NCBI GenBank assembly: GCA_040882285.1
Contig: JBBEBQ010000010.1
Location: 62,001-126,000 of the forward strand
Direction: 5' to 3'
Source: Gemmatimonadaceae bacterium
Lineage (GTDB): Bacteria; Gemmatimonadota; Gemmatimonadetes; Gemmatimonadales; Gemmatimonadaceae
DNA: 64,000 nt
Shown: positions 1 to 64,000 of the stretch, one piece after another
Position numbering within the stretch: the stretch's first letter is position 1
Layout of the letters: the number at the start of each line of letters is the position of its first letter
Translations under genes and position numbers: made by a program
Notes under the pieces: model-generated
The model's input: only the letters and a program-made list of their open reading frames with translations
Database searches by the model: none
What the model was told of the DNA's origin: nothing

Positions 1-209
1 AGCGTGTCGCCGCGCTCCGAGATCCCGCGCAGCTCGTCCACCGACCAGATATCGAGAAAGCGTGTCTGCTCCAGCGTCCCGAAATTCAGCGCCACGTACA
101 GATCGGTCGCGCCGGCCACCGGAGTTCGCCGCTCGTCGCGCAGAATTCGCAGCGCGTCGTCGAGAGAAGCCGCGCTGCGCATGTCCAACCCCGAGACCGC
201 CGCTCTCAC
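1..209 (-). CDS. Molybdenum hydroxylase FAD-binding subunit (N-terminal part, cut by window edge)
   Basis: Only the first 69 or so codons are present; the gene runs off the left edge. It starts with GTG at 209, and that GTG shares four bases (GTGA) with the stop of the 2Fe-2S subunit gene. The translation contains AGATDLYVALNFG, which matches the FAD-pyrophosphate-binding start of CoxM/XdhB-type subunits (FAD-binding domain in molybdopterin dehydrogenase). In the family this subunit passes electrons from the iron-sulfur subunit through FAD to NAD+ or another acceptor. It is the third gene of a Mo subunit - FeS subunit - FAD subunit operon. The substrate cannot be told from this part. Confidence 0.85.
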   Translation of the reverse strand, partial: MRAAVSGLDMRSAASLDDALRILRDERRTPVAGATDLYVALNFGTLEQTRFLDIWSVDELRGISERGDT

Positions 210-669
210 GCCACCACCGCGTCGCCTGCGCCCTCATCGAGCGGCATCCCGCGCCACTTGAGCACGGCGCGATAGATGGCCGCGTAGCCGGTACAGCGGC
301 AGAGATTCCCCGCGAGAGCGGTACGCACATCGTCGAGCGTCGGCGCCGGGCCGAGCGTGAGAGCCGCCATGATCATCCCCGGCGTGCAGATGCCGCACTG
401 CGCGCCGACCTCGTCCATGAACAGCTTCTGCAACGGATGCTCGCCGTTCAGCCCCTCGATCGTGGTCACCTCGGCGCCCGCCACCTGCGAGACAGGAACG
501 ATGCAGGAGCACACGGGCTCTCCATTTATGAGCACGGTGCACGCGCCGCACTCGCCCTCGCCGCATCCTTCCTTGGTGCCGGTGAGCCCGCACTCCTCAC
601 GCAGCACGTCGATCAGACGCGTCGCGGGATTCACGCCGATTTCGCGTATCTCTCCGTTGAGCATGAGCT

Positions 670-673
<4 letters not shown>
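206..673 (-). CDS. Molybdenum hydroxylase 2Fe-2S subunit (XdhC/CoxS-type small subunit)
   Basis: A 155-residue protein with two [2Fe-2S] domains. The N-terminal plant-ferredoxin-like domain carries the GCGEGECGACTVL cysteine cluster with a later cysteine in EPVCSC. The C-terminal helical domain has QCGICTPGM and NLCRCTGY. This is the normal length and cysteine set for CoxS-like subunits, which carry electrons from the Mo centre to FAD. I chose GTG at 673 because it overlaps the stop of the Mo subunit as GTGA; an ATG at 664 is the alternative. A further GTGA overlap at the 3' end leads into the FAD subunit, so the three subunits are probably translationally coupled. Confidence 0.93.
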
Positions 674-2775
<2,102 letters not shown>

Positions 2776-2916
2776 CCCGTTCGACCGCCTCGGTGACTGG
2801 TTGCTCGGGCGCGGTAGTGCCGCGAAACCCGAACGGGAAGATGCCCACCGTGCCCGTAGCCGACAAGCGCGCGGCGGCCGCTGGACGGATTCACGGCGCC
2901 CTCTCACATTGAGATC

Positions 2917-4044
2917 ATGAGCAGTCACATCGCGATCGTGGAATCCCTCAGGCACGCCGCGGCCGCGGGAGAATCGGTCGTTCTAGCGACAGTGGTTCGC
3001 GTCGTCGGATCGAGCTACGGAGGCGTCGGCACGCGCATGGTGATCCGCGTGGACGGCTCCACCGTCGGTCTCGTGAGCGGGGGCTGCCTCGAGTCGGATC
3101 TGTGCGCGCACGCGGTCGAGGTCCACGCCACCGGACTCGCCCGGCTCGTCACCTACGACACGCGCGCCGACGACGATGCCGTGTGGGGACTCGGCCTCGG
3201 CTGCAACGGACTGATCGACGTGCTGCTCCAGCCGCTATCGCCGGAGCAGGCAATCGCGTCCGCGGATCTGCTCTCCGCCGCGTTGTCGGCGGACGAGCCG
3301 TCTGTGATAGCAACCGTGGTTCAGTCCGAGAAGATGAAGGGCTGGCCCACAGTCGGCGCGCAGGCGCTGTTAGGTGCCAGCGAGATGAGCAGCGGCGACT
3401 GGGGCGACGGGACCGCGCTATCGGCGGCGCGATCACAAGTGGCTCAGGCGCTGGCGGCCGGCAGGGGCGGCGTCGTCTGGCAGAGCGGCTCGGCGCAAAT
3501 CACGCTCGAAGTCGTGACTCCCGCGGTTCGGCTCGTCATCTGCGGCAGCGGACCGGACGCCGGGCCGGTCTGCCGTCTCGCGCGCGGCCTCGGCTGGGAC
3601 GTGTCGCTCATCGAGCATCGCGCGATCGCCGAAGCTCATGCGCGGCGCTTTCCCGGCGTCGACGTCATAGAGTGTCCCGACGCGGACGCACTCCCGGCCG
3701 TCGTCCCGCTGCGCGCCCGGACGGCGGCGGTCGTCATGTCGCACCACTTCGGCCGCGACACCGATTATGTCCGCGCACTGCTCGCGGCGAACATCGCGTA
3801 CGTCGGCGTGCTCGGTCCCCGCGCGCGGACGGAGCGGATGCTGGCGGAGCTGGCGACGCGCGGTGACGTGCCGCCCGACAGCGGGGCGCTGTTCGGCCCG
3901 GTGGGACTCGATCTCGGCGGCGACGGACCCGAGGCCATCGCGCTCGCGATCATCGCCGAGGTTTCCGCGGTAATGCACAAGCGCGACGCGGCGCACCTGC
4001 GCGATCGCGCGGCCGGATTGCACGCCGCCGCGCCGGAGAGCTGA
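2917..4044 (+). CDS. xdhC: XdhC family Mo-cofactor maturation protein
   Basis: A 375-residue XdhC/CoxI protein. The N-terminal XdhC domain holds GSSYGGVGTRM and SGGCLESDL; the C-terminal Rossmann domain starts near VRLVICGSGPDAGPV and includes YVGVLGPRARTERM. XdhC proteins bind molybdenum cofactor and load its sulfurated form into hydroxylases of the xanthine dehydrogenase family. The gene diverges from the hydroxylase operon across about 140 bases, so the two probably share a control region, and it leads straight into the MobA-like gene. The usual proline of the GSSPR motif is replaced by tyrosine, which is a small departure from the family. Confidence 0.93.
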   Translation: MSSHIAIVESLRHAAAAGESVVLATVVRVVGSSYGGVGTRMVIRVDGSTVGLVSGGCLESDLCAHAVEVHATGLARLVTYDTRADDDAVWGLGLGCNGLIDVLLQPLSPEQAIASADLLSAALSADEPSVIATVVQSEKMKGWPTVGAQALLGASEMSSGDWGDGTALSAARSQVAQALAAGRGGVVWQSGSAQITLEVVTPAVRLVICGSGPDAGPVCRLARGLGWDVSLIEHRAIAEAHARRFPGVDVIECPDADALPAVVPLRARTAAVVMSHHFGRDTDYVRALLAANIAYVGVLGPRARTERMLAELATRGDVPPDSGALFGPVGLDLGGDGPEAIALAIIAEVSAVMHKRDAAHLRDRAAGLHAAAPES

Positions 4045-4655
4045 CCACGACCAGTGCGCCCCGCGTCGCGGCCGTCGTGCTCGCGGCCGGCGGCTCCGCG
4101 AGGATGGGTCATCCGAAGCAGCTAATCCTGCATGACGGCAAGGCACTGGTCACTCACGCGGCGGAGACGGCGCTCGCCGCCGGCGCGGCCCCCGTCATAG
4201 TCGTGCTGGGCGCCCACGCCGAGGAGATCCGTCCCGCGTTGTCGCATCTCGCGGGCGTCACAGTGGTGATCAACGCCGACTGGGAGAGCGGGCTCGCATC
4301 ATCGCTCACGACGGGTCTTCGCGCGGCCCTGCGGGACACGACGTGGGACGGCGTGCTCGCGATGCTGGCGGACCAGCCGCTCGTGGACGGGCCGATGCTC
4401 CGCCGAATCATCGCGGAGTTCGCGGCCGGGGCCCGGATCGTGGCCACCGGGTACGAGGGCGTGCCTGGAGTGCCCGCTCTGTTCGGCCGGGAACATGTGC
4501 CCGAGCTGCTGAGTCTAAGCGGGGATACCGGCGCGGGTCCGTGGCTGCGGAGCCGCGCGCGGGAAGTGGCGATAGTCCCGCTCGCCGGTGCCGTGCTCGA
4601 CGTGGACACCCCGGCCGACGTCCAGCGACTGGCCGACCGACAAGGCTCCCGTTAG
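4041..4655 (+). CDS. MobA/MocA-like nucleotidyltransferase
   Basis: An NTP-transferase-like protein with the MocA signature VVLAAGGSARMGHPKQL and the MLADQPLV motif. MocA/NboR-type proteins attach CTP or GTP to molybdopterin, which fits its place behind xdhC and opposite a molybdenum hydroxylase. The start is uncertain. The first ordinary start codon is GTG at 4077, but this would cut off the first beta-strand, which clearly begins upstream (RVAAVVLAAG). In frame upstream there is only CTG at 4041, and it forms a CTGA overlap with the xdhC stop, just like the GTGA overlaps elsewhere in the window. I therefore list 4041 (about 204 aa) but this is an inference. Confidence 0.85.
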   Translation: MTTTSAPRVAAVVLAAGGSARMGHPKQLILHDGKALVTHAAETALAAGAAPVIVVLGAHAEEIRPALSHLAGVTVVINADWESGLASSLTTGLRAALRDTTWDGVLAMLADQPLVDGPMLRRIIAEFAAGARIVATGYEGVPGVPALFGREHVPELLSLSGDTGAGPWLRSRAREVAIVPLAGAVLDVDTPADVQRLADRQGSR

Positions 4656-4656
4656 C

Positions 4657-5259
4657 GTGAATGATGTGACCAGGCTCGTCCTCGTTTCGATCGCGATCGC
4701 CGGCATCTCATCCCGGCTCGCGGCGCAGCAGCCGCCGGAAGCGGCTACCGTCGCGTGTTGTCAGCGTGTCGAGATAATCGCGAATCGGAGCGCGGGCTTC
4801 GACCGCGTGCCGGAGTACCTGAGCGTCTGGATCGAGCCCGCCTCCCGCCACTGGGCGTTCGAGCCCGCGTTCGTGGACGAGGCGCGGGCGGCGTTCGGCG
4901 AATGGTCCGATGCCGGCGTGCCGGTCATCTTCGACTTCACGGCCGACTCGACGCGCGCCATGATCCGCATCTACTGGCGAAACCGGTTCAGCGACCGCAC
5001 AACCGGACGCTCCACCTGGTGGAAGGCGGACGGCCGGCTGGGCCGAGTCGACGTGGAAGTCGCGCTCGCGGCCCATCCGGGCGTGGACGCGCCGATCGTC
5101 CGCGCCGTGGTGATGCACGAGGTCGGACACCTGCTGGGCTTCAGCCACGTGAACGAGTCCGACAGCATCATGTCGTATTACATCAGTCGCCCCGTGCTCT
5201 CGGCGAGAGACATCGCCAGAATGAGAGCGAGGTTCGCGCTGAAGACGGAACGGCCCTGA
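4657..5259 (+). CDS. Secreted matrixin-like zinc metalloprotease
   Basis: A roughly 200-residue protein with an N-terminal signal peptide (VTRLVLVSIAIAGISSRLAAQ) and the zinc-binding signature HEVGHLLGFSH, followed by SIMSYY, the methionine turn expected of metzincins. It therefore looks like a small, exported matrixin-type peptidase with no visible extra domains. The start is GTG at 4657, one base after the stop of the MocA-like gene; GTG at 4666 is also possible. The upstream open frame overlaps the MocA-like gene and is not supported. The substrate is unknown. Confidence 0.82.
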   Translation: MNDVTRLVLVSIAIAGISSRLAAQQPPEAATVACCQRVEIIANRSAGFDRVPEYLSVWIEPASRHWAFEPAFVDEARAAFGEWSDAGVPVIFDFTADSTRAMIRIYWRNRFSDRTTGRSTWWKADGRLGRVDVEVALAAHPGVDAPIVRAVVMHEVGHLLGFSHVNESDSIMSYYISRPVLSARDIARMRARFALKTERP

Positions 5260-5316
5260 TCGAATCCTCGCGCGCCGCGACGACGGCGGGGGCAGCAACT
5301 TGCAGGGAGCCATCCC

Positions 5317-6270
5317 ATGACGAACGCCACGACCCGTCCCGACGCCGATGGCAATTACGACGTCGCCATCGTCGGCGGCGGACCCGCCGGGCTCAGCGCG
5401 GCGGTCTGGCTGGCGCGGTTTGAGCGATCAGTCGTAGTCGTCGACTCCGGTGATCCGAGAAACTGGGAGACGCGCGGAATCAACGGGTTCCTGGGCCTGC
5501 CGAAGATCAAGCCGCCGACTCTGCGCGCATCCGGGCGGGACGAATGCCGCAGATACGGTGTGCAGCTCATCGACCAGGAAGTCTGCATCGTCAAGCGGAA
5601 CGGCGACGGGATATTCGCGCTCGAGCTGTCCGATGGCCGCGCGCTCTCGAGCAGGCGTCTGCTGCTGGCGATCGGAATCAAGGACGTTTGGCCGGAGATT
5701 CCGGGGTTGGCGGCCTGCTACGGCGAGAGCATCCACGTCTGTCCCGACTGCGACGGCTACGAAGCCAAGGGGAAAAAGACGGTCGTCATCGGGACCGGCA
5801 ACCGCGCTGTCGGCATGGCTTTCGCCCTCGCCAACTGGACCGACGAGATCATCATCTGCACCAACTGCGAGGCGCAGGACCTGAGCGAGGATATGCTGGC
5901 GCAGCTGCAGAAGCTGAACATCCCCGTGCTATGCGAGCGGGTGCGGAGCGTGTCCTCGATGGACAGCAACGTCAGCTGCATCCGGCTCGAGGGCGGCATG
6001 CAGCTGGACTGCGAGCGGATCTTCTTCTCGCTCGGGCAGCATCCCGCGGACGATCTCGGCAAGCAGCTCAGGTGCGAGCGCGACGAAGCGGGACTGATCG
6101 TGGTAGACAAGGCGCAGCAGACTTCGGTGGAGCACGTGTATGCCGCCGGCGACATCACGCCCGGGCCGCAGCTCGCGATCTCAGCCGCCGCCGAGGGCTC
6201 GGTGGCGGCGATCGCGATTCACAAGTCGTTGTTGCCGGAGGAGCTGAGGATGCCGGAGAATGGTGATTAG
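5317..6270 (+). CDS. Thioredoxin-reductase-like NAD(P)/FAD oxidoreductase
   Basis: A 317-residue two-dinucleotide-domain flavoprotein. The FAD motif GGGPAG is at residues 20-25, the redox pair CPDC at 142-145 (HVCPDCDGYEAKG), a second nucleotide-binding motif follows at VVIGTGNRA, and the FAD-closing motif VYAAGDIT is near the C-terminus. It is thioredoxin-reductase-sized, but no thioredoxin gene is adjacent, so the acceptor could be a thioredoxin elsewhere or a related disulfide. A Shine-Dalgarno-like AGGGAG precedes the ATG. Its stop codon lies inside the first unit of the heptamer array at 6263-6290. Confidence 0.9.
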   Translation: MTNATTRPDADGNYDVAIVGGGPAGLSAAVWLARFERSVVVVDSGDPRNWETRGINGFLGLPKIKPPTLRASGRDECRRYGVQLIDQEVCIVKRNGDGIFALELSDGRALSSRRLLLAIGIKDVWPEIPGLAACYGESIHVCPDCDGYEAKGKKTVVIGTGNRAVGMAFALANWTDEIIICTNCEAQDLSEDMLAQLQKLNIPVLCERVRSVSSMDSNVSCIRLEGGMQLDCERIFFSLGQHPADDLGKQLRCERDEAGLIVVDKAQQTSVEHVYAAGDITPGPQLAISAAAEGSVAAIAIHKSLLPEELRMPENGD

Positions 6271-6348
6271 TGATTAGTGATTAGTGACTGCAACTGCCGG
6301 TTTTTCCGTGACTTTCCGCAGTTAACCAATCACTAATCACCAATCACC
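6263..6348. repeat. Inverted heptamer array at a convergent gene junction
   Basis: Four units of GTGATTA/GTGACTG (6263-6290) face an inverted set of AATCACT/AATCACC units (6327-6348) across a short loop. The stop codons of both flanking genes (6268-6270 and 6344-6346) lie inside the repeats. The transcript from either strand could fold into a long hairpin, so a role as a bidirectional terminator is possible. There is no clear U-tract after the right arm. Confidence 0.85.
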
Positions 6349-7297
6349 AACGCAAAGTCACGCGCTGTCCCTTCCCCTTCCGCACGACATCCAGCTGCAG
6401 CGTCTTCGCGGGGCCGGCTTGCATCATCGCCATGTACAGCCCTCTCGGATCGACGATCTCCGCGGTCGCGGCGCGCACCACCACATCGCCCGCGCGGAGG
6501 CCGGATCGCTCGGCCGCAGTCGCGGCGGGAACGTTTACGATCAGAACGCCTTTCCGAACGCCGAGCACGTCACCGAGCCCGGCATTCACCGGCACCATCT
6601 CCGCGCCGGTGAGCAGCAGGGCCCCTGACGGCGTGCTAAACGCGATCAATGGCGCGACGGACGGATTCATCACGACCTCGCGCTCGAGAGCGCGCACCGT
6701 TTGCCGGGCGAGATTCTCGGCGAAAATTCTCGTCTGCGGAGGGAGCTGCTCGCTGGCTTGCCGCAGCGCCTCCGCGGCAAGCTCCATCTCCGCGATGGGC
6801 GCTCTCGGCGCTGCCCGCACGGTCACCGTCGCGCCCGGCGGTAGCGGCCTCCGCAGGCTGAAGCCGAACGCTCCCGCCGGTCGCTCTCCGACCGTGACGC
6901 GCACTGTGCGGGTCCCGCCTCTCCTGAGACGAATCGACAGCCGCTCGCCCGGCCGCAGCAGGCTCGCCATCGGCACTCCGCGCCGAACGAAATCGTAACC
7001 GTTGAACGCGATCAGCGTATCGCCCACCTGAAGCCCCGAACGCTCCGCGGGCGAGCCGGGCTCGATCGCCTCGATCACCGGATACGAGTTGTAGGAGATC
7101 CGTAGCCCCTCGCCGGTCTGGTCGATCTTGGCTTCAGCGGAGTAGTGGATGCCGAGCCAGCCGGCCGGCTTGGACAGGACTGCTGAGCGGGTCCCTCCCG
7201 TCGCCTGCGCACCGGCGAGCGCGGGAATCGCGGCGCCCGCGAGAGCGCCAAGGACAAACAGTGAAGCGACGCCGAAGCGTCCGTGCGGCTTGATCAT
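6344..7297 (-). CDS. Exported two-PDZ-domain protein
   Basis: A 317-residue protein with an N-terminal signal or anchor (to about residue 32, ending GAQA) and two PDZ domains. The first lies around residues 60-125 (VIEAIEPGSPAERSGLQVGDTL) and the second around 225-310 (AAERSGLRAGDVVVRA). No protease domain is seen, so it is not a DegP/HtrA enzyme. Its ATG overlaps the anti-sigma stop by one base (TGATG), placing it third in a sigma - anti-sigma - PDZ operon. An envelope-stress sensing or substrate-presenting role is a reasonable inference by analogy with RseP/DegS PDZ modules, but it is not shown by the sequence. Confidence 0.85.
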   Translation of the reverse strand: MIKPHGRFGVASLFVLGALAGAAIPALAGAQATGGTRSAVLSKPAGWLGIHYSAEAKIDQTGEGLRISYNSYPVIEAIEPGSPAERSGLQVGDTLIAFNGYDFVRRGVPMASLLRPGERLSIRLRRGGTRTVRVTVGERPAGAFGFSLRRPLPPGATVTVRAAPRAPIAEMELAAEALRQASEQLPPQTRIFAENLARQTVRALEREVVMNPSVAPLIAFSTPSGALLLTGAEMVPVNAGLGDVLGVRKGVLIVNVPAATAAERSGLRAGDVVVRAATAEIVDPRGLYMAMMQAGPAKTLQLDVVRKGKGQRVTLRW

Positions 7298-8082
7298 CAG
7301 AAGCTGTCGATCCTCGATCCCGGCGGGAGGGAGGTTTGGAGTTGGCGCAGAGTGGACTCGCGGGCGCCGGCGGCGGCGATGTAATACCGGTTGATCACCG
7401 GATCCGCCGGCGCGTCCTCGAGCGCGGTCATGGAGGCCTGCATGACGTTGTCCAGCGCGGCGAGGCGCGCGCGGTACACGTCGGGCTTGGTGTCGTCGCC
7501 GACCGGATTGTTGGTCATCAGAAACGTGGCCGCGCGCTCGTACTCCCGCTGCGCGCGGTACAGCGCGGCCAGCGCTTCGGCGTTGGACGTGTAGCTCACG
7601 GAGAAGTTGGACGCGAGCCCGACCGGAGCATCGGTAGCCGACGCCGGGGCCGACGCGGTGGAAGGTGCTTCGGCCATGCTCGTGACCGGGAATGCGGCCC
7701 CTCCGGTCGATCTGCCGATGACGATCCCGCCGGCGAGGAGAAAGACCGCGGCCGCGGCGCGCAAAGCCCACCCGCCCGCCTGGAATCGCCGGCGCGGCCG
7801 CGCCACGACGGGCGTGCCCGGGGGAGTCAGAATGAGAATCGGAGCGGCAGCGCGAGTGAGCAGTCCTTCGTCTCTCAGCGCCGCGCTCAGCGAGTCCCAC
7901 GCCGTCAGCGGCGCGGTGGCACGGTCGCCTTCGGCGGCCGCGAGCGCGCGCAGCGCGCGGTACGCCTGGCGCTCGCGCTCGCACTCGGAGCACGCGCCCA
8001 GGTGCGCCAGCTCGGTATTGGTCGGCTCGGTTTCGCCGAGCTCTATCAGTCGATCAGCAGGCAGATGCAGCATGACTCCCAT
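7297..8082 (-). CDS. Anti-sigma factor with zinc-finger domain
   Basis: A 261-residue membrane protein. The N-terminal zinc-binding anti-sigma domain has H27 and the pair C31-x-x-C34 (HLGACSEC), the HxxxCxxC pattern of ZAS/zf-HC2 proteins. A transmembrane segment follows at about residues 105-123 (ALRAAAAVFLLAGGIVIG), then a periplasmic region of about 130 residues rich in helices. It overlaps the ECF sigma gene by 29 bases. A second start at 8073 (M4) is also possible. The expected role is to hold the partner sigma factor at the membrane until an envelope signal releases it. Confidence 0.88.
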   Translation of the reverse strand: MGVMLHLPADRLIELGETEPTNTELAHLGACSECERERQAYRALRALAAAEGDRATAPLTAWDSLSAALRDEGLLTRAAAPILILTPPGTPVVARPRRRFQAGGWALRAAAAVFLLAGGIVIGRSTGGAAFPVTSMAEAPSTASAPASATDAPVGLASNFSVSYTSNAEALAALYRAQREYERAATFLMTNNPVGDDTKPDVYRARLAALDNVMQASMTALEDAPADPVINRYYIAAAGARESTLRQLQTSLPPGSRIDSF

Positions 8083-8629
8083 TCCTCGCCGGCCAGGTAT
8101 CGTCGATCACGTGCGCGAGAAGCCGGCGAAGTTTCGCGCGCGCCTTGAACAGTTGCGACTTGGAGCCGCCGGACGTGATCCCGAGCCGGCTCGCTATCTC
8201 CTCGTGCGTGTATCCCTCCACGTCGTGCAGCACGAACACCGTGCGCGCACCCGGCGACAGCTGTTGCATCGCGTCGTCGATCGATTCCGCCAGGAATCCA
8301 CGCTCCGAATCCATCTCGGTAGCGGCGGAGTCGTCGCTGATGTCGACCTCCCATTTCTCGATGCGCCGGACCTTGCGTAGCGCGTTCAGCGTGCGGTTGA
8401 CCGCGATCCGATGCGCCCACGTCCCGAACTGGGCTTCGCCGCGGTAGCCCGGAAGCGCGCGGAAGATCTGGATCCAGACCTCCTGCGCGATGTCGGCAGC
8501 AAGCTCCGCGTCCCCGCACAGCCGGCGCACTACGGCGTCGATATGCGGGGAGTGCTGGCTCCAGAGGGTGCGCAAGGCTTCCTCGTCGCCAGCACGAGCC
8601 CGTTTCAAAATCAGCTGGTCAGCCGTCAT
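8054..8629 (-). CDS. ECF-type RNA polymerase sigma factor
   Basis: A 191-residue sigma-70 family protein with region 2 (residues about 25-95, including the DIAQEVWIQIFRALPGYRG core helix) and region 4 (about 125-175, with YTHEEIASRLGITSGGSKSQ as the helix-turn-helix). There is no region 3, as expected for ECF factors. Downstream genes encode its anti-sigma factor and a PDZ protein, so the three form a regulatory cassette that is likely to control itself. The upstream gap (8630-8756) separates it from a divergent serine hydrolase gene. Confidence 0.93.
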   Translation of the reverse strand: MTADQLILKRARAGDEEALRTLWSQHSPHIDAVVRRLCGDAELAADIAQEVWIQIFRALPGYRGEAQFGTWAHRIAVNRTLNALRKVRRIEKWEVDISDDSAATEMDSERGFLAESIDDAMQQLSPGARTVFVLHDVEGYTHEEIASRLGITSGGSKSQLFKARAKLRRLLAHVIDDTWPARNGSHAASAC

Positions 8630-8756
8630 TGAGTGCTGTACTATGTGTCACCCCGGACTCCGGGAGAGTTTCCCCGGAACCCCGAGGCGCGTCTAAAGGT
8701 AGGATATAGAGGCACTGCGGACTGGCGACCGTTCCACCCGGGTCAGCCGGCACGGA

Positions 8757-10145
8757 GTGCGCGGCTCTTTTTTCGGAGTTTCCTTGCTCAGGATCGTCGT
8801 AACCGTGCTCGGGCTGGCGTCAGCTAGTGACGGGTTGCCCGCGAAAAAGCCATCGGCCGTGGGAATGTCGGCCGGAAGGCTCGAATCCGTCGAGCGGATA
8901 GTCACGCGCGGAATCGACGCCGGCGGCTACCCGGGCGCGTCGGTCGTGGTCGGCCGGAGGGGCGCCGTGGTCCTTCAGCGCGGCTTCGGTCGCCTCAGCT
9001 GGGGCCAGGAGAGCAACTCTGTGAGCCCGGACACGAGCATCTACGACGTCGCCTCGCTCACCAAGGTCGTCGGCACGACCGCGGCCATCATGGCGCTGTA
9101 CGACGACGGCAAGATCAACCTCGACGCCCCCGTTACGCGCTATCTGCCGCAGTTCACGGGCGGGCTCAACGACATGGTCACCGTAGGTGATTTGCTGACG
9201 CACCGCTCCGGGCTCCCCGCGGCTCGCGATCTGTGGCGCGTATCCAGCACGCCGGAACAGGCGCGCGCCATGGTGCTGTCCACGCGCGTGCGCGACATCC
9301 CCGGCAGGAAGTACCTGTACTCCGACCTGGGCGCGGACGTGCTCGGCTTCATCGCCGAGAAAGTCTCGCAGCAGCCGCTCGACGTGTTCCTACACAACCG
9401 CGTGTACGGGCCGCTCCGGATGCACAACACCTTCTTCCGTCCGGCTGATTCGCTCCGGTACCGCGTAGCGCCGACCGAGCTGATATCGCCGCGCGGCTAT
9501 CCGATCCACGGGCAGGTGCACGACGAGAACGCGCACGCCCTGGGCGGCGTCGCGGGACACGCGGGCCTGTTCAGCACCGCCTCCGATCTCGCGGTCTTCG
9601 CGCAGATGATGCTGAACGGCGGCGCGTACGACGGAGTGCGCGTATTCGCGGACACGACGGTGGCGCTGTTCACGCGCCGCACCGCGGGGCACCGCGCGCT
9701 CGGCTGGGACACGGCCGACGGCGATGGGGGCGCAGGCAGATATCTCACGCCGCGCGCGTACGGCCATACCGGATTCACCGGCACGTCCATGTGGATCGAT
9801 CCGGACCGGCAGATTTTCGTCATCCTGCTCACGAACCGGGTGCACGCCGCGAAGGCGCGCTATCCCGGCCGGGTCATCTCCGACGTGCGGGCCGACCTGT
9901 CGGACGCCGCGGTGCTTGCCGTGATCGACGGACCGCGCGGCGCGATGAAGATGCCGACAGCGTTCCGTGCGGATCGTCGCGACGGATGGAACGGCGACAC
10001 CCAGCGAGTCAGAGCCGCCAAGGCCGCGGCTGCGCGAAAGCGCGCCGCTGCGCAGAGGCGCGCGCGAGCCCGCGCGACTTCGGCAGCGAAGCGTCGCGCG
10101 CCCGCGGCGAGCACGCGAACGAAGACGTCCAGGAGAACCGGGTGA
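8757..10145 (+). CDS. Beta-lactamase-family serine hydrolase with basic C-terminal tail
   Basis: A 462-residue class C beta-lactamase / penicillin-binding-protein-like hydrolase. An N-terminal signal peptide is followed by SLTK (Ser100, Lys103), YSD (Tyr188) and HTG (337-339), the three active-site elements of this fold. Such enzymes act as esterases, D,D-peptidases or peptidoglycan amidohydrolases in the periplasm. From about residue 400 the protein becomes a lysine/arginine/alanine tail resembling histone H1 tails, which is unusual for the family. Start is GTG at 8757. The last codons overlap the next gene by GTGA. Confidence 0.88.
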   Translation: MRGSFFGVSLLRIVVTVLGLASASDGLPAKKPSAVGMSAGRLESVERIVTRGIDAGGYPGASVVVGRRGAVVLQRGFGRLSWGQESNSVSPDTSIYDVASLTKVVGTTAAIMALYDDGKINLDAPVTRYLPQFTGGLNDMVTVGDLLTHRSGLPAARDLWRVSSTPEQARAMVLSTRVRDIPGRKYLYSDLGADVLGFIAEKVSQQPLDVFLHNRVYGPLRMHNTFFRPADSLRYRVAPTELISPRGYPIHGQVHDENAHALGGVAGHAGLFSTASDLAVFAQMMLNGGAYDGVRVFADTTVALFTRRTAGHRALGWDTADGDGGAGRYLTPRAYGHTGFTGTSMWIDPDRQIFVILLTNRVHAAKARYPGRVISDVRADLSDAAVLAVIDGPRGAMKMPTAFRADRRDGWNGDTQRVRAAKAAAARKRAAAQRRARARATSAAKRRAPAASTRTKTSRRTG

Positions 10146-10492
10146 GCGACGAGCCGGTGCTGGCCGAGGGCACGGAGCCCGAAGCGACCGGCGGCGGCGT
10201 GAGCGAGGAGCAGGTCAAGCTCGCGCTTCGCCGCGTGAAGGATCCCGACCTCCACCTCAACATCGTGGATCTGGGACTGTTGTACGGGATTCGCGTGGAC
10301 GGCTCCACGGTGAACGTGGACATGACGCTCACCTCGCCAGCATGTCCTTCCGGCCCCGAGATCGTCGGCAGCGTGGAGCGCGAAGTGGGAGCGATCGAAG
10401 GCGTCGAGGACGTAAAGACCAACATCGTGTGGACGCCCTTCTGGACGCCCGACAGGATCGAGCCGCGGGTGCGCGCCTATCTAGGGTTGTAG
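10142..10492 (+). CDS. MIP18/SufT-like iron-sulfur assembly protein
   Basis: A 116-residue protein with the MIP18 (DUF59) core: VKDPDLHLNIVDLGLLYGI and SPACPSGPEIVGSVE, where the cysteine in PACPSG is the conserved one. SufT/PaaD-type proteins help mature Fe-S enzymes, which fits the two SUF blocks 9-14 kb downstream, although this gene is not in them. GTG at 10142 overlaps the serine hydrolase stop (GTGA). Its end overlaps the convergent RNase D gene by 12 bases. About 25 N-terminal residues are variable. Confidence 0.88.
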   Translation: MSDEPVLAEGTEPEATGGGVSEEQVKLALRRVKDPDLHLNIVDLGLLYGIRVDGSTVNVDMTLTSPACPSGPEIVGSVEREVGAIEGVEDVKTNIVWTPFWTPDRIEPRVRAYLGL

Positions 10493-11659
10493 CGCTCGCA
10501 GAAAGTCCGGGCCCAGCTCCCTCGCCTGCCACTTTCTCAGCTCCCGAACTTCGGCGAGCTCCTCCATGCTGGCGGGGTTCCGGCGGGCCACCGCCTCCAG
10601 CCGCTCACGCGAGCACAGCACGCCGGGATCCAGCTGCAGGCGCTTGGCGGCGGTGTCCCGCGCTCCCTTGATGAGCGTCGCGCGCCGGTCGAAGTCAGGG
10701 TCCTTCTGCCAGCGCGGGGCCTTGGGGTACCTGGGCAGCTTGTCCTCGGAGAGCGCCATTCCTCTCGATACCGCGGCGAGAATCTCGCGCGAGGCCCGCT
10801 GCGCCAGCGAACGCGGCATCCCCTTGATGCCCAGCAGCTGGTCCTCCCGCGTCGGCGCGGTTCTGGCCAGCTCCAGCAGCACTTCGTTGGCCATCACCCG
10901 GAATACCGCCCGGTCCAGCGCGGCTGCCGTCGCATTCCGCCAGTGCGCCAGCTCGCCCAGCACCGCCAGCTCGCGCCGCGTGAGGTCACGTGCTCCCTTT
11001 ATGCGCATGAATGCGAGCGATTCATCCTCCGCGGCCCAGCGCGTTCCCTCCAGCAGCTCGAACTCCTCGCGCGCCCATTCCATTCTTCCCAGACGCTCGA
11101 GATCGGACCCGATCAGATCGCGGAGCTCCAGCAGATACCGCGTGTCCTCCTGCGCGTACTCGAGCATGTCCTGCGGCAGCGGCCGCATGGACCAATCGGC
11201 GCGCTGGTGCTTCTTCTCGAGCTTGATCCCTAGATACCTCTCGACCAGCGCGCCCAGGCCGAACGCGGGGATTCCCAGGAGCTGCGCGGCGATACGCGTG
11301 TCGAAGATGTTGGTTGGATGCCAGCCGTAGTCCTGGTGCAGCAGCCGGAGGTCGTAATCCGCGTCGTGCAGCACGACCTCGACGGACCGGTCCGCGAGGA
11401 CGGTGCCGAACGCGGGAAGATCGCCGGCGGTGAGCGGATCCATCACCGCGGTGACGTCGCGCGTCGATATCTGGATCAGGTAGATCCGGTCGACGAACCG
11501 GTGAAAGCTGGCGCCCTCGGTGTCGATGGCGACCCGGTCGACGCGTCCGATCGACGTCATGAGCCGCTCGGCCGCGGCGGGAGTGTCGACGTACTGCGCG
11601 TCGTGGCGGACGCGTGCCGGAGCCGCGGGCGCGGTCTTGGGATCGTTGTGCACGGTCAT
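10481..11659 (-). CDS. rnd: Ribonuclease D
   Basis: A 392-residue 3'-5' exoribonuclease. The DEDDy exonuclease motifs are visible: D46-T-E48 in AIDTEGASF, D103 in HDADYDLRLL, and Y168-A-Q-E-D172 in EYAQEDTRYLLEL. The HRDC-type helical region follows (about 210-290 and again near 350-385). In the family it trims tRNA 3' ends and other structured RNAs. The ATG at 11659 is 23 bases from the start of a divergent PLP-enzyme gene, so the two genes must have closely packed promoters. Confidence 0.93.
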   Translation of the reverse strand: MTVHNDPKTAPAAPARVRHDAQYVDTPAAAERLMTSIGRVDRVAIDTEGASFHRFVDRIYLIQISTRDVTAVMDPLTAGDLPAFGTVLADRSVEVVLHDADYDLRLLHQDYGWHPTNIFDTRIAAQLLGIPAFGLGALVERYLGIKLEKKHQRADWSMRPLPQDMLEYAQEDTRYLLELRDLIGSDLERLGRMEWAREEFELLEGTRWAAEDESLAFMRIKGARDLTRRELAVLGELAHWRNATAAALDRAVFRVMANEVLLELARTAPTREDQLLGIKGMPRSLAQRASREILAAVSRGMALSEDKLPRYPKAPRWQKDPDFDRRATLIKGARDTAAKRLQLDPGVLCSRERLEAVARRNPASMEELAEVRELRKWQARELGPDFLRALQP

Positions 11660-11682
11660 TTGACTGTGAGAGGAATCTAGTG

Positions 11683-12660
11683 ATGGCCCCGATTGGGCCG
11701 GACATTGCCCTCTATCGCAGATTCCCCGCGCTGCGAGCCGTTCCCCGCGTCCACCTCTGCGCGCTCCCGTCTCCCGTCATGAGCGCGGACGCGGTGCACC
11801 CGCGTCTGTGGCTCAAGCGCGACGATCTCAACGCCGACGTGTTCGGCGGGAACAAGGCGCGGTCACTCGAGTTTCTGCTGGGTGACGTGCGCGCGGGCGA
11901 CACCGTGCTCACGATCGGTGGGAAGGGATCCACGCACGTGCTCGCCACCGCCACGCATGCCCGCGCAATCGGCGCGAGCACCATCGCGATGCGCTGGAAG
12001 CACGACATGAACCCGGGCGCGGAGCGAGTGGCGGAGCTGATCGCGCGCGGCGCGGCTGGCCCGGTCTCCGCCAACGCGGTGTTCGCGATCGTGCGCGCTA
12101 CGGCGCACCGGCTGCGGCACCGCGTGCATTACGTGCCGCTCGGAGGCAGCACTCCGCTCGGGGTTCTGGCGCAGGTGAACGCCGGTCTGGAGCTGGCGGA
12201 GCAGATCGCGGCCGGCGCGCTGCCCGCGCCGGCGCGCGTGGTGCTCCCGCTCGGCAGCGGCGGCACCGCCGCCGGCCTCGCGCTCGGCTTCGCCATAGCC
12301 GGCCTCGACATCGAGGTGGTCGGCGCGCGGGTCGCGCCCCGGATCGCGGCGAACAAGCGGCGCGTGGCCGCGCTCGTGCGGGGCGCGCGAAAGCTGATCA
12401 TGCGCGTCACCGGCGAGCAGGTAGCGCGCGTGCCGCGCGGACTGGTCCGCGTCGTGCACGACGTGTACGGTGGAGCGTACGGCCGGCCGCTTCCCGGCGC
12501 GGACGACACGGCCGGCTTGTTGCACGAATCGTACGGCATCCGGTTGGACTCGACGTACAGCGCGAAGGCATTCGTCGCCGCGCTCGCGTGCGCGCGCGGG
12601 CAGGACGGCCCCACCCTTTTCTGGTTGACATTCGATGGCCGATGTCTCGACTCTCCCTAA
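11683..12660 (+). CDS. PLP-dependent D-cysteine desulfhydrase / ACC deaminase family enzyme
   Basis: A 325-residue fold-type II PLP enzyme. FGGNKARSLEFLL carries the likely Schiff-base lysine (K58); IGGKGSTHVLATA and PLGSGGTAAGLALGF match the phosphate-binding and substrate loops of DcyD/AcdS proteins. Substrate could be D-cysteine or a related amino acid; ACC deaminase activity cannot be assumed. ATG at 11683 has a good ribosome binding site (GAGAGGAAT). It overlaps the following hydrolase gene by 26 bases. Confidence 0.87.
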   Translation: MAPIGPDIALYRRFPALRAVPRVHLCALPSPVMSADAVHPRLWLKRDDLNADVFGGNKARSLEFLLGDVRAGDTVLTIGGKGSTHVLATATHARAIGASTIAMRWKHDMNPGAERVAELIARGAAGPVSANAVFAIVRATAHRLRHRVHYVPLGGSTPLGVLAQVNAGLELAEQIAAGALPAPARVVLPLGSGGTAAGLALGFAIAGLDIEVVGARVAPRIAANKRRVAALVRGARKLIMRVTGEQVARVPRGLVRVVHDVYGGAYGRPLPGADDTAGLLHESYGIRLDSTYSAKAFVAALACARGQDGPTLFWLTFDGRCLDSP

Positions 12661-13438
12661 CGGCCTCACCGTAGCGTACGACGAGGTCGGCGCGGGTCTC
12701 CCGTTCGTCCTGCTGCACGGCTTTCCGCACAACCGCTCGCTCTGGGCGCCGCAGACCAGCGCGCTCATCGAGCACGGGCGCTGCATCGCGCCGGATCTGC
12801 GCGGCTTCGGAGAGTCGGGTCGCGACGGACCGTACTCGATGGAGCAGTACGCGGAAGACGTCGTCGAGCTGCTGGAGAATCTCGGAATCGAGCGCGCGGT
12901 CGTGGGCGGGTTGTCGATGGGCGGCTACGTGACGTTCGCCATCTGGCGCGCGAAGCCGCAGCTGGTGCGCGCGCTCGTGCTCGCGGACACGCGTTCCGGC
13001 GCGGATTCGCCCGAGACGCGGCGCAAGCGGCTGGAGCTCATCGCTCTGGCGCGGGAAGGCGGGCCTGGCGCCGTGGCGAACGCGCAGATCAGCGGAATGG
13101 TGGGAGCGACCACGCGCGCGCAAAACCCGGCGCTCGTGGACGGACTGCATCAGATGCTGGCCAGCGCGCCGGTCGAAGGGATAATCGGCGCACTCCAGGC
13201 GATGATGGACCGCCCGGATTCAACCGATCTTCTACCGACGATCGACGTGCCGACGCTGATCATCGTCGGCGAAGAGGACGCGCTGACTCCGGTCAAGGAA
13301 TCGCGCGCGATGCACGCCGCGATCGCGGGCAGCAGGCTGGAGGTGATCCCCGGCGCCGGCCACTGCAGCAATCTCGAGAAGCCCGCGGCGTTCAACCACG
13401 TGCTCGGGGAATTTCTCAGCGCGCTGAACTACGCCTGA
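12635..13438 (+). CDS. Alpha/beta-fold hydrolase
   Basis: A 267-residue alpha/beta hydrolase with the triad Ser94 (GGLSMGGYV nucleophile elbow), Asp215 (GEEDALTP) and His243 (GAGHCSNLE), and an HGFP oxyanion loop near residue 28. No signal peptide is seen, so it is probably cytoplasmic. It resembles the 3-oxoadipate enol-lactonase / carboxylesterase group, but the substrate is unknown. It starts inside the end of the PLP-enzyme gene (26-base overlap). Confidence 0.88.
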   Translation: MADVSTLPNGLTVAYDEVGAGLPFVLLHGFPHNRSLWAPQTSALIEHGRCIAPDLRGFGESGRDGPYSMEQYAEDVVELLENLGIERAVVGGLSMGGYVTFAIWRAKPQLVRALVLADTRSGADSPETRRKRLELIALAREGGPGAVANAQISGMVGATTRAQNPALVDGLHQMLASAPVEGIIGALQAMMDRPDSTDLLPTIDVPTLIIVGEEDALTPVKESRAMHAAIAGSRLEVIPGAGHCSNLEKPAAFNHVLGEFLSALNYA

Positions 13439-13480
13439 TCTGCACGTGGGTCTGCGCGTGACGGCAACTTCCTGATGCCG

Positions 13481-13582
13481 GCGGGAGCGTGCGCGGCGGG
13501 GTGTCCTCCACAGCGCCGTCTTAGCGAGCGCGGTTTGCGAGCGTAGGCGCAGTGGAGGACCACCCCGTCAGCACGCTCCCCG
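13481..13582. repeat. Long imperfect palindrome with conserved core (copy 1), between convergent genes
   Basis: Arms of about 30 bases (13481-13511 and 13552-13582) are complementary with a few bulges. Inside them is a second stem GCGCC/GGCGC that encloses a core beginning GTCTTAG (13518-13524) and ending CGTAG (13542-13546). Copies at 24993-25066 and 28623-28713 share this core layout but have unrelated, self-complementary outer arms. It lies between an alpha/beta hydrolase (+) and a ferredoxin gene (-). Confidence 0.85.
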
Positions 13583-13616
13583 CGCGCCGCAGTCGCCAAT
13601 ACGGACTGACAGCGCG

Positions 13617-13880
13617 CTAGCGCTCCGGGCGGCCGGGCGGGGTGTCGCTCTTGAAGACGTCGCGATTGATCTGGATGTACTCCTTCATGTTCGCGGGCAC
13701 GTCTTCTTCAGGGAAGATCGCGGTCACGGGGCACTCCGGCTCGCAGGCGCCGCAATCGATGCATTCGTCAGGATGGATGTACAGCTGCTCCGGACCTTCG
13801 TAAATGCAGTCGACGGGACAGACGTCGACGCACGCTCTGTCCTTGGTGTCCTTGCAGGCTTCGGTTATTACGTAGGGCAT
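13617..13880 (-). CDS. fdxA: 7Fe/8Fe bacterial ferredoxin (FdxA-type)
   Basis: An 87-residue ferredoxin. Cysteines appear in ACVDVCPVDC and in the classic CIDCGACEPECP cluster, which gives a [4Fe-4S] site and a second [3Fe-4S] or [4Fe-4S] site as in FdxA. The C-terminal extension (about 25 residues) is typical of the seven-iron group. It is a soluble cytoplasmic electron carrier; its partner is not evident from the neighbours. The gene is on its own, with yhbY starting a new unit downstream. Confidence 0.93.
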   Translation of the reverse strand: MPYVITEACKDTKDRACVDVCPVDCIYEGPEQLYIHPDECIDCGACEPECPVTAIFPEEDVPANMKEYIQINRDVFKSDTPPGRPER

Positions 13881-13971
13881 TCGTGGGTTGACGCGTGGAG
13901 ACCGCCGTAGGACGAATAATAGGCCCCGCGCCGACGGGGCTCAACGCTCGACCGCGGCAACGGCGGAAGAA

Positions 13972-14247
13972 TCACTCGTGCAGCTCCGGGTTGAACCTGT
14001 ACAGCGTGAGCGTGCGGCCTATCACCTGCACGACTTCCGAGCGCGTCCGCTTGGAGAGCACCTCGGCGGCTTCCCTGGCCTTGAGGTCGGTGCCCTTGCC
14101 GATCTTCACCTTCACCAGCTCGCGGGTCCGCAAGACGTCCTGCAGCGATGCGATCAGCGCGTCGTTGACCCCCTGCCCTCCGATGTGAACCGCGGGATCC
14201 AGATGGTGTGCCTCCGCGCGGAGTGTCGCCCGATCCTTGCCTTTCAT
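13972..14247 (-). CDS. yhbY: YhbY-family (CRM domain) RNA-binding protein
   Basis: A 91-residue single CRM-domain protein: KGKDRATLRAEAHHLDP at the start, the GxxG-type loop GGQGVNDALI, and VVQVIGRTLTLYR near the end. YhbY binds precursors of the large ribosomal subunit. ATG at 14247 gives the standard length; the longer open frame upstream runs antiparallel to the M23 peptidase coding region in another frame and is not supported. Between this gene and the peptidase stop are about 43 bases. Confidence 0.92.
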   Translation of the reverse strand: MKGKDRATLRAEAHHLDPAVHIGGQGVNDALIASLQDVLRTRELVKVKIGKGTDLKAREAAEVLSKRTRSEVVQVIGRTLTLYRFNPELHE

Positions 14248-14290
14248 CGTGCTAGGCTCCCGGTGCGTCCGCCGAATGATACTCGCGCGC

Positions 14291-16430
<2,140 letters not shown>

Positions 16431-16475
16431 CATTCGAATATACCGACTTTCGAAGAGAGATCAGGGAATTTCCAC

Positions 16476-16579
16476 GCGGGATGCAAGCGATGAGTCTAGA
16501 GTTACGAGCGACGAGTCGGGAGTTTGAACCAGCTACTCCGGACTTACCCACTTCAGACTCACTACTTGCATCCCCCCGC
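16476..16579. repeat. Inverted repeat upstream of the thiC riboswitch
   Basis: Arms at 16476-16497 and 16555-16579 share GGATGCAAG and GAGTCT in inverted order with small differences. The loop contains short degenerate repeats (GACGAGT, CGGGAGT). It resembles the heptamer-based inverted arrays elsewhere but the units are more decayed. The thiC promoter must lie near its right or left edge. Confidence 0.6.
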
Positions 16580-16602
16580 AACATTCCGGGTACCGGCTCC
16601 AC

Positions 16603-16633
16603 AAAAAAAACGCGGCCACGAGGGCCGCGTTTT
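16603..16633 (-). terminator. Rho-independent terminator after the 16651-17427 gene
   Basis: A seven-base GC stem (CGCGGCC at 16611-16617 with GGCCGCG at 16623-16629) and a five-base loop, followed on the minus strand by eight U residues (A-run 16603-16610). A shorter T-run on the other side could give weak termination of plus-strand transcripts too. Confidence 0.9.
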
Positions 16634-16650
16634 CATTGCTGCTGTTCCGT

Positions 16651-17427
16651 CTATTGGAAATCGCCGTTCGCCGCGGTCCGCCCTTCGCGGACGTTGCTGC
16701 TGGTCCCCGATGTGCCGCCGCTGGGCATCGGCCTGATCCTGGATGAAGGCGACGAGGTCGGCCGGGTAGCCACGTCCCGCGGCCGCGAGGGTGCGCTGCG
16801 CATTACCGGGCGACCGCCCATGCGACCGCTTCCGCTGCCCATCGTCACCCGGCCCGTGCCGCGCGTTCTGGGCGGGAAGCGCTCGTTGATAGCGATCGGC
16901 GTCCGACCGCGGCCGGCGCCCGGCGGAATGCAGCGGTCCTCCCCGACGTCACCGCCGCGGAGCACGACGGTCCCCGCGATTCCGATGATCGTTCCCCAAT
17001 CGGTGCCGCGGCTGCCGGTGCCGCCCACTGCGGGCTCGATCGCCCGCGGCCGGGTGGACGCCGCGATCTCCACGGGCGCTTCCACGACGGGCTCGGGATA
17101 AGGCATCGGCTCCTCGACCGCGGCCACCTCCGACTCTTCGACGAACTCGGTCTCCGGCTGCACGTCGGCTACGATCTGAGGCGCCGGCGAGCGGCGCGGC
17201 CGCGGAGCGCGAGTCGACTTCGCTACCGCCCTGGCCGGCAGCGTGGTCCGCTCGACCGGCCCGACGATGCGCGTCTGATCCGTCGCCCGCGACGCGAGCT
17301 GCAGATCCGCATCCGCGGAGGCGAGCGCGAGATCCTTCTGGAGCTCGGCGGTCATGCGCGAGCTGTCGCCGCAACCGGCCACGAGCACAGCTCCGCACGA
17401 CACGATGACTTTCAATGCGCGATACAT
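16651..17427 (-). CDS. Putative lipoprotein, function unknown
   Basis: A 258-residue protein I do not recognise. A lipobox is seen in the signal sequence (ALKVIVSCGAVLVAGC). The middle (about residues 75-140) is rich in proline, arginine and glutamate. A short conserved-looking stretch (TDWGTIIGIAGTVVLRGG) is followed by a Gly/Arg/Ser-rich tail that is probably disordered. ATG at 17427 has a clear ribosome binding site (AGGAGACAAT). A strong terminator follows, so the gene is a single unit, divergent from the NTF2-like lipoprotein gene. Confidence 0.75.
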   Translation of the reverse strand: MYRALKVIVSCGAVLVAGCGDSSRMTAELQKDLALASADADLQLASRATDQTRIVGPVERTTLPARAVAKSTRAPRPRRSPAPQIVADVQPETEFVEESEVAAVEEPMPYPEPVVEAPVEIAASTRPRAIEPAVGGTGSRGTDWGTIIGIAGTVVLRGGDVGEDRCIPPGAGRGRTPIAINERFPPRTRGTGRVTMGSGSGRMGGRPVMRSAPSRPRDVATRPTSSPSSRIRPMPSGGTSGTSSNVREGRTAANGDFQ

Positions 17428-17591
17428 ATTGTCTCCTGCGCGAACCGGTACGGCATGTACGGCACTCGCGCTGCAATGCGATCGCGCCAGGTGCAACTGG
17501 CACACCCCTGGTTCACCCTCTCACGGCAGCCATAACCGTCTATGTTGTCCAACAGCGGAGACAACCCGTGTCGCGAGGCAAGGACACCCGA

Positions 17592-18104
17592 ATGACCAGA
17601 ATCGCGTTCCTGCGGCAGATCGTCCTGCCCGGCATGGCGGCGGGGATGGTGCTCGCCTGCGACCCGGGCGCCGATACCGGCTTGACCGCCGAGGAGCGCC
17701 GGACGATCGCCACGACGATCGAGCAGCGCGTGAAGGGGGCCTACGACCTGGGAGCCAGCGACGTGCTCGCGGGGATGCTGAGCCTGTACCCGCGCGAGGG
17801 CCCGGTCTATTCGGCGTCCGGGGGCGCGGTCACCACCACGCGGGACTCACTGGAGGCCGCGATCCGGCAGTTCTGGAATTACGTCGGCCGCAACATGCGG
17901 AACCCGAAATGGGAGTGGACCACGATGCGCGTGGACGTGCTGTCGCCCACCTCGGCGGTAATGACTACGACCTACCGCGTGCCGCACCTGACTCCCGGGG
18001 GCCAGCCGCACGTGATCGGCGGAGCGTGGACGGCGGTCTTTGCCAAGAGAAACGGGGAGTGGGTGATAGTGCACGAGCACCTCTCCGACTCCCCGTCCCC
18101 TTAG
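17592..18104 (+). CDS. SnoaL/NTF2-like (DUF4440-type) lipoprotein
   Basis: A 170-residue protein with a signal peptide and a probable lipid-attachment cysteine (MAAGMVLAC). The mature part looks like the NTF2-like / DUF4440 fold: a helical start, then beta strands with conserved tryptophans (WEWTTMRVDVL, GGAWTAVFAKRNGEWVIVHEH). Catalytic or binding roles vary widely in this fold, so no substrate is proposed. GTG at 17568 with GGAG upstream is an equally good start and would add eight residues. Confidence 0.78.
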   Translation: MTRIAFLRQIVLPGMAAGMVLACDPGADTGLTAEERRTIATTIEQRVKGAYDLGASDVLAGMLSLYPREGPVYSASGGAVTTTRDSLEAAIRQFWNYVGRNMRNPKWEWTTMRVDVLSPTSAVMTTTYRVPHLTPGGQPHVIGGAWTAVFAKRNGEWVIVHEHLSDSPSP

Positions 18105-18109
18105 GAGCG

Positions 18110-18135
18110 GTGACTAGTGACTAGTCACTGGTCAC
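18110..18135. repeat. Near-perfect heptamer palindrome at a convergent junction
   Basis: A 26-base palindrome built from GTGACTA units (two on the left, two inverted on the right) with one mismatched pair. It fills almost the whole gap between the convergent genes ending at 18104 and 18139, and matches the arrays at 6263, 26281, 35196 and 61797. Confidence 0.85.
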
Positions 18136-18138
18136 TTC

Positions 18139-18348
18139 CTAGAACTGCGGATTCGTCGCGTCGGCGCTGACGTTGAGATCCTCGTTCAGCGACGCGTCGC
18201 CACTGATGATGCTCCGCCAGCTCAGCTCCTGCCCCTTCCGAAATCCCTTCTGCGTGACTTTGACGCCCTCCGGGGAGATCGCGACCATGTAGGCCTTGCC
18301 GTCGAGCTCCAGCTCCCGCTTGATGGTCTTGTCGAGCTTGGTTGCCAT
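18139..18348 (-). CDS. Small conserved-looking protein, function unknown
   Basis: A 69-residue charged protein without signal or membrane segment. It reads as a small beta-rich domain (DGKAYMVAISPEGVKVTQKG) with a long acidic-polar end. A very good ribosome binding site (GGAGGCGTG) precedes the ATG at 18348, and codon use is like that of the neighbours, so I take it as real. I do not recognise the family. Confidence 0.75.
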   Translation of the reverse strand: MATKLDKTIKRELELDGKAYMVAISPEGVKVTQKGFRKGQELSWRSIISGDASLNEDLNVSADATNPQF

Positions 18349-18608
18349 GTAACACGCCTCCGAATCGGGTGATTTGCCGGGTCCAGTTTTCTTTGTCGAG
18401 CAAGAGCTGTCGACTCTGTAACATGCAGCTTATCGCCTCGCAGGCGCTGCACAAGGCGTTCCGGGCCCATTTTCAGCGCTTGGCGGCCCGGCCTCCGGCG
18501 AATGTACGCCGGTGACCACGCATCGCAATATGCGAACTGAGGCGATTCTTGCGGTCCGTGAAACGCACGTAACGGCCGGTCGTCATTCCAGCGGAGGTCC
18601 GACCGAAC

Positions 18609-19088
18609 ATGCCCGAGCGTTATCTGGTCCACCACTTCGAGCGGCGTGCTTATCCGCTGCGCAAGCCCATGTTCACGGTTGGGCGCGATGCGGAAAGCGA
18701 CATAGTACTGCGGGAGCCGACTGTCTCACGCACCCACGCGCGAGTGATGCTCGAGGGCGACGACGCGATACTCGAGAGCCTCGGCCCGACCGGTACCCGC
18801 GTGAACGGCGAGGAGGTCGTCAACCCGCGGAAGCTCGAGCCCGGCGATCAGATCACGATCGGAACCGCGAAGCTCACGTTCACTTCGTCCCCTGTGCCCA
18901 CCGGCTTCACCGTCGTGAGCAACGGCAGGCGTCCGGAAGCGGACCCCGACAGCAAACGGTCCACGATTCGGACTCCTCTGCTGAAGACCGGCGAGTACAC
19001 GGCCGCCCGGCAGTCCTTTCCCATAACGTGGATTCTGGTGGCGGCGCTCGCTCTGGCGGTCGCGTTCGTCGTGTTCACGCGAGGCTGA
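18609..19088 (+). CDS. FHA-domain protein with C-terminal membrane anchor
   Basis: A 159-residue protein with an N-terminal FHA domain (about 15-95): FTVGRDAESDIVL, SRTHARV and NGEEV correspond to the phosphothreonine-binding Gly-Arg, Ser-x-x-His and Asn positions. A linker leads to a single transmembrane helix at about 139-156 (ITWILVAALALAVAFVVF). It probably binds a phosphorylated partner at the membrane. No Ser/Thr kinase gene is in the window. Confidence 0.88.
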   Translation: MPERYLVHHFERRAYPLRKPMFTVGRDAESDIVLREPTVSRTHARVMLEGDDAILESLGPTGTRVNGEEVVNPRKLEPGDQITIGTAKLTFTSSPVPTGFTVVSNGRRPEADPDSKRSTIRTPLLKTGEYTAARQSFPITWILVAALALAVAFVVFTRG

Positions 19089-19090
19089 AC

Positions 19091-19111
19091 GCCGCCGCCG
19101 GTAGCGGCGGC
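19091..19111. terminator. GC hairpin between convergent FHA and sufD genes
   Basis: A perfect eight-base stem GCCGCCGC/GCGGCGGC with loop CGGTA sits just after the FHA stop and just before the sufD stop. There is no U-tract, so termination is a guess. Confidence 0.4.
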
Positions 19112-19116
19112 CGGCG

Positions 19117-20448
19117 CTACTCGCTCGTGAGCTGCAGCTCCTCTCCGCGAACGCGCGCGAACACCGCGGCTTCCAGCGCGTCCCGGACCTGCTTCACCTG
19201 AATCGTCTCGAGCACGTCCGCCGCGAAAGCGTAGATCAGCAGCGTGCGCGCCTGCTCCGCGTCGAGCCCGCGGCTCTTCATGTAAAACAGGGCGACTTCG
19301 TCCAGCCGGCCCACCGTGGCGCCGTGCGTGCACTTCACGTCGTCGGCGAATATCTCGAGCTGGGGCTTGGTGTCGACGCGCGCGTGATCCGACAGCAGGA
19401 GGTTGTTGTTGCTCTGCTTGCCGTCCGTCTTCTGCGCTTCCGGCCGGACGTATACCTTGCCGTTGAACACGCCGTGCGAGCGGCCGTCGAGAATGCCCTT
19501 GTAGATCTCGCGGCTGGTGGTGTTCGGCTGCGCGTGCTCGATCCGCGTCTGGTGATCCACGTGCTGCACGCCCGACACCATGTACATCCCGTTCAGCGTG
19601 CAGGACGATCCAGGCCCATCGAGCACGGTGTACACGTTCGTGCGGGAGAGCTCCGCGCCCGCGGCGTACGAAAAGGAGTGCAGCTCGCTGTCGCGCTCCT
19701 GCACCGCCTGGATGGTGCCGACGTGAAAGGCGCCCGCGCTCTCGTTCTGCACCTTGACGTGCTCCAGCCGCGCGCCTTCACCGAGTGATATCTCCGTGAC
19801 CGGAACGGTCAGGTAGCTCTCGTCCCGCAGACCGACGTAGCTCTCGATCACGCTCGCCCGCGCGCCGCGCTCGAGCACGACCAGATTTCTCGGGAACGAC
19901 GCGGTCAACGGAACCGGTTGCGCGGACACGAACACGAGATGGATGGGCGTCTCCAGCTCCACGTTCGCGCCGATCCGGATCACCGCGCCATCCTGCATCA
20001 GCGCCGTGTTGAGGGCGGTGAAGCCGGCCCCTTCGTGATCCGCGATCGTGCCGAGCGGCGCCACGTCGTCCGCCCCGTCGCCGAGGGCCTGGCGAAGGCT
20101 CGAGACGTCCAGGCCGGCTCGCTCCGGAATGTTCGACAGCTCGCGGACGAGCCACCCGTCCACGAACACCAGCCTCGGCCACTCGGCGGAGTCGAACAGG
20201 AAGGGATCGAGGTCGGTGGCGGGGACGGCGCTGGGAAAGGACGTTCTGTCGAACGAGCGCGTCGCGATCGGGGCGACGCTGGTGTAGTGCCAGTCCTCGT
20301 TCTTCATCGTCGGAAAGCCGAGCGCGACGAACCGGTCCATGCCGGCCCGCCGCAGCTCGCGAATGCGGTCCGCTTCGCCGCCGTCGATGCCGTCGATGCC
20401 GTCGAAGGCTTCCAGGTAGTGCGCTACCGCGGTCTCCGGCTGGGTCAC
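19117..20448 (-). CDS. sufD: Fe-S cluster assembly protein SufD
   Basis: A 443-residue SufD/SufB-family protein; the beta-helix core is recognisable and the C-terminal block holds [24 protein letters not shown], including the conserved histidine region for SufBD contact. It forms the SufBC2D scaffold with SufB and SufC. GTG at 20448 overlaps the sufC stop (GTGA), so both are coupled. It is the last gene of the minus-strand sufBCD block. Confidence 0.95.
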
Positions 20449-21221
20449 GCCCGGCTTCCCGCTCCCGCCGTCTCCGGCGCGTGCGACTGAATCCAGTCGT
20501 AGCCGTGCTCCTCCAGCTCCACCGCCAGCTCCTTGCCGCCCGACCGCACGATCCGCCCGCCCGCGAGCACGTGGACGTAGTCGGGGACGATGTAGTTCAG
20601 CAGCCGCTGATAGTGCGTCACCACGATGGCCGACTTCTCGGGGCCGCGCAGCTTGTTGACGCCGTCCGCGACGATCCGCAGCGCGTCGATGTCGAGACCG
20701 CTGTCCGTCTCGTCGAGGATCGCGAGCCGCGGATTCAGCACGGCAAGCTGCACGATCTCGTTCCGCTTCTTCTCGCCGCCGGAGAATCCGGCGTTGACCG
20801 AGCGGTTGAGCATCGCCGGGTCCATGTCGACGAGCTGCATCTTCTCTTCCATCACCTCGAGAAACTCGAGCGGATCCACTTCTTCCTCGCCGCGCGCCTT
20901 GCGGATCGCGTTGTACGCCGAGCGGAGGAAGTAGGCGTTGGTGACTCCGGGAATCTCCACCGGATACTGGAACGCGAGGAAGATGCCCGCCTGCGCGCGC
21001 TCCTCGGGCTCCATCTCCAGCAGGTCCTGCCCGTCGTACGTCACGGAGCCGGCGGTGACCTCGTACGCGGGGTGCCCCGCGATCACCTGCGCGAGCGTGC
21101 TCTTGCCCGACCCGTTGGGGCCCATAACCGCGTGCACCTCGCCTTTCTTCACGGTGAGGTTGATGCCCTTCAGAATCTCGTTCTCGCCGATGCTGGCGCG
21201 CAGTCCCTTTATCTCAAGCAC
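20445..21221 (-). CDS. sufC: Fe-S cluster assembly ATPase SufC
   Basis: A 258-residue ABC-type ATPase with Walker [10 protein letters not shown] (34-42), the signature [11 protein letters not shown] and Walker [15 protein letters not shown], the last being the SufC-specific form. It has no transmembrane partner; it drives shape changes in the SufBD scaffold. A 66-base gap with a stem-loop separates it from sufB upstream. Confidence 0.97.
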
Positions 21222-21258
21222 GACTTCATTCCGTTGTTGGTTGTTCCGCTCGTGCGGA

Positions 21259-21277
21259 GCTCCGCGGAGAGCGGAGC
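21259..21277. other. Stem-loop between sufB and sufC
   Basis: A perfect seven-base stem GCTCCGC/GCGGAGC with loop GGAGA lies in the only sizeable gap inside sufBCD. It may affect mRNA processing or the ratio of SufB to SufCD; no U-tract is present, so it is not a classical terminator. Confidence 0.45.
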
Positions 21278-21287
21278 CGGCCTGTTG

Positions 21288-22724
<1,437 letters not shown>

Positions 22725-22735
22725 AGCGGCAGCTC

Positions 22736-22756
22736 TTGGCTATTGGCTGTTGGCTA
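22736..22756. repeat. TTGGCTA heptamer array in the suf divergent region
   Basis: Three tandem units TTGGCTA, TTGGCTG, TTGGCTA sit 12 bases upstream of the sufB start. The same unit in the opposite orientation (GCCAATA, four copies) is found at 52081-52108 before RF3. Confidence 0.85.
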
Positions 22757-22866
22757 TCGGTAATTGCGGTAGCCCAACAGCTGCGATTCACGTGGACCCG
22801 GCGCCGTCCAAGAGGGTTTCCGGCTTGGACTTAACTGCATCTGGAGGCTTTGCCGAGACTTGAATT

Positions 22867-23277
22867 ATGAGTAAATTTGTCGGGATAGTCAAGCTCACGC
22901 ATGACCCGTCCGAGGCGGCACAAAACGTTGTGACTCAAACATTTACGGCTCAGGGGTTCGAGCAGGTGGCCCGGCTCGACGACCTGCCGGAGAACGTTCC
23001 GGTGGCCGTGACGCGCTCCAACGGGCAGCAGATCTGCCTGATTCGCACCGAAAGCGGCGAGGTGGCCGCGGTCGGCAACCTGTGCACTCACCAGGAGTTC
23101 GAGATGGCGTTGGGCGATACGCCGGGCAACGGCACCATCGAGTGCGCCTGGCACGGTGCGCGGTTCGACATCACGACCGGCGCGGCGCTCCAGGGCCCCG
23201 CGACGGATCCGCTGCCCGTGTACGACGTGCTGCTGCGCGATGGCGCGGTGCTGGTCGGTCCGAGGAAGGCGCCGTGA
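22867..23277 (+). CDS. Rieske [2Fe-2S] ferredoxin (NirD-like)
   Basis: A Rieske-type protein with C73-T-H75 (NLCTHQEF) and C93-A-W-H96 (CAWHGARF), the two Cys-x-His pairs that bind the cluster. It is cytoplasmic and shares a block with sufS and sufU, an arrangement common in SUF operons, where it may act as electron donor. ATG at 22867 is listed, but the first 30 or so codons are AT-richer and look like promoter DNA. GTG at 22966, after AGGGG, would begin directly at the family's conserved start (VARLDDLPE). Confidence 0.9.
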   Translation: MSKFVGIVKLTHDPSEAAQNVVTQTFTAQGFEQVARLDDLPENVPVAVTRSNGQQICLIRTESGEVAAVGNLCTHQEFEMALGDTPGNGTIECAWHGARFDITTGAALQGPATDPLPVYDVLLRDGAVLVGPRKAP

Positions 23278-24530
23278 ACTCGCTCGCGCCGCGCTCCGAT
23301 TTTCCCCTCCTCGCCGCCAACCCCGGGCTGCACTACCTGGACTCGGCGGCCACGAGCCAGAAGCCGCGATCCGTGATCGACGCGATCGTGCGCTTCTACG
23401 AGACGACCAACGCCAATCCTCACCGCGGCGCGTACACGCTCTCGGTTCAGGCCACCGAGGCTTACCACAACGCGCGCGTGCGGATTGCGCGTTTTTTCGG
23501 CGTGGCTGATCCGGCGACGCTCATTTTCACCCGCGGAACGACCGACTCGATCAACCTGGTGGCGGGGTCGTATGGGCGCTCCACTGTCCGCGCGGGCGAC
23601 GAGATCGTAATCACCGCGATGGAGCATCACGCCAACTTCGTTCCATGGCAGCAGCTCGCGCTGGAAAAAAAAGCGCGGCTTCGGATCGTGGAGCTGGAAG
23701 CGGACGGCACGCTCGATCTCGACCGGTTCCGGGAAACATTGTCCGGCAGTACGCGGCTCGTGGCCTTCAACCACGTCTCCAACGCGCTCGGCACCGTCAA
23801 CGCCGTCCGTGAGATAGCCGCGCTCGCGCGGGCGGCCGGGGCGGTGAGCGTGTGCGACGGCGCGCAGAGCGCACCCCACATGCGCGTGGATTTCCCGGCG
23901 CTGGGCGTGGACTTCTACGCCTTCAGCGGCCACAAGATGTGCGGGCCCATGGGGAGCGGCGGACTGATCGGCAGGCGCGATCTGCTGGAGGCGATGCCGC
24001 CGTACCAGACCGGCGGGGACATGATCGAGTTCGTGCGCGACAGCGACACGACGTGGAACGTGCTGCCGCACAAGTTCGAGGCAGGCACTCCCAGCGCGGC
24101 CGACGCCGTGGGACTCGCGGCCGCGTGCGATTACCTCGACGCGTTGGGAATGGACGCCGTGGCCGCGCACGAGAAAACGTTGCTGCGCCTGGCGTACGAG
24201 CGGCTCGCGGCCATGGATGATGTCACCATCTACGGTCCGGTTCCCGAAAAGAGGAGCGGGGCGTTGAGCTTCACGATGACCGACGTGCACCCGCACGATC
24301 TGGCGACGATTCTCGACGGTGAGGGCGTCTGCATTCGCGCGGGGCACCACTGCGCGCAGCCGCTCATGCGCCGGCTCGGCGTGCCCGCCACGGCGCGCGC
24401 GTCGTTCTATCTGTACAACGATGAGGCTGACATCGAAGCCATGGTCCGTGGAATGGAGAAGGCGCGTAAGCTGTTCGCCGGGGCGCCGGCGCCGAGCGTC
24501 GGCGAGATAGCCGGCGCGAGCGCTTCGTAG
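23274..24530 (+). CDS. sufS: Cysteine desulfurase SufS
   Basis: A 418-residue fold-type I PLP enzyme. Schiff-base lysine K221 lies in FSGHKMCGPMGSGG and the catalytic cysteine C360 in RAGHHCAQPLMRRLG, with the short loop of group II desulfurases. It supplies persulfide sulfur to SufU/SufB. GTG at 23274 overlaps the Rieske stop as GTGA, and sufU follows after two bases, so the three genes form one operon. Confidence 0.96.
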   Translation: MNSLAPRSDFPLLAANPGLHYLDSAATSQKPRSVIDAIVRFYETTNANPHRGAYTLSVQATEAYHNARVRIARFFGVADPATLIFTRGTTDSINLVAGSYGRSTVRAGDEIVITAMEHHANFVPWQQLALEKKARLRIVELEADGTLDLDRFRETLSGSTRLVAFNHVSNALGTVNAVREIAALARAAGAVSVCDGAQSAPHMRVDFPALGVDFYAFSGHKMCGPMGSGGLIGRRDLLEAMPPYQTGGDMIEFVRDSDTTWNVLPHKFEAGTPSAADAVGLAAACDYLDALGMDAVAAHEKTLLRLAYERLAAMDDVTIYGPVPEKRSGALSFTMTDVHPHDLATILDGEGVCIRAGHHCAQPLMRRLGVPATARASFYLYNDEADIEAMVRGMEKARKLFAGAPAPSVGEIAGASAS

Positions 24531-24532
24531 CC

Positions 24533-24970
24533 GTGGACCTCGATCTCTCGCCCAACATCCAGGCGATGTTCCAGGAGCTCATCCTGGACCACTATCGCCG
24601 GCCGCGCAACAAGGGCGAGCTCGAGGGCGAGCACAAAACGATCGCCATGAAGAACCCGCTCTGCGGCGACGAGGTGTACCTCCACCTCGCGCTCGAGGAC
24701 GAGCGGGTGAGCGACATCAGCTTCACGGGGCGCGGCTGCTCGATCTCCCAGGCCGCGGCGTCAATGATCACGCAGGCTGTCAAGGGCAAAACCGCCGGCG
24801 AAGCCGAAACGCTGGGCGAGCGCTACCGCGAGATGATCATGGGCGACGCCGAGGCGGCGAAGGATAAATCGCTCGGCCAGCTCCGCGCGCTGTCGGGGGT
24901 GTCGAAGTTCCCGGCGCGCGTCAAATGCGCGCTGCTCGCGTGGAACGCGCTCGAGGAAGGACTGAAATAG
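24533..24970 (+). CDS. sufU: SufU-type sulfur-relay / Fe-S assembly protein
   Basis: A 145-residue protein with the three SufU cysteines C44 (NPLCGD), C69 (GRGCSIS) and C132 (RVKCALLAW), and the 18-residue insertion that separates SufU from IscU. In the SufU group zinc binding and sulfur transfer from SufS to SufBCD is established. Start is GTG at 24533. The gene ends just before a long palindrome at the convergent junction with the transporter gene. Confidence 0.94.
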   Translation: MDLDLSPNIQAMFQELILDHYRRPRNKGELEGEHKTIAMKNPLCGDEVYLHLALEDERVSDISFTGRGCSISQAAASMITQAVKGKTAGEAETLGERYREMIMGDAEAAKDKSLGQLRALSGVSKFPARVKCALLAWNALEEGLK

Positions 24971-24992
24971 TCTCTACTCCTTGCGCGCCGAA

Positions 24993-25066
24993 GAAAGTTG
25001 AAGGGTCCTTTTCTGGAGCTACGGCCTTCGGCCTAACACGCTCCTGAAAAGGACCCTTCAACTTTC
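24993..25066. repeat. Long palindrome with conserved core (copy 2), between convergent genes
   Basis: Arms of 27 bases (24993-25019 and 25040-25066) match at 26 of 27 positions. The core, read on the minus strand, begins GTGTTAG and ends CGTAG around a GGCC-GAA-GGCC hairpin. This repeats the layout of copies 1 and 3 (GTCTTAG ... CGTAG) with different arms. It occupies the gap between sufU (+) and the transporter gene (-). Confidence 0.88.
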
Positions 25067-25072
25067 CTCTGT

Positions 25073-26236
25073 CTATTTCGGCCCGGTGGACCAGACTTTC
25101 CCGAACGCGTACCACGCGAGGGTTCCGAGCAAGAGACCGAGGACATAACCGTACGGGGCGAGCACCGCGAGCAACGCCACGCCGATCGTAACCGCCAGCT
25201 CGCGGCGCACGGGAACAACGTCGCGCGCGAGCCACATGAGCGCCCACCCCTCGAACAGCAGCAGCACGCCGAGAACCGGCAGCGGGAAGACCTGCACCAC
25301 CTGCGTGAACGCGCCCGCGAAGAACAGGCCCATTGCCAGGAAGAGCGAACCGTAGATCAGCAGCGATCCGCCGGTGCGCGCGCCGAAGGTGTAATGGCCC
25401 ATCAGGCCGCCCGACCCATGGCACGTGGGAATTCCGCCGAGCCACGGATTCACGAGGTTCATCAGCGAGTACGTGTAGCCGAGCTGCCGGATGGTGACCT
25501 GCTTTTCGGGAAATAGGTCGTGCGCCGTCTGGCGGGTGGCGAGCAGCGAGTTGCCGAGCGAGAGCGGTATCTGCGGCAGCGCGAGGATCACCAGCCCCGT
25601 CCACACGTCGGCCGGGGCCGGTATCCGCGGCAGCGGCAGCGTGAAGCCGAGGCCGCCGGCGAGGTCGAGCGCGTCGAGATCGAAGACGAAGGCGTACACG
25701 ATTCCGAGCGCGATGATCGGCAACGCCGGCGGAAGGCGGCGGTTGCCGTACAGCGCGATCGCCATGGCGAACGCGATCAGCGCGAGACCGTAGCCGGTGA
25801 CGCCGGCCGATCGCACGTAGTCCCCAAGTGCGAGCAGCGCGAGCTGCAGGCCCAGCCCCAGCTGGAGTCCGCGCACCACGCTCTTCGGCACCACGCGCGC
25901 GAGCCAGGCAAGCGCTCCGCTCGCCGTCAGCAGCAGCATCACGACGCCGATGGCCAGGCCGGCGCCGAACAGCACCGGCCCCGCGATCTTCTGCGTGATG
26001 ACGATGACGGCCATCGCCTTGAGCGGCTGCACGGCCATCGGGATGCCGTACCGGATCGCCGTCGCGTACTGCATCAGCCCGAACATCACCAACACGCTCG
26101 CCGCGTCGAGCCCGGCCGCCATGACCATACCAACGATGAGCGGCAGGTCCGTGCCGATGTCGCCGAACGCGCCCGCAAGCTCGTTGCGGTCGAAACGGAA
26201 GCGCGGGTTCACCACCTCAACGGCCGTACGTGTCAC
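25073..26236 (-). CDS. MOT1-like molybdate/sulfate transporter
   Basis: A 387-residue membrane protein with about ten hydrophobic segments. It carries the two MOT1 signatures: GAFGDIGTDLPLIVG with VQPLKAMAV near the N-terminus and IPTCHGSGGLMGHYTFGAR in the second half. MOT1 proteins take up molybdate (or sulfate), which would fit the molybdenum hydroxylase at the left of the window, but it is 22 kb away and not co-transcribed. The start is GTG at 26236. Confidence 0.87.
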   Translation of the reverse strand: MTRTAVEVVNPRFRFDRNELAGAFGDIGTDLPLIVGMVMAAGLDAASVLVMFGLMQYATAIRYGIPMAVQPLKAMAVIVITQKIAGPVLFGAGLAIGVVMLLLTASGALAWLARVVPKSVVRGLQLGLGLQLALLALGDYVRSAGVTGYGLALIAFAMAIALYGNRRLPPALPIIALGIVYAFVFDLDALDLAGGLGFTLPLPRIPAPADVWTGLVILALPQIPLSLGNSLLATRQTAHDLFPEKQVTIRQLGYTYSLMNLVNPWLGGIPTCHGSGGLMGHYTFGARTGGSLLIYGSLFLAMGLFFAGAFTQVVQVFPLPVLGVLLLFEGWALMWLARDVVPVRRELAVTIGVALLAVLAPYGYVLGLLLGTLAWYAFGKVWSTGPK

Positions 26237-26280
26237 GCCTATATTCTACGCCGAGCGCGCACTTCAGGTTGTTCGCTCTT

Positions 26281-26303
26281 ACTAGTCACTAGTCACTAGT
26301 CAC
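26281..26303. repeat. ACTAGTC heptamer array in a divergent intergenic region
   Basis: Three tandem ACTAGTC units plus AC, ending 10 bases before the natA-like ATG at 26313. It is the reverse form of the GTGACTA units at other sites. It may overlap the 5' leader of the ABC operon. Confidence 0.85.
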
Positions 26304-26312
26304 CTCGCAGAG

Positions 26313-27278
26313 ATGACCGAACCAGCGGTACACATCCAGAACGTTTTCAAGCGCTTCGCAGGCCACACGGCTGTACGCGATCTGTCGCTCGTGATTCCCC
26401 GTGGCACGGTGTACGGGCTGCTGGGGCCGAACGGCGCCGGCAAGACGACCACCATCCGGATGATTCTGAACGTGATCGCGCCCGACTCCGGCACGATCAC
26501 CATTCTCGGCCAGGACTCCACCAGGGACTCGATCCTCGACCGCGTGGGATATCTGCCGGAAGAGCGCGGCCTCTATCGCAAGATGAAGGTCCGCTCGATT
26601 CTGCGGTTTCTCGCCGAGCTGAAAGGCATGTCGCGCAGGCAGGCGGATCCCTTGATCGACGAGTGGCTGGAGCGGCTGTCGCTCAAGACGCCGGACAAGG
26701 ACTGGGGCGCGGCGAAGGTGGACGAGCTCTCCCGCGGCATGCAGCAGAAGGTGCAGTTCATCGCCGCGCTGCTGCACGATCCCGAGCTGGTGATCCTGGA
26801 CGAGCCGTTCAGCGGGCTCGACCCGGTCAACTCCCAGGCGCTCAAGGACACGATCGTGGAGCTCCGGCGCCGCGGCAAGACCGTGATCTTCAGCACGCAT
26901 CTGATGGACAACGCCGAGCGCATGTGCGACGCGGTCTGCATCATCGCCAACGGCGACAAGGTGCTCGACGGCACGCTCGCCGACGTCAAGGCCGAGAACG
27001 CCGGCCGGACCGTGGCCGTCGCGCTCGACGGCGCGCCGAGCGGCGAGATCGACCGAATCTTCGCCGACAGGTCGCTGGTCGAGCGCGTTGACGACTCCAA
27101 CAGGTTCTTCGAGGTGGAGCTCCAGCCGGGCGCGGACGCGCAGCAGCTCCTGCGCGCGATCGTCGGCAGCGGGGCCCGCGTGAAGCGATTCGAGCTGGTC
27201 CAGCCCTCGCTGCATCAGATCTTTCTCGAGCGGGTCGGCGCCAAAGGCGTAGAGCCGGGGGTGTCGGGTCATGGCTAA
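26313..27278 (+). CDS. ABC transporter ATP-binding protein (NatA-like)
   Basis: A 321-residue ABC ATPase: Walker [11 protein letters not shown], signature LSRGMQQKV, Walker B LVILDEPFSGLDPV, and the DUF4162-type C-terminal extension (about 230-305) found in NatA-like exporters. It overlaps the permease gene by eight bases. The pair probably exports Na+ or another small substrate, or acts in membrane maintenance, as NatAB homologs do; specificity cannot be read. Confidence 0.92.
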   Translation: MTEPAVHIQNVFKRFAGHTAVRDLSLVIPRGTVYGLLGPNGAGKTTTIRMILNVIAPDSGTITILGQDSTRDSILDRVGYLPEERGLYRKMKVRSILRFLAELKGMSRRQADPLIDEWLERLSLKTPDKDWGAAKVDELSRGMQQKVQFIAALLHDPELVILDEPFSGLDPVNSQALKDTIVELRRRGKTVIFSTHLMDNAERMCDAVCIIANGDKVLDGTLADVKAENAGRTVAVALDGAPSGEIDRIFADRSLVERVDDSNRFFEVELQPGADAQQLLRAIVGSGARVKRFELVQPSLHQIFLERVGAKGVEPGVSGHG

Positions 27279-28554
27279 GCTCTGGGCGGTCATCAAGCGC
27301 GAGTACATCGAGCGCGTTCGCACCAAGTGGTTCATCATCGCGACGGTCTTCGGCCCGCTGCTGTTCGCGGCGCTGATGATCGTCCCGGCGTGGCTCACCA
27401 TCAAGACGAAGAGCGCCGCCGATCTGAGCTCGACGGTCATCCTCGACGCGACAAACACCGGGCTGGGGGCGAAGGTGTCGGAATCCCTGCGCGGCTTCGG
27501 GAGCGGGCCGGAGCGCGCGCCCGACGTGCGCGTGATCGCGCCTTCCGAGCTCACTGAGGCCGAGAGCCTCGCGACCGCCGAGGTGATGCGCGAGCAGCGG
27601 TCGGGATACCTCGTGCTCGATCAGCAGACGGTGGCCGGCGAGAGCGCGAGATACGCCGGACGCCATGCCAGCTCGCTGACCGCGATGGAAGCGGTGGAGG
27701 ACGCGGTGGAGAAGACCGTGCTGGCGTACCGCTTCGAGGCGGAGGGAATCTCGGCGGAGAAAGCCCGTGAGCTCACCGCCGGCAGGCTGCGGTTCCGCAC
27801 CGAGCGGATAACCGACGAGGGCCGCGGCGGATCCGGGGCGATCAGCGCGTTCTTCGGCCTTGGCATCGCCTTCCTGCTGTACATGTCCATCATCCTGTAC
27901 GGCCAGAACATCCTGCGCGGAGTGATCGAGGAAAAAACCACCCGCGTCGCTGAAGTCGTCGTATCGAGCGTGCGGCCCGAGACTCTGCTCGCCGGCAAGG
28001 TGCTCGGCGTCGGCGCGGTCGGATTGACGCAGCAGCTGGTGTGGGTCGCCACGGTCGTGGCGTTCCTCACCTACAGGGTGCAGATCTTCAACGTCTTCGG
28101 GATTCCGGCGCCGCCGTTCGTCATGCCCGGGGTGTCGGCCGGCGACGGCCTGCTCCTCCTGCTGTTCTTCGTGCTCGGCTTCGTCTTCTACGCCGCGCTG
28201 TTCGCGGCGGTGGGAGCCATGGTGAACAGCGACCAGGAAGCGCAGCAGGCGGCGCAGCCCGTGATGCTGCTGCTCATCGCCGCCGCGATCTTCATCCAAC
28301 CCGTCACGTTCAATCCGACGGGCGGGCTCGCGACGACGATGTCGTGGCTGCCCTTCTCCTCGCCGATCATCATGCCGCTGCGGCTCACGATCATCAACGT
28401 GCCGATCACCGAGCTGATCGGCTCGCTGATCGTGCTGCTGCTGTCGTGTCTGCTGGTAGTATGGCTGGCCGCGCGGATCTACCGGGTGGGGCTACTCATG
28501 TACGGCAAGCGCCCGACTCTGCGCGAGCTCGGGCACTGGATCCGCTACACCTAG
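27271..28554 (+). CDS. ABC-2 type permease (NatB-like)
   Basis: A 427-residue integral membrane protein with an N-terminal helix (IATVFGPLLFAALMIVPAWL), a large periplasmic domain (about 45-180) and five to six helices in the second half; EEKTTRVAEVVVSSVRPETLLAGKVLG is the conserved ABC-2 / NatB cytoplasmic loop. It pairs with the ATPase gene upstream through an eight-base overlap. Confidence 0.92.
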   Translation: MAKLWAVIKREYIERVRTKWFIIATVFGPLLFAALMIVPAWLTIKTKSAADLSSTVILDATNTGLGAKVSESLRGFGSGPERAPDVRVIAPSELTEAESLATAEVMREQRSGYLVLDQQTVAGESARYAGRHASSLTAMEAVEDAVEKTVLAYRFEAEGISAEKARELTAGRLRFRTERITDEGRGGSGAISAFFGLGIAFLLYMSIILYGQNILRGVIEEKTTRVAEVVVSSVRPETLLAGKVLGVGAVGLTQQLVWVATVVAFLTYRVQIFNVFGIPAPPFVMPGVSAGDGLLLLLFFVLGFVFYAALFAAVGAMVNSDQEAQQAAQPVMLLLIAAAIFIQPVTFNPTGGLATTMSWLPFSSPIIMPLRLTIINVPITELIGSLIVLLLSCLLVVWLAARIYRVGLLMYGKRPTLRELGHWIRYT

Positions 28555-28622
28555 CCCGTGCGAATCGACTGAGAGCGCAAGGGCCCGGGCACCGTCCTCG
28601 GCGTGTTCCGGAACCAGGTTGA

Positions 28623-28713
28623 GCGGCGTGAGGTGAGGGGTTCTCACAGGCCGCGTCTTAGCGCGCGCAGTTTGCGCGCGTAGCGGCCGACGAGGATCCC
28701 TCACCTCACGCCG
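28623..28713. repeat. Long palindrome with conserved core (copy 3), between convergent genes
   Basis: The first 17 bases of the left arm (28623-28639) are a perfect inverted match to the right arm, and the arms continue to 28647 and 28692. An inner stem GGCCGC/GCGGCC encloses GTCTTAG, a CGCGCGCA-GTT-TGCGCGCG hairpin and CGTAG. The right arm includes the stop codon of the bacilliredoxin gene. Confidence 0.88.
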
Positions 28714-29137
28714 CCCGGACAGCTCCGCAAAATCGATCAAATGCGCCCGTGAGGTCCTCTGCGATCTCCTCGACCGTGCGTCCCTCGATCTGATGCCGCT
28801 CGAGCATGTACACGAGCTTGCCGTCCTTGAGCAGCGCGATCTGCGGCGATGAGGGCGGGTAGCCGGCGAAATAAGAGCGCACCTGGCGCACGGCGTCCAC
28901 GTCCTGGCCGGCGAATACCGTCGTCAGCGCATCGGGCTTCACCTCGTGCCGCAGCGCGCGGGCGACCGCCGGCCTGGCGTTTCGCGCGGCGCAGCCGCAG
29001 ACGGAGTTGACCACCACGAGCGTCGTGCCGGCGGAGTCGCGCAGCTTCGCGTCCACCGCCTCCGCCGTCTTCAATTCCTCCACGCCCAGGCGCGTGAGGT
29101 CTTCGCGCATCGGCGCGACCAGTCTTTCGTCGTACAT
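28706..29137 (-). CDS. BrxA/BrxB-family bacilliredoxin-like protein
   Basis: A 143-residue thioredoxin-fold protein with the CGC motif (C47-G-C49 in NSVCGCAARNARP) of the YphP/YqiW bacilliredoxin family. In Firmicutes such proteins remove bacillithiol from modified proteins; in other phyla they may act as general disulfide reductases. It starts three bases after the GroES-like gene, in the same direction. Its stop codon falls in the palindrome described at 28623-28713. Confidence 0.9.
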   Translation of the reverse strand: MYDERLVAPMREDLTRLGVEELKTAEAVDAKLRDSAGTTLVVVNSVCGCAARNARPAVARALRHEVKPDALTTVFAGQDVDAVRQVRSYFAGYPPSSPQIALLKDGKLVYMLERHQIEGRTVEEIAEDLTGAFDRFCGAVRAA

Positions 29138-29140
29138 CGT

Positions 29141-29515
29141 CTAATCCTCCACGTGCGGCTCGCGCACGAGTGCGAGAATGGCTGTCTGCGGCACGACGAG
29201 GAAGCGGTCGCCGTCGAAGGTGATCTCCACCGCAGCTTTTCTGAAGAACAGCGCGTAGTCACCCGTCCTGGCCTGCATCGGGACGAACCGCGTCTCGCGC
29301 ATGGCCACGCGCCACGGCTCCTCGTTGTTGTCCGCGAGGTCGGGCATCGGCAGGCCGGGGCCGGTCGCGATGATCGTCCCGCCCTGCACGGCCTGGCTGT
29401 CGATCGCCGTCGGAGGGAGGTACAGGCCGACTTTCGTCCGGCCTTCTCCGTCCTCGATTTTCACCAGCACGCGGTCACCGACGACGATCAGCCGCTTATT
29501 CTTGTCGCCCATCAT
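29141..29515 (-). CDS. GroES/Cpn10-like protein with insertion
   Basis: A 124-residue Cpn10-fold protein. VVGDRVLVKIEDGEGRTKVGLYLPP resembles the GroES strand and mobile loop, and GGTIIATGPG the roof region. About 25 extra residues (PMPDLADNNEEPWRVAMRE...) follow, before GDYALFFRKAAVEITFDGDRFLVV. No groEL lies nearby, so it is probably a divergent second co-chaperonin or a Cpn10-like protein with another job. It is co-transcribed with the bacilliredoxin gene. Confidence 0.82.
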   Translation of the reverse strand: MMGDKNKRLIVVGDRVLVKIEDGEGRTKVGLYLPPTAIDSQAVQGGTIIATGPGLPMPDLADNNEEPWRVAMRETRFVPMQARTGDYALFFRKAAVEITFDGDRFLVVPQTAILALVREPHVED

Positions 29516-29555
29516 CGAATTATAACGACCGGGCCCCGGGACTCGTGCCTGTAGC

Positions 29556-30074
29556 CTATAGGCGGTGAGCCTTCCTCAGAGCGTGCGTGCGCGTCCATTG
29601 CACGATCACCGCGAGCGCGAGCGCGTACGCGGAAATCGCCGCGAGCCGCAGGAGCAGCACGTCCGCCGCCATTCCCGGCCAGTCCGCGAAGGTCGCGCGC
29701 GCCGTGCCGAGCGGCTCCCTCCCGAGGGCCATCAGCGCGGCACTGACTACCATCTCCGTGGCGGCGACCAGAATCGCGAAGAGCGGTGCGCGCCATACCC
29801 AGTGCCGCAGCGGGAAGTTCCCGAGATGGAGCGTCACCATCGCGAACAGGAATACCGCGCCGATCAGAAATCCGATTCCGAGCAGAGCGGGCTGGTCGTT
29901 GCCCGCGTTGGTCAGCAGAAAGGCGCGGAACACCCGGATGAGCAGCCCGGTGACAACCGCCATCTCCAGCGTCGAGAAGGCCAGCTTCCGGAACGAGCTG
30001 GGACCGTGGCCTTCCCATTCCTCGTCCGAGATCCGCCGCTGATACGGCTCCGTTTGCTTGGGGAAATAGACCAT
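29556..30074 (-). CDS. Membrane protein, function unknown
   Basis: A 172-residue protein with four hydrophobic segments (around residues 30-50, 58-78, 92-115, 135-155) after a charged N-terminus (YFPKQTEPYQRRISDEEWEG). No known domain is evident. The start ATG at 30074 follows the stop of the next upstream gene by one base, so the two small membrane genes are one unit. Confidence 0.7.
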   Translation of the reverse strand: MVYFPKQTEPYQRRISDEEWEGHGPSSFRKLAFSTLEMAVVTGLLIRVFRAFLLTNAGNDQPALLGIGFLIGAVFLFAMVTLHLGNFPLRHWVWRAPLFAILVAATEMVVSAALMALGREPLGTARATFADWPGMAADVLLLRLAAISAYALALAVIVQWTRTHALRKAHRL

Positions 30075-30075
30075 G

Positions 30076-30486
30076 CTATGAGGACGATGTGGGCGCCTTG
30101 CCGGGCACGCGCGGCGCGGATTCCCTGCTCTCCGGCGCGCGTGCGGAGGCGCCCGCCTCCGACTGCCACCGCGCCGCCGGCAGCTCGACGACAAATTTGG
30201 TGTGGCCCGGCGATCCGTCCACCAGGCGAACCAGGCCGCCGTGCGCCGGCGATCCACCGGAACGGTCCCGCTGCTGCGCCGACAGCTCGCTGAAAGCCGC
30301 CAGGAACGCCCCGATGCCGGCCAGGAAGCAGAGCGACAGCAGCACGCCGCCAAGCACGACCCCCTCGTAGCCGTTCGCGCCGGCGACGACCAGAATCGCT
30401 ATGGCGACGAGGCAGATCGACTGCGCCGCGCGCGGCATCTGATCGCTCCTGCGCATTCCCTGAATGGCCATCGGCGCGTCAGCCAT
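30076..30486 (-). CDS. Small membrane protein, function unknown
   Basis: A 136-residue protein with two transmembrane helices (about 20-42 and 45-68: ICLVAIAILVVAGA, VVLGGVLLSLCFLAGIGAFL) and a polar, Ser/Arg/Pro-rich C-terminal half that is probably disordered. It lies between lepB and another membrane protein gene on the same strand with small gaps. I do not recognise it. Confidence 0.68.
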   Translation of the reverse strand: MADAPMAIQGMRRSDQMPRAAQSICLVAIAILVVAGANGYEGVVLGGVLLSLCFLAGIGAFLAAFSELSAQQRDRSGGSPAHGGLVRLVDGSPGHTKFVVELPAARWQSEAGASARAPESRESAPRVPGKAPTSSS

Positions 30487-30504
30487 GCTGCGCCCCCGCG
30501 GGTT

Positions 30505-31287
30505 CTACCGGATCCAGTGAACCAGCCTGCTCCACCGGATGTCGGTGATGAAAGGCAGCGGACGGTCACTGTCGTCCGCGTTGTACGAGTAGTACACGAA
30601 CATGGGCCTGCCGCGCACGTTCTCCCGCGGCACGAAGCCCCAGTAGCGGCTGTCCTTGGAGTTGTAGCGATTGTCGCCCATCATGAACAGGTGTCCGGGC
30701 GGCACGACGAGCGGCCCCCACTCGTCGTGCGAGGGCTGCGCGGGCGCCGCGCCGAACCGCGACGCTTTCAGCCCCAGAGGCTTCTGCCAGTCGAACAGCT
30801 CACTCACGGAATCGAACGCGTCCGCGGAGACTCCGTAGCCCTGCCGCTGCGCGACGCCATTCACGTACAGCACGCCGCGCCGCATGTAGATCGTGTCGCC
30901 CCCTACGGCGATGGCCCGCTTGACCAGCGTCGGCGTAAGGTCCTGCGGCTGATCCACCTGCGGCGGGGAGACGAACACCACGACGTCTCCCCGGCGGGGC
31001 TCGGCGTATCCCGGCAGCCGGTTGTCGGTGAAGGGCACGTGCGGCCCGTACCGCAGCTTGTTGACGAACAGCCAGTCGCCGACGAGCAGGGATGGAATCA
31101 TGCTCCCCGAGGGGATGCGGTACGCCTCGAGGAGAAAAGTCCGGATCAGCAGAAACAGCGCGAGCGGAAGCGCGATCGCGCGGACGTTGCGCCAAAGCGC
31201 TCCGCTTCTCCATCCAGGCTTAGTCGAGCCCGACTGTGACAAGGGGCGCGCCTTGGCGGCGCGCCCCTTCTTGAGTGCGGCTGGCAA
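30505..31287 (-). CDS. lepB: Signal peptidase I
   Basis: A 260-residue membrane protease that cleaves signal peptides. The catalytic serine S62 is in IPSGSMIPSLLVGD and the general-base lysine K123 in LVKRAIAVGGD; the late motif GDNRYNSKDSRYWGF is also present. A single transmembrane helix lies at about 36-54. The first 20 codons contain a perfect 12-base inverted repeat (31241-31269). No in-frame start lies between this ATG and the active site, so 31287 is the start. Confidence 0.94.
   Translation of the reverse strand: MPAALKKGRAAKARPLSQSGSTKPGWRSGALWRNVRAIALPLALFLLIRTFLLEAYRIPSGSMIPSLLVGDWLFVNKLRYGPHVPFTDNRLPGYAEPRRGDVVVFVSPPQVDQPQDLTPTLVKRAIAVGGDTIYMRRGVLYVNGVAQRQGYGVSADAFDSVSELFDWQKPLGLKASRFGAAPAQPSHDEWGPLVVPPGHLFMMGDNRYNSKDSRYWGFVPRENVRGRPMFVYYSYNADDSDRPLPFITDIRWSRLVHWIR
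31241..31269. other. Perfect 12-bp stem inside the lepB start region
   Basis: AAGGGGCGCGCC pairs with GGCGCGCCCCTT across a five-base loop. It encodes part of the Lys/Arg/Ala N-terminus of LepB and begins 30 bases after the SWIB gene ends. No U-tract follows on either strand. It could slow translation or partly separate the two genes, but this is only a possibility. Confidence 0.5.
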
Positions 31288-31299
31288 CGATCAGCTAGA

Positions 31300-31683
31300 T
31301 CAGCTGAGATGCTTGTTCACGAGCTTCGTCATCTCGAACATCGAAACCTGACGCTTCCCGCCGAACACCGGGCGCAGTGAATCGTCGGCGTTGATCATCC
31401 GGCGATTCTTGCTGTCCTGCAGGCCCTTGCGCTTGATGTACGCCCAGAGACGCTTGGTGATCTCGGTGCGCGGCAGCGGGTTGCTGCCAACGACGGCGCT
31501 GAGCGAAGCGCTCGGCCGCATCGGCTTCATGAACGCGGCATTCGGCGTGCGCTTCGTCTTCGACCTCGTCTTGGCGCGCGACTTCCTCGCCGACTTCTTC
31601 CTGGCCGTTCCGCGCTTGGCGGTCGATCTCTTTTTCGACGAGGACGACTTTTTCCTAGCCGAGCGTTTCTTCTTTGTTGCCAT
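31300..31683 (-). CDS. SWIB/MDM2-domain protein with histone-like basic tail
   Basis: A 127-residue protein in two parts. The first 48 or so residues are almost entirely Lys, Ser, Arg, Ala and Thr (KKKRSARKKSSSSKKRSTAK...), like a histone H1 tail. The rest is a SWIB domain (LPRTEITKRLWAYIKRKGLQD, INADDSLRPVFGGK, VSMFEMTKLVNKHL). SWIB proteins of chlamydiae and some soil bacteria share this design. Nucleoid binding is likely. ATG at 31683 has a strong AGGAG site; the longer open frame is not supported. Confidence 0.9.
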   Translation of the reverse strand: MATKKKRSARKKSSSSKKRSTAKRGTARKKSARKSRAKTRSKTKRTPNAAFMKPMRPSASLSAVVGSNPLPRTEITKRLWAYIKRKGLQDSKNRRMINADDSLRPVFGGKRQVSMFEMTKLVNKHLS

Positions 31684-31782
31684 CGCTTCTCCTGAGTGGG
31701 ATGACAGTACGGACCTGCTAACGATCAACATCCTGCCGCGGAGCAAAGTAAATCGCAGGAGCGTGGGCGCAATAGGGAAACT

Positions 31783-32685
31783 CTATAGGGAAGACAGCAG
31801 TTTCATCATTCGCACGTCGTAGGGATCGGGTGAATCGTCGTCATCGGCCACGTCGTAGTTCTGCTGCGGCGTCTCCAGCACCAGCGGTATTCCAGCCGAT
31901 CGGGCGTCCGCCAGGAGCCACTTGAACGGGTCCTTCCCGATCTCGCCTTCCCCTATGAGAACGTGCCTGTCGCGGTTCGATCCGAGCGCGCCCGCGCTGT
32001 CGTTGAGATGGAAGAAAGAAGGCGGCTCCCCCGTCGCTTCCTCGAACTCGTCGAGGATGGCGGTGAAGGCCGCCCGCGACCTGCGAATGTCGTATCCGGA
32101 GCAAAACAGGTGGCACGTATCCAGCCCGTATCCGGTGCGCGCGCGCAGCGATTTCGGGACGTGCGACAGGATTTCTCCCACCTCCGCGGCGGTGCGGCCC
32201 ATGGTGCGTCCGGCGCCCGCGGTGTTCTCCACGAGCACTCGCGCGTCCGATTTCACGGCGCGCAGCGCGGCGGTGATGGCCGCCGCGATCCGCTTCGCCG
32301 CGTTCGCCGGCGTGTCGTCGCCGGCGGAGCCCGGATGGAAGCAGACCGAGCCGGCGCCGAGATCGCTGGAGCGTTCCAACTCCTTCGTGAGCCCCGCGCT
32401 CGCCCGCGCCCATTTCTCCGGGTCGGGTGTCGCCACGCTCAGAACGTACGGCGCGTGCACGAGAATCATCCTCGGATCGATCTTCGACGCCGCGACCTCC
32501 TTCCTGAACCGCTGCGCGCGCTCGGGGCGCACCGACATCTTGTCGTTGTAATACTTGGGCACGGCGGTGAAGACCTGCACCGCACTCATCCCGCCGCGCG
32601 CGGCGCGGCGGACGGCCATGTGCACGCCGCCGTTATTGATCGTGTGCGCCCCTATGAACCGCTTGCGGCGCGCCGCCGGGCTCAA
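31783..32685 (-). CDS. nfo: Deoxyribonuclease IV (AP endonuclease)
   Basis: A 300-residue TIM-barrel zinc nuclease of the Nfo family, which cuts DNA at abasic sites in base excision repair. Metal-binding blocks are visible: IGAHTINNGG, CFHPGSAGD, VLVENTAGAG, GYGLDTCHLFCSGYD, and FHLNDSAGALGSNRDRHVLIGEGEIG. The start is TTG at 32685, which overlaps the stop of the upstream lipoprotein gene as TTGA; the next ATG would remove the first conserved block. An upstream extension in this frame is a shadow of the neighbouring gene. Confidence 0.93.
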   Translation of the reverse strand: MSPAARRKRFIGAHTINNGGVHMAVRRAARGGMSAVQVFTAVPKYYNDKMSVRPERAQRFRKEVAASKIDPRMILVHAPYVLSVATPDPEKWARASAGLTKELERSSDLGAGSVCFHPGSAGDDTPANAAKRIAAAITAALRAVKSDARVLVENTAGAGRTMGRTAAEVGEILSHVPKSLRARTGYGLDTCHLFCSGYDIRRSRAAFTAILDEFEEATGEPPSFFHLNDSAGALGSNRDRHVLIGEGEIGKDPFKWLLADARSAGIPLVLETPQQNYDVADDDDSPDPYDVRMMKLLSSL

Positions 32686-33434
32686 GGCAGCTTCCCCGCG
32701 CGCGCGGCCACTCGCGGCGCGCCGCCGGGAGTCGTCTCCACCCAGTGGACGCGGACGGAGTCGCCCGTGAGCGACACCCGCGGCGACGACGCGGCCGACC
32801 CCGCCGGCGACACCGCGCCGTACGTGGAGAACACGTGCCCCGCGCCGGTAGAGAGCGCGAGGAGTATGCGCGGTTTCGCGCTGTTGGGATCCTCGAACGC
32901 GACGACCACCGTGTCGCCGCGGCCGGCGACGCTGCTGCGGACCGGGCGGTCGCCGTGTGTGACGGGGACAGCCATGTGCAGCACTCCCATCCCGGTCGTG
33001 CCCAGCGCGGACGCTTGCATCGAGTGCGTGAAGTACACGCCCGGGCTGCCGGCAGGCGAGATGTGATAGGTCAGATGCAGGTACCCGGAAGTCTCGTCGG
33101 CAAAGAGGGACGGCGGTGGACGCGAGCAGCGCAGACCGCCCGCGTCGCGACCATCCGCCACCAGCGGCGTTTCCCAGTGGGTGCCGCCATCCGGCGACCG
33201 CGCGAGCAGCAGCACGGAGCCGCCGTCGGGTCTGGCCTCCCACCACGCGGCGTACCTCTCGTCGCCGCGCGCCACCACGACGACATCCGCACATCCCGCG
33301 CCTCCGCGCGGCGGGAGCGCCGCGACCGCCGCGCTCACCGGCGAGGCGCTCCCGCCATAGGTGACCGGACCCCACGCGATACCCCCGTCCGCGCAAGCGC
33401 TCAGGGCGAAAAACCACGGCAGCGCGATTCTCAT
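32682..33434 (-). CDS. Putative lipoprotein with sialidase/BNR-like features
   Basis: A 250-residue exported protein (signal MRIALPWFFALSAC, with C14 as the possible lipidation site). Internal stretches such as LLARSPDGGTHWETPLVA and VALSTGAGHVF resemble BNR/sialidase Asp-box repeats, so a beta-propeller is possible, but no complete catalytic set is seen. It is coupled to nfo through TTGA and diverges from the P5C dehydrogenase gene. ATG at 33434 is preferred over 33491, because the longer N-terminus has no signal peptide character. Confidence 0.7.
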   Translation of the reverse strand: MRIALPWFFALSACADGGIAWGPVTYGGSASPVSAAVAALPPRGGAGCADVVVVARGDERYAAWWEARPDGGSVLLLARSPDGGTHWETPLVADGRDAGGLRCSRPPPSLFADETSGYLHLTYHISPAGSPGVYFTHSMQASALGTTGMGVLHMAVPVTHGDRPVRSSVAGRGDTVVVAFEDPNSAKPRILLALSTGAGHVFSTYGAVSPAGSAASSPRVSLTGDSVRVHWVETTPGGAPRVAARAGKLP

Positions 33435-33546
33435 GGAAGCACGCGATAAGTATCTTGCGATCATGTCAGCTATAGGGTTCCCCAGAGACACGCGTGAGCC
33501 TGACGGCGACCCACAAGTTCGCCGCGAGCCTGCCGCGGGAGAAGCG

Positions 33547-35199
33547 GTGGACGGCGATTCGGCTTCTTACTCCTGGTCTTTCACCAGCAAATGGCGCGTC
33601 CCGCCGCAGGAGAACGAGCCCGTCCTCTCCTACGCGCCGGGCACCGCCGAACGCTCGGCGCTGAAGACGCGCCTACGCGAGATGGCGGACGAGCGCGTCG
33701 AGATACCGCTGGTCATCGGGGGCCGGAGGATGCTCTCAGGCGAAGTAGCGCACGCGGTGATGCCGCACGCGCACCGGCACGTCCTGGCCGACTGGTACAA
33801 GGCCACGCCGGACAACGTGCAACAGGCCGTGCGGGCCGCGCGCAACGCGCAGCGCGACTGGGCGGCGCGGTCGTGGGAAGACCGGGCCTCCGTCTTTCTC
33901 AAGGCGGCCGAGCTGCTCTCCACCACCTGGCGCGCCACGCTGAACGCCGCGACGATGCTCGGCCAGTCCAAGACGGCGTACCAGGCGGAGATCGATTCCG
34001 CCTGCGAGCTGATCGACTTCTGGAGGATGAACGCGGCCTTCGCGCAGGGGATATACGACACCCAGCCGATCAGCACCGACGACGCGTGGAACCAGCTCGA
34101 CTACCGCCCGCTGGAAGGGTTCGTGTACGCGATCACTCCGTTCAACTTCACGGCGATCGCGGGGAACCTTCCGACGGCGCCCGCGCTCATGGGGAACACC
34201 GTCGTGTGGAAGCCCGCGTCGAGCGCCATGCTCAGCGCGCACTATATCATGGCGCTGCTCGAGGAGGCTGGACTCCCGCCGGGCGTGATCAATCTCGTCG
34301 CCGGCGACGCGCGGATGATCTCGGACATGCTGCTCGCCGACGAGAATCTCGCCGGCGTGCACTTCACCGGCAGCACCGAAGTGTTCAACGGGATGTGGAA
34401 GACCATCGGCGCCAGCATGGGCAGATACCGCTCCTACCCGCGGATCGTCGGCGAGACAGGCGGCAAGGATTTCATCGTCGCCCACCCGTCGGCCGATCCG
34501 GTCGCCGTCGCGGCGGCGATCGTGCGCGGCGGATTCGAGTACCAGGGGCAGAAGTGCTCCGCGGTGAGCCGCGTGTACATCCCGGAATCGCTGTGGCAGG
34601 AGGTTCGGGACAGAACCGTCGGCATGATCGAGGAGATCCGGATGGGCGACGTGACGGACTTCCGGAACTTCATGGGGGCCGTGATCGATCAGCGCGCGTT
34701 CGAGAAGATCAGCTCGTATCTGGAGCGCACGCCGGATCACGACGTGCTCGCCGGCGGGAACGCCCGCGGCGAGGAAGGCTGGTTCATCGAGCCCACTCTG
34801 ATCCAGGCGCACAACCCCGACAGCCGCCTGTTGTGCGAGGAGATCTTCGGTCCCGTCGTCACGGCGTACGTCTATCCGGATTCAAAGTGGTCCGAGACGC
34901 TTGATCTGGTGGACGGCACCTCGCCGTACGCGCTCACGGGCGCAGTGTTCGCGCGCGACCGCGCGGCGGTGCACGAGGCGAGTATGCGGCTGCGAAACGC
35001 GGCCGGGAACTTCTACGTCAATGACAAGCCGACCGGCGCGGTAGTGGGACAGCAGCCTTTCGGCGGCGCGCGCGGATCCGGCACGAACGACAAGGCGGGC
35101 TCGATGCTCAACCTCGTGCGCTGGGTGAGCGCGCGCGCGGTGAAGGAGACATTTTCGCCTCCGCACGAGTTCGGGTATCCGTCTATGGAACAGAAGTGA
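33547..35199 (+). CDS. pruA: L-glutamate gamma-semialdehyde (1-pyrroline-5-carboxylate) dehydrogenase
   Basis: A 550-residue NAD+-dependent aldehyde dehydrogenase of the stand-alone P5CDH type, which oxidises the proline-degradation intermediate to glutamate. Markers: NEPVLSYAPGTAER at the start, YAITPFNFTAIAGNLP, VGETGGKDF (general base) and GQKCSAVSRVY (nucleophile). GTG at 33547 follows GGGAGAAGC at normal spacing and gives the usual length (about 540-550); the open frame continues to 33361 but is not needed. No proline dehydrogenase is adjacent. Its stop TGA lies in the heptamer array. Confidence 0.93.
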   Translation: MDGDSASYSWSFTSKWRVPPQENEPVLSYAPGTAERSALKTRLREMADERVEIPLVIGGRRMLSGEVAHAVMPHAHRHVLADWYKATPDNVQQAVRAARNAQRDWAARSWEDRASVFLKAAELLSTTWRATLNAATMLGQSKTAYQAEIDSACELIDFWRMNAAFAQGIYDTQPISTDDAWNQLDYRPLEGFVYAITPFNFTAIAGNLPTAPALMGNTVVWKPASSAMLSAHYIMALLEEAGLPPGVINLVAGDARMISDMLLADENLAGVHFTGSTEVFNGMWKTIGASMGRYRSYPRIVGETGGKDFIVAHPSADPVAVAAAIVRGGFEYQGQKCSAVSRVYIPESLWQEVRDRTVGMIEEIRMGDVTDFRNFMGAVIDQRAFEKISSYLERTPDHDVLAGGNARGEEGWFIEPTLIQAHNPDSRLLCEEIFGPVVTAYVYPDSKWSETLDLVDGTSPYALTGAVFARDRAAVHEASMRLRNAAGNFYVNDKPTGAVVGQQPFGGARGSGTNDKAGSMLNLVRWVSARAVKETFSPPHEFGYPSMEQK

Positions 35200-35285
35200 C
35201 TAGTGACTAGTGACTAGTGACTAGTAACCGCCATCGCAGTTCACTAATCACCAATCACCAATCACTAATCACTAATCACTACTAG
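35196..35285. repeat. Inverted heptamer array at a convergent junction
   Basis: At least four GTGACTA units (35196-35228) face an inverted block of AATCACT/AATCACC units (35240-35285) across a loop of about 12 bases. The stop codons of the aldehyde dehydrogenase (35197-35199) and of the outer-membrane protein (35282-35284) are within the array. The arms are a mix of the GTGACTA and GTGATTA types, so pairing is imperfect. Confidence 0.87.
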
Positions 35286-37624
35286 AACCGCGCCTCGAGA
35301 TACAGGTACCCTCGCACGCCGCGATCCGGGCGGATGCCTTTCGCAATGTCGAAGCGCACGAGGCCATCGAGGAAAGACGCTCCCACTCCCGTGCCGCTGA
35401 TCGGCGTTCCCGGGGAGCTGAAGTCGGCGCGATCTCCCGCCCAGCCGAAATCGGCGAAGACCACAGGCCGCGCCAGCACGAACGACGATCCGAGCTCCGC
35501 GCGCGCGAGCCAGTAGGAGTTTCCCGCACGCGTAGCGGGTGACTGCCCGCGGACCGTGTGCGCCCCGCCGAGGAACCACCAGCGCTGCATCGGCGGCGCG
35601 CCGCCCGACGTGCCGCCCCCGAACGTGAGCGCTCCGTCAGCTCGCGAGCCCAGTCCGTGCGAGACCGTGAAGTCGGCCGCGACGCGCGAGTAGTCGAACG
35701 AGCCCGCGGCGCCCTCCACGCGAATGTCGGACAGCAGCCGCCAGCCGTGCGGATCGAGCCCGCGCGAGCCGACGCGCCGCAGCGACAGCCCTCCAATAGT
35801 GCCGTTGGTGGCGTCGATGTTGTCGCCGAACTTGCGCCCGTTGATCGCCCGCGCGAGCGATACCGACGTCTCGGTTACCGCGTCGGAATGGTGCTCGGCG
35901 AACAGTCGCGAAACGATGCCGCGGGATCCCTCGGCGGGACCGCGCGTCAGCTCCGCGCCCCAGGCGCGATAGTAGAATCCTTCGTCGCGGCCCTCCAGGA
36001 GCGCGGCCAACGAGCTCCCGAACCCGAGCGGGTCGCCCCAGTCATTCGCCGCGGCCAACCGCCGGTACGCACCGACGCCTACGTCCGTGCGGCCATTGCT
36101 GCGCAGCAGCGACAGCTCCGCGTTAGGCTCCAGATCCGCCAGGCCCAGCCGCACGGACGCGTGCGCGGTGTACCCGCCGCCCAGCGACTGCCTCGCTGCG
36201 AGTCCGGTCGACAGTCCCTCGATGCGGTTGTAGCGCGACATCCCGATCCCGTACCGCAGCTCAACCGGGCCGCGAACGTACCCGGCCTGCGCCGCCATGC
36301 CGAGCGCGCGGTTGGTCAGCTCGTCGAGCTCCGCCGAGGAAAAGATCTCCTCGCCGGGATCGTACGGCGACTCCGGCAGCTCGGGTGACCGCGCCAGCGC
36401 CACCGAGTCGCACGGCACGCTGACGGAGACCGCCAGAGTGTTCTCGAACCGTGAAACGACTCGCTCGCGGCTCTCACCGGGCGCGCACGGCGCGCGCCTC
36501 GCCGCCCGCCGCGCGGCCACAGCCGCTGTGTCGGTCCGCGAAGTGTCGGCCGGCGTGACGACGACCGGCGCGAAATCGCTGGTGCCATTCACCTCGTCGT
36601 ACGTGAAGCTTTGCTCCAGCTTGAACGGCACGCGCATTATCCCGACGTGGGCCGAGCCCTCGAGGGTCTGCAGCCGCGGCAGCCAGAACCGACCCTCGTG
36701 CAGTCCATACTCGACCGCCACGACCGATACGTTAGCGGTCATTGGCTTGAGCGCCGAGCAGACGACTCGCGGCTCACAGCCTTCACCCTCCTCCTCCTGC
36801 TCGACCTTCCAGATGTCCATCGGCTCGGACATGCGGTACACGGCGCGCACCAGCCGCCCCGTCGCGTCGTCGAACCAGAGTGAGGCGACACTGACGCGCC
36901 AATCCGGCTTGCGCGGCCGGACGCGCAGCTCGCGCACGCTGATCCGGGTCTCGCCGCCGATGCGGAACGACAGCGAGTCGCCGGTCTCGTACGTGTAGTA
37001 CGCCTCGGCGCCGCGCGCGAGCGGGTTCACGATGTCGCTGTCCACCACGTCCAATCGCGCGAGCGACGCTCCCCACAGCGGCTCGCGGCCCGGGAAGTAC
37101 GGAATCACCGGGACGCTGCTCAGCTCGGCGTCGATCTCTCCGCTCTTCCCCAGCATCGGCGCGGTTGTGCGCTCGCCCAACACCTGCACGCGGGCGCCGC
37201 GATCGCGGCGCCATTGCACGCGGGTGACGCGCTCGTACCGCGCCAGCAGGCGCTCGCGACCGAATCGCGTGAGCGACATCCCGATGCTCGCCCGCTCCCG
37301 GGTCTTCGAATCGTAGCCGAGCAGCGCCGAATCGTCGGCCACACGCGCCGTCCGCGCCCGCTCGAGCGTGGCACGCGCGAGCGGATCGGAAAACGCGGTG
37401 CGGATGTGCTCCGCGGTCACCGGGATGATCCTCGCGCGCCGCCGCGTGTCACGGATCGAGTCCCGCGCGGCGCGGCCGGCCTCTCTCGCCGCGGCCGCGC
37501 TGTCGGCTTTCTGCCGCGCGCGCTCGGCGGCCGCTGAATCCTGCTTCGAGCGGCCGCCGATGCTGACGGTTACGCCCTGGCCCAGCGCCAGGACTGCCGC
37601 GAAGGCCACCGCCGAAACGATCAT
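35282..37624 (-). CDS. Outer-membrane beta-barrel protein (D15/surface-antigen-like)
   Basis: A 780-residue exported protein. A short signal is followed by an Ala/Arg/Ser-rich coiled segment (about 25-65), a middle domain, and from about residue 460 an alternating barrel region. GAHTVRGQSP resembles the VRGY-type loop of Omp85 proteins, and the last residue is phenylalanine (YLYLEARF), the BAM recognition signal. No POTRA domain is obvious. It could be a DUF5686/Omp85-related protein; function is unknown. It overlaps the upstream barrel gene as ATGA. Confidence 0.75.
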   Translation of the reverse strand: MIVSAVAFAAVLALGQGVTVSIGGRSKQDSAAAERARQKADSAAAAREAGRAARDSIRDTRRRARIIPVTAEHIRTAFSDPLARATLERARTARVADDSALLGYDSKTRERASIGMSLTRFGRERLLARYERVTRVQWRRDRGARVQVLGERTTAPMLGKSGEIDAELSSVPVIPYFPGREPLWGASLARLDVVDSDIVNPLARGAEAYYTYETGDSLSFRIGGETRISVRELRVRPRKPDWRVSVASLWFDDATGRLVRAVYRMSEPMDIWKVEQEEEGEGCEPRVVCSALKPMTANVSVVAVEYGLHEGRFWLPRLQTLEGSAHVGIMRVPFKLEQSFTYDEVNGTSDFAPVVVTPADTSRTDTAAVAARRAARRAPCAPGESRERVVSRFENTLAVSVSVPCDSVALARSPELPESPYDPGEEIFSSAELDELTNRALGMAAQAGYVRGPVELRYGIGMSRYNRIEGLSTGLAARQSLGGGYTAHASVRLGLADLEPNAELSLLRSNGRTDVGVGAYRRLAAANDWGDPLGFGSSLAALLEGRDEGFYYRAWGAELTRGPAEGSRGIVSRLFAEHHSDAVTETSVSLARAINGRKFGDNIDATNGTIGGLSLRRVGSRGLDPHGWRLLSDIRVEGAAGSFDYSRVAADFTVSHGLGSRADGALTFGGGTSGGAPPMQRWWFLGGAHTVRGQSPATRAGNSYWLARAELGSSFVLARPVVFADFGWAGDRADFSSPGTPISGTGVGASFLDGLVRFDIAKGIRPDRGVRGYLYLEARF

Positions 37625-38349
37625 CTGCGCCGCGACGGAATGCCGACCGACACGCCGAGCTGCCAGATCACGAAATCGGTCTTGGTGCGCGCGGGAAACA
37701 ACGTCACGGATCCATCGTCGTTGTCCTGGATCCCGCCTTCGGGCAGATACGTCGCCTCGCCGCCGTAGTAATACTTGCCGCCCAGCGTCAGCATCGCGGT
37801 GGACGCGCGGCCGCCGATCGGGACGTACACACCGCCGCCGAACACGACCGCCGACGAGAAGTCGCTCGCGTTCTCGGTAGTAGCGAACGTCTCGGAGGTC
37901 TGCCGGTCCTCGATCGCGGAAGTCGTGCGGAAGTTCGTGATCGCGAACGCGGCGTTGGCGTACGGACGGATTGGGCCGGCCGGGAACGTGAACTGCGGGC
38001 CGATGCCGAGCCAGCCGATCATGTTGGTGGTCACGACGTCGGCCGTCACGCGGCCGCTGAAGCTGAACGCGATCGGCATGCTCTCCCGTCCGTACTGCAG
38101 CCCACCGAGCTCGGCCCGGACGCCGAACATTCCCGCCGGGTCGAGTCTAAGCATGCCGCCCGCGTTGAAGCCGTAGCCTTGGTCCACGTAGTTGGCGAAC
38201 TCGCCCTTGGGCTTGGAGACGACGACGTCGCCGAAGACGACGAACCGTGGAACGGCGGCGCCCCGTATCGGCCGGCCGGTTTGGGCTTCCGGCGCGGACG
38301 CGGCTACGGCCAGAAACGCGAATGGCGCGAACAAGAAAATCCGTTTCAT
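37621..38349 (-). CDS. Predicted outer-membrane beta-barrel protein (small)
   Basis: A 242-residue exported protein: a signal peptide (FLFAPFAFLAVAASAPEAQ) followed by glycine-rich, alternating strands (FVVFGDVVVSKPKGEF, GGMLRLDPAG, ADVVTTNMIGWLGIGPQFTF) typical of eight-stranded barrels like OmpW/opacity proteins. ATG at 38349 has GGGAGGAGAC in front. ATGA coupling to the large barrel protein suggests they work together at the outer membrane. Confidence 0.78.
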   Translation of the reverse strand: MKRIFLFAPFAFLAVAASAPEAQTGRPIRGAAVPRFVVFGDVVVSKPKGEFANYVDQGYGFNAGGMLRLDPAGMFGVRAELGGLQYGRESMPIAFSFSGRVTADVVTTNMIGWLGIGPQFTFPAGPIRPYANAAFAITNFRTTSAIEDRQTSETFATTENASDFSSAVVFGGGVYVPIGGRASTAMLTLGGKYYYGGEATYLPEGGIQDNDDGSVTLFPARTKTDFVIWQLGVSVGIPSRRR

Positions 38350-38564
38350 GTGTCTCCTCCCTACGGCTGTGAGCGCTCCAGGATTCAACGCGGCCGCCGT
38401 GCGCCGCGCCTTCGACAGGCCACCAAGGCAGGGTCGATGCCGACGGTCGCGCCAGGCCCATCACCTTAGGCACCAATGAGATGGCAAAAGTTCCGGCTCC
38501 GGCGCCGTACGCGAAGTGACACCCTGTCGCTACAATTAGCGTCCCCTACTGGCGACAGGAACAG

Positions 38565-39485
38565 ATGACGGGCGGTGTACCGCGACTCAAGCTTTTATCG
38601 GCGTTTGCCGCCGTGTATCTCATCTGGGGCTCGAGCTACCTCGCGATCATCTGGGGACTCGAGACGATGCCGCCATTTCTGCTCGGAGCCGCCCGGTTCA
38701 TTGCGGCCGGCTCCATCCTCTACGCGATCGCGGCGGCCCGCGGCAGCGCCGGATTCTCCCGCCGGCAACTGCTCAACGCTTGCGTCGTCGGCGCTTTGCT
38801 GCCGTTCCTCGGAAACGGGTCGCTGATATGGGCCCAGCAAAAGATCCCGTCCGGGATCGCGGCGTTGATCGTCGCGACGGTGCCGCTGTGGATGGTCGTC
38901 ATCCAGACGGTCGTCGAGCACGTGCGGCCGGGTCTTCAGATCTGGACGGGGGTCGGCCTCGGAATCGTCGGTCTGGCGATCCTGGTTGGGACGGGCGGCG
39001 AAGCCCCGGGCGCCATTCACGTTCCGTCCGCTCTGATTCTGTGCGGCGGATCCATCGCGTGGGCGGCCGGGTCCATCTACTCGCGCAACGCCGATCTCCC
39101 CGATTCGGGACTCGCTTCGGCCGCGCTGACGATGCTCGCGGCCGGCGTGTTCTTCTCCGTGGCATCGTTTGCCGCGGGAGACCATCGCACGGTCGATCTC
39201 GCAGCGGTCTCGCTGCGATCGATTGCCGGGTTGGCATACCTGGCGATCCTCGGATCGGTCATCGCCTACAGCGCGTACATCTGGCTGCTCCAGGTGAGCA
39301 GCCCCGCGCGCGTCGCGACGTATGCCTACGTGAATCCCGTGATCGCGGTGTTCCTGGGTTGGGCGTTCGCGGGTGAGCCGTTCACGGTCCGGACGATGAT
39401 CGCCGCCGGGGTGATCCTGGCGGCCGTAATCCTGATAACGACGGCGCCGCAGCCCGCTCGACGCGCCTACTCGGACGGCACCTGA
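38565..39485 (+). CDS. EamA/DMT-family exporter
   Basis: A 306-residue membrane protein of the drug/metabolite transporter superfamily with two EamA repeats of five helices each. WGSSYLAIIWGLE at the first helix and YAYVNPVIAVFLGWAF in the ninth are typical. The substrate is unknown, often amino acids or small metabolites. It stands alone between the barrel-protein operon and the DUF4097 gene. Confidence 0.92.
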   Translation: MTGGVPRLKLLSAFAAVYLIWGSSYLAIIWGLETMPPFLLGAARFIAAGSILYAIAAARGSAGFSRRQLLNACVVGALLPFLGNGSLIWAQQKIPSGIAALIVATVPLWMVVIQTVVEHVRPGLQIWTGVGLGIVGLAILVGTGGEAPGAIHVPSALILCGGSIAWAAGSIYSRNADLPDSGLASAALTMLAAGVFFSVASFAAGDHRTVDLAAVSLRSIAGLAYLAILGSVIAYSAYIWLLQVSSPARVATYAYVNPVIAVFLGWAFAGEPFTVRTMIAAGVILAAVILITTAPQPARRAYSDGT

Positions 39486-39573
39486 GGCTTTCAACCTTCG
39501 GCCGGTATCCCCTGTCAAAACTTTAGCGGCGAGGCTGCGTAGGTAGGCTGTACCCAACAACTCCGGAGACACC

Positions 39574-40377
39574 ATGCATTCCACACTTCTGACCGCCACG
39601 CTCCTGCTTGGCGCGGCTCAGAGCGCGCTGGCCCAGAGCTCCGACCAGTGCCGCCACGAGGCTCACCGCACGGCCAACGTCGATGCGGCGGGAGCCCGCC
39701 TCCTGACGGTCAAGGCCGGCGCCGGCTCGCTCCGGATCGAAGGCAAGGCCGGCCTGGACCGCGTGGTCATCCGCGGGCGCGCCTGCGCCTCCGACGCCCG
39801 CCTGCTGGAGGAGATCGAGCTTCGCGCGAACCGGCGGGGCTCCGACGTAGTCGTCGAGGCCACGGCGCGCGTCGAGGGCTGGAGCTTCACCGGAATGCGG
39901 TATGCGAGTCTGGACCTCGTCATCGAAGTCCCCGCCCGGATGGCGGCCGAGATCGCGGACGGCAGCGGGAGCATCGACATCTCCAACCTCGGCGCGGTCG
40001 GCATCACGGACGGCTCCGGCGAGATCACCGGCAGCGATCTCCACGGGGACGTGCGAATCCAGGACGGTTCCGGCGGCATCAAGCTGACCAACCTTGCCGG
40101 TGCCGTGAACATTCACGACGGATCCGGCTCGATCGAGCTGCGCAACATCGGCGGGCTGATCGACATCACCGACGGCTCCGGTGAGATCGACGTGCGGACC
40201 GCGAGGAACAGCGTTCGAATCAGCGACGGGTCCGGCGGCATCGAAGTGGCCGACGTCGATGGCGACTTCACCGTCACCCGCGGCGGCTCGGGCGGGATCG
40301 GCTACAGCAACGTGAAGGGAAGAGTGGACATCCCCAGCCGGCGCGGCCGGCGCGGCCGGCGCAGCGAAGCGCTCTAG
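39574..40377 (+). CDS. DUF4097-type exported beta-solenoid protein with DGSG repeats
   Basis: A 267-residue exported protein (signal MHSTLLTATLLLGAAQSALAQ). From about residue 125 it has seven repeats of about 18 residues with the core I-x-DGSG-x-I (ADGSGSI, TDGSGEI, QDGSGGI, HDGSGSI, TDGSGEI, SDGSGGI, RGGSGGI), which suggests a beta-solenoid as in DUF4097 putative adhesins. The very end (RRGRRGRR) is encoded by three tandem GGCGCGGCC units. Its last four bases overlap the convergent marR-like gene. Binding function is a guess. Confidence 0.85.
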   Translation: MHSTLLTATLLLGAAQSALAQSSDQCRHEAHRTANVDAAGARLLTVKAGAGSLRIEGKAGLDRVVIRGRACASDARLLEEIELRANRRGSDVVVEATARVEGWSFTGMRYASLDLVIEVPARMAAEIADGSGSIDISNLGAVGITDGSGEITGSDLHGDVRIQDGSGGIKLTNLAGAVNIHDGSGSIELRNIGGLIDITDGSGEIDVRTARNSVRISDGSGGIEVADVDGDFTVTRGGSGGIGYSNVKGRVDIPSRRGRRGRRSEAL

Positions 40378-40820
40378 GCTTCGCTCCCGAGCCGCTCGAT
40401 GATCGCTGCGGCTTCGGCGAGCAGCGCCAGATCCGACCGGTCGAGCGCCGCGAGATCCGCCGCCAGGGTCGCCACGCGGCGGCCGCGAGCGGCATGGAGG
40501 ATCCGCGCGCCCTTCGCGGTCGCGCGGATCCAAGCCACTCGGCCGTCATCCCGGTCGGGTTCCCTTGCCACGAGACCGTCGCGCTCCATGGCGGCCACGA
40601 GCCGGGTCATCGTGGGCGCGGTGACCTGCTCCGCGAGCGCGAGCTGGCCCATGGTCACCGGTCCAGCGAACACGACCACCGACAGCGCCGACAGCCGGGC
40701 CGCGGTGATTCCGCTCCGGTCGTCCTGTTTTCGCAGCCGCCGGAGAAGATGGATCGCCGCGGAATGCAGCCGGTCGGCGACCGCGGCCTGATCTCTCGAC
40801 GAAGGGGTCTTGCGGCCCAA
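40374..40820 (-). CDS. MarR-family transcriptional regulator
   Basis: A 148-residue winged-helix protein: MGQLALAEQVTAPTMTRLVAAMERDGLV is the helix-turn-helix and DDGRVAWIRAT the wing. MarR proteins usually repress neighbours and release DNA on ligand binding. The start is TTG at 40820. Two matched palindromes in the gap to the divergent VOC gene are probable operators. Direct control of itself and the VOC gene is expected. Confidence 0.88.
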   Translation of the reverse strand: MGRKTPSSRDQAAVADRLHSAAIHLLRRLRKQDDRSGITAARLSALSVVVFAGPVTMGQLALAEQVTAPTMTRLVAAMERDGLVAREPDRDDGRVAWIRATAKGARILHAARGRRVATLAADLAALDRSDLALLAEAAAIIERLGSEA

Positions 40821-40823
40821 TAG

Positions 40824-40857
40824 TTAGCTCGGCTAAGATTATTGTTAGCTGAGCTAA
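40824..40857. promoter_or_regulatory. Twin palindromic operators between marR-like and VOC genes
   Basis: TTAGCTCGGCTAA (40824-40836) and TTAGCTGAGCTAA (40845-40857) are two 13-base palindromes of the form TTAGC-N3-GCTAA. Their centres are 21 bases apart, two helical turns, so two dimers could sit on the same face. The first is four bases from the marR start. Confidence 0.85.
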
Positions 40858-40884
40858 GTATATCCCGAAGCCAATGGAGCCGCA

Positions 40885-41274
40885 ATGCCGCACGCGAGCG
40901 ATCTGGCCGATGCCACCGTGGGACAGCTGCTGATTCCGGTCGAGGACCTGGACCGCGCGATCCCGTACTACCGCGACACGCTGGGGCTGAAGTATCTGTT
41001 CTCCGCCCCGCCGCAGATGAGCTTCTTCCAGGCGGGGGGTGTCAGGCTGCTCGTCGGAGTGCCCGAGGCCGGGCAACCGCGCGGGCGGGGATCAGCGGTC
41101 TACTTCAAGGTCTCCGACATCCACGCCGTGTACGCCACGCTCAAGCAGCGCGGCGTCGAGTTCCCGTCCGAGCCGAAGCTCATCCATAAGACTCCGGCTT
41201 CAGAGCTGTGGCTGGTGGAATTCCGGGATCCGGATGGAAATCAGCTGGCCTTGATGAGCGAAATCGCGCCATGA
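40885..41274 (+). CDS. VOC-family (glyoxalase-like) protein
   Basis: A 129-residue single vicinal-oxygen-chelate domain: GQLLIPVEDLDRAIPYYRDTLGL at the start and LVEFRDPDGNQLALM at the end, with the glutamate of LVEFRDPDG in the metal-ligand position. It may isomerise, hydrolyse or bind a small electrophile or drug. It diverges from a MarR regulator. Its last 95 bases overlap the 3' end of the RND gene on the other strand. Confidence 0.88.
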   Translation: MPHASDLADATVGQLLIPVEDLDRAIPYYRDTLGLKYLFSAPPQMSFFQAGGVRLLVGVPEAGQPRGRGSAVYFKVSDIHAVYATLKQRGVEFPSEPKLIHKTPASELWLVEFRDPDGNQLALMSEIAP

Positions 41275-44200
41275 GCCACTCGCGCCACTCGTCCAGGATC
41301 TCGTAGAAAGTCGGGATCACCAGCAGCGTCAGGAAAGTCGAGGTGATCACGCCGCCAATCACCGCGCGGCCCAGCGGCGCGCGGAACTGCGCGCCCTCAC
41401 CGCTGCCGATCGCGATCGGCAGCATGCCGGCTACGAGCGCGAGCGTCGTCATGATGATTGGCCGCAGCCGGATCGCGCCGGCTTGGATCAGCGCGTCGCG
41501 CAGTGACAATCCTTCGCGCTCGCGCGCCCATTTCGCGAAATCGATCAGCAGGATCGCGTTCTTCGCCACCAGTCCGGCCAGCAGCATCACGCCGATCAGG
41601 CTCATGAGGTTGATCGTGCCGCCCGTCAACAGGAGCGCCAGCATCACGCCGATCAGGGACAGCGGCAGCGACACCATGATCGCGAGCGGGTCCACGAACG
41701 ACCCGAACTGCATCACCAGGATCAGGTACATCAGCAGGATCGCCACGCCCAGCGCAGCGAAGATTCCGCCGAACACCTCCGCCTGGTCCTCGGTCTCTCC
41801 GCCCTGCGTGATGGTCACGCCGGGAGGGAGCGGGACATCGTCTATGCGCTGCTCTATGTCCTTCATGACTGCGTTCACCGGCTTGCCGCTAGTGTTCGCT
41901 TCGACCGTCACGACCACGTCGCCGTCGAGGTGATCGATCTGCGCGGGCCCGATGGATTGCTCCACCCGCGCGAGCTGGCCGAGCGGCACGATCGCGGGCG
42001 GCCCTCCGGTAGAGGCTCCCGACAGCACGATCGGGAGCTGCCGGAGATCGTCGACCCGCTGTCGCGCCTGCGGCACCAGCCGCACGGTCACCTCCCGCGT
42101 CTCACCGGAAGGATCGACCCAGTCCCCCGTCTTGATGCCGGCGAAGGCCGGGCGCAGCGACTGCGCAATCTCACCGACCGTCACGCCCATCGCTCCGGCC
42201 AGACTCCGGTCGATCTTGATGCTGACCTCCGGCTTCTGCCCCTTGGTCGAGAGCTCCACGTCCACGGCGCCCGCGGCTTTTCTCACCTGGGTTGCGATCG
42301 CCTCCGCTGTGGCGGTAAGCGTAGTCGCGTCGGCGCCGCGGACCTGCAGCTGAATCTGCTTCTCGCCTCCGCCCCAGTCCGTGGTCGTCACCGCTGATGT
42401 CATGCCCGCGATCTGCTTGACCTCCGTGCGCAGCGCGCGCGCCAGCTCCTCGGCGCTCGTCTCACGCTCGCCGCGAGGCGACAGCTTCCCGTAGACTATT
42501 GCCTCGTCCACCGCGCCGGTGGCCGCGCCGAGCGTCGTGTACGAGTACAGGACTTCCGGGTGCGCCCGCACGAGCCGCGCCGCCTCCTCCGCCTTCACGC
42601 GCGTGTAATCGAGGTTCGACCCGGGTGGTGTCTTTACCTCCACGAAGATCTCGGACGTGTCGTCCTCCGGCCAAAAGGCCCCGCCGATGATGCCGGTGGC
42701 CGGGAGAGCCAGAGCTACGACGAACGATCCAACGGCGATGCCGACCATTGCCGCGCGGTGATCCAGCGCCCAGCCGATGACCTTCTTGTAGCGAACCGCC
42801 AGCGAATTGAACCAGGTGTTGAATCGGTCCAGCACGCGCGAGATCGGGTTGCGCCGCTCGTGCGCCTCCAGCTGCGGATCGGCCCAGTACGCCGACAGCA
42901 TCGGGTCGAGCGAGAAGGAGACGAACAGCGAGACGAGCACGGACGACGCTATGGTGAGCGCGAACGGCTTGAACCATTGTCCGGCGAGGCCGTAGATGAA
43001 CCCGATCGGCACGAACACCGCGACGATGGAGAAGGTCGTCGCGGCTACGGCGAGCCCGATCTCGTCGGTGCCTTCCTTCGCCGCCCGCATGTGATCCTTT
43101 CCCATCTCGATATGCCGCACGATGTTCTCGCGCACCACGATCGCGTCGTCGATCAGGATTCCGATCGCGAGTGAGAGACCCAGCAGCGACATCGTATTGA
43201 GCGTGAAGCCAAACGCCCACACCGCGATGAACGCCGCCAGCACCGAGACCGGAAGCGCCAGACCCGTGATGATCGTGGAGCGCCACGAGTTGAGGAAGAC
43301 GAATACGACGAGCACGGTCAGCATCGCGCCCTCGAGCAGCGCCATCTCTACGTCACCCACCGAGTTCTCCACGCGCACGCCTGCGTCGCGCACGACCGTA
43401 AAGTCAACCCCGGGGGGGAGCGTCTGCTGCAGCTGGGCCAGCTTCGCCTTGATCCGGTCGCTGACGTCGGTCGTGCTGTAGCCTTGCGCCTTCGTGAGCG
43501 CGAGACCGACGGCCTCACTCCCGTTGTACATCGCGAGCGACCGCGCCTCCTCGCTACCATCCCGCACGTTGGCCACTTCGCCGAGCCGGATCACGCGGCC
43601 GCCGCGCTCGGCGACGACGAGCTGAAGGAAATCCTCCGGGCGCTCGAGCCGCCCTTGCAGCCGGATCGTCCGCTCGTCCAGCGTTCCCGTCAGCCGCCCG
43701 ACGGGGACGGCGAGGTTCTGGGACCGCAGCGCGCCGACCACCTGCGTCACGCTCACTCCCACGGCGCGAAGCGCTTCGGGCCTGAGCTCGACGGTCAGCT
43801 CGCGCTGCACGTCCCCGAACATCTGCACCCCGGCCACGCCGCTCACTCCGCGGAGCTGGCTCACGATGTCGGGGTCCACGATCCGCGTCAGCTGCGCGGG
43901 CGTGTACGCCGGTGACACGAGCGCCACCTGCACGATCGGAAACTCAGTGGGATCGAACCGCTGCAGAAGCGGCTCCTCCATCTCGAGCGGCAGATCGATC
44001 CGGATCGCCGAGATCGCGTCGCGGATGTCCTGCGTGCCCTCCTGCAGGTTCTTCTCGAAGACGTACTCAACGAGGACCTGCGCGAAGCCGTCGAACGCGC
44101 TCCCGTTGATCTCCTTCACCCCGGAGATCCCCTTGATCGCGTCCTCGACCGGGTTCAGGACTTCCCGCTCGACCGTAGTCGGCGATGCTCCCGGATACGG

Positions 44201-44347
44201 GATGCCGACGAACACGAACGGCGGATTGACCTCCGGGAACTCGTCGGTCTTGAGCTGGGCGAGCGCGAACAAGCCGAACACGACCAGCGCGACCGTCGTC
44301 ACCACCGTTATGAGCGGGCGCTTGATCGCGAAGTCGGAGATCATCAT
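41180..44347 (-). CDS. RND-family efflux transporter (HAE-1 type)
   Basis: A 1055-residue inner-membrane pump of the AcrB/MexB superfamily. The first helix, two large periplasmic domains and twelve membrane segments can be followed. The transmembrane proton-relay aspartates appear in LAIGILIDDAIVVRENI, as in drug (HAE-1) rather than metal pumps. Its start overlaps the membrane-fusion gene as ATGA. The last ~31 codons lie antisense to the VOC gene. It is the final gene of the tetR-tolC-hlyD-RND operon, so the complete tripartite system is encoded here. Confidence 0.95.
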   Translation of the reverse strand: MMISDFAIKRPLITVVTTVALVVFGLFALAQLKTDEFPEVNPPFVFVGIPYPGASPTTVEREVLNPVEDAIKGISGVKEINGSAFDGFAQVLVEYVFEKNLQEGTQDIRDAISAIRIDLPLEMEEPLLQRFDPTEFPIVQVALVSPAYTPAQLTRIVDPDIVSQLRGVSGVAGVQMFGDVQRELTVELRPEALRAVGVSVTQVVGALRSQNLAVPVGRLTGTLDERTIRLQGRLERPEDFLQLVVAERGGRVIRLGEVANVRDGSEEARSLAMYNGSEAVGLALTKAQGYSTTDVSDRIKAKLAQLQQTLPPGVDFTVVRDAGVRVENSVGDVEMALLEGAMLTVLVVFVFLNSWRSTIITGLALPVSVLAAFIAVWAFGFTLNTMSLLGLSLAIGILIDDAIVVRENIVRHIEMGKDHMRAAKEGTDEIGLAVAATTFSIVAVFVPIGFIYGLAGQWFKPFALTIASSVLVSLFVSFSLDPMLSAYWADPQLEAHERRNPISRVLDRFNTWFNSLAVRYKKVIGWALDHRAAMVGIAVGSFVVALALPATGIIGGAFWPEDDTSEIFVEVKTPPGSNLDYTRVKAEEAARLVRAHPEVLYSYTTLGAATGAVDEAIVYGKLSPRGERETSAEELARALRTEVKQIAGMTSAVTTTDWGGGEKQIQLQVRGADATTLTATAEAIATQVRKAAGAVDVELSTKGQKPEVSIKIDRSLAGAMGVTVGEIAQSLRPAFAGIKTGDWVDPSGETREVTVRLVPQARQRVDDLRQLPIVLSGASTGGPPAIVPLGQLARVEQSIGPAQIDHLDGDVVVTVEANTSGKPVNAVMKDIEQRIDDVPLPPGVTITQGGETEDQAEVFGGIFAALGVAILLMYLILVMQFGSFVDPLAIMVSLPLSLIGVMLALLLTGGTINLMSLIGVMLLAGLVAKNAILLIDFAKWAREREGLSLRDALIQAGAIRLRPIIMTTLALVAGMLPIAIGSGEGAQFRAPLGRAVIGGVITSTFLTLLVIPTFYEILDEWREWLMARFRSSRPADFHPDPGIPPATALKPESYG

Positions 44348-45513
44348 GGCTGATTCGCTCCGCCGGCGGGCGCGGCAGGCGCCGGCGGCGCGGGCCGCAG
44401 CGCCGTGTCACCGATGGCCGCGACGATTCGCACGGGAGTGCCCGGCGTGATCCCCCGCGCCGCGCCGATGAGCAGCGTGTCGCCGGCGAGCAGTCCCGCC
44501 GTGATCTCCACCAGCTCGCCTGCCTCGTCCCTCGCCCCCAGCGCCACGCTCACGCGCTCCACTATTCCTCGCTTCACGCGCAGCGCGGCGGGCGCCGAGC
44601 CGCGCTCGTCTATTGCCGCGTCGGGCGCCACCAGCCCGTTGCGCGTGCTGGTCGACAGCCTGCCCGTCGCCTGCAGTCCGCCGACCAGCGCGCGGCCCGC
44701 GTTCGGGATCGACGCGACGATCTGCACCTGCCGTGTCACCGGATCCACGACCGGGCTCACGCGCGTGACGCGGCCGAGAAACTCGCGAGTGCCGTAGCCG
44801 CTGACGGTGAACTTCACCGGCAGCCCTACGCGCACGTCGGTCAGCTGCTCCACGGGAATCGCGGCCTCGAGGCGCATGCTCCCCGGATCCACCACCGTGT
44901 ACAGCAGCGTCCCCGGCTGCACGACGTCGCCGGCGGAGACGCTCTTCTGGCCGATGACTCCCGCGAACGGCGCGCGTACGGTCGTGTTGCCGAGCTGCTT
45001 GGCCGCCGACGCCATGCGCGCCCGCGCATCGGCCAGCATCGCGCGCGAGTTGGTCACGGCAGCTCGCGCCATCTCCAGCTCGCGCTCCGCGATTGCGCCC
45101 GCCTCGTGCAGCCGCCGGGCTCTTTCCAGCTCGCGATTAGCTATTGAATACGAGTTCTCCGCCGCCGTCACGGCCGAGCGCGCCGACAGATAAGCATCGT
45201 CGCTACCGCCCGCCTCGATCCGCGCCAGCACGGTCCCGGCGGCCACGGACTGTCCCTGGTCGACGTACGTCTGCAGGACGCTGCCGGCCATCTGCGACCG
45301 GACGCTCGCCTCCCGCTCGTGCCGCAGCGTGCCCGAGAAGGCGGGGCCGGAAGTCAGCGGCTGCGCTCTCACGACGACGAGATTCTCCTGCCCTACGCTC
45401 ACGGGCTGGGTGGCCGTCGCTGCCGCGGCGTCGTCCGCGTCACCCCCGCAGGCGGAAAGAGCTACCGCGGCCAGAGCGAGCAATACGACCCGGCGAAAGG
45501 TGTATGCGATCAT
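44344..45513 (-). CDS. RND efflux periplasmic adaptor (membrane-fusion protein)
   Basis: A 389-residue lipoprotein (lipobox ALAAVALSAC). It has the lipoyl-like half-motifs, ASVRSQMAGSVLQTYVDQGQSV and TVRAPFAGVIGQKSVSAGD, flanking a helical hairpin (about 110-185), then beta-barrel and membrane-proximal domains. It bridges the pump and the outer-membrane channel. ATGA overlaps at both ends couple it to tolC and the pump gene. Confidence 0.94.
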   Translation of the reverse strand: MIAYTFRRVVLLALAAVALSACGGDADDAAAATATQPVSVGQENLVVVRAQPLTSGPAFSGTLRHEREASVRSQMAGSVLQTYVDQGQSVAAGTVLARIEAGGSDDAYLSARSAVTAAENSYSIANRELERARRLHEAGAIAERELEMARAAVTNSRAMLADARARMASAAKQLGNTTVRAPFAGVIGQKSVSAGDVVQPGTLLYTVVDPGSMRLEAAIPVEQLTDVRVGLPVKFTVSGYGTREFLGRVTRVSPVVDPVTRQVQIVASIPNAGRALVGGLQATGRLSTSTRNGLVAPDAAIDERGSAPAALRVKRGIVERVSVALGARDEAGELVEITAGLLAGDTLLIGAARGITPGTPVRIVAAIGDTALRPAPPAPAAPAGGANQP

Positions 45514-47147
45514 GGAATCGTGGTTCCCGGTATCTGTTGTTGCGCCGCCTGCTGTGCCTGCGGCTGCGTGGTGTTGCTGCGCGGCGGCTCGGGCGGCGGC
45601 GCCTGCTGCACCGGCAGCTGGATTCCCGCCGACTGCAGCTGCAGCGGCAGATCCTGCAGCAACGCCACGCGCACGATCGCCAGCTGGAGATTGCGCGCGG
45701 CGGTAGCGCGATTCACCTGCGCCTGCTCGAGCAGCAGCCTGGAGTCGTCCAGCTCGAGCTGCGTCGAGATTCCCTCGCGGTACCGCACCTGCGCGATGCT
45801 GTATGCGCGCTCCGCCTGCTCGGCGGTGCCCGCGCTCGCTTCCCACGCCCCGCGCGCCTGGGCCAGCGCGGTCTCCTGCACGCGCAAGTCGAGCGCGGCG
45901 AGATCGCGCGTCTGTTCGAGCCTCGCGCGCGATTCTTCCAGCGACGCGCGCGCGGCCATCTCTTCACCGCGCTGCCGCCCGCCGGTGAACAGCGGAACCT
46001 GCGCGCCCACTCCCACGGTCCAGTTCTCCCGGAACTCGTTGTTGCCTGGGAAGCCGCTCGTGGGAAACGCCACGCGGCCGTAGTTGGACGTCAGCGACAC
46101 GGACGGGAGCCGCTGCGCGCGGATCGCCCGCAGCGACGCCTGCCCCGCGTCCACTCCCGCCCGCGCCGCCCGCACCGGAGCGCGCGAATCGACGTCGTCG
46201 GCAGCCGTGGACAGCGTGATGGGCTCGATGGCGGCGTATACCGCCGTGGTGTCGTCCACCGGAGTCACCAGCTGCACCGGCGCGTCGAGCGGAAGGTCCA
46301 GCAGCTGCCGCAGGCGCAGGAGCGCGATCTCCCGCTCGCTCTGCCGCTGCACGAGCACCGGCCGCTGATTGTCGCGCGCCACTCGCGCTCGCAACAGCTC
46401 GAACTCGGAAGTCCTTCCGACGTCGCGCGCGAGCTGGACCTGCGATACGACGGCGTCCGACTGGCGGAGCGACAGCTCCGCGATGGCCGCGAGCCGGGCC
46501 GACAGCGCCGCGTCGAAGTACGCCTGCGCCACCGTCAATGCCGCCTGCGCGCGCTCGGAGGCGAGCGTGACTTCCGCGGCGCGGCGGCCCGCGCGCGCCG
46601 CCGCGATCTGCGAGCGGACGCGCCCCCCGCTGAAGATGTTCTGCGACAGCGACAGGCCGAGGTTGTACTGGTTGGCCGCGCCGAAGCCGAGGTCGCCGAG
46701 CCCGCCGAATGGGTTCGTCCCGAGCGCGCAGCGCTGCGCGTCCTCGAGCCCGGCGAGACGCTCGGCCGTAGTCGCGGCCGGATCTCGCAGGTACTGCTCG
46801 CACGGGCCCGGCGGCCCCGTGGAAGTCGACGTGTCCGGGCTGGAGAGAGCGGAGAACTGCGAGCGCAAAGTCCTGGTGTAGCCGGCCGAGCCGAACAGCT
46901 GCGGGAGCAGCTGGCTGGTGGCCTGCAGCTCCTGACCGCGGGCGCGGGTAACGCCCGCGCGCGCAATCCGCACGTCGTGGCTCTTCCGCTCGGCAAGTCG
47001 CACCGCTTCCGTGAGCGAGAGACTGATCGTTCCGGCGCTGTCGGTGCGTGCCGGACGGACGGGATCCTGCGCGGCCGCCGTGGAAGCTACCGTCGCCGCC
47101 AGCAGCACCGCGACGGCTTGTCGGAGAAGAGCCGAGTCGCGCGTCAT
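45510..47147 (-). CDS. TolC-family outer-membrane efflux protein
   Basis: A 545-residue exported protein with two TolC-type helical repeats. Signal peptide LLRQAVAVLLAATVASTAAAQ, then LSLTEAVRLAERKSHDVRIARAG opens the first repeat and a second one begins near residue 290. A proline/glutamine-rich C-terminal tail is present. It is the outer-membrane channel of the tripartite pump, coupled by ATGA to tetR and the adaptor gene. Confidence 0.93.
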   Translation of the reverse strand: MTRDSALLRQAVAVLLAATVASTAAAQDPVRPARTDSAGTISLSLTEAVRLAERKSHDVRIARAGVTRARGQELQATSQLLPQLFGSAGYTRTLRSQFSALSSPDTSTSTGPPGPCEQYLRDPAATTAERLAGLEDAQRCALGTNPFGGLGDLGFGAANQYNLGLSLSQNIFSGGRVRSQIAAARAGRRAAEVTLASERAQAALTVAQAYFDAALSARLAAIAELSLRQSDAVVSQVQLARDVGRTSEFELLRARVARDNQRPVLVQRQSEREIALLRLRQLLDLPLDAPVQLVTPVDDTTAVYAAIEPITLSTAADDVDSRAPVRAARAGVDAGQASLRAIRAQRLPSVSLTSNYGRVAFPTSGFPGNNEFRENWTVGVGAQVPLFTGGRQRGEEMAARASLEESRARLEQTRDLAALDLRVQETALAQARGAWEASAGTAEQAERAYSIAQVRYREGISTQLELDDSRLLLEQAQVNRATAARNLQLAIVRVALLQDLPLQLQSAGIQLPVQQAPPPEPPRSNTTQPQAQQAAQQQIPGTTIP

Positions 47148-47800
47148 CCTCTGGGCGCTCCGGTCGCGTCCGCGGACGCGGAGCGTGTGTTGTCGTCGGC
47201 TCCTATCGCGCGCAGAACCAGCTCCGCATACTGCCGCGCGGCAACCTCGGCCGACGGATAAATCTCAGGCATCATCTCTCGTCCCATCGCGTCGGAGAAT
47301 AGCGCGCCCATCAATGTGATGGCCGCTACGCGCTCGTCGAAATCCGTGAACGACATCCCGGCTTCCCGCACGCGCCGCAGGTATTCGCACAGCTGGACGA
47401 ACGCAGCCTGCGGTCCGGCCGCCGCGCACTCCGTCAGCTCGGGGCGCTCCTCGAGCTCGCCCATGCACGTGCGAATCATGGAGCGATTGTCGCGGAGGTG
47501 GGCCAGCTGGCGTTCGCTCCACTCGCTGAGCTCCGCCGCCGGATCGCACGGATCAGCTGGAAGCGGTGCAATCTGCTCAGCGGCGTGGAGGGTGCGCAGC
47601 GCTTCGCCGAGCAACGCCTCCTTGGAGCCGAAGTGACGGAAGATCGTCACCTCGTTGACGCCGGCGGCCTCGGCGATCCGGCGGGTCGTGGCGCCGCGGA
47701 ATCCGTGCTTCGAGTACGCCGCCAACGCAGCGCTTAGAATCGCCTCACGCGTGGCCGATTGCGTTCCACCGAGAGGGATGTCGAGGTCTTGGTCAGGCAC
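47144..47800 (-). CDS. TetR/AcrR-family regulator of the efflux operon
   Basis: A 218-residue repressor: TRRIAEAAGVNEVTIFRHFGSKEALL (about residues 38-65) is the TetR DNA-binding domain, followed by a helical ligand domain. GTG at 47800 opens the operon that contains tolC, the adaptor and the pump. The presumed -10 element ends seven bases before the start codon, so the mRNA may be leaderless, and a palindrome covers the -35 element. Autoregulation of the entire efflux operon is expected. Confidence 0.92.
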   Translation of the reverse strand: MPDQDLDIPLGGTQSATREAILSAALAAYSKHGFRGATTRRIAEAAGVNEVTIFRHFGSKEALLGEALRTLHAAEQIAPLPADPCDPAAELSEWSERQLAHLRDNRSMIRTCMGELEERPELTECAAAGPQAAFVQLCEYLRRVREAGMSFTDFDERVAAITLMGALFSDAMGREMMPEIYPSAEVAARQYAELVLRAIGADDNTRSASADATGAPRG

Positions 47801-47807
47801 GGACGGG

Positions 47808-47847
47808 AAAATACACGCCCCTAACCAAAATGCAAGTAGTTACTTGC
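47808..47847 (-). promoter_or_regulatory. TetR-type operator overlapping the efflux promoter
   Basis: GCAAGTAGTTACTTGC (47832-47847) is a palindrome with a two-base centre. On the minus strand a -35-like TTGCAT (47830-47835), a 16-base spacer and a -10-like TATTTT (47808-47813) follow, so the operator covers the -35. Transcription would begin at about 47801, right at the GTG. Confidence 0.75.
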
Positions 47848-47892
47848 TTGCATCTATTTGCGCGAAGGTTATGACCATCAGGAGGCCATTAA

Positions 47893-48575
47893 CTACTGCA
47901 AGTACTTGATCAGGAATGCCACGCTGCGAGTCCAGGCCCGTCCGCCGCGCCACGATCGTGGACCTCGGGCCTCGTGTCGTTGAAGAACGCGTGATCCGCG
48001 TCGTAGAAATGGGCACTGACGTCGGCAGCGGAGCCGGAGAGCTTCTCGATGAGCTCCTTCGCCGTTGCTTCCGGGACGGACGTGTCGCGCTTGCCGAAAT
48101 GGAGCATTACCGGAACCTCGACCTTCGCCGGATCGATCGGGACGTTCGGATGCACTCCGTAAAAGTCGACCACAGCGCCGATCTCGCCCGGATATTCCTG
48201 ACCGGCATATAGTGCCAGCTGTCCGCCCATGCAGAAGCCGACCACTCCCACCTTTTTCGGCGACACGTCGGGCCGCGCGATGAGATGGCGGGCGGCGCCG
48301 CGAATGTCCTTGGCCGCCTCTCCAATGCGCAGTGCCATGAACATCTTCGCTGCCTGATCGGGGCTCTTCGTCTGCTGGCCGTCGTACAGGTCGGGGGCCA
48401 GCACCACGAATCCCGCGGCCGCGAATCGATCGGCTACGTCCTTGATGTGATCGACCAGTCCCCACCATTCCTGCACCAGGATCAACCCGGGGCCGCCCTT
48501 CCCGGATTCGGGCGCGACTAGGTATCCCGGGGCCGTGCCGCCGTTCGCTTCGAACCTGATCATGTCACCACGCAT
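47893..48575 (-). pseudogene. Dienelactone hydrolase with C-terminal frameshift
   Basis: A dienelactone-hydrolase-family protein with Cys115 (GFCMGGQ), Asp164 (GKRDTSVP), His195 (DADHAFFND) and the EWWGL motif, all intact. As read, it stops at 47910 after an odd tail (DGPGLAAWHS). The -1 frame at the same place reads AWTRSVAFLIKYLQ, the expected family ending, to 47893. One base therefore seems to be missing near 47940-47955. The protein might still fold, but its last helix would be lost; a sequencing error is the other explanation. Start ATG at 48575 has a strong AGGAGGAAGG site. Confidence 0.8.
47899..47908. promoter_or_regulatory. Second CAAGTACTTG palindrome near the tetR promoter
   Basis: A 10-base perfect palindrome sharing the CAAGTA/TACTTG half-sites of the operator at 47832-47847, about 64 bases upstream of it. 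It lies within the last codons of the restored dienelactone hydrolase frame. It may be a second repressor site that allows looping. Confidence 0.5.
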
Positions 48576-48701
48576 CGCCTTCCTCCTGGTCCTGAAGAGG
48601 CTCATCACCGCCGTTGGTGAAAAAACCGACCTCTTCATCGCAACCAACGTGCGCGCGGCTCGCCAGATCCGTGGGTCTAACCCCTCGAAAACCGGGCGGC
48701 G

Positions 48702-49295
48702 CTACATCAACTGCTTCTGCAGCGCCTGCACGGCGTCGAGGTGGCGCTCGATCGCGGGTGCCGTGAGCTGAATGAACTGCTTGAGCTCGGTGTCCCGCGC
48801 CATGGCCATCGCGTCGGTGGCGACCTCCAGCATATCGAGGTGGGCCTCGATCTCGCGACCGACGTAGGCCTTGTCGAAGTCCCGCCCCTGTGGTGTCGCG
48901 GTCAGCCGCTGCAGCGACTGGCCGTACTCCGCGGTGAACGTCTCACCCTGGGGAAGGTCCGGCGTGACTCCCATTCGCTTCGCCAGCCGCTCGATGCTCA
49001 CGCGCATCGCGTGGTGGTCGGCGGCCATTTTTTTTGCCAGATCACGCACCGCCGCGCTTCCTTTGGTCGCGGCCAACGCCGCCACGCTGCTGTCGGTGAT
49101 GCTGGAGGCGTCGAACAGCGCGATGATGTTGGCATCGCTGAGCGAGGGTCCCCCGAGCGCGGTATCGGGCTCCTCGGAGTTGAGCATCGCCGAGACCGTG
49201 TCGCCTTCGCCGGCGGCGCCGTCGGCGCCGCGATCACACGCCAGTAGCACCGCGGCAACAAGGACGAGCGTGCAGCTGCGAAAGGAAGGACGCAT
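48702..49295 (-). CDS. DUF4142 lipoprotein
   Basis: A 197-residue protein with a signal and lipobox (LVLVAAVLLAC) and a DUF4142 helical domain: MAADHHAMRVSIERLAKRM and EIEAHLDMLEVATDAMAM give the conserved His/Glu pairs of this ferritin-like four-helix bundle. Periplasmic function is unknown; metal binding is plausible. It is transcribed away from the aspartic protease gene. Confidence 0.88.
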   Translation of the reverse strand: MRPSFRSCTLVLVAAVLLACDRGADGAAGEGDTVSAMLNSEEPDTALGGPSLSDANIIALFDASSITDSSVAALAATKGSAAVRDLAKKMAADHHAMRVSIERLAKRMGVTPDLPQGETFTAEYGQSLQRLTATPQGRDFDKAYVGREIEAHLDMLEVATDAMAMARDTELKQFIQLTAPAIERHLDAVQALQKQLM

Positions 49296-49415
49296 GACTT
49301 TCTCCGCGCCTGGTGATGTTCCGGGGTAAGTGTACCGCCCACCGGAAAGGGAGCAAGTGACACTTCTAACCGGTCACATAGGCAAATCGCACACCCCCGT
49401 TGCAGACTTCCCGGT

Positions 49416-49919
49416 GTGAAGCTCACTCCTTTTCCTTTCTTTCTCGCCCTGCTTGCCTCCGGCGGATGCGACGGCGCCCTGCCGGGTCGCGTGGCCGTTC
49501 AGGCGGACACTGCGGCCGGCGAGGTTCCGCTGCGCGTCGCGGGGCGGGGCGGCGCGGTCCTGCTAGTCGCCGTCCACATCAACGGCTCGGGGCCGTACAA
49601 CCTCGTGCTCGACACGGGCGCGACCCTCACGTGCATCGACGAGGGGCTGGCGAGGGAGCTTCGCCTCCCCCGAAAAACCGGCGCGGTCGGTCTGGGGGCC
49701 GGAGTCGGCGGATCCGGACGCGTCGCGCTGGTCCAGGTCGACTCCGTCCGGGCGGGCTCGTCGACCGTGCGCAATCTCACGGCGTGCGTTCTGGACCTCC
49801 GCCATCTCCGCGACCTCGGCGCCGGCGGCGTCAATGGACTGCTCGGCCTGAACTTCCTGTCCGGCTTCCACGTAACGCTCGACTTCGAGCAGCGGCTGAT
49901 GACGCTGGCGCCGAAGTAG
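49416..49919 (+). CDS. Retropepsin-like aspartic protease
   Basis: A 167-residue exported protein with one aspartic-protease domain: YNLVLDTGATLTCID, with Asp66 in the DTGA motif, and the strand GLLGLNFL. A single copy of the motif means it would act as a dimer, like retroviral proteases and bacterial gag-polyprotein-like (TIGR02281/SpoIIGA-type) proteins. Start is GTG at 49416. A signal peptide ends near C18-D-G, so it could be periplasmic or lipid-anchored. Confidence 0.82.
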   Translation: MKLTPFPFFLALLASGGCDGALPGRVAVQADTAAGEVPLRVAGRGGAVLLVAVHINGSGPYNLVLDTGATLTCIDEGLARELRLPRKTGAVGLGAGVGGSGRVALVQVDSVRAGSSTVRNLTACVLDLRHLRDLGAGGVNGLLGLNFLSGFHVTLDFEQRLMTLAPK

Positions 49920-49943
49920 CGCCACCTCCCGGGCGCCAGCCAG

Positions 49944-49978
49944 CAGCTAGTCTAGCAGCTGCTAGCTGCTACTAGCTG
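49944..49978. repeat. AGCTAGT-type palindromic array
   Basis: A 35-base imperfect palindrome of repeated CAGCTAG/AGCAGCT elements, centred on AGCAGCTGCT. It lies between two genes in the same direction, 25 bases after the protease stop. It resembles the other short-unit arrays of the window but has its own unit. Confidence 0.65.
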
Positions 49979-50058
49979 TCTCGTCGATCCGGCAATATCG
50001 CGCCAAGATGCATGCGAATACTTGCCGGGCCGCGCGGAGGGAGTGAGAATACCGGGCC

Positions 50059-51966
50059 GTGAACATGCCTTTCCCCGCCGTTGCCGTCGCCGCCCTCGCA
50101 GCGTTCGCCACATCGTGCGCTCGCGGCACTGCCGTTCCGCCGACGGTTGGATCGTCGTTCACCATAGCCGCGCCGAACGACAATCGGGTGCCGGCCGGCA
50201 GCCTGCGCAATGGCGTCTTGCGCCTCGACCTCGATGCGGTCCGGGCGGGCTGGCGGCCCGACGCGAACGTGGACACCGCGGCGACGGTCCAGGCCTTCGC
50301 GGAGCGCGGCAAGCTGCCGACGATACCGGGGCCACTCGTGCGCATCCCCGATGGGACCGAGGTCAGGCTGACGGTCAGGAATCTCATTCCCGATTCCACG
50401 CTGATCGTTCACGGCCTGCGCGCCGGCGCCGTCGCTGATGACAGCTTCAGCGTCCCGCCGGGGGCGACGAGAGAGATCGTGTTCACCGCCGCGAACGCCG
50501 GCACGTTCCACTACTGGGGTACGACTTCGCATTCAGCCTTGAATCGACGAGTGGGGCGGGACGCGCTGCTCTCGGGTGCGATCGTCGTCGATCCCGTGGG
50601 AACGGTTCCCGACCCGCGAGAGAGAGTGTTCGTCATCACGTTGATCGACTACATGTCGGATACCGCCCTTCCGCCTCCGCGCGAAGAGATTTGGGAGATC
50701 GCCGTGAACGGCAGGTCGTGGCCGCACACGGAAAGGCTCTCATACGCGATGGGGGACACCGCGCGGTGGCGCTTCATCAACGCGACCGACCGCCCCCACC
50801 CCATGCACCTGCATGGATTCCACTTTCTCGTTACGTCGAAGGGCGACGGCAAAGCGGATACGACTTACTCTCCGGATACGCGTCGTCACGCAGTCACCGA
50901 GTTCATGGTGCCCGGGAGCACTTTCAGCCTCGAGTGGGTTCTTACGCGTCCCGGAAACTGGCTGGTGCATTGTCACATGATCCCGCACATCACGCCATAC
51001 CCAATGAGACCGGACAGCACCCGGCAGCATGACGTACATGCGGTCGATCAGCATCCCACCGTGTCGATGGCGGGTCTCGTTCTGGGAGTCAGCGTTACCG
51101 ATCCGCGGGGGAGATACGCGGCGCCCGTCGCGCCACCGGTCGCGACGCACCGGCTCTTCCTTCAGGAATCCCGACCTCAGCCGGGCATCGTCCCGAGGAA
51201 GGGATTCGTCCTCCAGCGTGAGGCAGAGCCGGCTCCGGATTCGGTCGAGGTGCCCGGCTCACCGTTAGTGGTTGTGCGAGGACAGCGGAACAGCATCACG
51301 ATCGTGAACCGCCTGCGAACGCCAAGCAGCGTTCACTGGCACGGGATGGAGCTCGAGAGCGTATTCGACGGGGTGCCGGGGTTCAGCGGCGTCGGAGCCA
51401 CGCGAGCTCCGTTGCTCGCGCCAGGCGACTCTTTCACGGCCTGGTTCACTCCGCCGCGCGCCGGCACGTACATCTACCACAGCCACATGGACGAGGAGGA
51501 TCAGCTCTTCTCCGGCATGTACGCGCCGCTGCTGGTGCTGGAGCCCGGCGAGCGGCACGACCCGTCGACCGACCTAACGATGGTGGTAGGAATGGTGCCC
51601 GCGATCGGGGGCGGATTTGCCTACGCGCTCAACGGCACCGTTTCGCCGAACCCGATCAGAGTGCAGGCCGGGAAGACATATCGGCTGCGTCTGATCAACA
51701 TCCTGTTCGCGCCGGCGATCACGGTCGAGCTCAGCGCGGCGGATTCCGCGGTCCAGCGGTGGCGGCTGATATCGAAGGATGGAGCGACGGTTCCGGAGGC
51801 GTTGACCGCTGTTCGCCCAGCTCGTATGCGGATCGGCGTCGGTGAGACATACGACCTGCGGTGGGTGGCACCGGCCGGCGAGTCCCTTCTCAAGATTCAG
51901 CCGGGCGCTCCGCCCGGAGTGGCTCCCCTTCCGCCGCTGCTGCAAAAGCTTATCAGCCGGCCGTAG
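50059..51966 (+). CDS. Multicopper oxidase with permuted copper motifs
   Basis: A 635-residue exported cupredoxin protein. All four His-x-His pairs of a trinuclear centre are present, but in unusual order: HPMHLHG (247-253) and HCHMIPH (304-310) lie in the middle, while HWHG (426-429) and HSH (474-476) lie in the C-terminal part. In laccases HWHG/HSH come first. The N-terminal cupredoxin (about 90-180) holds degenerate traces (IVHGL, YWGTTSH). The type 1 site is C305 with H247 and H310. Substrate is unknown. A C20 lipid anchor is possible. Confidence 0.88.
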   Translation: MNMPFPAVAVAALAAFATSCARGTAVPPTVGSSFTIAAPNDNRVPAGSLRNGVLRLDLDAVRAGWRPDANVDTAATVQAFAERGKLPTIPGPLVRIPDGTEVRLTVRNLIPDSTLIVHGLRAGAVADDSFSVPPGATREIVFTAANAGTFHYWGTTSHSALNRRVGRDALLSGAIVVDPVGTVPDPRERVFVITLIDYMSDTALPPPREEIWEIAVNGRSWPHTERLSYAMGDTARWRFINATDRPHPMHLHGFHFLVTSKGDGKADTTYSPDTRRHAVTEFMVPGSTFSLEWVLTRPGNWLVHCHMIPHITPYPMRPDSTRQHDVHAVDQHPTVSMAGLVLGVSVTDPRGRYAAPVAPPVATHRLFLQESRPQPGIVPRKGFVLQREAEPAPDSVEVPGSPLVVVRGQRNSITIVNRLRTPSSVHWHGMELESVFDGVPGFSGVGATRAPLLAPGDSFTAWFTPPRAGTYIYHSHMDEEDQLFSGMYAPLLVLEPGERHDPSTDLTMVVGMVPAIGGGFAYALNGTVSPNPIRVQAGKTYRLRLINILFAPAITVELSAADSAVQRWRLISKDGATVPEALTAVRPARMRIGVGETYDLRWVAPAGESLLKIQPGAPPGVAPLPPLLQKLISRP

Positions 51967-51972
51967 GGAGCT

Positions 51973-51986
51973 GCGGCAATTGCCGC
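51973..51986. terminator. Perfect 14-bp palindrome after the multicopper oxidase
   Basis: GCGGCAATTGCCGC lies six bases after the stop codon. The stem is short and no U-tract follows, so it is only a weak terminator candidate. Confidence 0.35.
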
Positions 51987-52027
51987 GGCCGGCGCGCGCG
52001 GCTGACCGGGGCAGGGATCGGCAAGTG

Positions 52028-52033
52028 TATAAT
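52028..52033 (+). promoter_or_regulatory. TATAAT -10 element before prfC
   Basis: A perfect TATAAT lies 22 bases before an ATG at 52055 and 82 bases before the preferred TTG start. No good -35 at 17 bases is visible (CTGACC is 20 away). Confidence 0.5.
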
Positions 52034-52080
52034 CCCCATAGCCGCGACCGCGTGATGTTGCAGCGACTTCAGCCGCCGTC

Positions 52081-52108
52081 GCCAATAGCCAATAGCCAAC
52101 AGCCAATA
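52081..52108. repeat. GCCAATA heptamer array in front of prfC
   Basis: Four tandem units (GCCAATA, GCCAATA, GCCAACA, GCCAATA), the inverse of the TTGGCTA units at 22736-22756. Depending on the start codon used, it lies in the 5' leader of prfC or codes for PIANSQQPIAS at its N-terminus. Confidence 0.87.
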
Positions 52109-52114
52109 GCGTCT

Positions 52115-53713
<1,599 letters not shown>

Positions 53714-53722
53714 CGCGACAGC

Positions 53723-55831
53723 TTACGGCGATCGCTGTAAGAGCCTCCGCTCGAAGAACTCCGCCACCGCCGCGTTCACCCGCAGGTTGTTCGAATAGCG
53801 CATCCAGTGGTGGGTGTCGTCCGGAATGACGATCTGCTCGTACTGCACTCCCACCGCGTCGAGCCTGCGCGCGAGATCCACGGTCTCGCTGAAGCGCACG
53901 TTGCGGTCGTCGTCGCCGTGGATGAACAGCACCGGCGACTTCCACGTGCTCACGTCGGCGACGGGCGATGAGCGCCACGCGATCGCCGCGGCGCTGTCGC
54001 GATCGGTGGGCTCGAACTGCCACTGCGCCATGCCGAGCCGGCGGCCGCCCTCGGAGGTGTAGTTGTGCACTCCGTGGATGTCTACGCCCGCGGCGAACAG
54101 GTCGGAGTCGCGCGCCAGCGCCAGCGCGGTGAGATACCCGCCGTACGATCCGCCGTAGATGCCGATGTGCCGGCCGTCCACCTGGGGCAGTGCGCGCAGG
54201 TACTCGCCCGCGGCGCGGATGTCCTGATACTCGCTGGCTCCGCGACTGCCGCCTCCGACGGGATTCTGAAAGTCGAAGCCGTAGCCGATGCCGAGCCGGT
54301 AGTTCACCGCGAGCACGACGAATCCGCGGCTCGCCAGGTACTGATTCACGGCGTACGCGTTCGAGTAGTAGTCGGAGTAGTGCCAGCCGAGCAGCATCTG
54401 ACGGGAAGGCCCGCCGTGCACGTAAACGATGGCGGGTTTCTTCGCCGCGCCTCCGGCGGGCTCGAACAGCTGTCCGTGAACTTGCAATCCGTCGGGCGCA
54501 CGGAACGTGACTTTCTTCGGCGTGACGAGTCGCGCCTCGGGAAAATCACCGGGCATCGGATTGCCGGACACCGCCCGGCTCTCCGTCCCCTGAGTCGACA
54601 TTACCATCGGACGTGGCGGGCTCTGTGCGCTCGCGCCGACGAACGCTATGCTGCGGCCGTTATCCGTAACCACCGGCGCCCACTCGTTGCCGACTCCGGG
54701 CGTCAGCACCTCGATCGCGGCGCGCTCCACCGGCGTTCGAACTAGATGCCTCCGGTCGATGTCGTCCCGATCGGGCCCCGTGTTGGCCGAGAAATAGACG
54801 AACCGCTTGTCCGGACTCAGCCTGGGAAATTCGACCATGTAGTCGCCGGGCGTGAGCAACACCGGCTCGCCGCCGCGCGAATCGATGGAGTACATATGCG
54901 GCCAGCCGTCCATGTAGCTGAGGAAGACGATCCGGTCCCCCGCTACCCATTGCAGGTTCGACCCGCCGCTGGAGCCGGGCAGAGTCTCCGGTGCTCTCCA
55001 AAGCTGCCGTGCGCTACCCGACGCGGCGTCAGCCACCCACACCGCCCACGGGTTCGGACGGCGCTCGAGAATCGGCGCGGGCGCGCCTCCCGACGCGGCA
55101 CGGCGAACGAACGCGATTCGGCTGCCGTCCGCGGACCAGCGCGGCGACCCGTCGCGCGCGAGCGCTGGGGCAATCCACAGGATGGGCGTGCTGTCGTTGG
55201 TGAAGACGCCGACGAACGAGTGGTCGCCGCGGCTGGAGACGAACGCGAGCCGCGAGCCGTCCGGCGACCATTGGATGCCACCGTTGTCGCCGCGCGCGGA
55301 CAGCAATCGCTTCGCCGCAACCGATCCGTCGATCGGCACCGTCCATATCTGGCGATCTCGCTCGAACGCCACGGTTTGCGAATTCGGCGAGATCGCGGGG
55401 TAGTCACCGCCTTCCGTGAGAACACGCGGCTCCCCATCCGCGAAAGGCACCGCCAGCAGCTGCAGCTTTGCCGACGTCGGCAGCGACGACGGATTGACCG
55501 GAACGAGATCATCCCAGTTCGAGCCGTGCTCGCCACCGCGCACGAACACCACCCACTGGCCGTCGGCGGACAGCGTGACGCTCGTGAGCTCCTGTCCGTC
55601 GTCGCGGTCGTAGCTGGTGAGCTTCCGTGCGGCGTAGTCCGGACCTTCCGCAACGTAGACGTTGCGCCGGCCCTGCTCGTTGATCGTCCACGCGACGCGC
55701 GAACCGGTTGCGGCGGCGGTCAGGTTCTGCGGAAAAGCGTACGACCGAATGCTCTCGGTCGTCAGCGCGGCCTGGGCCTCGGCAACGAAGGGAGTTAGCG
55801 CAATGGCGAAGAGTATTCGTCTGTTCGTCAT
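53723..55831 (-). CDS. S9-family prolyl oligopeptidase-like peptidase
   Basis: A 702-residue exported peptidase. The N-terminal part (about 30-420) has PD40/WD40-like propeller repeats (SPDGSRLAFVSSRGD, SADGSRIAFVRRA). The C-terminal alpha/beta hydrolase has the serine of YGGSYGGYL, the aspartate in HGDDDRNVRF and the histidine in PDDTHHWMRY. It resembles dipeptidyl-peptidase/acylaminoacyl-peptidase types. A signal peptide is evident (FAIALTPFVAEAQA). Probably periplasmic and used in peptide breakdown. Confidence 0.93.
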   Translation of the reverse strand: MTNRRILFAIALTPFVAEAQAALTTESIRSYAFPQNLTAAATGSRVAWTINEQGRRNVYVAEGPDYAARKLTSYDRDDGQELTSVTLSADGQWVVFVRGGEHGSNWDDLVPVNPSSLPTSAKLQLLAVPFADGEPRVLTEGGDYPAISPNSQTVAFERDRQIWTVPIDGSVAAKRLLSARGDNGGIQWSPDGSRLAFVSSRGDHSFVGVFTNDSTPILWIAPALARDGSPRWSADGSRIAFVRRAASGGAPAPILERRPNPWAVWVADAASGSARQLWRAPETLPGSSGGSNLQWVAGDRIVFLSYMDGWPHMYSIDSRGGEPVLLTPGDYMVEFPRLSPDKRFVYFSANTGPDRDDIDRRHLVRTPVERAAIEVLTPGVGNEWAPVVTDNGRSIAFVGASAQSPPRPMVMSTQGTESRAVSGNPMPGDFPEARLVTPKKVTFRAPDGLQVHGQLFEPAGGAAKKPAIVYVHGGPSRQMLLGWHYSDYYSNAYAVNQYLASRGFVVLAVNYRLGIGYGFDFQNPVGGGSRGASEYQDIRAAGEYLRALPQVDGRHIGIYGGSYGGYLTALALARDSDLFAAGVDIHGVHNYTSEGGRRLGMAQWQFEPTDRDSAAAIAWRSSPVADVSTWKSPVLFIHGDDDRNVRFSETVDLARRLDAVGVQYEQIVIPDDTHHWMRYSNNLRVNAAVAEFFERRLLQRSP

Positions 55832-55859
55832 CAGTAGGATGATGGTTGGCCGGTCGGGT

Positions 55860-56285
55860 CTATCGAACCGTCACGGCAGTATCCAGGACGGCCTTCAGTG
55901 GCCATCCCGTATTCTCGTACCGGTAAAGCACTCGCACGCGATAGCTCCCTGCGACGAGATCGCGCATGACAGCGCGGTACGGAAACACCCCGATCACCTG
56001 GGCGCATGCCACGTCCTTACTCCTGGCGATCGCGGTGATGGTCAGCTCGCCGGCGACGTTGGTGAGCTCCCCTCGGAGATCCTGACAGGGATCAGGCGTG
56101 CTGATGTAACCTTCCACGACGACCGCTCCATCGACCGAAGAGGCGAGAGCGCGGTCGCCGGTCGCGCCGAATTCCGCCTTGCCGACGCTGAACTCCATGC
56201 CTCGTCCGGGAGCCGTAAGGTGTGCGCAGGCTGGCAGGCCGGCGGCAAGGACTGCGGTGACTGCGAGCGACAAATGAAGGCGCAT
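55860..56285 (-). CDS. Putative lipoprotein, function unknown
   Basis: A 141-residue protein with a lipobox (AVLAAGLPAC) and a beta-rich remainder (GAVVVEGYISTPDPCQDL, GSYRVRVLYRYEN), with cysteine pairs that may form disulfides. It may be an Ig-like or immunoglobulin-binding fold, but I do not recognise a family. It is followed, 28 bases on, by the S9 peptidase start on the same strand. Confidence 0.7.
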   Translation of the reverse strand: MRLHLSLAVTAVLAAGLPACAHLTAPGRGMEFSVGKAEFGATGDRALASSVDGAVVVEGYISTPDPCQDLRGELTNVAGELTITAIARSKDVACAQVIGVFPYRAVMRDLVAGSYRVRVLYRYENTGWPLKAVLDTAVTVR

Positions 56286-56382
56286 GTAACCTCCGCGTGA
56301 GCGGCTGCTTCCAGAATCCGTGAAGAACGGCCTGCACGAAGACTGCCAGACTCGGCAGGTGATACCCCGGTTGTGCGGTCGG

Positions 56383-57663
56383 CTAGAGACTGTTCCAGTA
56401 CTCGGAGAAGAATCGCGCGGACCGTAACGCTGGAGATCTTCGGAGGCGACCCACCAGCGACGAAGCCGAGGCCTTCAGCTCGTCGACGCTGCTCGTCGGC
56501 TCCTGTACCCAGTCGCCCGGCTGACGAACATCGTAAACCAGATTCCCGCTCACGGCGAATCGCGCGGGGACCTTGATGCGCGCAATCGGCCTTTGGGGGC
56601 AGTATGGCTCACCGGAGTCGTACCGCTGGGCCTGTGTCGTCCGCACGAAGACGTTGCGCGACAAGCGTCCCGGCGCGACCCCGGTATCGGGCGCGTTCCG
56701 CTCGATCATCGCGCCGCACGCTCCGGTGAGGTACACAATGTTCTCCTCGATCGTCGCGGCGGGTCCGCCCGTTTCGGCTCCCCAATACGCGAACCCCCAG
56801 GTCAGTACGTCTTCGACCACGTTGTGCCGAATGAGAGCGCGCGCGTCGCCGAACACGCCGATCCCTTTCCAGTACCGCGTTACCAGATTGCGCTCGACGA
56901 TCGCGGCGGCGTCCCACGTGAGTCCGATGCCGACACCGCGCCCGCCGCCGACGCGACCGCCGGCTGCCTTGTCCACGCCGTCTATCACGTTGTCGCGGAT
57001 CTCCGCGCGAGCGCCCCGGTACAGCGCGATTCCATCCCACGAGTTCCGGCGGATCGAGCAGTTACTGATGCGGATGTCGGACTGCTCGCGTCCCGCCACG
57101 CCGGCGATTCCCACGATGACCTTCGCGACCGTCGCCGAGTCGCCGATGTTATCGCGGATCGAGCAGCGATCGAGCGATACCTGCCCGCGCCGCACCACTA
57201 CGGCAGCGCTGGTCGCGCGGCCATCGGCGTCACGCGTGCCGCCGGTAATCGTGACGCCCCGAAGCGAGCAGCTGTCGCAGCCGTCGAACAAGATCCCGTA
57301 GCCGGCATTCGTGTGAATGATCACGCTGTCGGCCGACGCTCCGACCAGCTCGACGTGGCGGCCGCTGAGCAGCAGGCCGTAGGTCGCCGGCACCGAAGTG
57401 CCCGCGCTCTCGCAGTTGCCGCAGGTCGAATCGGTGAACGCTGTGGGTGCGAGATAGTAGTGGCCCGCGGCCAAGACGAATCGCGTCGGACCGGACGAGG
57501 TTGCTACGGCTCGCTGAAGGTTGCCGCGCAGAGTCCGCGGTAGGACCTCGCTTCCGAACGGCGCGTCGGGGGAAATCCGCACCGGCGCACTCGTCAGATG
57601 CGGCACGGTCAGCGCGCAAGCTGTCACTCCGCAAAGGACAAAGCACCGCAAAACAGACTTCAT
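56383..57663 (-). CDS. Right-handed parallel beta-helix lipoprotein
   Basis: A 426-residue protein with a lipobox-like signal (FVLCGVTAC) and a long series of beta-helix turns (IRISNCSIRRNSWDGIALYRG, AIVERNLVTRYWKGIGVFGD), as in pectate-lyase-like and NosD/CASH repeats. The family binds or cuts polysaccharides, but catalytic residues cannot be named here. ATG at 57663 gives a normal signal peptide. It lies alone on its strand, with about 250 bases upstream before the divergent antiporter gene that hold no recognisable element. Confidence 0.8.
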   Translation of the reverse strand: MKSVLRCFVLCGVTACALTVPHLTSAPVRISPDAPFGSEVLPRTLRGNLQRAVATSSGPTRFVLAAGHYYLAPTAFTDSTCGNCESAGTSVPATYGLLLSGRHVELVGASADSVIIHTNAGYGILFDGCDSCSLRGVTITGGTRDADGRATSAAVVVRRGQVSLDRCSIRDNIGDSATVAKVIVGIAGVAGREQSDIRISNCSIRRNSWDGIALYRGARAEIRDNVIDGVDKAAGGRVGGGRGVGIGLTWDAAAIVERNLVTRYWKGIGVFGDARALIRHNVVEDVLTWGFAYWGAETGGPAATIEENIVYLTGACGAMIERNAPDTGVAPGRLSRNVFVRTTQAQRYDSGEPYCPQRPIARIKVPARFAVSGNLVYDVRQPGDWVQEPTSSVDELKASASSLVGRLRRSPALRSARFFSEYWNSL

Positions 57664-57914
57664 TACATCTGTCATTTGAGCTCTCACACGAGCGTTTTGT
57701 CCGTGACTTGACTGTAGAAGTTACTTGCGGTAGGCTACCCTGGAGAGTACGCGGCGATGGAGTTCGCCTGAACCACCGATCATGCGATCGATAATCTGAT
57801 CGCGCGACGGTTGATGACTCCTGCATGGCCCCAGTGCCGGGCAGGAGCTTTGTATTCCTAGCGAATGCAGTGCCTGGCAGCAGTACGATGTCACCTTTGC
57901 CGCCAGGAGGTCGC

Positions 57915-59081
57915 TTGGAGTCCAACATCTGGCTTTCCGCGAGTCTGTGGATGGCGCTCGCACTGGCCGCCAGTGTCATCTCCATCCGAGTTGGTATCTC
58001 GGTAGCCCTAATCGAGATCCTCGTCGGGGTCATCGCCGGGAATCTGTTTGGGACACAGACGGCGCCATGGATTGACTTTCTTGCCGCTTTCGGGGCCATG
58101 CTCCTGACCTTTCTCGCCGGCGCTGAGATCGACCCGGACTCGCTCAAGCGGCATCTCAAGCCTGCACTCGTCATCGGCGCTGTCGGGTTCATCGCGCCAT
58201 TTCTTGCCGCTGGTGCCTTCGCCTACTGGGTGGCCGGCTGGGAGCCTCACGCCGCGTACATCGCCGGCATCGCGCTTTCCACCACCTCGGTGGCCGTCGT
58301 CTATGCCGTAATGGTCGAGACGGGACTGAACCGTACGGAGTTGGGAAAGCTCATACTCGCCGCCTGCTTCGTGAACGACCTTGGGACCGTGCTCGCGCTC
58401 GGGGTGATCTTCGCCGACTTCAATCGCTGGCTTGTCCTTTTCGTCGCCGTGACGGCCGTCGTGCTATGGTACCTGCCACGCGTCACCCGCTTCCTCATCC
58501 GGAGTCTGGGTCATCGCGTGAGCGAGCCAGAAATCAAGTTCCTCATTCTGGTGCTCTTCCTGCTTGGCGGTTTGGCCAAGGTTGCGCAGAGCGAGGCCGT
58601 TCTTCCGGCCTATCTTGCGGGTCTGGTCATCGCAGGTGTGTTCGTGCGCGACCGCGTGCTCATGGATCGGATGCGGTCGATCGCTTTCTCCATCCTCACG
58701 CCGTTTTACTTCATCAAGGCAGGCCTCTACGTTTCCCTCCCAGCCATCGCGACGGGAGCGCTCCTCATCACCGGCTTCCTGTTCGCCAAGATGTTCGCGA
58801 AAATCGCCGGCATCTGGCCTCTCACCCGAATCTTCCGGTTCGATCGGCGCGAGGGTGCCTACACGACCCTGCTGATGTCGACGGGTCTCACGTTCGGCAC
58901 CATCTCGGCGCTGTTCGGACTGACTACCCACATCATCACGCAGCAGCAGTATACGATTTTGGTGACGACGGTTATCGGAAGCGCAGTAGTTCCAACATTG
59001 ATCGCGCAACGTTTCTTCCAGGTCGCGGCGCCCGCCGTCGAGACGGAGGAAGACGTCGAGGAGATCCCGGAGCCGGCATGA
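57915..59081 (+). CDS. CPA2-type monovalent cation/proton antiporter
   Basis: A 388-residue protein with about twelve membrane helices: GVISVALIEILVG..., LTFLAGAEIDPDSLKRHLKP and ACFVNDLGTVLALG, where the N-D pair matches the ion-binding helix. KefB/NhaP-like function in Na+ or K+ exchange is expected. TTG at 57915 follows AGGAGG at ideal distance; the longer frames (57825, 57888) have no such site. It has no TrkA-N domain. The neighbouring DUF190 gene may encode a regulatory partner. Confidence 0.9.
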   Translation: MESNIWLSASLWMALALAASVISIRVGISVALIEILVGVIAGNLFGTQTAPWIDFLAAFGAMLLTFLAGAEIDPDSLKRHLKPALVIGAVGFIAPFLAAGAFAYWVAGWEPHAAYIAGIALSTTSVAVVYAVMVETGLNRTELGKLILAACFVNDLGTVLALGVIFADFNRWLVLFVAVTAVVLWYLPRVTRFLIRSLGHRVSEPEIKFLILVLFLLGGLAKVAQSEAVLPAYLAGLVIAGVFVRDRVLMDRMRSIAFSILTPFYFIKAGLYVSLPAIATGALLITGFLFAKMFAKIAGIWPLTRIFRFDRREGAYTTLLMSTGLTFGTISALFGLTTHIITQQQYTILVTTVIGSAVVPTLIAQRFFQVAAPAVETEEDVEEIPEPA

Positions 59082-59119
59082 TCGACGCGCCGGACAAGGC
59101 GCGCTGCGACCTGCGCAGC

Positions 59120-59587
59120 TTAGATCGCCGGAGCGTCCGGGCCCGGCGCGCGACCGGACACACCGGCGGAGCTACCACGCGAATGCGGCTGGCGTATTTC
59201 CCATGTGCCGGTCACGTCGATAGACCAGTCGTCGGGCTCCTCTTCCTCGGGCTCGTGCGGCCGGTACATGATGACCCTGGCGCGCTCGAGAGTGATCAGC
59301 CCGCCGCCAATCATGCCGTCGAGCTCGGGAAGTATCGCCTTGATCCTCTCCTCGGTCTCGACACATTCGACCACGATCGGCATGTCTAGCGAAAGTACCT
59401 CGATCCAGGCCGAGTGCGGCTTACTGCTTGCCCCGAACCCCATGACCCCGCGGAACACCGTGGCACCGGCGTAATGCCGCTTACGCAAGAGCTCCACGAT
59501 CTCCCTATGCAGCGACCGCCCATTGTACTGGTCGCGCTCGCCGATGTGGATGCGCATGAGTACGCGCTCACCCTTGAAACCGTGCAT
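59120..59587 (-). CDS. DUF190 (PII-like) protein
   Basis: A 155-residue protein with the DUF190 domain in the first 110 residues (MRIHIGERDQYNGRSLHREIVELLRKR, GATVFRGVMGFG, VLSLDMPIVVECVETEERI) and a Pro/Gly/Ser-rich tail. DUF190 has a PII-like fold and often sits by ion channels such as CrcB. Here it faces a cation antiporter, suggesting a role in controlling ion flux. It is downstream of the following unknown gene. Confidence 0.88.
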   Translation of the reverse strand: MHGFKGERVLMRIHIGERDQYNGRSLHREIVELLRKRHYAGATVFRGVMGFGASSKPHSAWIEVLSLDMPIVVECVETEERIKAILPELDGMIGGGLITLERARVIMYRPHEPEEEEPDDWSIDVTGTWEIRQPHSRGSSAGVSGRAPGPDAPAI

Positions 59588-59598
59588 ATAGACCTCCC

Positions 59599-60054
59599 TT
59601 ATCGAGACTTTGCCTGGCCTGCATCAAGTCTGGAGGCAATTGAGATTAATAGCTCGCGCAACTCGTGCAGCATCGGTTCCACCTTCCGCACTACTCGGCG
59701 ATCGACGGTTCCGTAGCGCCGAAGCGTGTCCGCGGTACTGTCGTCGAGACGCACTATTTCGGAAATGAGGAGGGCGCGTACCAATCGCTCCCTGGACAAT
59801 CTGCGCGGCTGCAGCTGGAGATAGGAAGCGAGAAGTGTGACTCGCTCTCGTGCGACAGCCAATGCGGAGCTGATCTCTGCGGCAAAGCCGGGAGGCAGGT
59901 CGCGTTCATAGGACGTGAGATTCCCGAGGCCGCGGAAGGACGGCGCCGCCAACTGCTCGATCTTCGCCAAGGTGTCCTCGAGCATCGCGAGCTGTACCTC
60001 GAAATGCCGGCGCTGATGCTCGTTGAGGATGAAATGTCCCGGATCCGGTGCCAG
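59599..60054 (-). CDS. Helical protein of unknown function next to DUF190
   Basis: A largely alpha-helical protein I do not recognise. From ATG at 59985 it has 128 residues, but the in-frame sequence upstream continues to read as protein (HFILNEHQRRHFEVQLA) and CTG at 60054 stands four bases behind AGGAGG; no ATG, GTG or TTG exists there. I list the CTG start as likely (about 151 aa). It has no signal or membrane segment. It overlaps nothing and may form an operon with DUF190. Confidence 0.65.
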   Translation of the reverse strand: MAPDPGHFILNEHQRRHFEVQLAMLEDTLAKIEQLAAPSFRGLGNLTSYERDLPPGFAAEISSALAVARERVTLLASYLQLQPRRLSRERLVRALLISEIVRLDDSTADTLRRYGTVDRRVVRKVEPMLHELRELLISIASRLDAGQAKSR

Positions 60055-60108
60055 AAGACCTCCTGCGAAGGATGATCCTGCGATCCGTGCTCAGCCCAGG
60101 TCGATTGT

Positions 60109-61788
60109 CTAAGCGCGCACCAGCTTCCGGTACGCGACGCGGTGCGGCTGATCCGCATCCACGCCCTTCCGCCGCTTGAAATCCTCGCGGTACGCCTGGT
60201 AGTTCCCCTCGAACCACACGGCCTCGCTGTTACCCTCGAATGCGAGAATGTGCGTCGCGATCCTGTCGAGAAACCAGCGGTCGTGCGAGATCACCACGGC
60301 GCAGCCGGCGAAGTCCACCAGCGCGTCCTCGAGCGCGCGCAGCGTATCCACGTCCAGATCGTTGGTCGGCTCGTCCAACAGCAGCAGGTTGCCACCGCTC
60401 TTCAGCAGCTTCGCCAGGTGCAGCCGGTTGCGCTCCCCGCCGGACAGCTTCTCGACTTTTTTCTGCTGGTCCGTCCCGCGGAAGCCGAACGACGCCAGAT
60501 AGGCGCGGGCGTTGATCTCCCGCTTGCCGACGACGATGATGTCGTTGCCGTCGCTCACTTCGTCGTACACTGTTTTCTTCGCGCCGAGCTCGCGCGACTG
60601 ATCGACGTACGCAGTGACGACCGTTTCGCCGATGGTGAGCGATCCGCCGTCGGGCTTCTCCTGCCCGACGATGATGCGGAACAGCGTCGTCTTGCCGGCG
60701 CCGTTCGGGCCGATCACGCCGACGATGCCGCCCCGCGGCAGCGAGAACGTCAGCCCGTCGAACAGCAGCTTGTCCCCGTACGCCTTTCTCAGATCGTCCG
60801 CGATCACGACGTCGTTGCCGAGCCGCGGCGGAGGCGGGATCACGATCTCGTGCTGGTACAGCTTCTCCCCCTGCGACTCCTTCTCCAGCTCCTCGTACTT
60901 CTGCACGCGCGCCTTGTTCTTGGCCTGGCGCGCGCGCGGCGCCATCCGCACCCACTCCAGCTCGCGCTCCAACGTTCGCTGCCGCGCCGACGCCTGCTTC
61001 TCTTCGGTCGCGAGACGCGTGCGCTTCTGGTCCAGCCAGCTGGTGTAGTTCCCCTCGTACGGAATGCCGGCTCCACGGTCGAGCTCCAGGATCCACTTCG
61101 CGACGTTGTCCAGGAAATACCGGTCGTGCGTCACCGCGACGATCGTACCGGGAAACTCGGCGAGATGCCGCTCGAGCCACGCGACGGATTCCGCGTCCAG
61201 GTGATTCGTCGGCTCGTCCAGCAGCAGTAAGTCGGGCTGCTCCAGCAGCACGCGGCACAGGGCCACGCGCCGCTTCTCGCCGCCCGACAGCTGCTTCACG
61301 TCCGCGTCGGCGGGTGGAAGTCGCAGCGCGTCCATCGCGATCTCGATCTTCCGGTCCATCTCCCACGCGCCCTTCGCCTCGATCGCGTCTTGCACGCGCG
61401 ACTGCTCGTCCAGCAGCTTCTGCATCTGGTCGTCGTCCATCGGCTCGGCAAAGCGCGCTGAGATCTCCTCGAACCGCTTGAGCAGGTCGCGCACTTCCGC
61501 GACTCCGTCCTCTACGTTCTCCTTCACGTTCTTCGATTCGTCGAGCCGCGGCTCCTGAGAGAGGAACCCGACGCGCATGCCGTCGGCGATCCACGCCTCG
61601 CCCTGATAATCGTGGTCCTCGCCCGCCATGATCCGCAGCAGCGACGACTTGCCCGCGCCGTTGGCGCCGAGCACGCCGATCTTCGCGCCGTGATAGAACG
61701 AGAGCCAGATCCCGCGCAGGATCTCCCGCGACGGCGGGACGACCTTGCGCAGGTCCTTCATGACGTAGATGAATTGTGGAGGAGCCAT
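60109..61788 (-). CDS. ettA: Energy-dependent translational throttle protein EttA
   Basis: A 559-residue ABC-F protein with two ABC domains: Walker [10 protein letters not shown] and GPNGAGKTT, signatures [12 protein letters not shown] and [12 protein letters not shown], Walker [13 protein letters not shown] and [12 protein letters not shown]. It has the linker and charged arm of the EttA group (length and [18 protein letters not shown] start match). In E. coli EttA binds the ribosomal E site and gates elongation in response to the ADP/ATP ratio. It stands as a single gene. Confidence 0.95.
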
Positions 61789-61796
61789 GGAACTGA

Positions 61797-61831
61797 AGTT
61801 ACTGGTGACTAGTGACTAGTGACTAGTAACT
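61797..61831. repeat. AGTGACT heptamer array upstream of ettA
   Basis: Five tandem units (AGTTACT, GGTGACT, AGTGACT, AGTGACT, AGTAACT) beginning nine bases before the ettA start codon on the minus strand. It directly abuts a YdeI-like gene fragment. Confidence 0.87.
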
Positions 61832-61832
61832 G

Positions 61833-61968
61833 CAACAAGCGCTGTGCTACGGCTGGATCGACAGCCTGATGAAGCCCGTCGACAAGCAGAGGTACCGGCA
61901 GCTGTTCACGCCGCGCAAGCCGAGGAGCAGGTGGTCGAAGCCGCCGCCGGCGTACGAACCATCCAGGC
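61833..61968 (+). pseudogene. Fragment of a YdeI/OmpD-associated family gene
   Basis: Reading from 61833 gives QQALCYGWIDSLMKPVD, then RYRQLFTPRKPRSRWS, which matches the conserved centre of YdeI-type (bacteriocin-protection) proteins (EALCYGWID ... FTPRKPxSxWS). There is no start before it, the array at 61797-61831 replaces the 5' part, and the frame degrades toward the anti-sigma gene end. It is therefore a gene remnant of about 40 codons. Confidence 0.8.
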
Positions 61969-61970
61969 GT

Positions 61971-63083
61971 TCAGGGCACCCGTTCCAGCTCGCTCAGTCG
62001 CTTCGACAGCGCCTCGAGCTCCGCGACAGTCAGCGGGCCTGAGAGCGTGTAGGTCATTCCGCGCTCCGGGCTGGACCAGCGATAGGAATTGATCACCGTA
62101 GCGGCCATCTGGGCGGCCGCTCTCTGCTGCACTTGTGGCGCGGCGCTCCGCCGCGTGGCCGCCGACTCCTCCGCGAAGCTCGTTCGCAGTAGCTCTTCCG
62201 TGAGCGTGAGAACCGTTCCGTCCTTGGTGCGGTACCGCGATACGTTTGCGCCCAGCATCGGCGCGCTCGTGACGACGACTTCCTCGAACCTCATTGCGGG
62301 CCTCACCGGCGGAGGCGGAGCAGGAGGCGCGACCGGGAGTGCGGTAGGCTGCGCCACCGTTGGTGCTGCATCCTTTCTTGCAAGCGCAGCCGCCGGCGCT
62401 GCCGGCGGAGGCTTGGTTGCCATGCCACCGGCGACACCACGCTGCTCGACAAGCCCAGCCCGGGCAGACTCGGGTGGCGGAGCGCTGCGCTCCACCACGC
62501 GCGCGCGTCTTGCGCCGTCGGTTTCCCTTCCCGCGACGACACGCGGTGGCGCGACAGCATCCCGCGCGGCGTTGCCGGTTGTTCCACCGCCCGCTTCCGT
62601 CGACAGATCTGCCGCGGCGGCGGGAGCGCTCGCAGGCATTGCAGCCGTCGGGGATTCCGCTGTTGGCTCTGCAACGATTTCGCTCGCCGTCGCGGCGTCC
62701 GCCATCAATGATTCAGCTTGCGAGCTTCTTCCCCGCGCGAACGTCCCCGTGCGATCGAGCACGACCGCCGTGCCGCCCACGAGCAACAGCAGCGCGGCCG
62801 CGCGCGCATACGGCAGGCGGAAGATCAGTGGCCGCACCACCCGGCGGGCCGGAGCGGATGGCTGCACGATCACCGGCGCCGCGGGCGCTACCGCCGACGA
62901 TGGCGCGGCATCGAGCGTGGTTATCACGCGTGACGCGGCCGCGACGAATCCGCGCGCTTCCGCGAGCGCTGCCGCGCACCGGGCGCATTGCCCGACGTGC
63001 AGCTCGAGCGTCGCGGCCTCACCCGGAGACAGCTCGCCATCTATGTACGCGTGCAGCGTGCCTTCTTCAGGATGCTGCGTCAT
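61971..63083 (-). CDS. Anti-sigma factor with zinc-finger domain and long periplasmic region
   Basis: A 370-residue protein: a zinc-finger anti-sigma domain (HVGQCARC gives HxxxCxxC near residue 29-36), a membrane helix (about 92-112: YARAAALLLLVGGTAVVL), a very long Ala/Pro/Glu-rich spacer (about 125-275), and a C-terminal globular part (MRFEEVVVTSAPMLGANVSRY). ATG at 63083 has a clear GGAGAGAG site, while the longer frame starts inside the sigma gene. It overlaps that gene by 17 bases. It probably controls the neighbouring sigma factor. Confidence 0.88.
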   Translation of the reverse strand: MTQHPEEGTLHAYIDGELSPGEAATLELHVGQCARCAAALAEARGFVAAASRVITTLDAAPSSAVAPAAPVIVQPSAPARRVVRPLIFRLPYARAAALLLLVGGTAVVLDRTGTFARGRSSQAESLMADAATASEIVAEPTAESPTAAMPASAPAAAADLSTEAGGGTTGNAARDAVAPPRVVAGRETDGARRARVVERSAPPPESARAGLVEQRGVAGGMATKPPPAAPAAALARKDAAPTVAQPTALPVAPPAPPPPVRPAMRFEEVVVTSAPMLGANVSRYRTKDGTVLTLTEELLRTSFAEESAATRRSAAPQVQQRAAAQMAATVINSYRWSSPERGMTYTLSGPLTVAELEALSKRLSELERVP

Positions 63084-63588
63084 TTCTCTCTCCTTTTCCT
63101 TCGATCTCTTCATATGCTTCCACGAGTCGCCGCCGCGCGCGCGCCAGCGTGGTTCCCACCGAGCCGGGCGAGAGATCGAGCGCTTCCGCGATCTCCGGGT
63201 AGCTCAGCCCTTCCTCTTTCATCAGCAGCGCCGACCTGTCCCTGTCACCCAGCGCGCCGAGCGCTCGCCGCGCGGCCGCGCTCTGCCGCAACCGCTCGAC
63301 CGACAGCTCGGCCTCCGCATCCGTATCCTCCGAGCTCACCCGTGTCTCCGCGGCGAGCAGCGTCAGATGCTTCCGCTCCCGCTCCTGCCGCCGGGCCGCG
63401 TCCCGCAGAAGATTCGTGGCCACCGCGAACAGCCACGCGCGCTCGTTCGTGATCTCGTCCTGCCGCATCGCCCGCACGAACGTCTCCTGCGCCACCTCCT
63501 CCGCGAGGTCGCTGTCGCCCAGCCGGCGGGTCAGGTAGCGCACGAGCTGCGCGTTGTACGTTCGAAACAGGCGATCTACGTCAGTCAT
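63067..63588 (-). CDS. ECF-type RNA polymerase sigma factor
   Basis: A 173-residue sigma factor: region 2 includes SDLAEEVAQETFVRAMR, region 4 has YPEIAEALDLSPGSVGTTLARARRRLVEAY. It lies three bases after the end of the partly seen gene at the right edge and just before its anti-sigma gene, so it appears to be part of the same transcription unit. Confidence 0.93.
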   Translation of the reverse strand: MTDVDRLFRTYNAQLVRYLTRRLGDSDLAEEVAQETFVRAMRQDEITNERAWLFAVATNLLRDAARRQERERKHLTLLAAETRVSSEDTDAEAELSVERLRQSAAARRALGALGDRDRSALLMKEEGLSYPEIAEALDLSPGSVGTTLARARRRLVEAYEEIEGKGERNDAAS

Positions 63589-63591
63589 GCA

Positions 63592-64000
63592 TTACCAGTC
63601 GCGTACGATTGCCTCGACCTCGGGTTCGGCGAGCCGCGTCGCGCCGTCGGGGTGCAGCTCGATCCGGACGCGCTTGCCGTGAACGAGAACCCTTTCTCCC
63701 AGGGCGAGTATCTCACGCAGCTCCGGGATCTCCTTCATGAGCGTGAAGTAAAGCTCGGAGAACGGCTGCACGCGAACCAGCCGCGAGCCCGTCCCCGCGT
63801 CGGCCACGTCTGTCCATACGCCGGCGCGCAGCACGAAGGTCCGTCCCGCCGCGTTCCGCACGTTCGCTGACGCGTCCGCGGCCGCCTCGAGCGTGCTCGC
63901 GGCGCGCTGTGACGCCGACCTGCGGGCGGACTCGAACGCCTGCGCTCCAGTCGTAGCCGGCGCCCTCGCCGGTGGCGGCGGCGAAACCGCCTTGCCGGCC
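63592..64000 (-). CDS. C-terminal part of an edge-cut protein (possibly VIT/vWA-like)
   Basis: The open frame continues past the right edge without an upstream stop. The visible 135 residues contain a Pro/Ala/Ser-rich linker and an ending with NAAGRTFVLRAGVWTDV, SELYFTLMKEIPELREIL, ALGERVLVHGKRVRIEL. This resembles the tails of VIT/von Willebrand A proteins encoded beside sigma factors, but I am not certain. The internal GTG at 63861 is not a true start. It is the first gene of the unit that continues with the sigma and anti-sigma genes. Confidence 0.6.
   Translation of the reverse strand, partial: AGKAVSPPPPARAPATTGAQAFESARRSASQRAASTLEAAADASANVRNAAGRTFVLRAGVWTDVADAGTGSRLVRVQPFSELYFTLMKEIPELREILALGERVLVHGKRVRIELHPDGATRLAEPEVEAIVRDW

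Follow-up and report, generated by a model that had tools for sequence, protein, structure and literature searches.

Dispersed extragenic palindromes of the REP/BIME type are reportedly targets of insertion sequences, ISPpu9 being one example. Intergenic heptamers with the units GGGAATC and GGGGA(C/T)T occur in Xanthomonas and Nostoc, often as inverted pairs and with a fixed end towards the nearest gene, as described in part of PMC4692102, while the TAACTGA direct repeats of Beggiatoaceae are described, in part of PMC4679880, as mostly facing start codons. For Gemmatimonadota, a literature search on heptamer tandem repeats returned just one paper, which concerns reading-frame transitions. Here we analyse a locus at which an array of such heptamers adjoins the remains of a YdeI/OmpD-associated gene. 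The window, i.e., the whole stretch of 64,000 nucleotides that was analysed, lies on contig C10 of a 2.89-Mb draft genome (G000) and was compared above all with the relatives G001, G002, and G003; the genus sample consists of four genomes, all of them drafts.

A ydeI gene decayed in place next to ettA

The array lies 8 nt from the start codon of ettA, and the remnant is flanked on its other side by an anti-sigma-factor-like gene. The features of the locus are as follows.

60109 to 61788, minus strand: ettA, an ABC-F translational throttle (NCBIfam TIGR03719, E 1.7e-281, and open reading frame)
61797 to 61831, plus strand: heptamer array AGTTACT GGTGACT AGTGACT AGTGACT AGTAACT (sequence and alignments; edges identical in G001 and G003)
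61832 to 61838, plus strand: ancestral spacer GCAACAA, retained between the array and the lost ydeI start (alignment with G001; GCAACAG in G003)
61839 to 61941, plus strand: ydeI remnant corresponding to codons 60 to 94 of the intact G001 gene, with a 180-bp deletion at its left edge
61942 to 61966, plus strand: final 25 nt of the ydeI remnant, joined through a 283-bp frameshifting deletion; the stop codon TAG has become CAG
61971 to 63113, minus strand: anti-sigma-factor-like gene flanking the remnant (open reading frame; weak anti-sigma profile matches; neighbouring gene in G001 88 to 90% identical)

Searched alone, the fragment matched no family among the Pfam profiles, no relevant family in NCBIfam, and nothing noteworthy among solved structures, and it carries no OmdA domain (PF13376) above the curated cut-off. 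This silence is explained by the deletion of the Pfam OmdA domain, which in the intact G001 protein (195 aa) occupies residues 134 to 190 (E 3.3e-20, 72.3 bits against a cut-off of 25.6), and the naming of the fragment therefore depends on intact relatives. Its best protein match is an open frame of 199 in G001, from the same genus (E 1e-19, 84% over 38 residues), and homologues were found in 20 of 40 relatives by a protein search of whole genomes. The conserved N-terminal block (ALCYGWIDS...RYRQLFTPR...WSK) is recognizable in the fragment, with 30 of 33 residues identical to those of G001; at the nucleotide level, 97 of the 102 positions compared in the retained stretch are identical, so that five nucleotides and three of 33 residues differ. 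The OmdA domain of the G001 protein places the fragment in the YdeI/OmpD-associated family, and judged by sequence similarity it is a real remnant of that family, beyond chance. The sequence-only reading, which saw the centre of a YdeI-family gene with neither start nor end, was right about the family and about the missing start and usable end; it overlooked that the 3′ end is partly kept, as the 25 out-of-frame nucleotides at 61942 to 61966.

That reading had proposed looking for a complete ydeI-like gene at this place in relatives. Such a gene is present in G001, where an intact ydeI of 195 codons (L010:1330-1917) stands directly between ettA, 96% identical to that of the window over the part compared, and the anti-sigma gene, and it shows that the gene decayed in place. 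Among 25 loci with ydeI homologues, the G001 locus alone has the true ettA within 1.5 kb on either side; a weak ABC-F paralogue occurs at one further locus. A global alignment of the window with G001 is colinear except for two gaps, whose sizes are measured against this single intact witness and not against the true ancestor: the first (L010:1327-1506, 180 bp) takes away the ydeI start codon and the first 59 codons, and the second (L010:1610-1892, 283 bp) shifts the frame. Only 128 of the 588 bases of the gene are left in the window. Compared with the intact orthologue that G001 has at this locus, start, frame, and stop have thus all been lost.

We conclude that the segment is very probably a pseudogene of an OmdA gene, destroyed in place by two short deletions and the loss of its stop codon while the array was already resident. 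The common ancestor of G000, G001, and G003 would have had a ydeI/OmdA gene in the gap that separates ettA from the anti-sigma gene. In the lineage of the window, presumably under relaxed selection, one illegitimate deletion would have removed the start and the first 59 codons and another most of the C-terminal half, shifting the frame, and the stop codon would have been lost as well.

Two other explanations of the fragment itself are hardly credible. It might have arrived by transfer as a partial copy, with no decay in place, and the genome does hold only a fragment; both flanks and both gene parts are nevertheless colinear with G001, including the final 25 nt of ydeI that adjoin the anti-sigma gene, and a search of G000 with the fragment gave exactly one match, the fragment itself, and so revealed no donor or second copy, nor did this genome give any OmdA match at all. 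Equally improbable is a functional short gene in the frame of 70 open codons at 61830 to 62042, as its first residues are spacer, its first ATG comes only at 61869, beyond a frameshift at 61941/61942 it continues across the end of the anti-sigma gene on the opposite strand, and it matches no family.

The array is older than the loss of ydeI

In G001 an array occupies the identical place and reads GAAGTTACT, three AGTTACT units, and AGTAACTGCAACAA, against GAAGTTACT, GGTGACT, AGTGACT, AGTGACT, and AGTAACTGCAACAA in the window; there are five units in each, the edges are equal, and the central base differs. The first ydeI ATG of G001 follows 10 nt past the array. G003 retains the array, followed by the 5′ end of ydeI (approximately the first 15 to 17 codons) and then by a different, large deletion that extends up to the end of the anti-sigma gene; the two sides of this array lie on separate contigs, as the array is interrupted by an insertion-sequence-like element. 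G002 has neither the array nor ydeI at the locus, only ACTAGTAGC near the ettA start. Since the array edges, AGTTACT...AGTAACTGCAACA, are common to three species (G000, G001, and G003), the array predates the loss of ydeI, and the combination of an intact gene with the array in G001 and a different deletion beside it in G003 means that ydeI was lost at least twice independently next to a pre-existing array. The array is an independent occupant of the gap between ettA and ydeI, was already next to ettA, and has copies that probably turn over by slippage; such turnover would account for the AGTTACT units in G001 and the AGTGACT units in G000 between the same edges.

From the sequence alone, the 5′ boundary of the fragment had appeared to be the exact end of the array, a hint that the formation or arrival of the array came with the deletion. 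The comparison corrects the first point and gives no support to the second. The array ends with AGTAACT at 61831, and the seven bases that follow are ancestral intergenic DNA; because they intervene between the array and the left breakpoint, 7 nt away, the array is not the breakpoint. The arrangement that had been named beforehand as a refutation, a relative whose intact frame has an ATG and extends as far as the array, is the one found in G001.

The array might still have caused the loss, if its formation, its expansion, or a hairpin had stalled replication and so deleted the adjoining ydeI start. The 180-bp deletion begins close enough to the array for a structural role in the first deletion, and ydeI has been lost in two of the three species that have the array. 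Yet G001 keeps an intact gene beside it, the deletion in G003 lies further in and leaves the adjacent 5′ end intact, and no array-like sequence was seen at the far breakpoint in the alignment of the window with G001. We therefore consider a causal role of the array improbable and retain decay in place beside a resident array. With the G001 comparison, the fragment loses its supposed value as a clue to how arrays arise, and the decay itself, being ordinary, matters little.

Heptamer arrays and their units across the genus

The genome of the window contains many intergenic arrays of 7-base units. The three-unit AGTGACT pattern has 93 overlapping matches in G000, both strands counted, against one in a reversed control, and three units with any central base (AGTNACT) occur 120 times per strand in G000, 31 times in G001, 11 times in G003, and not at all in G002. 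Within the window, six arrays of period 7 were found at the stricter score, while periods of 4 to 6 and 8 to 12 gave zero to two; reading the window backwards for period-7 runs is an uninformative control, periodicity being symmetric, and was not used. A scan of 84,980 species genomes with a four-unit AGTGACT pattern found 72 stretches in many phyla, five of them from Gemmatimonadota by title, and the unit as such is therefore not special to this group. Contigs C3, C5, C11, and C21 of G000 begin or end inside AGTGACT arrays; the arrays thus break the assembly and are probably under-counted.

Other repeats were also seen. The whole genome of G002 has nine matches per strand to TCANTGA triples (the reversed control), apparently a palindromic heptamer of its own. 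A long hairpin at 28627 to 28712 of the window (fold of 28560 to 28710: z −4.7) is part of a dispersed repeat with dozens of matches of ~37 to 86 bp in G001, G002, and G003.

Both inverted pairs and a fixed strand relative to the nearest open reading frame are found in G000. Array blocks tend to begin with GGTGACT and to finish with AGTAACTGC (76 blocks, position-wise information), and 13 of 53 array sites hold an inverted pair, most pairs filling an intergene of 82 to 169 bp; seven of the 53 sites, at contig or stretch edges, were left unclassified. Counting only blocks flanked by a called gene on each side, it is the GGTGACT (outer) end that lies closer to a gene in 28 of 34 single (p 0.0002) and in 25 of 27 paired blocks. 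The corresponding figures for single arrays are 4 of 7 in G001 and 5 of 7 in G003, too few blocks for significance. Gene starts and gene stops are adjoined about equally by the arrays of G000. Genes around the arrays were called with a crude codon-usage script, which missed the anti-sigma gene beside the focal array, so that this site was labelled co-directional. The hairpin energies of about five of 17 folded sites pass the limit set by the most stable 5% of random 120-nt windows; in a genome this rich in GC, hairpin energy alone does not distinguish the inverted pairs.

The insertion-sequence-like element of G003 is known here from its ends alone, its interior being unassembled. In G003 there are four copies of the end sequence CAGTACTGTCCGG (L267, L268, L269, and L270, on G003 contigs C82, C131, C197, and C290); two of them are left ends and two are right ends, and their inner sequence is identical. 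Both left flanks end with GGTGACT and both right flanks begin with ACTGGTGACT. If the flanks are paired accordingly, as synteny supports at the ettA locus and as is assumed at the other, both recognized copies would sit in AGTGACT arrays and share both register and orientation, with a 3-bp duplication of ACT.

Approximately 43 kb of the window was compared with G001, G003, and G002. The syntenic DNA of these relatives contains 12 period-7 arrays, 11 of which lie at one of the six array sites of the window; these 11 are inherited and thus not independent. The exception is a G001 array at window position 49940, where the window has none. At several sites the unit itself has changed. Between the same convergent genes, site 6255-6350 has AGTGATT in G000, AGCTAGC in G001, and GTGACTG in G003, and site 18105-18138 (18110), where the array fills the gap between convergent genes from stop to stop, has AGTGACT in G000 and G001, TTGGCTA in G003, and AGCCAAC in G002 (loci of the relatives for these two sites: L256, L255, L257, L167, L168, and L171). 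Site 35192 has AGTGACT in G000 and G003, AGTGATT in G001, and no array in G002. The array at 26279 is found in G000 and G001, and the gap is ~46 bp shorter in G003 and G002. A GCCAATA array at 52079 to 52106 is common to G000 and G001, while in G003 and G002 the gap is not readable across. The ~30-bp core of this GCCAATA array is found again at numerous positions in both G001 and G003.

Read off the sequences, many units at shared sites differ by one or two substitutions, so that stepwise change together with homogenization would be a sufficient, though not a proven, account of the unit changes. In the inverted pair at L161 both arms have one variant unit in common, at matching positions, and this would be compatible with copying from arm to arm. 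Tentatively, and as a serious possibility rather than the expected answer, we suggest that in this Gemmatimonadaceae genus an array may be a property of its site: the unit would be rewritten as a block, the arrays would be made and maintained by slippage and arm-copying at gene borders and not by quadruplexes, and the insertion sequence would land there.

Relation to known systems

As a pseudogene the ydeI remnant resembles other bacterial genes lost through short deletions: start, frame, and stop are gone at the orthologous position, and a sister species has an intact copy. Only the adjoining array and the second, independent loss in G003 are unusual.

With REP/BIME elements the arrays share the character of dispersed extragenic palindromes able to be an insertion-sequence target, but their stems are built of tandem heptamers. 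A mobile origin of the MITE/REP type was considered. It would agree with palindromic pairs that have shared inner edges; against it stand the species-specific units at the same site and the lack of matches to Y1_Tnp (PF01797), the REP-associated type of transposase, in the 96.6% complete genome of the window, a profile matched in 5 of 14 controls.

The TAACTGA repeats of Beggiatoaceae, as far as the consulted part of PMC4679880 describes them, are likewise intergenic heptamer direct repeats near start codons, with contigs ending in repeats; here the unit is another one, stop codons are adjoined about equally, and inverted pairs are common.

By analogy, the AGTGACT arrays can be filed with the heptamer repeats that Xanthomonas and Nostoc have between their genes and which, in the portion of PMC4692102 drawn on here, also form genome-wide intergenic arrays and inverted pairs, with one end consistently facing the nearest gene. 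They differ from the repeats so described in that the unit varies between species of one genus at a single site and in that AGTGACT has no G-runs: no two G are neighbours in the unit, and an explanation by quadruplexes is therefore inapplicable. Since the strand rule and the inverted pairing of Xanthomonas are shared all the same, a general process of slippage and arm-copying is proposed in place of quadruplexes, and the occurrence in sister species of orthologous arrays whose units have changed opens to testing, without the quadruplex hypothesis, the long-standing question of how such arrays originate and are maintained.
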